Source: an uncultured Clostridia bacterium
Lineage (GTDB): Bacteria > Bacillota > Clostridia > TANB77 > CAG-508
NCBI GenBank assembly: GCA_947589445.1
Contig: CANQAB010000005.1
Coordinates: forward strand, 1 to 35,907
Direction of reading: 5' to 3'
DNA length: 35,907 nucleotides
The notes beneath the pieces are model-generated. The model saw only the letters and a program-made list of their open reading frames with translations. It was not told where the DNA came from and searched no databases. The position numbers and the translations under genes are program-made. Shown piece after piece: positions 1 through 35,907 of the stretch; position 1 is the first letter of the stretch, and the number at the start of each line of letters is the position of its first letter.

Positions 1-26
1 CTACATAGATTACATAACTACAATTT

Positions 27-494
27 TTGTACATCCTTATTTTTGATTTTTTGTTCATTCATATATTGACATTTATATTTAACGTTGATAAAAACATCTT
101 TAATAATAGGAAGATTCAATTATTTCTGAAGAAGAGAGATGGAGATCTGTATTTTAGAGTGTGGATACAATTACTATCAATAGCAGTTGAGTGTGGTAAC
201 AATGGACGATTAGTAATCGGAGAAAAACCGATTACCTACAGAGATTGTGCGAAGATTATGGGAAAAACTTCGGACAAGATACACAGAATAATGGAAGAAT
301 TCCTTGAGTTAGGAATGCTAAAAAAAGAAGGTGAAACGTTTCTAATTAAAAATTGGGAGAAGTACCAAAGCCTTGATAAATATGAAAATTATCAAGAAAA
401 TAACAGGCAAAGACAAAGAAAATATCGTGAAAAGTTAAAAACTGAAGGTGAAAAAAGTAACGTTACAGTAACGTTAAGTAACGCGGAAGAATAG
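27..494 (+). pseudogene. Phage replisome organizer, N-terminal domain protein, 5' end apparently damaged
   Basis: From about residue 20 onward the protein resembles the N-terminal winged-helix domain of phage replisome organizers, which bind the phage origin and recruit the helicase loader. The stretch NIFNNRKIQLF, the aromatic segment YFRVWIQLLSIAVE, and the tail with NRQRQRKYREKL and NVTVTLSNAEE are typical. The first 20 residues (MYILIFDFLFIHILTFIF) are hydrophobic and do not look like the usual start of this family, which begins near a WxKL motif. The only upstream start is TTG at 27, without a ribosome binding site. I infer that the true 5' end was lost by recombination or frameshift. 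The gene lies 64 bases before a DnaC-like loader, the normal phage arrangement. Confidence 0.6.
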
Positions 495-558
495 AAAAGA
501 ATAGAAGAGAATACAAAAGAAGAAAGAAAAGAAGAGAAAAGAAGAGAGGAGGATGAAA

Positions 559-1374
559 ATGGATTTAGAGAATATAAATTACAATGAAGTTATACACAAT
601 AAGCTTAAAAAATGTGAATTCTGTGGACGAGAATTAGAGCCAATAGGATTAGAATATCTATATGTAAATATATCTCCAGATTGTATTGAGTATCACAGAT
701 GTAATTGCAATAAAGCACAAGAATACTGGAGAAAAAAGGACAAGCAAGAGTATGAAGAACAAAAAAGAAATAGATATAAGGCAGTAATAAATAGAATTTA
801 TAAAGAAAACTATGTTGGAAGAAATATTCAAAATTTAAACTTTGAAAACTTTTATTCAGATCAAAATAATCAACATGCAGTAAAAGTTGCTAGAGATTAT
901 GCAAACAAAAATAAATCAAAAATGCAAGCCAATGGATTGATAATAACGGGCAAGTCAGGAGTTGGTAAAACGCATTTAGCAGGTGCTATTGCAAATAGAT
1001 TAATTGAAGATGGAAAGATAGTTTTAATGGGAAGATTAACAACATTATTAGATATGATAAAGGAAACTTTTAGAGATAATACTAAATCAGAAAATGAATT
1101 AATTGAACTATATTCCAATGTAGATATGATAATAATTGATGATTTGGGAACAGAAAGAATAAGCAGTTGGGCATTAGAAAAACTATACACAATAATACAA
1201 AATAGATTTGAAAATGGATTACCAATTATTATTACAACAAGGTTCGACAAAAAAGGATTAATTTCGAGATTTAGTTATAGCAATGACCAAGATTTAGTTG
1301 ATGCAACAATTTCAAAATTGTATCAAAAGTGTTATGGAATAACACTAAAAGAAATGAAAAAAGAGTTAGTATAG
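559..1374 (+). CDS. Phage DnaC/IstB-type ATP-binding helicase loader
   Basis: This is a AAA+ ATPase of the DnaC/DnaI type, which loads replicative helicase onto a phage origin. The N-terminal part has a CEFC pair near residue 19 and a later CNC cluster, probably a zinc-binding module. Walker A is GKSGVGKT at about residues 131-138 and Walker B is IIIDDLG at about 191-197. ITTRFD near residue 225 is the likely sensor region. An ATG at 553 touches the AGGAGG sequence at 547-552, so the ATG at 559, six bases after it, is the better start (271 residues). It follows the replisome organizer through a nearly pure purine tract. With no other phage structural genes in view, it is probably a prophage remnant. 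Confidence 0.85.
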   Translation: MDLENINYNEVIHNKLKKCEFCGRELEPIGLEYLYVNISPDCIEYHRCNCNKAQEYWRKKDKQEYEEQKRNRYKAVINRIYKENYVGRNIQNLNFENFYSDQNNQHAVKVARDYANKNKSKMQANGLIITGKSGVGKTHLAGAIANRLIEDGKIVLMGRLTTLLDMIKETFRDNTKSENELIELYSNVDMIIIDDLGTERISSWALEKLYTIIQNRFENGLPIIITTRFDKKGLISRFSYSNDQDLVDATISKLYQKCYGITLKEMKKELV

Positions 1375-1482
1375 TTGGGAAAACTAATAACTAACTCCTA
1401 TATAAGTTAATAATATTTTAATATAAAAACAAATAAATGTAAAGAAAAAACAAAAATTAATATAAGAAAGGAAGTATAAATT

Positions 1483-1797
1483 ATGAGAGATTTAAGAAAA
1501 AAAGTTTATGAAGATTATCAAATAATAAAAATAAATAACATTGAAGGAAGAAAAATAAATTTAAAAAATGAACATCATTATAGAGCTTATAAAATGGCTA
1601 GAAGAGGAGTTTATAGAGAAGGAATAAGAAAACCTTTTGAAGTCATAAAGAAAGGAAATAAATATATATTAATGTCAAATCCTATAACATTTAATGCAGC
1701 AAAAAGTTTAAATTATAGTGCAGTTCCATGTTTAATTAGAAACCCATTGCACGAATTAATATTGAATAAAATGTTAAAAACTTTAGATGTGAAATAG
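1483..1797 (+). CDS. Small ParB/Srx-like domain protein of phage type
   Basis: This 104-residue protein has a C-terminal half built like the ParB N-terminal fold: PFEVIKKGNKYILMSNP, then FNAAKSLNYSAVPCLI. That parallels the PIxVxxxGxxYxLIxGxRRxxAAxxLGxxxVPxxI pattern of ParB/Srx domains. The GERR-type motif is replaced by SNPITF, so nucleotide hydrolysis is doubtful. It starts with ATG 16 bases after an AAGGAAG site and ends just before a hairpin terminator. It lies about 110 bases after the helicase loader and probably belonged to the same phage early region. Its role is unknown; it could be a DNA-binding accessory protein. Confidence 0.5.
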   Translation: MRDLRKKVYEDYQIIKINNIEGRKINLKNEHHYRAYKMARRGVYREGIRKPFEVIKKGNKYILMSNPITFNAAKSLNYSAVPCLIRNPLHELILNKMLKTLDVK

Positions 1798-1800
1798 GCA

Positions 1801-1843
1801 AAAAAAGTACTTGGACTTGCTAAATAGGTCCAAGTATTTTTCT
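1801..1843 (+). terminator. Rho-independent terminator after the ParB-like gene
   Basis: The arms TACTTGGAC (1808-1816) and GTCCAAGTA (1828-1836) form a 9-bp stem with an 11-base loop, followed by TTTTTCTT. It directly follows the stop codon at 1797. Confidence 0.75.
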
Positions 1844-1850
1844 TAAATAA

Positions 1851-1922
1851 GGTACAAGTTTGGTACAAAAAAGGAACAAAAAGGGAATCAAAAGTAAGAA
1901 AAAAGTACAAAAACAGGTACAA
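1851..1922 (+). repeat. Short direct repeats of (G/A)GTACAA
   Basis: GGTACAA occurs at 1851, 1862 and 1916, AGTACAA at 1904, and a variant GGAACAA at 1873. All are in the same orientation in a 72-bp non-coding stretch. Such clusters are typical of integrase arm-type binding sites or replication iterons. The neighbouring phage replication genes make either reading possible. No integrase gene is visible here. Confidence 0.45.
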
Positions 1923-1937
1923 ATAATGTAGAGGTAT

Positions 1938-2067
1938 TGTCCTAGCAAGCACTGAATTTGGTAGACCGAAAAATCAATTTCTTGTCCCAGCAAGCAATGA
2001 ACTTGGGAGACCGAAATTTTGGCTAAGCTCAAATTCTATTCAATGGGATGAAATCCCAATCCCTTTT
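1938..2067 (+). repeat. Hairpin repeat element R1 with a partial tandem copy
   Basis: A block at 1981-2067 begins CTTGTCCCAGCAAGCAATG and ends CAATGGGATGAAATCCCAAT plus CCCTTTTT. Its ends are imperfectly complementary (TTGTCCCA against TGGGAT), and it contains a tight hairpin TGGGAT-GAA-ATCCCA. A partial tandem copy of the left half lies at 1938-1971 (TGTCCTAGCAAGCACTGAA). A related copy lies inverted at 16481-16565. No gene is seen between 1798 and 2157; that gap holds the terminator, the GTACAA repeats, this element and a promoter. Confidence 0.7.
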
Positions 2068-2089
2068 TATATAAAAAACTTGAAATCCG

Positions 2090-2120
2090 TTGAAATATTT
2101 TTTTAAATATGATATATAAT
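2090..2120 (+). promoter_or_regulatory. Probable promoter of the XRE/restriction operon
   Basis: TTGAAA at 2090-2095 is followed by TATATA at 2113-2118 (17-bp spacer), with TATAAT at 2115-2120 as an alternative (19 bp). It lies about 40 bases before the first gene of the restriction operon. Confidence 0.5.
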
Positions 2121-2157
2121 ATATAAGCTTATAGTTTATAAAGGAAGGAAATGAAAG

Positions 2158-2460
2158 TTGGACACATTTAGTAATTTTTTAAAAAGTGAAATGACAAGAA
2201 ATAAATATAGTCAAAATAAATTTGCTAAAGAGATAGGTGTATCATCATATTATTTAGGACAATTAATAAAGGGTGAAAAAAGACCACCTAGCAGGGAAAT
2301 ACAAAATAAAATTGTTGAGATTTTAAATTTTGACGAAACACAAAAGAGTAAATTTTATGATTTAATTGCAAAAGAAAAAAATGATATACCAAGTGATATA
2401 TACAACGAAATAAAATGTTCAAATAATTGGAATGAGATTAGAAGGAAGATAAAGGAGTAA
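2158..2460 (+). CDS. XRE-family HTH regulator heading the restriction operon
   Basis: This 100-residue protein is a Cro/C1-type helix-turn-helix DNA-binding protein. The HTH spans about residues 15-50 and reads YSQNKFAKEIGVSSYYLGQLIKGEKRPP. The C-terminal third is charged. TTG at 2158 is the start, because it follows GGAAGGA at 2143-2149 and the nearby ATG at 2151 opens a frame that stops after six codons. Its stop is four bases before the next gene, so it is the first gene of one operon with the nuclease and Hsd genes. It probably acts as a control protein that times restriction relative to methylation, which is inferred from position. Confidence 0.75.
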   Translation: MDTFSNFLKSEMTRNKYSQNKFAKEIGVSSYYLGQLIKGEKRPPSREIQNKIVEILNFDETQKSKFYDLIAKEKNDIPSDIYNEIKCSNNWNEIRRKIKE

Positions 2461-2464
2461 AATA

Positions 2465-4939
2465 ATGGATGATTTATTAAATTTACAACAGAGATTCAAT
2501 GAGTGTTTATTTAGAATACCCGACTATCAAAGGGGATATTCTTGGGAAAATGAACAACTTGAAGAATTTTGGAGTGATTTAACAAGCTTGTTACCAGGAC
2601 AAGATCATTATACTGGTATGTTATCCTTAAAAAAAGTAACTAATAAAGAAATAGAAATAAAAGCAGATAAGTGGAATGACGAAATTTGGCTTGTAAATTC
2701 AGGATATTCAATATATGAACTAGTAGATGGACAACAAAGACTAACGACAATGATTATATTAATAAATGAGATTATTACTATTTGTAAACAAAACAATATA
2801 ACTTCATTAAATGATATATCAATAGAGGAACTACAAGAAAAATATCTATATAAAACAAAAAGTAGTGGCATATTTAGAACTTATAAATTTGGATATGAGA
2901 TAGATAATCCAAGTGATAAGTATTTTAGAAAAGAAATATTAGGTGATTCAAATGCAGGGACTGCAAGTGAAACTTTTTATACACTAAATTTATTAAATGC
3001 AAAAAAATTTTTTAGTAAAAAATTAAATGAATTAATAATAAAAAAAGATAATAAGCAAGTTGAAATAGAGAAAATTTTTAATAAATTAACATTACATTTC
3101 AAATTTAATATGTATTACATTAATGATGATTTTAATGTCTATGTTGCATTCGAAACTATGAATAATAGAGGAAAGGCTTTATCACATTTAGAACTATTAA
3201 AAAATAGATTAATTTATTTATCAACTCTATTTGATTGCGATGAAGATACTAAGAATAATGTTAGAGAAAATATTAACGAAACTTGGAAAGATATATATGG
3301 TTATCTAGGAAAAAATAAGAATAATCCACTTGATGATGATGAGTTTTTAAGAGATCACTGGATGATATATTTTGGTTACCAAACAAGACAAGTAGGTAGA
3401 AATCAAACAATACCATATCAAAAATATCTTTTAAATAAATATTTTATACAACAAAATATAGATCCAGACAACTTATATGTACCCGATTTTACTTCAATAT
3501 CAATTAGTGAAGATGAAAATGAAGAGGAAATAGAAAATCAAGAAAATAATGAAATTGAGCAAGTAAAGAATAATCAAAGTATATTATTAAAAATCGAAGA
3601 TATACAAAACTATGTTAATAGTTTAAAAGAGTTAATACCATTTTGGTATGAAATGAAATGCCCTACAAAAGATGAAAATAGCGATATTTCAAAGTATTTA
3701 ATAAGACTAAATATTTTAGGACATATAAATGCAAGACCATTAATAACAGTATTACTATCAAGGAAAGATATTTCATATAGTGACAAAGTTCAATGTTTAA
3801 AAAATATAGAAAGATTTAATTTAATACATTATCGTCTTAATAATTATAATCCAACTTGGCAAAATAGCTTATTCTATAATTTAGGACGTGATTTATATAA
3901 TAAAAGTATATCAATCAATGAAGTTTTAGAAACAACAAGTACAGCAGATTATTTAAGTGAAAATAATGTTATTATTACGTCAGGAGTAATAGATAAGTTT
4001 AACAGATTATTTAAAAGGGATGGGTTTTATACATGGAAGTCTCTAAAATATATTTTATATATTTATGACTTGAGTCAATGCCAAAGTCCATCAGAGCAAC
4101 AACTTAATCCAAATGATTATTTCAAACAAGATCCAAGGGATTCTTATTCGGTTGAACATGTCTATCCTCAAAAAGCTACTGATGAATACTGGATAGAAAG
4201 ATTTAGTCAATATAATGGTATAGCTTTAGATGATAAGAAAAGAAAAGCTCTTTCAAGTAGCATAGGTAACCTTTTACCATTATCAAAAAGAGTTAATAGT
4301 AGACTTCAAAACAACTCATTTACTGAAAAGAAAGTAAGATATTCTAATGGATCAAGAAGTGAAATTGATGTTAGTAGAGAAAATGAATGGACACCTGAAA
4401 CAATATTAAATAGAGGCCTAAAAATTGTAGATTTTATGCAAAAGGAATTTGAGTTTACTTTTGAAAATAAGGCAGAAAAAAAGAAATTTTTAGGTTTAGA
4501 ATTTATGATTAGTGATGAAGATTATCAGACTGATATTGTTATACCAGAAATCTCCGAAGATAATAATAAAAAAGATAGAGAGATTGTTTTTAATGAAGAA
4601 CAATTTCAAAATTTAATAGCTAATTCAAATTCAAAAATAATAGAATTGTTTAATGAATTAGACAAATACATTATGGGATTAGGTAACGATATAAAAAAGG
4701 CAACAACATCAATATATCTTCCATATACAAATGGTAAAAACTTTGTTGAAATTTATTTCCAAAAGAATAATTTGAAATTAATTTTAATGCATGGAGATTA
4801 TAATGATCCATTAGATAAAGTTAAAAGATTAAATGATAGCTATAATTGGACTAATGATAGTTTTATGTTTATAGGAACTAAAGAAGAACTAGAATATGCA
4901 AAAGATATTATAAAGCAAAGTTATGAAAAAACTAAATAA
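2465..4939 (+). CDS. GmrSD-like nuclease: DUF262, DUF1524 HNH and DUF5655-like domains
   Basis: This 824-residue protein starts with a DUF262 domain: RIPDYQRGYSW near residues 18-27 and the signature DGQQR at 88-92. In GmrS/GmrD proteins this domain hydrolyses nucleotides and controls cleavage. A DUF1524 HNH domain follows: VEHVYPQ near 562, then GNLLPL near 600 and RLQN. The last 110 residues (LFNELDKYIMGLG, then NFVEIYFQKNNLKLIL) resemble DUF5655, a small domain often found with restriction enzymes. Known GmrSD enzymes cut DNA with modified cytosines. Here the gene is embedded directly upstream of hsdM, so it may supply a type IV activity next to type I restriction. Its own target cannot be read from sequence. 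Confidence 0.8.
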   Translation: MDDLLNLQQRFNECLFRIPDYQRGYSWENEQLEEFWSDLTSLLPGQDHYTGMLSLKKVTNKEIEIKADKWNDEIWLVNSGYSIYELVDGQQRLTTMIILINEIITICKQNNITSLNDISIEELQEKYLYKTKSSGIFRTYKFGYEIDNPSDKYFRKEILGDSNAGTASETFYTLNLLNAKKFFSKKLNELIIKKDNKQVEIEKIFNKLTLHFKFNMYYINDDFNVYVAFETMNNRGKALSHLELLKNRLIYLSTLFDCDEDTKNNVRENINETWKDIYGYLGKNKNNPLDDDEFLRDHWMIYFGYQTRQVGRNQTIPYQKYLLNKYFIQQNIDPDNLYVPDFTSISISEDENEEEIENQENNEIEQVKNNQSILLKIEDIQNYVNSLKELIPFWYEMKCPTKDENSDISKYLIRLNILGHINARPLITVLLSRKDISYSDKVQCLKNIERFNLIHYRLNNYNPTWQNSLFYNLGRDLYNKSISINEVLETTSTADYLSENNVIITSGVIDKFNRLFKRDGFYTWKSLKYILYIYDLSQCQSPSEQQLNPNDYFKQDPRDSYSVEHVYPQKATDEYWIERFSQYNGIALDDKKRKALSSSIGNLLPLSKRVNSRLQNNSFTEKKVRYSNGSRSEIDVSRENEWTPETILNRGLKIVDFMQKEFEFTFENKAEKKKFLGLEFMISDEDYQTDIVIPEISEDNNKKDREIVFNEEQFQNLIANSNSKIIELFNELDKYIMGLGNDIKKATTSIYLPYTNGKNFVEIYFQKNNLKLILMHGDYNDPLDKVKRLNDSYNWTNDSFMFIGTKEELEYAKDIIKQSYEKTK

Positions 4940-4989
4940 GGATGAATATAAAAGAGAAAGTATTTTACAAATAATAGGAGAGAGATAGA

Positions 4990-7083
4990 ATGAAAAATAG
5001 TTTTATTGATGAAAAAATAGATGTATCAAAAGAAGTGAATCTGGTATTATCCATAGCAAATATGTTGAGAGGACCTTATAAAGCAGATGATTATAAAAAA
5101 GTAATTATACCAATGACTATTATAAGAAGATTAGAATGTGCATTAGAAAAAACAAAAAATGATGTAGTTAAACAATTTAAAGATGATCCTAATACGCCTG
5201 AATTAATTCTACAAAAAATATCAGGATATTCTTTTTATAATACAAGTGAATATAATTTAAAAGAACTATTAAATGATTCATTAAATATTAAAGATAATTT
5301 TAAGACATATTTAAATGGATTTTCAAAAAATATTAGAGTTATTTTTGAAAAAGAGAAAGGGTTGTCATTTTATGATCAAATAGACACTATGGATACTCAT
5401 AATAGATTATATAATGTTATAAAAAGATTTTCAGAGCTAGATTTAAACCCTGAACATATAGATAATCATAAAATAGGATATATTTTTGAAGATATTATTA
5501 AAAATTACTCTCAAAATGCGGATGCAGGTGATCACTACACTCCAAGGGAGGTAATAAAACTTATGGTTAATATACTATTGTCCGAAGGCTGTGATGATTT
5601 AAATGAAAAAGGAAAAGTTGTGACAGTATTAGATATGGCATGTGGAACAGGAGGAATGCTTTCAACAGCTGAGAAACAGTTAAAATACAAAAATCCAAAC
5701 ATAGATATTCAATTATTTGGACAAGAAAATTATCCTGATGCATATGCTACTTGTTTAGCAGATATGTTGATAAAAGGACAAAAAATAGACAATATAAAAT
5801 TTCAGGATACCCTTGAAAAAGATGCTTTTCCTGATCAAAAAATGAGATTTGTAATAGCAAATCCTCCTTTTGGAGAAAACTGGGCTGGAAAAGATGCTCC
5901 AAGCAAAGAAGTTGAAGATATCGTAAAAAAAGAGAGCAAAAATCCTTTAGGTAGATTTTCAGCTGGATTACCTGCAGCTAGTGATGCACAAATGTTATTT
6001 ATGCAACATGGGTTATATAAATTAGATGAAAAATTGGGAAGAGCTGCTATTATTTCAAATGGTTCACCGTTATTTTCTGGAGGTACATCAAGTGGAGAAA
6101 GCCAAATTAGAAGAATGATGCTTGAAAAAGATATGATTGAGGCAATTATTGCTTTACCTACAGATCTTTTCTATAATACAGGTATTGGAATTTATTTGTG
6201 GATTTTTTCAAAAAATAAAAGAAAAGAGAGAAAAAATAAAGTTCAGTTAATAGATTGTACTTCGGAAAAATTTTTCAAAAACATGAAAAAATCTATGGGC
6301 AAAAAAAGACATGAAATAACTAATGAACAAATAGAAAGAATAACAAAATTATATAATGATTTTGAGGAAAATGAATATAGTAAAATATTTGACAAAGAAG
6401 AATTTATATATAAGGAATATGCAGTATATCAACCAATGCAAAGAGATTATGCAATAAATAATGAAAGAATAGAGAACTTAATTAATAGTAATTTTATGCA
6501 AAAATTTTATAATCAAAGTAGGGTAGATGAGATTGAGCTATTAGAGCCTATTCCTAGTAAAGAGCAAAAAGAGTTAAATAAATATAAAGAGAACAAACCT
6601 ATTTTCGAAGAAATTATTAATAAATTAAATAACTCAAAATCTAATAGAGTTTATATGCAATTAGAAAGTTTTATAAAAGAATTAGAAAAGGTATTAAATG
6701 GAGTAAGTATAAAAAAAGATTTTATTGCAAAAATTGCAAATGAACTATCAATGATGAATAAGGAAGCAGAAATTCAAAAAGATAACAAAGGAAATATAAT
6801 ATATGATATTTCCACTAAGGATATTGAATTAATAAAAGAAAATGAAGATGTTGAAGAACACATGAAAAGAGAAGTTTATCCGCATGTTCCAGATGCACAT
6901 TATGTATTTGAAGAAAATATGAATACTAAAAATCCAATCATAAAAACAGGAGCAGAAATTCCATTTACTAGACATTTTTATAAATACGAAGAACCTGAAA
7001 AGTCTGAAAAACTAGAAGAAGAATTCTTGAAACTAGAATATGAAATAAATTCCAAAATTAAAGAATTATTCGAGGAGGCTTAA
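4990..7083 (+). CDS. hsdM: Type I restriction-modification DNA methyltransferase, M subunit
   Basis: HsdM is the adenine methyltransferase of the type I complex, working as M2S for methylation. HsdM_N helices cover about residues 10-150. The methylase core follows, with DHYTPREVIKLM near 180, motif I LDMACGTGG near 215 and motif IV NPPFG near 290 for N6-adenine methylation. At 697 residues it is longer than the common 500 or so; the extra C-terminal part contains a segment beginning YAVYQPMQRDY and helical stretches, and is typical of one HsdM subfamily. The start ATG at 4990 follows AGGAGAGAG. hsdS begins one base after its stop, so the two genes are coupled. Confidence 0.93.
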   Translation: MKNSFIDEKIDVSKEVNLVLSIANMLRGPYKADDYKKVIIPMTIIRRLECALEKTKNDVVKQFKDDPNTPELILQKISGYSFYNTSEYNLKELLNDSLNIKDNFKTYLNGFSKNIRVIFEKEKGLSFYDQIDTMDTHNRLYNVIKRFSELDLNPEHIDNHKIGYIFEDIIKNYSQNADAGDHYTPREVIKLMVNILLSEGCDDLNEKGKVVTVLDMACGTGGMLSTAEKQLKYKNPNIDIQLFGQENYPDAYATCLADMLIKGQKIDNIKFQDTLEKDAFPDQKMRFVIANPPFGENWAGKDAPSKEVEDIVKKESKNPLGRFSAGLPAASDAQMLFMQHGLYKLDEKLGRAAIISNGSPLFSGGTSSGESQIRRMMLEKDMIEAIIALPTDLFYNTGIGIYLWIFSKNKRKERKNKVQLIDCTSEKFFKNMKKSMGKKRHEITNEQIERITKLYNDFEENEYSKIFDKEEFIYKEYAVYQPMQRDYAINNERIENLINSNFMQKFYNQSRVDEIELLEPIPSKEQKELNKYKENKPIFEEIINKLNNSKSNRVYMQLESFIKELEKVLNGVSIKKDFIAKIANELSMMNKEAEIQKDNKGNIIYDISTKDIELIKENEDVEEHMKREVYPHVPDAHYVFEENMNTKNPIIKTGAEIPFTRHFYKYEEPEKSEKLEEEFLKLEYEINSKIKELFEEA

Positions 7084-7084
7084 A

Positions 7085-8398
7085 ATGGGAGAATATAAAG
7101 ATAGCGGGATTGTTTGGATTGGAAAAATACCTAAAAGTTGGAAGTTAAAAAAAATAAAATACATAACAAAAATACCTGTGACGGATGGACCACATGAAAC
7201 TCCAATTTTTGTGGATGATGGAATACCATTTTATTCTGTTGATGGTATTCAAGATGGAAAAATTATATATGAACCATGTAGATATATATCAGTTGAAGAT
7301 GCCGATAGATTTGATAAAAAAGAAATACCTATAATAGGTGATATATTAATGGGAAAAGCTGCTTCTATAGGAAAAATTGCTATAATTGATAGAAAGATAA
7401 GAATGCAAATATGGTCGCCTTTAGCAATCATTAGAGTAAATGATAAAATTGTTAATAATACTTTTTTAAAGTATTATTTATTATCAGATTCTTCACAAAT
7501 AGAAATTGATTTAAGAAGTACAACAAATACGCAAAAAAATATTGCAATGAAAGATATTGAAAACATATATATTCCAATACCAAATTTAAATGAGCAAAAA
7601 TTAATTGCTAGTTTCTTAGACGAGAAGACATCAAAAATTGATAATATTTTACATAATCTTAAAAAACAAATTGAAATCTTAAATAATTATAAAAAATCTA
7701 AAATAACTGAAGTAGTTACTAAAGGATTAGATAAAAATGTTCAAATGAAAGAAAGTGGAATTGAATGGGTAGGTAAAATACCAAAAAAATGGAAAATAAG
7801 TAGAATTAACTACATTGCAAAAATAAATGGGAGAATCGGTTTTAAAGGATATTCTCAAGAGGATTTAGTGGAAGAGGGAGCATATACTATTGGTGGAGAA
7901 CATATAACTAACAATGCCATTGATTTGAGTAATCCAAAGTTTATTTCTTGGGAAAAATATTATGAATCTCCAGAAATAATGCTAAAAAAGGGAGATATAA
8001 TTATTGCACAGAGAGGAACATTAGGGAAAGTTGCAATTGTTGATAAGGAAATAGGAAAGGCTACTATTAATCCGAGCTTGGCAATTTTAAATAACTTAAA
8101 AATATATGACAGATATTTATATTATTTTCTATTATCAGATGTTAATCAAACGGAAATTGTTTTAGCAAATACTACAACTGCTATACCGATGATTAGTCAA
8201 CGACAAATATCAAGATTTAGTGTAATTATACCATCTAGGGAAGAACAAATAAAAATAGCGTCTTTTTTAGATAAAGAATGTGAAAAAATAAACGAAACAT
8301 TATATATTAAGCAAAAACAAATAGAAAAATTGGAAGAATATAAGAAATCACTTATATATGAATATGTTACAGGTAAAAAGAGAGTAAAGGGGGAATAA
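7085..8398 (+). CDS. hsdS: Type I restriction-modification specificity subunit
   Basis: HsdS carries the two target recognition domains that define the bipartite DNA site. The protein is an internal duplication: each half opens with a similar segment (SGIVWIGKIPKSWKLKKIKY near residue 7 and SGIEWVGKIPKKWKISRINY near residue 222). Each half ends with a helical spacer (LNEQKLIASFLDEKT near 176, EEQIKIASFLDKECE near 397). Its 437 residues match a full-length HsdS with two intact domains. The start ATG lies one base after the hsdM stop, with GAGGAGG just upstream inside hsdM. No second hsdS or recombinase is nearby, so shuffling of specificity is not indicated. Confidence 0.92.
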   Translation: MGEYKDSGIVWIGKIPKSWKLKKIKYITKIPVTDGPHETPIFVDDGIPFYSVDGIQDGKIIYEPCRYISVEDADRFDKKEIPIIGDILMGKAASIGKIAIIDRKIRMQIWSPLAIIRVNDKIVNNTFLKYYLLSDSSQIEIDLRSTTNTQKNIAMKDIENIYIPIPNLNEQKLIASFLDEKTSKIDNILHNLKKQIEILNNYKKSKITEVVTKGLDKNVQMKESGIEWVGKIPKKWKISRINYIAKINGRIGFKGYSQEDLVEEGAYTIGGEHITNNAIDLSNPKFISWEKYYESPEIMLKKGDIIIAQRGTLGKVAIVDKEIGKATINPSLAILNNLKIYDRYLYYFLLSDVNQTEIVLANTTTAIPMISQRQISRFSVIIPSREEQIKIASFLDKECEKINETLYIKQKQIEKLEEYKKSLIYEYVTGKKRVKGE

Positions 8399-8401
8399 GC
8401 C

Positions 8402-11400
8402 TTGCAAGAAAATTTTATTAAAGAAAAAGAAGACTTTCAAAGATTAATTATAGATCATTTAGTAGAAGATAATGATTATAAAGAAAGAATAGCAAAAGAA
8501 AAATATAATGCAGGATATGCAATGGATACAGAGCTATTTTTTGAATTTATAAAAAATACTCAAAATGAAGAATATGAGAAGTTAAAGAAAATATATAAAG
8601 ATGATACTGACATTACAATACTAAATACTATTTCAAAAGATAGAAATAATAAGAATATAGGCTTAATTAATCTATTAAAAAATGGAATAGATGTTGATAT
8701 GGTTCATTTTACTCTTTTATATAATAAACCTGAAACAAATTTTAATATTGATTTGCTTGATAAATATAATAATAATATTTTCTCTGTAATGGAAGAAGTT
8801 TATCATAAAGAGGGAGAAAGAATAGATTTAGTTTTATTTGTAAATGGAATAGCTTTTAGTAGTATAGAATTAAAATCAAATGCTTCAGGACAAAACATTG
8901 AAGATGCAATATGGCAATATAAAAAAGAAAGAGATTATAAGACGGCTCTGTTAAGTTACAAGTCTGGAGCATTAGTTCATTTTGCAATGGATTTAGAACA
9001 AGTATATATGTGTACTAAATTAAATGGACTATCTTCAGTTTTTCTTCCTTTTAACAAAGGAAACGGAATGAATGGAAAAGGGAACCCTGAAGTAGAAGAA
9101 GGAAAATTAAAAGTAGCATATATGTGGGAAGATATACTAAAAAAGGAAACTTTAATTTATTTAATAAAGAGATTTATATTTATTGAAAAAAGTGAGAAGG
9201 AAAACAAAATTACTGGAAGAAAAAACTTTAGTGAAGCATTAATTTTTCCAAGATACCACCAATTAAATGCAGTAAGAAAAGTAATCAATGATGTGAAGAT
9301 TAATCATTCAGATAGAAATTATTTAATTGAACATAGTGCAGGTAGTGGAAAAACAAATACCATTGCGTGGCTTACATATTTATTAGCTGATACCCATGAT
9401 GATGATAATAAAATAATTTTTGATAGTATTATAGTAATGACAGATAGAATTATTGTTGATAGACAATTACAGCAAACTATAAATTCATTAAGCCATAAAT
9501 CAGGTCAAATAAAAATATTAGATGATTCATGCACTTCAAGTGATTTAAGAGATGCTATAAATGGAAATACGAAAATTATTGTATCTACAATCCAAAAATT
9601 TAGATATATTTTAGATGAAGTAAAAGAATCAGGTAATAAGCATTTTGCTGTTTTAATAGATGAGGCACATTCATCTACAGCAGGAAAGAATATGAAGGCA
9701 GTAAAAGAGGCTTTAACTATTACAACAGAAGATGAAAGTGAAGAGAAAACTTACGAAGATTTAATAGATGATGAAATTCAAAGAAGTAAAAAACCTGCAA
9801 ATGTTTCTATGATAGCATTTACTGCTACACCTACATCTAAAACACTTCAAACTTTTGGAACATTAAATACTGATGGAAATAAAGTAGCTTTTGATTTATA
9901 TTCAATGAAACAAGCTATTGATGAAGGATTTATTTTAAATGTATTGGAAAACTATATTACTTATAATACATATTTTAAATTAAATAAAACTATATCAGAT
10001 GATCCAAAATATAATACTTTACCAGCTAAAAGAAAAATAGCAAAAATTATCAATGAAAATCCTGAAAATATATCTCAAAAGGTTGCAATAATGGTTGAAC
10101 ATTTTAGAAACAATGTGATGAATGAATTAGATGGACAAGCTAAAGCAATGGTAGTTACAGGTTCAAGAAGAGCAGCAGTAATTTATAAAAAAGAATTTGA
10201 AAGATATATTGAAGCAAATGGTTATAGTTCTATACATGCATTAGTTGCTTTTACTGACAAAATAACATTAGAAGACGAAAAGACAGGTGTGAAAACTGAT
10301 TATACAAGTATTGGAATGAATACCAATGGTAAAGGTCTTCCTTATGGATTTACAGATGAAGATGATTATATTAGAGAAGTATTTGATACAGATGCTTATA
10401 ATGTTTTATTAGTAGCAGATAAATTTCAAACCGGTTTTGACCAAAAGAAATTGTGTGCTATGTATGTAGATAAAAAATTAAGAGGAGTAGCTGCAGTACA
10501 AACATTATCAAGATTAAATAGAATCTATCCACCATTTGATAAAAGAACTATTGTACTAGATTTTAAAAATGATTATGAGGATATGAAAAAAGCATTTTCT
10601 ACTTGGTATGAAGTAACAGAATTAGTAACATCTCCTAATCCAGAAAATTTGAGAATGCTTGAAAGAAAAATAGAAGAATATAATTTCTTATTATATGATG
10701 ATATTGTAGTATTTAATAACTTTGTATATCAAAAGAAAAGAACATCAAGAGATAAAGAAAAAATGCAAGCACTTATTCAAAAAGCAAAAGATAAAGTAAA
10801 ATCAAGAAAACAAGATGAACAAGTAGCAATAAAGAAGACTATTGCTGCATTTATTAAGCTATATGATTTTGTTTTACAAACTACAAGCTTTGAAGATGAA
10901 AATTTGCATGAAAAATATAATTTCTTATATTATCTATTAAGAGAATTAGATATAAATAATGGTAATAATAATTTTGATTTAACAGATAAAATATGTGCTA
11001 GTAATTTTAGACAAGAAATTTCAGGAGAATATACAGATGGAACAATAGAAAACAATGGACAATTAAAAGCACCAACAGGTATGGGGGTAATACTTGATGG
11101 AGAAAAAAAGCAAAAGTTATCAGAAATCATTGAAGAAATTAATGAAAAATATAATAAAAATTTCGACCAAGATGTAGGGGTAAATGCTACAATGCAAATT
11201 AGAGATTTATTGCTTAAAAATCAAAAATTAAAGAATAGTGCAAATGTTAATAAACTAAGTGATTTTAAATTTACTTACGAAGAAGAGTTAAATGAAGAAT
11301 TAATAAATGGATATAGTCAGAATAGAGAATTCTTCGAATTTCTATTAAATCATCCTGAGGAAAAGGAAAGAATAATGGGAATATATATTAATGATATATA

Positions 11401-11434
11401 TAATCGCTTAAAGGAGAAAGAAAATAATAATTGA
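8402..11434 (+). CDS. hsdR: Type I restriction-modification endonuclease/translocase, R subunit
   Basis: HsdR is the ATP-driven translocase and nuclease of the type I complex. The PD-(D/E)xK nuclease centre is seen near residues 139-160 (RIDLVLFVNG, then SIELKS). SF2 helicase motifs follow: Walker A AGSGKT near 313, DEAH near 420, AFTATPT near 475, and a motif V/VI region with FQTGFDQ and QTLSRLNR near 680-705. The length of 1010 residues is normal. The start is TTG at 8402, preceded by AAAGGGGGA about 7 bases upstream and three bases after the hsdS stop. It ends the operon, with a strong terminator 9 bases after its stop. All catalytic motifs look intact. Confidence 0.93.
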   Translation: MQENFIKEKEDFQRLIIDHLVEDNDYKERIAKEKYNAGYAMDTELFFEFIKNTQNEEYEKLKKIYKDDTDITILNTISKDRNNKNIGLINLLKNGIDVDMVHFTLLYNKPETNFNIDLLDKYNNNIFSVMEEVYHKEGERIDLVLFVNGIAFSSIELKSNASGQNIEDAIWQYKKERDYKTALLSYKSGALVHFAMDLEQVYMCTKLNGLSSVFLPFNKGNGMNGKGNPEVEEGKLKVAYMWEDILKKETLIYLIKRFIFIEKSEKENKITGRKNFSEALIFPRYHQLNAVRKVINDVKINHSDRNYLIEHSAGSGKTNTIAWLTYLLADTHDDDNKIIFDSIIVMTDRIIVDRQLQQTINSLSHKSGQIKILDDSCTSSDLRDAINGNTKIIVSTIQKFRYILDEVKESGNKHFAVLIDEAHSSTAGKNMKAVKEALTITTEDESEEKTYEDLIDDEIQRSKKPANVSMIAFTATPTSKTLQTFGTLNTDGNKVAFDLYSMKQAIDEGFILNVLENYITYNTYFKLNKTISDDPKYNTLPAKRKIAKIINENPENISQKVAIMVEHFRNNVMNELDGQAKAMVVTGSRRAAVIYKKEFERYIEANGYSSIHALVAFTDKITLEDEKTGVKTDYTSIGMNTNGKGLPYGFTDEDDYIREVFDTDAYNVLLVADKFQTGFDQKKLCAMYVDKKLRGVAAVQTLSRLNRIYPPFDKRTIVLDFKNDYEDMKKAFSTWYEVTELVTSPNPENLRMLERKIEEYNFLLYDDIVVFNNFVYQKKRTSRDKEKMQALIQKAKDKVKSRKQDEQVAIKKTIAAFIKLYDFVLQTTSFEDENLHEKYNFLYYLLRELDINNGNNNFDLTDKICASNFRQEISGEYTDGTIENNGQLKAPTGMGVILDGEKKQKLSEIIEEINEKYNKNFDQDVGVNATMQIRDLLLKNQKLKNSANVNKLSDFKFTYEEELNEELINGYSQNREFFEFLLNHPEEKERIMGIYINDIYNRLKEKENNN

Positions 11435-11442
11435 GATTAAAG

Positions 11443-11482
11443 TATTGCTTATAAGTAGACATTACTTATAAGCAATATTTTT
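11443..11482 (+). terminator. Terminator of the restriction operon
   Basis: The arms TATTGCTTATAAGTA (11443-11457) and TACTTATAAGCAATA (11463-11477) form a perfect 15-bp stem with a 5-base loop, followed by a T-rich tail. Confidence 0.85.
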
Positions 11483-11581
11483 ATAAAAAAAATAGAATTT
11501 ATTAATATAAAGAAGGAATAATAAATGTATAATAATTATAGAGTAAAATGTTTTTATTCTTTATAAATTTTGAAAAAAGTA

Positions 11582-11634
11582 TTGACTAATGCTAATAGTC
11601 ATGGTACAATAAAAGTGCCATCAAAAAGTGGCAC
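11582..11634 (+). promoter_or_regulatory. Promoter and palindromic operators of the toxin-antitoxin pair
   Basis: TTGACT at 11582-11587 and TACAAT at 11605-11610 are spaced 17 bp. The palindrome TGACTA-N7-TAGTCA (11583-11600 region) overlaps the -35 element and spacer. A second palindrome, GTGCCA-N8-TGGCAC (11615-11634), lies at the likely transcription start. Both fit autoregulation by the HTH antitoxin encoded downstream. Confidence 0.7.
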
Positions 11635-11657
11635 ATCAATAAAGGAGATGGCATATA

Positions 11658-12014
11658 ATGAACACTATAGGAGGTCAAATACAAAGTCAAAATTTACTGA
11701 AAATTAAAAGAATTGTAGACAAAGACAATGATGGAGATAAATTTATTATTGTCAGGACTGAAAAAAATAAAGAGTTTATGAGAGAGTACAACTTGAATCG
11801 CGAAGATATTAAAGACATCATAAGAAGACTCACAGTAGAAGACTGCTTTGCTGGTCCAGAAAAAGACAGAGATCCACAATATGAAGGGTGGATATTTAAA
11901 TTTGATCCTTTATTTGAAGACACTAAACTTTATATAAAGATTAGAGTTGAAAGTACAGAAAAATCAGTTTGTTTGTCAGTACATGAATTTGGTAAATATG
12001 ATGAGGTGAATTAA
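11658..12014 (+). CDS. MqsR-like toxin of a type II toxin-antitoxin pair
   Basis: This 118-residue protein resembles MqsR-family toxins, which are RNA interferases with a RelE/BECR-like fold. The visible family signature is VEDCFAGPEKDRDPQYEGWIF, then KLYIKIRVE and a closing SVCLSVHEFG; family members commonly read GPexD, then VYIKlk and CiSfHe. It starts at ATG 11658 after AAAGGAGA and lies one base before the antitoxin gene, in the toxin-first order seen in mqsRA. Expression should be under the palindromic promoter just upstream. I infer translation inhibition by RNA cleavage; the catalytic residues cannot be assigned with confidence by eye. Confidence 0.7.
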   Translation: MNTIGGQIQSQNLLKIKRIVDKDNDGDKFIIVRTEKNKEFMREYNLNREDIKDIIRRLTVEDCFAGPEKDRDPQYEGWIFKFDPLFEDTKLYIKIRVESTEKSVCLSVHEFGKYDEVN

Positions 12015-12015
12015 A

Positions 12016-13032
12016 ATGAGAGAATATTGTCCATATTGTAAAAAAGAAGTAGATTATAAAATAGAAAAAAGGGACGTAAAAGAATTTAGAGGAATTGAAA
12101 TAGATACCTATGAAAATGTAGCTGTATGTAAAGAATGCCATCAAGACTTATATGTAAATGAAATCGAAGAAAAAAATAATGAAAGAATATATGAATTATA
12201 TAGGGCAAAAGCAAATATTATAAAACCACAAGATATAGTTGATTTAAGAAAGAAATATGATATATCACAAAGAGAATTAACTGCTATTCTTGGATTTGGA
12301 AAAATGACTATTAATAGATACGAAAGAGGAGGAGTTCCAACAAAATCTCAAAGTGATTATATAAGATTATTGATTGATAACGATAATAAGTTTATAGAAA
12401 AAGTAAAAGAAGCATATAAAAATGGTAATATTAACAATAAAACATATGAAAAAATAGTTTTTGAAGAGTTAAATAATGGCATAGATAAAGAACAAATTCA
12501 AGATAATATAAGACGATATTTAAGATATGCCTTAAATAGAAAACCTGATATATATAACGGATATAAATCATTAGATATAGAAAAAATTGAAAATATTATT
12601 TCTTATATTGCTAGCAAAGTAAAGAATCTAACTATTACAAGCTTAAATAAGTATTTATGGTTTATAGATATGTTATCTTTTAATCAAAGAAGTGTATCTA
12701 TTACTGGTTTAACATATCAAAATCAAAAATTTGGACCTACTATTATAGATAAGAAATATGATGAAATATCATTATTAGATGATAAATATGTTAGAGAAGA
12801 CATTGAAACTGAAAATGGTAATACAACAAAAATTATAAGTAATGAAAATTATAATTTAGACAAAATAAGTGATACTGAAAAAGAAATAATTGATAAAATA
12901 ATAAAAATACTAAAGAATAAAACTGTGACAGATATATCTGAACTGTCACATAGAGAGGAAGGGTGGAAAAAAACTAAAAGGCTTGAAAAAATATCTTTTG
13001 AATATGCTATGAATTTAAATATAATTAAATAG
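12016..13032 (+). CDS. Antitoxin with YgiT zinc finger, XRE HTH and Panacea (DUF4065) domains
   Basis: This 338-residue protein has three parts. A YgiT-type zinc finger uses C5xxC8 and C38xxC41, as in MqsA. A helix-turn-helix at about 72-120 (YDISQRELTAILGFGKMTINRYERG) should bind the operator. A Panacea/SocA-like domain spans about 187-265 (KYLWFIDMLSF, then SVSITGLTYQNQKFGP). Panacea domains neutralise many unrelated toxins. The C-terminal 70 residues include a segment like other Panacea antitoxins (SELSHREEGWKKT). The start ATG is one base after the toxin stop and the ribosome site lies within the toxin gene, so the two are translationally coupled. It is the antitoxin and probably the repressor of the pair. 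Confidence 0.82.
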   Translation: MREYCPYCKKEVDYKIEKRDVKEFRGIEIDTYENVAVCKECHQDLYVNEIEEKNNERIYELYRAKANIIKPQDIVDLRKKYDISQRELTAILGFGKMTINRYERGGVPTKSQSDYIRLLIDNDNKFIEKVKEAYKNGNINNKTYEKIVFEELNNGIDKEQIQDNIRRYLRYALNRKPDIYNGYKSLDIEKIENIISYIASKVKNLTITSLNKYLWFIDMLSFNQRSVSITGLTYQNQKFGPTIIDKKYDEISLLDDKYVREDIETENGNTTKIISNENYNLDKISDTEKEIIDKIIKILKNKTVTDISELSHREEGWKKTKRLEKISFEYAMNLNIIK

Positions 13033-13036
13033 ATAA

Positions 13037-13083
13037 ACAAAAGCAAAGTATTTTAGTTTTTTTACTAGATATTTTGCTTTTTT
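13037..13083 (+). terminator. Terminator after the toxin-antitoxin pair
   Basis: AAAAGCAAAGTAT pairs with ATATTTTGCTTTT across a T-rich loop with one mismatch, followed by more T. It separates the pair from the next cassette. Confidence 0.65.
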
Positions 13084-13102
13084 GTATAGAAAGGAGAAAC
13101 AC

Positions 13103-13459
13103 ATGTATGAAATTGTGAAAATAATTAATAGTACCTTAAGGGATCAAGCTTTTTCAAATCCATTTGAATATATAATGGACAATCAATTAGCTGCAATTTT
13201 TATTTTTTCATTGTTTAGCACAGTTTTATGTAAGGTAGCTTTTTCAATGTGTGGAATATTTTATAAAAGTAGAAGTAACAAAACTTTAGGTAGTATTGGA
13301 TATATGTTTTTTTACTGTATAAATGTACAAGTACTAATAAAACTGTGCCAATGGTTTCAAAATATATATTTAGTAATATCAATATATATGTTATTTGTAA
13401 TTGCACTATTTATTGTACTATATAAAATAAAAAATGGAATAAGACAAAATATAGTATAA
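13103..13459 (+). CDS. Small multi-span membrane protein, function unknown
   Basis: I do not recognise this 118-residue protein. It has about three hydrophobic segments: residues 29-53 (LAAIFIFSLFSTVLCKVAFS), 66-84 (GYMFFYCINVQVLIKLCQWF) and 87-108 (IYLVISIYMLFVIALFIVLY), with a short basic tail. The start is ATG at 13103, six bases after AAGGAG at 13091-13096; a TTG further upstream has no ribosome site. It comes after a terminator, and no clear promoter is visible directly ahead. The next two genes point the same way and also include a membrane protein, so it may be the membrane component of a three-gene cassette. Confidence 0.6.
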   Translation: MYEIVKIINSTLRDQAFSNPFEYIMDNQLAAIFIFSLFSTVLCKVAFSMCGIFYKSRSNKTLGSIGYMFFYCINVQVLIKLCQWFQNIYLVISIYMLFVIALFIVLYKIKNGIRQNIV

Positions 13460-13480
13460 AATTGATTTATTTTACACAAT

Positions 13481-13511
13481 TCGACAAATTTTGTAAGTTC
13501 TATATGATAAT
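13481..13511 (+). promoter_or_regulatory. Possible promoter upstream of the NA37-like gene
   Basis: TCGACA at 13481-13486 is followed by TATGAT at 13503-13508 (16 bp) or GATAAT at 13506-13511 (19 bp). Neither arrangement is ideal, so this is tentative. Confidence 0.35.
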
Positions 13512-13544
13512 ATAGACATATATATTATGAGGGGGGAAAAGAAT

Positions 13545-14612
13545 ATGAAAATAGACATACTAAATAAAGCAATATTTGTGGTAGATTATGAACAAGAGGA
13601 AATAAGAAAAATAGAAAGCAAAGGAGAATTTGATAATTATATAAAAGGATTAATTAAAAATATAAACGAAAATGAAACTACAAGGTTATATAAAATAAAA
13701 AGAGAAACAACAGAAGTAATTAATTGTACTAAAAATATAATGAATATGTGTATTGATAATAGTGAAGAAAAAGAGGAACTGTTTAATGAATATTGTAAAA
13801 ATATTGCATTGAAATTGCTAAATGTAGAAAAAGAGACACAAGATAGAATTAGTCAATTAGGGACTTCTGTAAAAAAGGGAAGTTTAATAGAAGTTTTGTT
13901 GTATAATACGGAAAGTGAAACATATTCTTTTTTAATTGCAAAGGTTGAGCATAAAAGTTTTATTGATGATATAAATTTTAAGTTGAGAACAGGATATTCA
14001 ACAGAGGATAATAAATTGTGGAAATCATGTTTATTTAAGTTTGAAAATAATAATGATGAATTAGATATTGACGAAATAAAAGTTTTTTTAGATAATAATG
14101 CTAAATATTGGACGGATAATTTTTTAGAAATTGATCCAATGAATGATGATGATAAAAATACAAATAATGCATATAAAATTATTGAATCTACTTTGAATAG
14201 AAATATCAAGAAATTATATCCAAAAGATTATACAACATTGAGAAATGGAGTTATCTGCTATTTTAGAAGCAAAGAAATGTTTAACTTTGATGAAATGTAT
14301 GAATCTATTTTTAATACATACATTCCAATAGAGATGGAAAATGACACATATAAAGCATATGTAAAAGATAAAATAATCGGAATTAAGGACAAACCTGTAT
14401 TTGATAATCAATTTAGAATAAATCAAAAAATAATAAAAGCAAAAGTAAAAAAAGTTTATGAAGTTAATAATAGTATTGAAATAAAGATTATGGATGGAAT
14501 TGAAAATCTAGACGAAATAATAAATTCATATGAAGATAAACAAACAGGAGATAAATATATAAGAATAAAAACAAATAATGAAGAAACATATAACTGTTTT
14601 AAGAAAAATTAG
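13545..14612 (+). CDS. Protein resembling nucleoid-associated NA37/NdpA proteins
   Basis: This 355-residue protein has a layout like NA37 (YejK/NdpA) proteins. The opening is DILNKAIFVVDYEQEEIRKI. A central strand pair, KKGSLIEVLLYNTESETYSF then LIAKVEHKSF, sits near residues 112-140. A later segment, YWTDNFLEIDPMNDDDKNTN, is near 190. NA37 proteins bind the nucleoid, and relatives are also found in mobile and defence-linked settings. The similarity is by eye and weak, so a different fold is possible. I chose ATG 13545 because it follows GGGGGGAAAAG at a proper distance; the ATG at 13527 overlaps that site. It ends 17 bases before the membrane-anchored partner, which suggests the two are made together. 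Confidence 0.45.
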   Translation: MKIDILNKAIFVVDYEQEEIRKIESKGEFDNYIKGLIKNINENETTRLYKIKRETTEVINCTKNIMNMCIDNSEEKEELFNEYCKNIALKLLNVEKETQDRISQLGTSVKKGSLIEVLLYNTESETYSFLIAKVEHKSFIDDINFKLRTGYSTEDNKLWKSCLFKFENNNDELDIDEIKVFLDNNAKYWTDNFLEIDPMNDDDKNTNNAYKIIESTLNRNIKKLYPKDYTTLRNGVICYFRSKEMFNFDEMYESIFNTYIPIEMENDTYKAYVKDKIIGIKDKPVFDNQFRINQKIIKAKVKKVYEVNNSIEIKIMDGIENLDEIINSYEDKQTGDKYIRIKTNNEETYNCFKKN

Positions 14613-14629
14613 TTATGGAGGTGATCTGA

Positions 14630-16132
14630 TTGAATCCTATTAATGAATTAATTAAATTATTTGAAATTGAAAAAGGTTTAGTAAATGATAATTTGATGAA
14701 TGTAGATATTGAAAAGAAAATAGAATTTAATCAACTTCCAACTTATGAAGAAATTAGTAATACAATCTCTAAATTTAATATTAGAGATAATATACAAATA
14801 TATCTACAAGATGAATCAGAGGAAAGTCTTACAATTTCTAAAAATTCAAATAATAGTCAGGAATATGAAAATTTTATAAAAAATAATCAACAATTAGAAG
14901 AAGTTGCTTATATAAAAATAAATATAAAGAAAGATGTTAATAGTAATAAAATATCAATATATAATATAGATAGTTTTTTTACAAATTTCTGTAAGTATTC
15001 TTTAATTGATAATTTAAAATTTTTTAATTACAGGTTCAAGAAAGCTAACAATATTATATTTGTGAACTATGATAATGAGTATATGTTTAATACTAATAGT
15101 ATAATCATGACAAATAGCGATAATGAAATTACTATAGTACAAGAAAACCGTGAAGAGAAAATTGAAAAATGTAATGGAGTATCAAATTTTGCTAATAATG
15201 TAGAATTAAGTTTAATACCAGATGATTTTTTTATTCTTTCAACTAATATCAATAATGAATTTGTTGAAAGATTACAAAAATTTAAGATTATTTTTTCTCT
15301 AATATATATAGCTGATTACTCATATATAGATGAGGAATCCCTTAAGATAAAACTAAATGGACTTAGAAATAGAGATTATATAATAAAATTAAATGAATTT
15401 AATTATAAGTCTCAATATGAAGAATTTTATAAAATATTTTGTTGGATTTTTCAAGATGCAAATGAATATGATAAAATAGCATTAACTAGAAATGTAATAG
15501 GTATGTATTGCAAATATTCACATATATTGGACATAGATGAAAAAACATTTTTAGCTATAAAGTCAAACTATAATATATACTTAAAAGAAAATGTTGATAA
15601 GTATATTGAACTAAAAAATAAATTAACTGAGTTTGTAATTAATTCTTCAAATCAAATAAACGACATTATTGGAAATTTTGTAGGAAATTTTGAAAAAAAT
15701 ATAGCAGCATTTATAACTTTTATTTTAGGAACGATTATAGCTAATATAGTTTCAGATAGTCCTTTAGATAATATATTAACAAAAGATATAGTTTCAATTA
15801 TTATAGCAATATTGATTGGATCTATTGTTTATCTTGGAATAACTATTATAGTAACATATTTTAAATTTATGAATTATAAAAGGAATTACGACGATTTAAA
15901 GGAATCATATACAGAAATATTAAATCAACAGGATATAGATATTATATTTAAAAATGATAAAGAATATTTATATAACAAAAAAAACATTATGAAGATATCT
16001 ATTATTTTTTCAGTATTATGGATTTTAATGATTATTATAGCATTTATAATTATAATAATGAACAGCTATAGTAATTATATTAAAAGAACTATTGATATAC
16101 TTTATTCTATAATAAAAATGTCACAAATTTAA
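14630..16132 (+). CDS. Large membrane-anchored protein, function unknown, partner of the NA37-like protein
   Basis: I do not recognise this 500-residue protein. The first 350 residues are soluble, acidic and rich in Asn and Ile, with no obvious catalytic motif. Hydrophobic segments follow: about 357-378 (AAFITFILGTIIANIV), 386-410 (IVSIIIAILIGSIVYLGITI) and 453-480 (IMKISIIFSVLWILMIIIAF), with charged stretches between them. This gives a large cytoplasmic domain anchored by C-terminal helices. The start is TTG at 14630 after GGAGGTGATC, an extended match to the 16S anti-SD sequence. It is 17 bases after the NA37-like gene. A soluble DNA-associated protein beside a membrane effector-like protein, inside a defence island, suggests a phage-exclusion role; this is inference only. 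Confidence 0.6.
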   Translation: MNPINELIKLFEIEKGLVNDNLMNVDIEKKIEFNQLPTYEEISNTISKFNIRDNIQIYLQDESEESLTISKNSNNSQEYENFIKNNQQLEEVAYIKINIKKDVNSNKISIYNIDSFFTNFCKYSLIDNLKFFNYRFKKANNIIFVNYDNEYMFNTNSIIMTNSDNEITIVQENREEKIEKCNGVSNFANNVELSLIPDDFFILSTNINNEFVERLQKFKIIFSLIYIADYSYIDEESLKIKLNGLRNRDYIIKLNEFNYKSQYEEFYKIFCWIFQDANEYDKIALTRNVIGMYCKYSHILDIDEKTFLAIKSNYNIYLKENVDKYIELKNKLTEFVINSSNQINDIIGNFVGNFEKNIAAFITFILGTIIANIVSDSPLDNILTKDIVSIIIAILIGSIVYLGITIIVTYFKFMNYKRNYDDLKESYTEILNQQDIDIIFKNDKEYLYNKKNIMKISIIFSVLWILMIIIAFIIIIMNSYSNYIKRTIDILYSIIKMSQI

Positions 16133-16145
16133 TTGTGACATTTTT
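16114..16145. terminator. Bidirectional terminator between convergent genes
   Basis: AAAAATGTCACAA (16114-16126) and TTGTGACATTTTT (16133-16145) form a perfect 13-bp stem that includes the stop codon at 16130. A-tracts and T-tracts on both sides allow termination in either direction. Confidence 0.85.
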
Positions 16146-16155
16146 ATATTATGTA

Positions 16156-16452
16156 TTATTCCTCAAAACATCCCATAACTAACTGACCTCCATCTACAAA
16201 TCCATTTCTGTAATACTTTTCATTCCAGTAATATAAATAATCCATAAAATTCTTATCAAGTTGATCTAGTTGTTTTTGAACATATTTCTGATTTTGTTTT
16301 GGTACATTCTTTAGTATTTTCTTTGCAATTTCTTCAAAACATATACAATATTCTTTATCCTGAGGAGACATCTCACAAAAAGCAGTTTCCTCTCTAAATT
16401 CTAACCATTCTTTTAATATATCATCTTTATTTACTTCTCTAAAATTCATCAT
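16156..16452 (-). CDS. Small acidic phage-type protein, function unknown
   Basis: This 98-residue protein is rich in Glu, Lys and Cys. Its end, YYWNEKYYRNGFVDGGQLVMGCFEE, resembles a family of small phage and mobile-element proteins that close with a YxxGFxxGxxLmxE pattern (DUF6809-like; low certainty). It starts with tandem ATG codons about seven bases after AAGGAG on the minus strand. It shares the minus strand with the TnpV-like gene 137 bases upstream, with the repeat element R2 between them. Its role cannot be inferred. Confidence 0.5.
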   Translation of the reverse strand: MMNFREVNKDDILKEWLEFREETAFCEMSPQDKEYCICFEEIAKKILKNVPKQNQKYVQKQLDQLDKNFMDYLYYWNEKYYRNGFVDGGQLVMGCFEE

Positions 16453-16480
16453 AATAATTCTCCTTAAAATTTATTTTTAT

Positions 16481-16565
16481 AAAAGGGATTGGGACTTGTC
16501 CCATTGCATAGAATTTGAAAATACGAAAAATTCGTGTGAACAAATTCATTGCTTGCTAGGACAAG
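16481..16565 (-). repeat. Hairpin repeat element R2, inverted relative to R1
   Basis: Read on the minus strand it begins CTTGTCCTAGCAAGCAATG and ends CAATGGGACAAGTCCCAAT plus CCCTTTT, aligning end to end with R1 at 1981-2067. The hairpin TGGGAC-AA-GTCCCA replaces TGGGAT-GAA-ATCCCA of R1, so the arms changed together. An inner palindrome, ACGAA-TTT-TTCGT, occupies the middle. The long arms (TTGTCC to GAATTTG, and CAAATTC to GGACAA) are imperfect complements. Confidence 0.7.
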
Positions 16566-16589
16566 ATTTTACCCTTTTTCAATTTTTAT

Positions 16590-16946
16590 TTAACAATAAA
16601 TTAACTCTTTAAGTACAATTTCTTCAGCTCTATTTTTAATATTATTCATACATCTAACCCACTCTAATTGATTTTTTTGTTTCAAGTTTTCACCAACTTT
16701 TTCTGCCTTAGCAAGTTCATTAATTATCTTTTTTGCTCTCTCATTTGCAGTTTTATCTATCTCAATTAGGTACTCTGGTAATGTACCATTTAATATTAAA
16801 TCGCTATATAAACCTAACTGATGTTTCTTCATATACTCTAATTTTAAACGCCCATATAATCCAATATGGTAATCTGATTCAGTTCCTTTTACTGCTAAAT
16901 CAGGAATTAAATAATCTCCTTCTTTGCGATAAGTTATTTTTTTCAT
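16590..16946 (-). CDS. TnpV-like transposon-encoded protein
   Basis: This 118-residue protein matches the TnpV family found in Tn4451-type and related Clostridial mobile elements. Visible marks are ITYRKEGDYLIPDL near residue 4, GLYGRLKLEYMKKHQLGLYS near 30, LPEYLIEIDKTANER near 57, and the ending EWVRCMNNIKNRAEEIVLKE. The molecular role of TnpV is not established. The start is the ATG at 16946, eight bases after GGAGG; the ATG at 16961 overlaps that site. No recombinase (TnpX or integrase) is in the window, so this is probably a leftover of a mobile element at the right edge of the island. Confidence 0.85.
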   Translation of the reverse strand: MKKITYRKEGDYLIPDLAVKGTESDYHIGLYGRLKLEYMKKHQLGLYSDLILNGTLPEYLIEIDKTANERAKKIINELAKAEKVGENLKQKNQLEWVRCMNNIKNRAEEIVLKELIYC

Positions 16947-17149
16947 AATCAAAACCTCCAAAATAAATTTTTAGGTTTCCCATATATTAAAATTTTATTA
17001 CGAACATGTGTGTAAATTTTTTGGGGAAATAATGGGGAAAAAATTTTCAAAAAAGTACAAAAAATTACACAAATGTTTGCTATGTCAAAACCCCCGAAGG
17101 TGTTAAAATACAAGCTAAAACCCTTGATTTCACTAAAGTACAAGAAACA

Positions 17150-17205
17150 GGCAGGTCGCCCTCATAACCCGAAGGTACGTAGTCCAGAGTCTTACCACTA
17201 CAAAA
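17150..17205 (+). other. Decayed tRNA-like segment, possible attachment-site relic
   Basis: CGCCCTCATAACCCGAAGGT (about 17157-17176) contains CTCATAA, the anticodon loop of a CAU (Met) tRNA, followed by a variable-like region, a degenerate T-arm (GTCCAGAGTC) and CTTACCACTAC like an acceptor 3' side. No matching 5' half is found upstream, so it is not a working tRNA gene. Integrative elements often carry 3' tRNA fragments at their ends. The rest of 16962-17445 holds no gene that I can support. Confidence 0.35.
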
Positions 17206-17245
17206 ATTTCAAAAGTTTTTTCATAAGAGATGTTTATTTAAACAA

Positions 17246-17291
17246 TTTTTATATAATAGGAAATTTCTCAGAAATTACTATTATATAAAAA
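17246..17291. terminator. Long AT-rich hairpin, probable bidirectional terminator
   Basis: TTTTTATATAATAG (17246-17259) pairs perfectly with CTATTATATAAAAA (17278-17291). An inner AATTTCT/AGAAATT stem with a one-base loop extends it to about 21 paired positions. Confidence 0.6.
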
Positions 17292-17395
17292 AGCTACAAT
17301 TGCTATTGCCTTTAATGTTTGCTCTATTAGTTACAAAATAAAATCGGCGAGAATAAAGAGAGTCTATGGAGCCTTGTTCATAAAAAAATAATAAA

Positions 17396-17420
17396 AGGTG
17401 GAATCAACGAAATTCCACCT
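17396..17420 (-). terminator. Terminator of the minus-strand membrane-protein operon
   Basis: On the minus strand AGGTGGAAT and ATTCCACCT form a 9-bp stem followed by TTTATTATTTTTTT. It lies 26 bases beyond the stop of the 17446-17946 gene. Confidence 0.8.
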
Positions 17421-17445
17421 ATGGTATGTTATCGAAAAAAATTTT

Positions 17446-17946
17446 TTAAATAATATTTTCTTTATTATTACATTCTTTAAGAAACTTTATTCTACAAGAT
17501 ATTGCTATAATAGTATATAATACTATATTTATAACAGTGTTTATTATTAGATTTCTAAAAGCCATATTTTCCAATCCTAAAACTTTTGATAATTTTAAAG
17601 AACTTGCATATGATATATAATCTAGCCCAACATTAATTAACAATAGTATTAAAAATATAAAAATTATATTTTTAGCAATTTTATTAATATCAGATTGATA
17701 AATTTTTCCTTCACAAAAAGATTCCTTTAATGCTGATAAGTATATTTTTACAATTCCTGCAAAAACTAATACAAAACTTAAAATAGTTGTTACTATACCA
17801 GGTAAGAATTCTTTTGCTAATTCATAAACAATATAAAGTATAATACCAACAAAAATACTATTAAGAATAAAATTTTTAATAAATAATTTTGTAAATTCTC
17901 CTGAAGATAATTTCTTTTTTTCTTTTGGTTCCGTTTTTTTTATCAT
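17446..17946 (-). CDS. Four-span membrane protein, function unknown
   Basis: This 166-residue protein has a basic, Lys-rich N-terminus (IKKTEPKEKKKL) and four clear membrane segments: about residues 29-46, 50-72, 91-110 and 133-151. No catalytic motif is visible. It lies 18 bases downstream of a small membrane protein and ahead of a terminator, so the two form an operon. I do not recognise the family. A membrane role in a mobile-element transfer or surface structure is possible but unproven. Confidence 0.6.
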   Translation of the reverse strand: MIKKTEPKEKKKLSSGEFTKLFIKNFILNSIFVGIILYIVYELAKEFLPGIVTTILSFVLVFAGIVKIYLSALKESFCEGKIYQSDINKIAKNIIFIFLILLLINVGLDYISYASSLKLSKVLGLENMAFRNLIINTVINIVLYTIIAISCRIKFLKECNNKENII

Positions 17947-17964
17947 TTTCTTATATTTCTCCTT

Positions 17965-18258
17965 CTATATATTTAATATCATATTAAATCGTATTATATT
18001 TAATATAAAATATAGAATAAAAGGTACCAAGATAATAATAACACCAATAAGAATCTTTTTTCCTTTAGTTTTTTTGCTTTTTATCATATATAGAATACCT
18101 ACTATTAAACCTATAATAATTAGTAAAGAGCATATACTTTGAAATAAGCCTATTACTCTAACTCCCATATCACTTTTACTAACAATAGCACTTGTATCAT
18201 TTATAGTTTGTGTGCTATGTATTACTGGTGTTGAAACTTTTATTGAATCTATGGACAT
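17965..18258 (-). CDS. Small two-span membrane protein, possibly VirB2/pilin-like
   Basis: This 97-residue protein has a Ser/Thr-rich N-terminus of about 35 residues, a membrane segment (ICSLLIIIGLIVGILYMI), a basic turn (KSKKTKGKK) and a second membrane segment (ILIGVIIILVPFILYFIL). The pattern of two helices separated by a short basic loop recalls VirB2/TrbC-type conjugation pilins, although no cleavable signal peptide is evident. ATG 18258 follows GGGGGTG on the minus strand; the ATG 18 bases upstream has no site. It is the first gene of the operon, and a TTGACA box lies upstream at 18320-18325. The pilin reading is tentative. Confidence 0.5.
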   Translation of the reverse strand: MSIDSIKVSTPVIHSTQTINDTSAIVSKSDMGVRVIGLFQSICSLLIIIGLIVGILYMIKSKKTKGKKILIGVIIILVPFILYFILNIIRFNMILNI

Positions 18259-18296
18259 TTTTGCACCCCCTTTCACTTGAATATATCTTTATAAAT

Positions 18297-18325
18297 ATTA
18301 AATAATAAAATTTATATTTTGTCAA
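18297..18325 (-). promoter_or_regulatory. Probable promoter of the minus-strand membrane operon
   Basis: On the minus strand TTGACA (18325-18320) is followed after 17 bp by TTTAAT (18302-18297). It lies about 40 bases ahead of the start codon at 18258. Confidence 0.5.
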
Positions 18326-18405
18326 CAAAATTCTCTTTATTAGAGATAAATTTCAAAATAAAAATTATAAAATGAAATCGTTAATAAAGCGAATGGAGTA
18401 TAATA

Positions 18406-18651
18406 ATGAAAATAACAAAATATAATAATTATAGAAATATATCTGGAAATAAGTTAAAAGAGTTAAGAAAAAAATCTAAAATGTCACAACAAGATTTAGC
18501 AAAAAAACTACAATTGGAGGGAATTGATTTAACATCAAAAGAAATTTCAAAAATAGAAACAAATAAAAGATTAGTACAAGACTTTGAATTGTTTGCTTTT
18601 GCAAAAATTTTTAAAGTAACATCAGATGAATTTAATACTGAAAATAAATAA
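18406..18651 (+). CDS. Small XRE-family HTH transcriptional regulator
   Basis: This 81-residue protein is almost entirely one helix-turn-helix domain (residues 12-70): LKELRKKSKMSQQDLAKKLQ, then LTSKEISKIETNKR. It resembles short XRE regulators of mobile elements. The ATG at 18406 follows GGAG with a seven-base gap. It is divergent from the two-gene membrane operon, so it may regulate that operon from the shared 147-bp region. It is the last accessory gene before the rpoB promoter. Confidence 0.8.
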   Translation: MKITKYNNYRNISGNKLKELRKKSKMSQQDLAKKLQLEGIDLTSKEISKIETNKRLVQDFELFAFAKIFKVTSDEFNTENK

Positions 18652-18756
18652 AAAATTTTACAAAAATACTGTATAATTTACAAAATTATTTAATTGATAC
18701 ATTTAGAAAACTTCTTACGGACACTAAAACTTTAAACAAAAAATTGCTAAAAAGTA

Positions 18757-18785
18757 TTGACAAGCTATAAAAAAAATATTATAAT
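18757..18785 (+). promoter_or_regulatory. Consensus promoter of rpoB
   Basis: TTGACA at 18757-18762 and TATAAT at 18780-18785 are separated by exactly 17 bp. Both hexamers match the sigma-A consensus perfectly, as expected for a strong housekeeping promoter. It lies about 400 bases upstream of the rpoB start. Confidence 0.88.
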
Positions 18786-18807
18786 AATTCTATTGTAAAA
18801 GAGAAGG

Positions 18808-19193
18808 GTGATTAAAATTAAAAAACTTAAAGTAGCGCAAAAAGTTTTTTAAATATAACATAAGAAAAGGTAAGTTGATAAAATAGAGAGTTTATCAGCC
18901 TACTTTTTTGTTGCCATTTTCATATTTTATTATGCAAGAAAAATCGTCAGATTTTTCTTTATCAACAAGGTTAACTTACATTGATACCTTGAAATGTGTA
19001 ATTGCTAAGCAATTTATACATTTGTCAAAGACAGTTATCTTATAAAAGAGGAATTAATTATAAAGAAAGTGTAAATAGTCTTACGGAAATATTAGCAGGG
19101 ACCAAAAGACTATTTAAATACCTTATAATTAAGAAGGACTTTTATAAAATTAAAATTTATTACCTGCTAATTTTGAAAACAGGGGTGATTAGT
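18808..19193 (+). promoter_or_regulatory. Long structured 5' leader of rpoB
   Basis: The 385 bases before rpoB contain five hairpins. The first is AAAAAACTT/AAGTTTTTT (18820-18850). A terminator-like stem at 18865-18908 has arms GTAAGTTGATAAA and TTTATCAGCCTAC followed by TTTTTT. AAGAAAAATC-GTCA-GATTTTTCTT comes next, near 18936-18959, then AAATGT/AATTGC paired with GCAATT/ACATTT (18992-19023). The last is AAATAGTCTT (19073-19082) with AAGACTATTT (19106-19115). A 14-codon frame starting GTG at 18808 overlaps the first stem. This looks like attenuation control; the factor involved cannot be told from sequence. Confidence 0.55.
18865..18908 (+). terminator. Terminator-like hairpin within the rpoB leader
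   Basis: GTAAGTTGATAAA (18870-18882) pairs with TTTATCAGCCTAC (18891-18903) with one mismatch and one G-T pair. Flanking AAAAG and TTTTT lengthen the stem to about 18 bp, and the T-run completes an intrinsic terminator ahead of rpoB. Confidence 0.65.
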
Positions 19194-22100
19194 TTGGTAA
19201 AAGATATCAAACATGAAAAATGTGTACGTAAAACATTTGCAAAAACAGAAGATGCTATACAAATGCCAAATCTTATTAAAGTTCAAAAAGATTCATATGA
19301 TTGGTTTGTAAAAGAAGGACTAGGAGAAGTTTTAAAAGACATATCTCCAATTATAGACTATTCAGGAAACCTAATACTAGAATTTTTTGACTACTATATG
19401 GAAGACACAACAAAATACTCAATAGAAGAAGCAAAAGAAAGAGATGCAACATATGCAACAAGACTACACGTAAAAGTAAGATTAATAAATAAAGAAACAG
19501 GAGAAATAAAAGAGCAAGAAATCTATTTAGGTGATTTTCCATTAATGACAGACACAGGAACATTTATTATAAATGGTGCTGAAAGAGTTGTTGTAAGCCA
19601 ATTAGTACGTTCACCAGGATGTTACTATGCCTTTACATACGATAAAACAGGAAAAAAATTATTCACATCAACGGTTATGCCAATACGTGGAGCATGGCTA
19701 GAATATGAAACAGATGCAAATGATGTATTTTATGCAAGAGTAGATAGAACAAGAAAAATACCAGTTACAGTTCTATTAAGAGCAATTGGACTAGTTACAG
19801 ATGAACAAATTGCAGAGTTATTTGGAGAAGAAGAAAAACTAAAAGCAACATTTGCAAAAGACACAATAAAAACACAAGACGAAGCATTAATTGAAATATA
19901 TAAAAAATTAAGACCAGGAGAATTACCAACAGCAGATGCAGCAAGAAATCTATTTAATGGATTACTATTTGACCCAAGAAGATATGACCTAGCAAAAGTA
20001 GGTAGATATAAATATAATCAAAAATTATGTCTAGCAACAAGAATAACAAATCAAATTGCATTTTCAGACATAATACATCCAGAAACAGGAGAAGTATTAG
20101 TAGAAAAAGATAACACAATTACCCAAGAAATTGCAGAAGAAATACAAAATTCTGGAATAAATATAGTAGATGTAAAAGTAAATGACAGAAAAGTTAGAAT
20201 AATTGGTAATGGAACAGTAGATATTCACAAAGTTTTAGATATAGATTTTAAAGACGTTGTTATTAAAGAAAAAGTAAACTATGAAATATTAAAAAATATA
20301 ATAGACAACACAGAAGAAAAAGACTTACTAAAAGAAATTCAAGAAAGAATGGAAGAATTAATTCCAAAACATATTACAAACGAAGATATTATAGCATCTA
20401 TAAACTACTTATTAAACCTAAGCCATGGTATAGGAAACGTAGATGATATAGATCACTTAGGAAATAGACGTGTTAGATGTGTTGGTGAATTATTACAAAA
20501 TCAATTTAGAATTGGTTTAACAAGATTAGAAAGAGTAGTACGTGAAAGAATGACAATTCAAGATTTAGATGTTGTTACACCACAAACCCTAATTAATACA
20601 AAACCAATAACATCATCTATTAGAGAATTCTTTGGAAGCTCTCAATTATCACAATTTATGGATCAAACCAATCCATTATCTGAACTAACACATAAAAGAA
20701 GAATATCAGCATTAGGACCAGGAGGATTAACAAGAGAAAGAGCTGGATTTGAAGTAAGAGACGTTCACTTTACACATTATGGTAGACTATGTCCAATAGA
20801 ATCACCAGAAGGACCAAACATTGGATTAATATCAGCAATATCATCATTTGCAATAATAAATGAATATGGATTTATAGAAACACCATATAGAAAAGTAGAT
20901 AAAGAAACACATAAAGTAACAGACATTGTAGAATATATGCCTGCTAATGTTGAAGAAAAATACGTTATAGCAAAAGCCTCTGAGCCAGTTGATAAAGAAG
21001 GAAGATTTATTAATAAAAAAATAAAAGTAAGAATCGCAGACGAAATTGCAGAAGTTCCACCAGAAGAAGTTGACTACATAGATGTATCACCACAACAATT
21101 AGTTTCAGTTGGTGCTGCAATGATACCATTCTTAGAGCACGATGACGCTCACCGTGCATTAATGGGTGCAAACATGCAACGTCAAGCAGTTCCACTATTA
21201 AAAACAGACTCACCAATTGTAGGAACAGGTATGGAATATAGAGCAGCAAAAGATTCTGGAATAATGGTACTAGCAGATGAAGATGGAACAATAGAAAAAG
21301 TAACAGCAGATGAAATTATTCTAAAAACAAAACACGGATTAAAAACATATAAACTACGTAAATTTAAAAGAACAAATGGTGGCACATGTATTAATCAAAG
21401 ACCAATTGTTGTAAAAGGAGAAAAAGTAAAAGCAGGAGACGTAATAGCAGATGGACCTTCTACAGACAAAGGAGAAATGGCATTAGGAAAAAATGTATTA
21501 ATAGCATTTGCTACATGGGAAGGATACAACTACGAAGACGCAGTTTTAATTAGTGAAAGACTAGTAAAAGATGATGTATACACATCAATACATATAGAAG
21601 AATACGATTGCGAATGTAGAGATACAAAATTAGGACCAGAAGAAATAACAAGAGATATACCAAACGTTGGTGAAGACAGCCTAAAAGACCTAGATGAAAA
21701 CGGAATTATTAGAATAGGAGCAGAAGTAAGACCAGGAGACATTCTAGTTGGAAAAGTAACACCAAAAGGAGAAACAGAACTAACAGCTGAAGAAAGATTA
21801 CTACGTGCAATTTTTGGAGAAAAAGCAAGAGAAGTTAGAGATACATCACTAAGAGTACCTCATGGAGAAGCTGGAACAATAGTAGATATAAAAATATTTA
21901 CAAGAGACAATTCAGAAGAATTAGGACCTGGAGTAAATCAAGTTATTAGATGCTATATTGCACAAAAAAGAAAAATATCTGTTGGTGATAAAATGTCTGG
22001 ACGTCATGGAAACAAAGGTGTTGTATCAAGAATACTTCCAGAAGAAGATATGCCATTCTTACCAGATGGTACACCAGTAGATGTAGTACTAAACCCATTA

Positions 22101-22922
22101 GGTGTTCCTTCTCGTATGAATTTAGGCCAAGTTTTAGAAGTTCACTTAGGTGCAGCAGCACGTGAACTTGGATGGAAAGTTGCTACCCCAGTATTTGATG
22201 GAGCAACAGAAGAAGAAATATCTGAACTACTAGAAAAAGTAGGACGTACACCAGATGGAAAAACAGATCTTTATGATGGTAGAACAGGAGAAAAATTTGA
22301 TAAACCAGTTACAGTTGGTGTAATGTACATGTTAAAACTTCACCACTTAGTAGATGACAAAATACATGCTCGTTCAACTGGACCATATTCATTAGTAACA
22401 CAACAACCACTAGGAGGAAAAGCACAATTTGGTGGACAACGTTTTGGTGAAATGGAAGTTTGGGCTTTAGAGGCATATGGAGCAGCACATACTCTACAAG
22501 AAATATTAACAGTAAAATCAGATGACGTAGTAGGAAGAGTAAAAACATATGAAGCAATAGTAAAAGGAGAAAATGTACCAGAACCAGGCGTACCAGAAAG
22601 CTTTAAAGTATTAATTAAAGAATTACAAAGTTTAGGTTTAGATATAAAACTATATTCTGAAGACAATAAAGAATTAGAATTAAAAGAAAACATCGAAGAT
22701 GGAATAGACTTTAATTTAGAAAAAGACAAAATATCTTTAGAAGAAGAAAATGTAATTGAAAACGATGAATTAGAAAACGAATATATAGAGGAAGATTTAG
22801 AAGATACAGATGAATTATTCGATGCTAACGATTTACTAGACGATGAAGAAGAACTATATGATTCAGATTTAGCAGCAGATAATTTAGCCGATGAAGAAGA
22901 CTTAGCAGAAGAAGATAAATAA
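19194..22922 (+). CDS. rpoB: DNA-directed RNA polymerase beta subunit
   Basis: RpoB forms one jaw of the RNA polymerase catalytic centre. The full domain order is present. The rifampicin pocket near residues 482-525 reads [20 protein letters not shown], then ISALGPGG, with the usual sensitive residues (D, H and S). Further on are [13 protein letters not shown], and [13 protein letters not shown] near 935. [20 protein letters not shown] lies close to the C-terminus. A strongly acidic tail of about 75 residues (rich in Glu and Asp) follows, as in several Clostridia. The frame is open upstream, but TTG 19194 is the start: it follows AGGGGTGATT, and the homologous sequence (VKDIKHEKC) begins there. 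This gives 1242 residues, which is normal length. Confidence 0.97.
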
Positions 22923-22956
22923 ACAAATTTTTGAGGAATCTTCCTCAAAAATTTGT
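22923..22956. repeat. Perfect 16-bp palindrome directly after rpoB
   Basis: ACAAATTTTTGAGGAA and TTCCTCAAAAATTTGT form a perfect stem with a two-base loop, starting one base after the rpoB stop. There is no T-run after it, so it may be an RNA-stabilising or processing hairpin rather than a terminator. Confidence 0.7.
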
Positions 22957-22965
22957 AATGAAAAG

Positions 22966-23050
22966 TGAATAGTGAATGATGAACATTTTAAAGATAAAAT
23001 AATTTTACTGCTAAAATTATTAAAACTACATTATTAATTATTCATTAAAC
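22966..23050. repeat. Imperfect palindromic element in the rpoB-rpoC spacer
   Basis: A centre AATAATTTTA-CTGC-TAAAATTATT (22998-23021) is flanked by loosely complementary arms (TAGTGAATGATGAA on the left, TTAATTATTCATTA on the right). It looks like a decayed short palindromic insertion. With the preceding palindrome it makes the rpoB-rpoC spacer 286 bases, and no gene lies in it. Confidence 0.45.
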
Positions 23051-23171
23051 TAATTGAATATAAAATACATAGAGCAAATAAAACAGCATAAAAAAATTGC
23101 ACAGCAGTGTACGCTTTAAATGTAAAAATGTATTAAAAACCCAGAATGTATGGAGTCGCACCATTGGTCGA

Positions 23172-23191
23172 CCAAAAAAATCGTAGATTTT
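23172..23191 (+). promoter_or_regulatory. Hairpin just ahead of the rpoC ribosome binding site
   Basis: AAAAAAATC-GTA-GATTTTTTT lies directly before AAGGAGG (23195-23201). A very similar stem (AAAAATC-GTCA-GATTTTT) is in the rpoB leader. It could affect rpoC translation or transcript ends. Confidence 0.4.
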
Positions 23192-23208
23192 TTTAAGGAG
23201 GAAAAAAA

Positions 23209-26200
23209 TTGGACGAACTAGAAATTTTTGATAAAATAAAAATAGGTCTAGCTTCAGATGAAACTATAAGAATGTGGTCAAAAGGCGAAGTAAAAAAACC
23301 TGAAACAATAAATTATAGAACATTAAAACCTGAAAAAGATGGATTATTCTGTGAAAGAATATTTGGACCAACAAAAGACTGGGAATGTCATTGTGGAAAA
23401 TATAAAAGAGTAAGATATAAAGGAATCATATGCGATAGATGTGGAGTAGAAGTAACAAAATCAAAAGTAAGAAGAGAAAGAATGGGACATATAGAACTTG
23501 CAGCACCAGTAGCACATATATGGTATTTTAAAGGAATTCCAAGCAGAATTGCCTTAATGTTAGATGTATCTCCAAGAAACCTAGAAAAAATAATTTACTT
23601 TGCTTCATATATTGTTACAGACAAAGGAACATCAGGACTAACTAAATGTCAAGTATTAACAGAAAAAGAATATGTAGAAGCAATAGAAAAATATGGCAAA
23701 GGTTCTTTTAAGGCAGAAATGGGAGCAGAAGCTTTAGAAAAACTTTTGAAAGAAATAGACTTAGAAAAGCTATCTAATTCATTAAAAAAAGAAATTGAAA
23801 AAGCAAGTGAACAAAAGAAATTAAAAATAGCAAAAAGATTAGACACTATAGAATCATTCAGATTATCTGGAAATAGACCAGAATGGATGATAATGAATGT
23901 TGTACCAGTTATACCACCAGAATTAAGACCAATGGTACAATTAGACGGTGGTAGATTTGCAACATCAGACCTAAATGACTTATATAGAAGAGTAATTAAC
24001 AGAAATAATAGATTAAAAAGATTATTAGAATTAGGTGCACCAGAGATTATTGTAAGAAATGAAAAAAGAATGTTACAAGAATCTGTAGATGCATTAATAG
24101 ATAACGGAAGACGTGGTAGACCAGTAACAGGAGCAGGAAATAGACCATTAAAATCATTATCAGACATGTTAAAAGGAAAACAAGGTAGATTTAGACAAAA
24201 CCTATTAGGAAAAAGAGTTGACTACTCTGGACGTTCTGTTATTGTTGTTGGACCAGAATTAAAAATATATCAATGTGGTGTTCCAAAAGAAATGGCAGTT
24301 GAACTATTTAAACCATTTGTAATGAAAGAACTAGTAGGAAGAGGAATAGCACATAACATTAAAAATGCAAAAAGAATGGTTGAAAGACTAAGACCAGAAG
24401 TATGGGATATTCTAGAAGAAGTTATTAAAGACCATCCTGTTATGTTAAACCGTGCTCCAACTTTACATAGACTAGGAATACAAGCATTTGAACCAGTTTT
24501 AGTAGAAGGTAGAGCAATAAAACTACATCCACTAGTATGTACAGCATTCAATGCTGACTTCGATGGAGACCAAATGGCTATTCACGTACCATTATCACCA
24601 GAAGCACAAGCAGAAGCAAGATACCTAATGTTATCTGTAAACAACTTATTAAAACCACAAGATGGTAAACCAGTTACAGTACCAACGCAAGATATGATAC
24701 TAGGAAGCTACTATTTAACAATGGATGAAGCTGGAGAACCAGGAGAAGGAACATACTTTAAAGATGTTGAAGAAGCACTACTAGCATATCAAAACGGAGA
24801 CTTAGGACTACATGCAAAAATATTTATTAGAATGTTTAAAGAAATAGACGGGGAAATGAAGTTCAAAAAAGTGGAAACAACAGTTGGTAGAGTTATCTAC
24901 AACCAAGGAATTCCACAAGATTTAGGATTTGTAGATAGAACTAATCCAGAAGAAACATTTAAACTAGAAATAGATTTTCCAGTAGTAAAAAAGAATCTAG
25001 GAAAAATAGTTGCAAAATGTATTGAAAAACATGGACTAAGCGAAGCTGCCAAAGTATTAGACTATATTAAAGAAACAGGATTTAAATACTCAACCAAAGG
25101 AGCAATAACTGTTAGTGCAGCAGATGTAACTACCCCTAAAGAGAAAGAAACAATATTAGCAGAAGCAGATAAAAAAGTTGAAAATATAGCAAAACAATAC
25201 AAACGTGGTTTAATTACAGAAAATGAAAGATACAATGAAACAATTAAAATTTGGGAACAAGCAACAAAAGATGTTACAAAAGCAATGCAAGACAATTTTG
25301 ATGAAATGAACCCAATATACATGATGGCACAATCAGGAGCCAGAGGAAATATTAATCAGTTAAGACAAATTGCAGGTATGAGAGGACTAATGGCAAATAC
25401 TCAAGGTAAAGCAGTTGAAATACCAATAAAAGCAAGCTTTAGAGAAGGACTAGATCCTCTAGAATACTTTATATCATCACATGGTGGAAGAAAAGGACTA
25501 GCAGATACAGCATTAAGAACAGCTGACTCTGGATACTTAACAAGAAGATTAGTAGATGTAAGTCAAGATATTATTGTAAGAGAACATGACTGTGGAACTC
25601 ATGAAGGAATTGTAGTAAGAGATATAAAAGATGGAAATCAAGTTCTAGAAACACTACAAGAAAGACTATTAGGAAGATATGTTTTAGAAGATATATATAA
25701 TCCAGAAACAAAGGAACTAATTGTAGATACAAATACAATGATAAATGACGATATAGCAGATAAAATTGCAAATGCAGGAATAGAAGAAGTAAGAGTTCGT
25801 TCATCACTATGTTGTAGAACAAAGCATGGTGTATGTGCAAAATGTTATGGTAAAGGATTAGCAACAGGCGAAGAAGTAACAATAGGAGAACCAGTTGGTA
25901 TAATAGCAGCTCAATCAATTGGTGAGCCTGGTACACAGCTTACAATGAGAACATTCCACGAAGGTGGTGTAGCTGGTGGAGATATTACACAAGGTCTTCC
26001 AAGGGTTGAAGAGTTATTTGAAGCTAGAAAACCAAAAGGATTAGCAATTATATCTGAAATTGCAGGTAAAGTAAAAGTAAAAGAAGACAAAAAGAAAAAA
26101 GAAGTAGTAGTAACTTCAAAAGAAAATTCTAAAACATATACAATACCATTCGGATCAAAATTGCGTGTAAAAGATGGAGATAACATAGAAGCAGGAGAAC

Positions 26201-26760
26201 AAATAACAGAAGGTTCAGTAAATCCAAATGAAATACTAGAAATCAATGGACCAGATGGAGTATACAACTATTTAATTCAAGAAGTACAAAAAGTATATAG
26301 AAACCAAGGTGTTGATATTAACGATAAACACATAGAAGTAATAGGAAGACAAATGCTAAAAAAAGTAAAAGTATACGATTCAGGAGATACAAGCTTTTTC
26401 CCTGGTTCTATGGTAGATATCTATGATTTCGAAGATGAAAATCAAAAAGTCCAAGAAGAAGGAAAAAGACCTGCAACTGGAAAAAGAATATTACTTGGTA
26501 TAACAAAAGCAGCATTAGCAACAGAAAGTTTCTTATCTGCAGCATCATTCCAAGAGACAACAAGAGTATTAACAGATGCAGCAATAAAAGGAAAAATAGA
26601 TCCACTAATCGGATTAAAAGAAAACGTTATTATAGGTAAACTAATCCCTGCAGGAACAGGAATGAATATATACAAAAATGTTAAAATAAATACCGAAGTA
26701 GAAAATACAGTAGAAGATACAGCTACAATGCACAATAAAGAAACAAATTTAGTAGGATAA
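23209..26760 (+). CDS. rpoC: DNA-directed RNA polymerase beta' subunit
   Basis: RpoC holds the catalytic magnesium of RNA polymerase. The active-site motif [12 protein letters not shown] lies near residues 446-457. The N-terminal zinc site is [20 protein letters not shown] near 60-80, and the second zinc site is [16 protein letters not shown] near 867-882. NMLAQ-like and bridge-helix segments are intact ([40 protein letters not shown]), as is the trigger-loop region. The length of 1183 residues is normal for Firmicutes, without large insertions. The start is TTG 23209, seven bases after AAGGAGG. It follows rpoB after a 286-base spacer and ends before a clear terminator. Confidence 0.97.
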
Positions 26761-26780
26761 TAAATTAAAACCTAATAGAA

Positions 26781-26813
26781 AAAAATCCAACTCAATAAGA
26801 GTTGGATTTTTTT
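26781..26813 (+). terminator. Terminator of rpoBC
   Basis: AAAAATCCAACTC (26781-26793) and GAGTTGGATTTTT (26799-26811) form a perfect 13-bp stem with a five-base loop, ending in a T-run. Confidence 0.9.
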
Positions 26814-26863
26814 CCCAGTACTTAGGGTAAATCTTGACAAATCCCAGTAAAATAGGGTACAAT
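26814..26863 (+). promoter_or_regulatory. Promoter of gdpP with two direct repeats
   Basis: TTGACA (26834-26839) and TACAAT (26858-26863) are spaced 18 bp. Two copies of a CCCAGTA-N-TAGGGTA unit lie at 26814-26829 and 26843-26859, 29 bp apart. One precedes the -35 box and the other fills the spacer. This arrangement fits binding of a regulator. Confidence 0.65.
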
Positions 26864-26887
26864 ATATATGTTAAAAAGGAGGAATGT

Positions 26888-28903
26888 ATGTCTAAAAACG
26901 ATAAAAACTTTATAAATTTAGTTTCAAGAACAAAGATATACTTAGCAATAATTGCAATATTATTAATTATATTATGTGTAAAAGATACTGAATACGTGGT
27001 ACCTTCAATTATTATATATGCACTTATTGTAATGTACTCATTATGGACAAATAATAAAAGAATAGATGAAATATCAAAACATATACAAGATGTTACCTTA
27101 AATGTAGACTCTACAATTAAAACATCATTAGTAAACTCACCATTTCCATTAGTAATTATGGAAACAGATGGAAATATAATTTGGAAAAGTTCAAAATTTG
27201 TTAGTGAATTTGGAAATATAGATATAAATAATATTACTAAAAGTTTAGCAAAGGAAATAAAGCTAGACATTCTAGAGAACAAATTAAACAAAGAACACAT
27301 TAAAAACAAATCAATTTACAAAGAAATAGAAATAGGAAAAAATACCTACAAAATTTTCGGAGAATACGTAAAATCTAAAAAGAAAAAGCAAAATGAATAC
27401 ATGATGACATTATACTTTATAGACAACACAGAATATAAAAAAACAGTAAATAAATTAGAAGATGAAAAATCATGTATCGGCTTTATAATGATAGACAATT
27501 ATGATGAAATGCTAGAACTTTTACCAGACGACAAAAAAACATTTATACTAGCGGAAGTAGAAAAGAAAATATTTGATTGGGCATATAAAAATAATGGAGC
27601 AATTGTAAAATCAGATAGAAGAACATATGCATACTTTATAGAGCAAAAAGACTTAGAAAAAATAAAAAAAGAGAAATTTGAGATATTAGACGAAATAAAA
27701 GAAATAGATACAGACGAAACATTATCATTAACACTAAGTATTGCAATATCAAACGAAGGAAAAACAAACTATGAAAAATATAAATCTGCACAAGTAGCAA
27801 TGGATATTGTACTAGGACGTGGTGGAGACCAAGCGGTTGTAAAAGAAAATGAAAAATATATATTCTTTGGAGGAAGAACTTTAGAAGTAGAAAAAAGAAC
27901 AAAGGTAAAAGCAAGAACAGTAGCCAGAGCATTAGAACAAATTATAAAAGAATCAAAAAATATTATAGTAATGGGTCACGCAAACTCAGATATAGACTGT
28001 ATGGGCTCAAGCCTAGGAATATATAGGCTAGCCAAAAGCTTAGATAAAGATATATACATTGTAAACACATCTAATGGAGTATCAATGGACAGCTTTATAG
28101 GAACTTTAAAAAAAGAAGAAGAATATAAAGGTATATTTATAAATAAAGCAGAGGCATTAAATAGAATAACAAAAGAAACATTGCTAGTTATAGTAGATAC
28201 AAATAAAAATAACTATGTAGAAGTTCCAGAACTATTAAATGAAACAAACAAAATAGTAGTAATAGACCACCATAGAAAAAGTCCAGAATTTATAGAAAAT
28301 ACAATATTAAACTTCCATGAAGTATATGCATCATCTGCAGCAGAACTTGTAACAGAAATTTTGCAATATGCACAAACAAACATTAATTTAACAGAATTAG
28401 AAGCAGAAGGTCTATATGCAGGAATTATGATGGATACGAAAAACTTTACATTCAAAACAGGAGTAAGAACATTTGAAGCAGCAGCATATTTAAGAAAAAA
28501 AGGTGTAGATATATTAAGAGTAAAAAAATGGTTTCAAAGTGATTTAAAAAGCTATAATCAAATAGCAGATATTGTTAAAAAAGCAGAAATAATAAATGGA
28601 ACAATTGCAATATCAGTTTATGAGCAAGAAGACAAAAATGCAAATTTAATATGTGCAAAAGCAGCAGATGAACTACTAACAATAAATCAAATAAATGCAT
28701 CATTTGTACTAGGAAAATGTGGAGACAAAATATTTGTAAGTGGACGTTCAATTGGAGATATTAACGTACAAATTATATTAGAAAAATTAGGAGGAGGAGG
28801 ACATATTACAGTAGCAGGAGCACAACTAGAAGGAGTGTCCTTAGAAGAAGCAAAACAAGAAGTAGTAAATAGAATTAATGAATATTTTAGTGAAAGCATG
28901 TAA
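26888..28903 (+). CDS. gdpP: Cyclic-di-AMP phosphodiesterase, GdpP/DHH family
   Basis: GdpP hydrolyses c-di-AMP to pApA and so tunes cell-wall, potassium and stress responses. The protein starts with two membrane helices (IYLAIIAILLIILCV near 18-32 and VPSIIIYALIVMYSLW near 39-54). A PAS-like segment follows (VIMETDGNIIWKSSKF), then a degenerate GGDEF domain, and then DHH and DHHA1 domains. Phosphodiesterase motifs are GHANSDIDCMGSSLG near 361, VDTNK near 436, DHHR near 458 and the DHHA1 signature GGGGHITVAGAQ near 635. ATG 26888 follows AAAGGAGG by five bases; the longer frame from 26834 runs through the promoter. Its length of 671 residues is typical, and it lies upstream of rplI and dnaB as in Bacillus. 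Confidence 0.93.
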   Translation: MSKNDKNFINLVSRTKIYLAIIAILLIILCVKDTEYVVPSIIIYALIVMYSLWTNNKRIDEISKHIQDVTLNVDSTIKTSLVNSPFPLVIMETDGNIIWKSSKFVSEFGNIDINNITKSLAKEIKLDILENKLNKEHIKNKSIYKEIEIGKNTYKIFGEYVKSKKKKQNEYMMTLYFIDNTEYKKTVNKLEDEKSCIGFIMIDNYDEMLELLPDDKKTFILAEVEKKIFDWAYKNNGAIVKSDRRTYAYFIEQKDLEKIKKEKFEILDEIKEIDTDETLSLTLSIAISNEGKTNYEKYKSAQVAMDIVLGRGGDQAVVKENEKYIFFGGRTLEVEKRTKVKARTVARALEQIIKESKNIIVMGHANSDIDCMGSSLGIYRLAKSLDKDIYIVNTSNGVSMDSFIGTLKKEEEYKGIFINKAEALNRITKETLLVIVDTNKNNYVEVPELLNETNKIVVIDHHRKSPEFIENTILNFHEVYASSAAELVTEILQYAQTNINLTELEAEGLYAGIMMDTKNFTFKTGVRTFEAAAYLRKKGVDILRVKKWFQSDLKSYNQIADIVKKAEIINGTIAISVYEQEDKNANLICAKAADELLTINQINASFVLGKCGDKIFVSGRSIGDINVQIILEKLGGGGHITVAGAQLEGVSLEEAKQEVVNRINEYFSESM

Positions 28904-28906
28904 ATT

Positions 28907-29034
28907 TGAAAAATAATCAGCATTTTGCGTTGTTAAGCTTCAAATTTAATTTAATCAACGTGCAAAAAGCACGCCTCATAAATTAAATTTTCGTTTGCCT
29001 AGCAATATACTAACTTTTTTTCAAATTAATAAAA
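28907..29034. mobile_element. MITE-like element copy 1, before rplI
   Basis: The ends AATTTGAAAAATAATCAGC and its imperfect complement ending CTAACTTTTTTTCAAATT form terminal inverted repeats. The core (AATTTAATTTAATCAAC, CAAAAAGCAC, CATAAATTAAA, GTTTGCC, AGCAA) is shared in order with copy 2 at about 31947-32073. It has no coding capacity and fills the gap between gdpP and rplI. Confidence 0.65.
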
Positions 29035-29077
29035 TTGAAAAAAATAATCATACAATCAAAAAGCAAGGAGGAAATAT

Positions 29078-29521
29078 ATGAAAGTAATTTTAATGCAAGA
29101 TATAAAAGGCGTAGGAAAAAAAGATGATATAATTAATGCAAATGATGGATATGCAAGAAACTATTTATTTCCAAGAAAATTAGCAGTAGAAGCAAATAGC
29201 GAAAATATGTCAAAATTAAAAGGCAAACAAGACTCAGCAAATTATAAAAAAGAACAAGAAAAAGAAAAAGCAAATGAATTAAAAGAAAAAATATCAAAAA
29301 TTACGTTAAAAGTAACAGTAAAAGCAGGAGAAAATGGAAAAATATTTGGATCTATCACATCAAAAGAAATAGCAACAGAACTAAAACAACAATATAACAT
29401 AGAAATAGATAAAAAGAAAATTTTATTAAAAGAAGCCATAAAACAAACAGGAATATTTAATATAGATGTAAAATTATACGAGGGAATTATAGGAAAGATA
29501 AAAGTTAATATAGTAGCATAA
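29078..29521 (+). CDS. rplI: Ribosomal protein bL9
   Basis: Protein L9 binds 23S rRNA and helps keep the reading frame. The N-terminal globular domain carries the family signature MKVILMQDIKGVGKKDDIIN and GYARNYLFPRKLA. A long Lys/Glu-rich helix (about residues 40-75) links it to the C-terminal domain (VKAGENGKIFGSITSKEIA). The 147 residues are full length. ATG 29078 is about seven bases after AAGGAGG. dnaB begins 10 bases after its stop, the usual Firmicute pairing. Confidence 0.97.
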   Translation: MKVILMQDIKGVGKKDDIINANDGYARNYLFPRKLAVEANSENMSKLKGKQDSANYKKEQEKEKANELKEKISKITLKVTVKAGENGKIFGSITSKEIATELKQQYNIEIDKKKILLKEAIKQTGIFNIDVKLYEGIIGKIKVNIVA

Positions 29522-29531
29522 GGAGGTAATT

Positions 29532-30860
29532 ATGGAACTAGGAAAAATACCACCAAACGATATAGAAGCTGAACAAGCAGTTTTAGGAAGTATGCTCACA
29601 GACAAAGATGCAGTAATAGCAGCAATAGAAGTACTAAAACCAGAAGATTTTTACAGAGAAGATAATAAAACAATTTATACAGCAATATTAAATTTATATA
29701 ATAGAGCAGAACCAGTAGATATAATAACACTAAAGTCAGAATTAACATCAATGGGAAAATTTGACTCAATTGGTGGTTTAGAATATCTAGCAGAATTACC
29801 AGAAAAAGTACCAACAACAGCAAATGTAGACAGATATATAAAAATAGTAGAAGAAAAATCAATTTTAAGAAACCTAATAAAAACAGCAAATGAAATTATA
29901 AACTTAGGATATGACCCAACAGAAGAAGTAGAAGATATAATGGATGGAGCAGAAAAAAAGATTTTTAATATAATGCAATCCAAAAATCAAAAAGGTTATA
30001 CTCCCATAAAAGATATATTAATAGAAACATTTGCACAAATAGAACAATTATATAATCAAAAACAACATATAACGGGTGTACCGACAGGATTTGCAGACTT
30101 AGACTATAAAACAGCAGGCTTGCATGGTTCAGACTTAGTACTAGTAGCAGCACGTCCAGCAATGGGAAAATCTGCATTTGCATTAAATATAGCAACAAAT
30201 GCAGCAATTAAGGCTAAAGTACCAGTAGCTATTTTTAGTTTAGAAATGTCTAAAGAACAAATGGTAAACAGAATTTTATGTAGTGAAGCAATGGTAGATA
30301 GTAATAAAGTAAGAACAGGAAAATTAGATGAACAAGATTGGGGAAAACTAGCAGGAGCATTAGGACCATTATCAGAAGCAGATATTTACATAGATGATAC
30401 GCCAGGAATATCAGTTATGGAAATAAGAGCAAAATGCAGAAAACTAAAACTAGAAAAAAATATAGGACTAGTTGTAATAGACTATTTACAATTAATACAA
30501 GCAAGTAATAACAAAAAAGGCAGTAGAGAGCAAGAAATATCTGAAATTAGTAGGTCTTTGAAAATATTAGCAAAAGAAATAGATGTACCAGTTATTGCAC
30601 TATCACAATTATCAAGAGCACCAGAACAAAGACCAGACCATAGACCAATGTTATCAGATCTTCGTGAATCCGGAGCAATAGAACAAGATGCAGATATTGT
30701 TATGTTCTTATATAGAGACGATTATTATAACGAAGATAGTGAAAAGAAAAATATAGCTGAAGTAATTTTAGCAAAACATAGAGCAGGTTCAACAGGAACA
30801 GTAGAACTGCTATGGCTTGGAAACTACACCAAATTTGTAAATATAGATAAAAATAGATAA
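29532..30860 (+). CDS. dnaB: Replicative DNA helicase DnaB
   Basis: DnaB is the hexameric helicase that opens DNA at the replication fork. The N-terminal domain (PPNDIEAEQAVLGSML) interacts with primase. The RecA-like domain has Walker A ARPAMGKS near residues 205-213, Walker B region VVIDYLQLI near 315, and the ending EVILAKHRAGSTGTVELLW. The 442 residues contain no intein. The ribosome site AAGGAGG overlaps the rplI stop, so translation is probably coupled. The phage DnaC-type loader at 559 in this window is a possible functional partner. Confidence 0.97.
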   Translation: MELGKIPPNDIEAEQAVLGSMLTDKDAVIAAIEVLKPEDFYREDNKTIYTAILNLYNRAEPVDIITLKSELTSMGKFDSIGGLEYLAELPEKVPTTANVDRYIKIVEEKSILRNLIKTANEIINLGYDPTEEVEDIMDGAEKKIFNIMQSKNQKGYTPIKDILIETFAQIEQLYNQKQHITGVPTGFADLDYKTAGLHGSDLVLVAARPAMGKSAFALNIATNAAIKAKVPVAIFSLEMSKEQMVNRILCSEAMVDSNKVRTGKLDEQDWGKLAGALGPLSEADIYIDDTPGISVMEIRAKCRKLKLEKNIGLVVIDYLQLIQASNNKKGSREQEISEISRSLKILAKEIDVPVIALSQLSRAPEQRPDHRPMLSDLRESGAIEQDADIVMFLYRDDYYNEDSEKKNIAEVILAKHRAGSTGTVELLWLGNYTKFVNIDKNR

Positions 30861-30878
30861 TTGAAAAGAATATAAACT

Positions 30879-31859
30879 ATGAAAGAAAAAGTATTAGAAA
30901 CAATTAAAAAATATAATTTAATAGAAACAAATGATAAAATAGTAATCGGAGTTTCTGGTGGACCAGATTCGATTACTCTTTTAAATATGCTTGTAGAACT
31001 AAAACAAGAAATAAAATTTGATATAGTAGTTTGCCATGTAAATCACATGATAAGAAAAGAAGCAATAGAAGACGAAGAATATGTTATAAAATTTTGTAAA
31101 AAATATAATATAGAATGTTTTATAAAAAGAATTGAAATAGAAAAAGAAGCTAAACAACAAAAAATAGGCACAGAAGAAGCAGGAAGAAAAGCGAGATATG
31201 AATTTTTTAATGAAATATTAAAAAAGACATCATCTAATAAAATTGCAACAGCACATACAGCAAATGATAATGCAGAAACAGTTTTAATGAATATATTAAG
31301 AGGAAGCGGAAGTAATGGCTTAAAAGGAATAGAGCCTAAAAGAGATAACTTAATAAGACCATTAATAGAATGCAATAGAGAAGAAATAGAAAAGTACTGT
31401 AAAGAAAAAACACTAAATCCAAGAATAGATAAAACAAACTTTGAAAATAAATATACAAGAAATAAAATTCGCAATCTATTAATTCCGTATATAAAAGAGA
31501 ACTTTAATCCCAATATAATAGAAACAATAAATAGATTGTCAGATTTGTGTAAGCAAGAAAATGAATACATAGAAAAAGTAACTTCAATAAAATTTAAAGA
31601 AATATTAATAGAAAAACAAAAAAATCAAATAATTTTAGATTTAAATAAATTTAATTTACAAGAAACAGTCATAAAAAGCAGACTAGTGTTATATACTATT
31701 AATATACTGTTTGGGACAAGAACAGGAATAGAAAAAAAACATATAGAAGATATTATTAAATTATGTGGCAATAATATAGGTAATAAATTTCTAATTCCAA
31801 ACAAAAAAGTAAAAATATTAATAAAAAATAAAAAAATTTTTTTTATCGTCAATGAATAG
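30879..31859 (+). CDS. tilS: tRNA(Ile)-lysidine synthase, short form
   Basis: TilS converts C34 of the CAU tRNA-Ile to lysidine, which switches it from Met to Ile decoding. The PP-loop ATP site is SGGPDS near residue 26, and the family motifs VCHVNHMIR near 50 and TAHTANDNAETVLMNILRG near 123 are clear. The protein has 326 residues, shorter than the roughly 450 of Bacillus-type enzymes: it lacks most of the C-terminal domain and stops after a middle helical region. Short forms exist in some bacteria, so this is probably functional. It starts 18 bases after dnaB with a weak ribosome site. Confidence 0.92.
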   Translation: MKEKVLETIKKYNLIETNDKIVIGVSGGPDSITLLNMLVELKQEIKFDIVVCHVNHMIRKEAIEDEEYVIKFCKKYNIECFIKRIEIEKEAKQQKIGTEEAGRKARYEFFNEILKKTSSNKIATAHTANDNAETVLMNILRGSGSNGLKGIEPKRDNLIRPLIECNREEIEKYCKEKTLNPRIDKTNFENKYTRNKIRNLLIPYIKENFNPNIIETINRLSDLCKQENEYIEKVTSIKFKEILIEKQKNQIILDLNKFNLQETVIKSRLVLYTINILFGTRTGIEKKHIEDIIKLCGNNIGNKFLIPNKKVKILIKNKKIFFIVNE

Positions 31860-31946
31860 CATCCGTAAGAAATCCTTAGAAACAGTAAGAGTTCCATAAA
31901 AAAAGTTTTAAAAAAAGTATTGAAATTATGCAAATACTATGCTATA

Positions 31947-32073
31947 AATTTAAAAAAATAATCAGCATATTGATTTGACAAACATTAAAATTAATTTAAT
32001 CAACAAACCAAAAAGCACAGTATCATAAATTAAAGTTTCTGTTTGCCAAGCAAAATACTAATTCATTTTTAAA
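31947..32073. mobile_element. MITE-like element copy 2, before ftsH
   Basis: The left end AATTTAAAAAAATAATCAGC and the right end AATTCATTTTTAAATT are imperfect inverted repeats. The right arm also mirrors the left through GTTTGCCAAGC against GATTTGACAAAC. The core matches copy 1 at 28907-29034. It fills most of the 31860-32106 gap, in which no gene is seen; in Bacillus the hpt gene sits here. Confidence 0.65.
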
Positions 32074-32106
32074 TTAAACTTATAAAATGAGGAAGGAACA
32101 TATAAA

Positions 32107-33921
32107 GTGAAAAGTAAATTAAAAACATTTGCCGTATGGCTAATATTAGGAATTATTTTTATTGTACTATTATCATCTGTACTAGATAATACAAATACAA
32201 AAATGACATATTCAGATTTAATATCTAAAATGGAAATAGGAGAAGTAAAAAAGATAGAACTAGCTTCTGGTGGGGAATCAGCCTATGTTACATTAGAAGG
32301 AGAAACAATTCCTAAGGAAGTAAATATACCAAGTACAGAAAGTTTTATGAACTATGCTACAGATTTATTAAAAGATGGTAAAATAGAATTTAATGAAAAA
32401 TCTCAATCAATTATTATTACCATATTAAGTCTATTATCACCATTCGGAATTATAATAATTTTCTTCATATTCTGGTTCTTATTAATGAATAATACAAGCT
32501 CTCAGGGTGGAGGAGCTAACAGAACTATGTCATTTGGAAAAAGTAAAGCAAGAATGACAGCACCAGACGATAAAAACAAAATAACATTTAAAGATGTGGC
32601 AGGAGTTGAAGAAGAAAAAGAAGAACTAGAAGAAATAGTAGAATTCCTTAAAAACCCTAAAAAATTTACAGATATGGGAGCAAGAATTCCAAAAGGAGTA
32701 TTACTTGTTGGACAACCGGGTACAGGAAAAACACTTTTAGCAAAAGCAGTTGCTGGAGAAGCAGGAGTGCCATTCTTTATTATGAGTGGTTCAGATTTTG
32801 TTGAAATGTTTGTAGGTGTTGGAGCATCTAGAGTAAGAGATTTATTTGAGCAAGCAAAGAAAAATGCCCCATGTATTATATTTATAGATGAAATTGATGC
32901 TGTAGGACGTCAAAGAGGAGCAGGTTTAGGTGGAGGACATGATGAAAGAGAACAAACATTAAATCAATTACTAGTAGAAATGGATGGATTTGGAACAAAT
33001 GAAGGAGTAATTGTACTTGCAGCTACAAATAGACCAGATGTATTAGATAAAGCACTATTAAGACCAGGAAGATTTGATAGACAAATTGTAGTACCAGCAC
33101 CAGATGTATTAGCAAGAGAAAAAATATTAGAAGTACATGCAAAAAATAAAAAAATTGCTGAAGATGTAGACTTAAAAACAATAGCCAAAAATACATCAGG
33201 ATTTTCAGGAGCAGACCTAGAAAATGTATTAAATGAAGCAGCATTACTTGCAGCAAGGCGAAATTTAAAACAAATAGGAATGACAGAAATAGAAGACGCA
33301 ATGGTAAAAGTAACCATGGGACCAGAAAAGAAAACAAGAGTAAGAAGCGAAAAAGAAAATAAATTAGTAGCATATCACGAAGCAGGTCACGCAGTTGTAA
33401 GCAGATTTCTAGAATCACAAGACCCAGTACATCAAATATCAATAGTTCCAAGAGGAATGGCTGGTGGTTATACAATGTATAGACCAACAGAAGACAAATC
33501 ATTTATGTCAAAAACAGAAATGGAAGAAAATATAGTATCACTTCTTGGAGGAAGAGTGGCAGAAAAATTAATACTAGATGATATATCAACAGGAGCAAGT
33601 AACGATATAGAAAGAGCATCAAAAATAGCAAGAGATATGGTTACAAAATACGGTATGAGCGAAAAAATAGGATCTATTATGTATGGTTCAGGACAAGAAG
33701 AAGTATTTTTAGGAAGAGACTTTACACAATCTAAAAACTATTCAGAAGAAACAGCAGGAATAATAGACGAAGAAATAAAGAAAATAGTAGATAAAGCTTA
33801 TAATAGAGCAGTTAAAATATTAAGCGACAATATAGATAAACTTCATAGTGTAGCTAAAGTATTACTAGAAAAAGAAAAAATCGATTCAGAAGAATTCGAA
33901 GCAATCTTTAAAGAAGAATAA
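32107..33921 (+). CDS. ftsH: ATP-dependent zinc metalloprotease FtsH
   Basis: FtsH degrades misfolded membrane proteins and short-lived regulators at the cytoplasmic membrane. Two membrane helices flank a periplasm-facing domain (about residues 9-26 and 104-127). The AAA domain has Walker A GQPGTGKT near 202, Walker [12 protein letters not shown] near 258 and the second region of homology [20 protein letters not shown] near 305. The zinc site HEAGH lies near 424, with the third ligand region further on ([14 protein letters not shown]). The 604 residues are full length. The GTG start at 32107 follows AGGAAGGA. Confidence 0.96.
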
Positions 33922-33938
33922 TGTCAATTGGACGGAGC

Positions 33939-34009
33939 TGTCAATGGGGACGTAGATATTTGACAATAACAATTGTCAAATATCTACGTCCCCATTGACA
34001 TATTTTTTA
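33939..34009. repeat. Perfect 29-bp hairpin after ftsH
   Basis: The arms 33939-33967 and 33972-34000 are perfectly complementary over 29 bases (TGTCAATGGGGACG outermost, TTGACAAT at the loop) with the loop AACA, followed by TATTTTTT. A degraded duplicate of the left end (TGTCAATTGGACGGAGC) precedes it. It can serve as the ftsH terminator, but its length and G-rich arms point to a mobile REP-like hairpin. Confidence 0.8.
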
Positions 34010-34072
34010 CATAAAAACGTAAAAAATAATAAAAATAAAGTTCAAAATATTTATAAAATATTTCTATTAATA

Positions 34073-34102
34073 TTGACAAGCCATATAAAATTAGAGTATA
34101 AT
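34073..34102 (+). promoter_or_regulatory. Promoter of rpsU
   Basis: TTGACA (34073-34078) and TATAAT (34097-34102), both perfect consensus hexamers, are spaced 18 bp and lie about 65 bases before the rpsU start. Confidence 0.8.
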
Positions 34103-34166
34103 AATAAACGTAGAAAAAGAAAGAAAATCCCACATACTGTGAAAAGTACTGGAAGGAGGGGAATAA

Positions 34167-34337
34167 ATGTCAGAAATAAAAGTTAATAATGGAAATATAG
34201 AAGAAGCTCTTAAAAGATTTAAGAGACAATGTGCTAGAAATGGGGTATTACAAGAAGTACGTAAAAGAGAGCACTATGAAAAGCCAAGCGTAAAAAGAAA
34301 AAAGAAATCAGAGGCTGCAAGAAAAAGAAAATTTTAA
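34167..34337 (+). CDS. rpsU: Ribosomal protein bS21
   Basis: This short gene encodes 56 residues: [20 protein letters not shown], then a middle [20 protein letters not shown] and the basic end [14 protein letters not shown]. This is the full bS21 pattern: an N-terminal strand followed by two highly basic helices that bind 16S rRNA near the anti-Shine-Dalgarno region. ATG 34167 lies six bases after GGAAGGAGGGG. It has its own consensus promoter and terminator, so it is a single-gene unit. Confidence 0.95.
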
Positions 34338-34342
34338 AAAGT

Positions 34343-34377
34343 AAAAAGTGGTACGAGCTATCGTTCCACTTTTTTTA
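34343..34377 (+). terminator. Terminator of rpsU
   Basis: AAAAAGTGG (34343-34351) pairs with CCACTTTTT (34366-34374), and ACGA with TCGT inside, leaving one T-T mismatch; a T-run follows. Confidence 0.85.
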
Positions 34378-34387
34378 AAGACTCGAG

Positions 34388-34430
34388 AGGGGGGACCAAA
34401 AAGGGTCAGACCCTTTTTGGTCCCCCCTCC
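34388..34430. repeat. Perfect 20-bp GC-rich hairpin
   Basis: GAGGGGGGACCAAAAAGGGT (34388-34407) pairs perfectly with 34411-34430 around a CAG loop. The G6 and C6 runs are unlike the AT-rich surroundings. It lies between the rpsU terminator and the next promoter. Confidence 0.8.
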
Positions 34431-34458
34431 AGGCTTTATTTCATTTTTAAATTTTTAA

Positions 34459-34487
34459 TTGACAAATAATTGAAGATTATATATATT
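34459..34487 (+). promoter_or_regulatory. Promoter of the YfmF-like gene
   Basis: TTGACA (34459-34464) and TATATT (34482-34487) are spaced 17 bp, about 50 bases before the start codon at 34538. Confidence 0.65.
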
Positions 34488-34537
34488 AAAAGAATAAAAT
34501 ACAGAATTTGGCAAATAATATAATATGGAGGTTTTTT

Positions 34538-35812
34538 ATGAATAATGTGATTAATTTGGAAATAAAAAAAGGCATTAATTTGCATCTTATAAAAACAAAT
34601 AAATTTAAAACTAATCTTTTATCTGTGTTTTTAAGCACGCCATTAAGTAAGGAAAAAGTAACTCTAAATGCGTTAATTCCTGCAATATTAAGAAGAGGAA
34701 CACAAACAATGCCAACACAAGACGAAATAAGTATATCGCTAGAAGAAATGTATGGAGCAAGTTTCGATTGTGGAATAGATAAAATAGGCGATGATCAAGT
34801 TCTAAAGTTCTATTTAGAAACAATAAATAATGAGTTCTTACCAGAAGAAGGGGATAACCTAGAACAGGCAATTAAAATATTGCTAGAAGTTGTGTTCAAT
34901 CCATTATTAGAGAATAATGAATTTAAAAAAGAATATGTAGAAAACGAAAAAAATAATTTAAAACAAATTATAGAAGGAAGAAAAGATGCAAAAGCAACAT
35001 ATGCTTATGATAGATGCATAGAAGAAATGTATAAAAATATGCCATATAGTTTATATAAATATGGAAACTTAGAAGACTTAGAAAAAATAAATAACAAAAG
35101 TGCATATGAGCAATATATAAACCTAATAAATAACTGCAAAATAGATATTTTTATATCTGGAAATATTGAAGAAGAAGTAAAACAAAAAGTATTAAGTAAT
35201 CCTAATATACAAAAATTACAAGAAAGAGATGCAAATTATATAATTAATAACAAGGAAAGTAGAAAAAAAGAAAAACGTGAAGAACAAGAAGTTTCAGAAA
35301 GCATGGATGTTAATCAAGGTAAATTAATAATAGGATTAGACATACTAGAAGAAAAAGAAGACGACAAATATATAGCGCTTGTATATAATGCTATATTAGG
35401 AGGAATACCAACCTCAAAAATGTTTCAAAATGTAAGAGAAAAGAATTCTTTAGCATATACAGCATCTTCTAGTTTTATTAGACAGAAGGCAAATATATTT
35501 ATTAAATGTGGAATAGATATTCAAAATTACGAAAAAGCTTTAAAAATAATTAAAGAACAAATAGAAGATATGAAAAAAGGAGAATTTACAGATCAAAACA
35601 TAGAAGAAGCAAAAAGAAATATTATATCTACCATTAATTTTATACCAGACGAGCAAGATACAGAGCTTATGTATTACTTTTCACAGGAACTATCTGGATA
35701 TGAGATGGGATATGATGAATATATACAGAAAATTAATGATGTTAATAAAGAGAAAATTATTAATTTAGCAAAAAGAATGCAAATTAATACTATTTATTTT
35801 TTAAAAAATTAA
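34538..35812 (+). CDS. M16 peptidase-family protein of the YfmF type, zinc site missing
   Basis: This 424-residue protein has the two-domain M16 (insulinase/pitrilysin) fold. An N-terminal domain runs through ALIPAILRRGTQTMPTQDEI and LEEMYGASFDC near residues 48-75. A C-terminal domain carries YNAILGGIPTSKMFQNVREK then NSLAYTASS near 285-312. The zinc motif HxxEH, expected where LIPAILRRGT stands, is absent, so it should not be an active peptidase. In Bacillus, YfmF-type proteins pair with an active M16 protein of the YmfH type and are annotated near EF-P modification. That partner would lie just beyond the window end. ATG 34538 follows TATGGAGG. Confidence 0.8.
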   Translation: MNNVINLEIKKGINLHLIKTNKFKTNLLSVFLSTPLSKEKVTLNALIPAILRRGTQTMPTQDEISISLEEMYGASFDCGIDKIGDDQVLKFYLETINNEFLPEEGDNLEQAIKILLEVVFNPLLENNEFKKEYVENEKNNLKQIIEGRKDAKATYAYDRCIEEMYKNMPYSLYKYGNLEDLEKINNKSAYEQYINLINNCKIDIFISGNIEEEVKQKVLSNPNIQKLQERDANYIINNKESRKKEKREEQEVSESMDVNQGKLIIGLDILEEKEDDKYIALVYNAILGGIPTSKMFQNVREKNSLAYTASSSFIRQKANIFIKCGIDIQNYEKALKIIKEQIEDMKKGEFTDQNIEEAKRNIISTINFIPDEQDTELMYYFSQELSGYEMGYDEYIQKINDVNKEKIINLAKRMQINTIYFLKN

Positions 35813-35907
35813 TAAATTGTAATTTGCCGCTAATCTCTCAGCCTATTTTTGAGCACGTTTTTTTCAAAATTAGACCCTCCAAGCCAAGGGGTATTCCCCG
35901 CCTCAAA
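35813..35907. other. Non-coding end of the window
   Basis: I see no gene start, terminator or repeat that I can support in these last 95 bases. The next gene may begin beyond the window. Confidence 0.4.

Follow-up and report, generated by a model that had tools for sequence, protein, structure and literature searches.

The window analysed here, a stretch of 35,907 nucleotides, comes from an uncultured Clostridia bacterium whose genome is a 1.26-Mb assembly of 96 contigs. It carries rpoB at positions 19194-22922 of the forward strand (all features below lie on this strand unless stated), with a TTG start codon and a Shine-Dalgarno sequence (SD), AGGGGTGAT, read from the sequence at 19181-19189; rpoC comes next after rpoB. 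The promoter at 18757-18785, TTGACA-17-TATAAT, matches the consensus at 12 of 12 positions, in line with the original prediction of a perfect promoter and of a leader of about 400 nt, which extends from here to the rpoB start at 19194. A small HTH_3 regulator (18406-18651) is encoded directly 5' of the promoter, and further upstream a TnpV transposon protein (PF14198, E 2.5e-39; 16590-16961, reverse strand) marks the remnant of a mobile element. It had also been predicted that rpoB does not stand directly behind ribosomal protein genes, and this holds: rplJ (L10) lies on a different contig of the same genome, C74, and no rplL-like sequence turned up ahead of rpoB in the 25 loci of the window's family (f1) with enough upstream sequence or in 26 loci from other families of the order. 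Elsewhere in the class, such sequence precedes rpoB in at least 12 of 27 loci, a lower bound given the short query.

The N-terminus of RpoB was located in 130 of the 145 genomes of the family, which comprises uncultured Clostridia of the gut, and 110 upstream regions were used, the remaining 20 genomes, mostly with lower-ranked matches, being left out; counts over these loci are counts of sequences that are not phylogenetically independent. The 420 nt leading up to the core element described below contain a promoter with at least 11 of 12 consensus matches in 96 of 104 family loci, whereas the 420 nt before these do so in 5 of 100. The rpoB SD itself takes, in 89 loci, the same form as the extended SD of the leader open reading frame (ORF) described below, and TTG follows it at an offset of 3 (43 loci) or 4 (33 loci), together 76 of the 89. 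Two loci (G058:C1:63354-63777 and G112:C1:156840-157263) show the RpoB N-terminus as two overlapping pieces, as if frameshifted near codon 60. A TTACGG-type motif lies close to the promoter of rpoB or within the loop of the pseudoknot (window positions 18715 and 19081); it occurs in the leader/promoter region of 48 of the 110 loci vs 8 in the 480 nt before, and the whole window contains TTACGG twice and CCGTAA once.

Five stems had been predicted in the leader. Three of them, at 18865-18908, 18936-18959 (z -5.53) and 19041-19146 (z -3.92), stand out clearly from shuffled sequences; the stem at 18990-19020 is weaker (z -2.06), and the one at 18964-18990 does not exceed chance (z -0.58), being matched by 54 of 200 shuffles. 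The hairpin at 18865-18908, with a U-tract to 18909, had been named as an intrinsic terminator. The same stem was returned by an automatic finder, although it was not among the matches of a simple consensus scan for terminators, and RNAfold gave -15.6 kcal/mol for 18862-18912 (z -5.09, none of 200 shuffles equally good). Conserved pairing was checked across related rpoB leaders: in an alignment of 22 family sequences, 96.2% of the cells of the terminator stem were paired, 7 of 12 pairs showed changes on both sides, and the covariation was reached in none of 500 shuffles. A conserved, covarying intrinsic terminator thus stands ahead of the gene, and the proposal of a separate rpoB leader is supported.

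The predicted antiterminator fared differently. It had been suggested that the terminator arm GTTGATAAA (18874-18882) can also pair with TTTATCAAC (18958-18966). The linker between terminator and core is 141 nt long in the window vs 29, 41 and 28 nt in the congeners L006-L008, and the 3' half of the proposed pairing falls within an insert (18921-19035, limits approximate and set by eye) that is missing from these three congeners. The alternative pairing is therefore specific to one species and is not conserved, and we rejected it as an antiterminator. When the linker was resampled 5000 times from a Markov model, 158 of the resamples contained a 9-bp match of this kind. Over the family, 13 of 45 loci offer the terminator arm at least 7 bp of pairing within the linker vs 6.4 expected, a weak excess; pairing of the terminator arm with the ORF region was inspected by eye. 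Neither the linker partners of the 45 loci nor this inspection revealed a conserved antiterminator in the family leaders.

Exploring the leader sequence, we found two notable features that the original prediction had overlooked, an AUU-initiated leader ORF and a pseudoknot. The ORF lies at 18817-18852, comprises 11 codons and a TAA stop (IKKLKVAQKVF if read literally), and is preceded by an extended SD, AAGGGTGATT, at 18804-18813. A regular expression recognised the strong extended SD block in the same form in 51 of the 110 loci (53 SD rows). The codon 3 nt after the SD is ATA in 27 rows, ATT in 23 and another in 3, that is ATA or ATT in 50 of 53, and any ATG, GTG or TTG within 10 nt of the SD was found in only 1 of 47 clean loci. 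These 47 loci share the order of extended SD, AUU/AUA ORF of 6-14 codons, stop and terminator. The ORF has a median length of 10 codons over the 53 rows. The frame set by this codon stays open for 7-16 codons in 42 of the 53 rows vs 5 and 10 for the other two frames, the +1 frame being partly closed by ATA-AA itself. Measured with the automatic finder, the distance from stop codon to terminator stem is 4-17 nt in 32 of the 47 clean loci; 5 loci have 1 nt or less and 10 have 26 nt or more, outlying distances that probably reflect errors in hairpin finding.

The leader ORF is not uniform. The frame runs through the terminator in L048 and L057 (21 and 33 codons); read by eye, the start is ATG in L033, L068, L074 and L271, ATC in L034 and L035, and ATA or GTA in the lineage of L099 and L109-L112, while in L038, L039 and L063 an SD of another form precedes ATA. 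Several genera keep the core while the leader ORF block is absent from the regular-expression matches. Many rpoB loci of other families of the order show by eye a leader ORF and terminator before rpoB, with ATA starts in f4 and in one f3 locus and TTG or GTG starts at the same place in the sister families f5 and f2. The ATG exceptions together with these TTG and GTG starts indicate that a codon of the AUU/AUA class is not essential to the design. Among other class members, a search of 28 rpoB loci (L368-L395) for the AUU/AUA leader ORF by regular expression returned no match. The listed leader translations, inspected by eye, contain no regulatory run of codons for a single amino acid and share no clear motif beyond I-K. 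IF3 discriminates against AUU, AUA and AUC start codons, and infC, which encodes IF3, has an ATA, ATC or ATT start codon in all 30 loci read from the order (L297-L326; judged from frame and SD).

The second feature is formed by the long hairpin at 19041-19146, hereafter the core. It consists of P1 (19041-19048 with 19139-19146), a purine internal loop (19049-19053 / 19133-19138), P2 (19054-19063 with 19123-19132) and P3 (19073-19082 with 19106-19115). The anchors GAGGAATT and AAGRRGGAC, spaced by 68-80 nt, are present in 110 of 110 loci, with no mismatch in 87, one in 19, two in 3 and four in 1, and the internal loop, AGGAA / GRRGGA, hardly varies. The fourth pair of P1 varies (AU 55, GC 48, CG 3, GU 2, UA 2) and is paired in all 110 loci vs 76 expected. 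In an alignment of 61 sequences, 91.9% of the cells of the core were paired, 11 of 13 pairs had changed on both sides, and the covariation score was 0.467 vs 0.190 for shuffles, reached in 0 of 500. In the terminal loop, AUUAGCAGG (19091-19099) pairs with CCUGCUAAU at 19163-19171, 3' of P1 and about 10 nt before the rpoB SD, GCAG of the loop pairing with CTGC. A pseudoknot helix of at least 6 consecutive pairs was found in 103 of 110 loci vs a mean of 14.2 and a maximum of 24 over 50 shuffles; because the best helix containing a central GC is chosen at each locus, long helices are favoured, a bias that the shuffle control shares. In 13 loci the loop carries GAAGC in place of GCAG, and the partner is correspondingly GCTTC. 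Sequestration of the rpoB SD by the 3' strand of the pseudoknot was rejected over the 110 loci, the own duplex giving -2.92 and swapped duplexes -2.95 kcal/mol; in the window's genus such a pairing is possible (CCTG/CAGG, -6.1 kcal/mol in the window).

To follow the distribution of the core, we used a covariance model (R1) that includes the window sequence itself and scores it at 64.9 bits, the single strong match in its genome (the next reaches 20.1 bits). R1 exceeded 45 bits in 79 of 143 genomes of the order, once in each and always in f1, and reached an E value of 0.001 or better in 12 of 391 genomes of the class, 11 from f1 and G538; these searches of more than 40 genomes used the stricter filters of Infernal, under which weak relatives may be missed. 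The G538 match (40.5 bits) lies inside a coding gene and is false. Other families of the order gave no confirmed R1 match: a hit in family f4 (G165, 38.3 bits; locus L270, G165:C176) stems from a contig of 3.3 kb whose rpoB is 81% identical to that of the window, compared with 62-72% for other relatives in the order, and therefore probably represents a contaminant. A DNA match on C50 of the window's own genome (86% over 35 bases) falls within a coding ORF and is due to chance. In a pattern scan of GTDB genomes, 102 of 117 loci among the matches listed lay directly upstream of rpoB. Two of the 15 not confirmed at rpoB, L167 and L197, look like the core element with rpoB beyond the locus edge, and the remaining 13, which resemble coding sequence or come from other phyla, were taken as chance. 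A model of the leader ORF (R2) placed 23 of the 29 matches listed at rpoB and 2 antisense over the same leader; the remaining 4, at 34-38 bits, were by eye coding sequence or ordinary terminators. Both the leader ORF block and the core are thus rpoB elements present in one copy per genome.

The leader had not been recognised as a known class, and the database agrees: Rfam 15, L10_leader included, gave no match at gathering score in the window and, at E values up to 5, noise only for 18700-19300, and 20 further loci yielded two tRNAs and nothing else. Parallels exist nonetheless. As in leader-peptide attenuators (trp/his, ilv and the erm, bmrCD and msrD type), a short ORF with its own SD ends a short way ahead of an intrinsic terminator, and the controlled gene follows. 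The rpoB leader differs from them in its AUU/AUA start, its target and the second structured element behind, and in that neither a regulatory codon run nor a conserved antiterminator was found. A strong extended SD with an AUU/AUA start recalls infC autoregulation and the Staphylococcus aureus cvfC1 and ccpN starts, where, in the portion of PMC13009471 available, the codon starts the regulated protein itself, unlike here, where a leader ORF of an attenuator begins with it. For S. aureus, that portion gives an AUA start for infC, an AUU start for cvfC1 and non-canonical starts for cvfC1 and ccpN, and reports that in poor medium non-canonical starts behind extended SDs yield ~10% of the expression of an AUG reporter. 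Closest in setting is the Bacillus subtilis rplJL leader (L10_leader), which, in the part of PMC4538822 available, likewise places a leader, an intrinsic terminator and a leader peptide before genes that neighbour rpoB in many bacteria. There the SD of the ORF lies inside the 3' part of the terminator, whereas the ORF at rpoB precedes the terminator; in addition, the rpoB leader has no Rfam match and controls rpoB, with rplJ elsewhere in the genome. We did not find an rpoB leader of this kind described in titles or abstract openings of the literature searched (rpoB leaders, leader peptides, non-canonical starts; mostly without subscription journals or preprints). The main texts of two surveys (PMC2965389 and PMC11109978), in the parts available, do not mention rpoB, and PMC13236596, in the part available, concerns ilvB1. 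The combination of a putative weak-start leader gene, a terminator and a pseudoknot RNA before rpoB thus appears undescribed in this literature.

We read the rpoB control region as a two-stage device, a leader-peptide attenuator followed by a pseudoknotted element beside the rpoB SD, and consider this interpretation about as likely as not. As judged from sequence, the anatomy of the leader fits ribosome-mediated attenuation in which occlusion would replace an antiterminator. Transcription would begin at the strong promoter, and the extended SD would bring a ribosome to the short ORF, whose AUU/AUA start belongs to the class rejected under IF3. When initiation succeeds, the ribosome would read about 10 codons and stand at the stop, mostly 4-17 nt before the terminator stem. 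A ribosome footprint reaches about 10 nt beyond the stop codon; it would prevent the terminator stem from forming at its base, and polymerase would continue into rpoB, while in the absence of initiation the terminator would form. Since no conserved antiterminator was found, antitermination would depend on ribosome occlusion alone. Polymerase synthesis would then follow the capacity for translation initiation, such as the balance between IF3 and 30S subunits, and IF3 is a plausible signal because the weak start codon that has been kept belongs to the class against which IF3 discriminates. In the second stage, the pseudoknot element may be bound by a factor that feeds back on translation or stability, in the simplest case RNA polymerase; feedback by the product of the operon itself is favoured because the element occurs only at rpoB.

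The strongest form of this proposal, a dedicated sensor of translation initiation in which AUU/AUA readthrough would read the IF3-to-30S balance, joined to a new pseudoknot class for autogenous control of RNA polymerase, is considerably more tentative. If true, the amount of polymerase would be coupled directly to translation-initiation capacity, which bears on the old open question of how cells balance RNA polymerase against ribosomes. With rpoBC separated from the ribosomal rplJL genes, the conserved leader would tie transcription to a codon that IF3 rejects, and the link between translation initiation and polymerase synthesis becomes testable with a reporter. The pseudoknot, for its part, is a structured RNA without an Rfam match that stands at rpoB across the whole family.

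The attenuator could instead be one of general translation coupling, in which the ribosome on the leader ORF blocks Rho or an intrinsic terminator and the weak start sets a low constant level, IF3 being no signal. Rho is encoded in this genome, which makes protection from Rho a live rival, and the B. subtilis rplJL leader peptide, according to the available part of PMC4538822, raises expression presumably by blocking Rho; the TTG and GTG starts in sister families also agree with this explanation. The conserved, covarying intrinsic terminator directly behind the ORF and the near absence of canonical starts around a codon that stays ATT or ATA in f1 argue against it, and we regard it as possible but somewhat doubtful. 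That the block of SD and AUU/AUA is not translated at all, being an RNA-binding or 30S-binding site with the short frame as a by-product of A+T-rich sequence, would explain why the peptides share so little and carry no run of a single regulatory amino acid. We consider this improbable given the excess of open frames over the other two phases, the closely similar frames of 11, 11, 11 and 10 codons in the congeners L005-L008, and exceptions that turn into ATG, TTG or GTG starts.

For the pseudoknot element, the compact fold and the conserved purine-rich internal loop beside an SD would also suit a riboswitch aptamer that recognises a small molecule, in place of a site bound by protein. Riboswitches are often present at several genes of one genome; the core has one strong copy in its own genome, at rpoB, and occurs once in each of the 79 genomes, all f1, which renders a riboswitch unlikely, though less so than an untranslated leader block. 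Binding by a protein, with RNA polymerase as the simplest candidate, is the reading we prefer for the second stage.

Two further arrangements were seen in other families of the order. In f4 (L273-L277), the region of up to 320 nt ahead of rpoB contains another conserved element, GACATTCGCGTAGCATCTTGAATGT..GTGGTGGCTAG, for which a TAGC/GCTA loop pairing is possible. In f5 (L283 and L286-L296), ATGTAAACTA was seen by eye in two places, ahead of the leader ORF and in the loop or 3' arm of the terminator, and its upstream copy could pair with the 5' arm of the terminator as an antiterminator.
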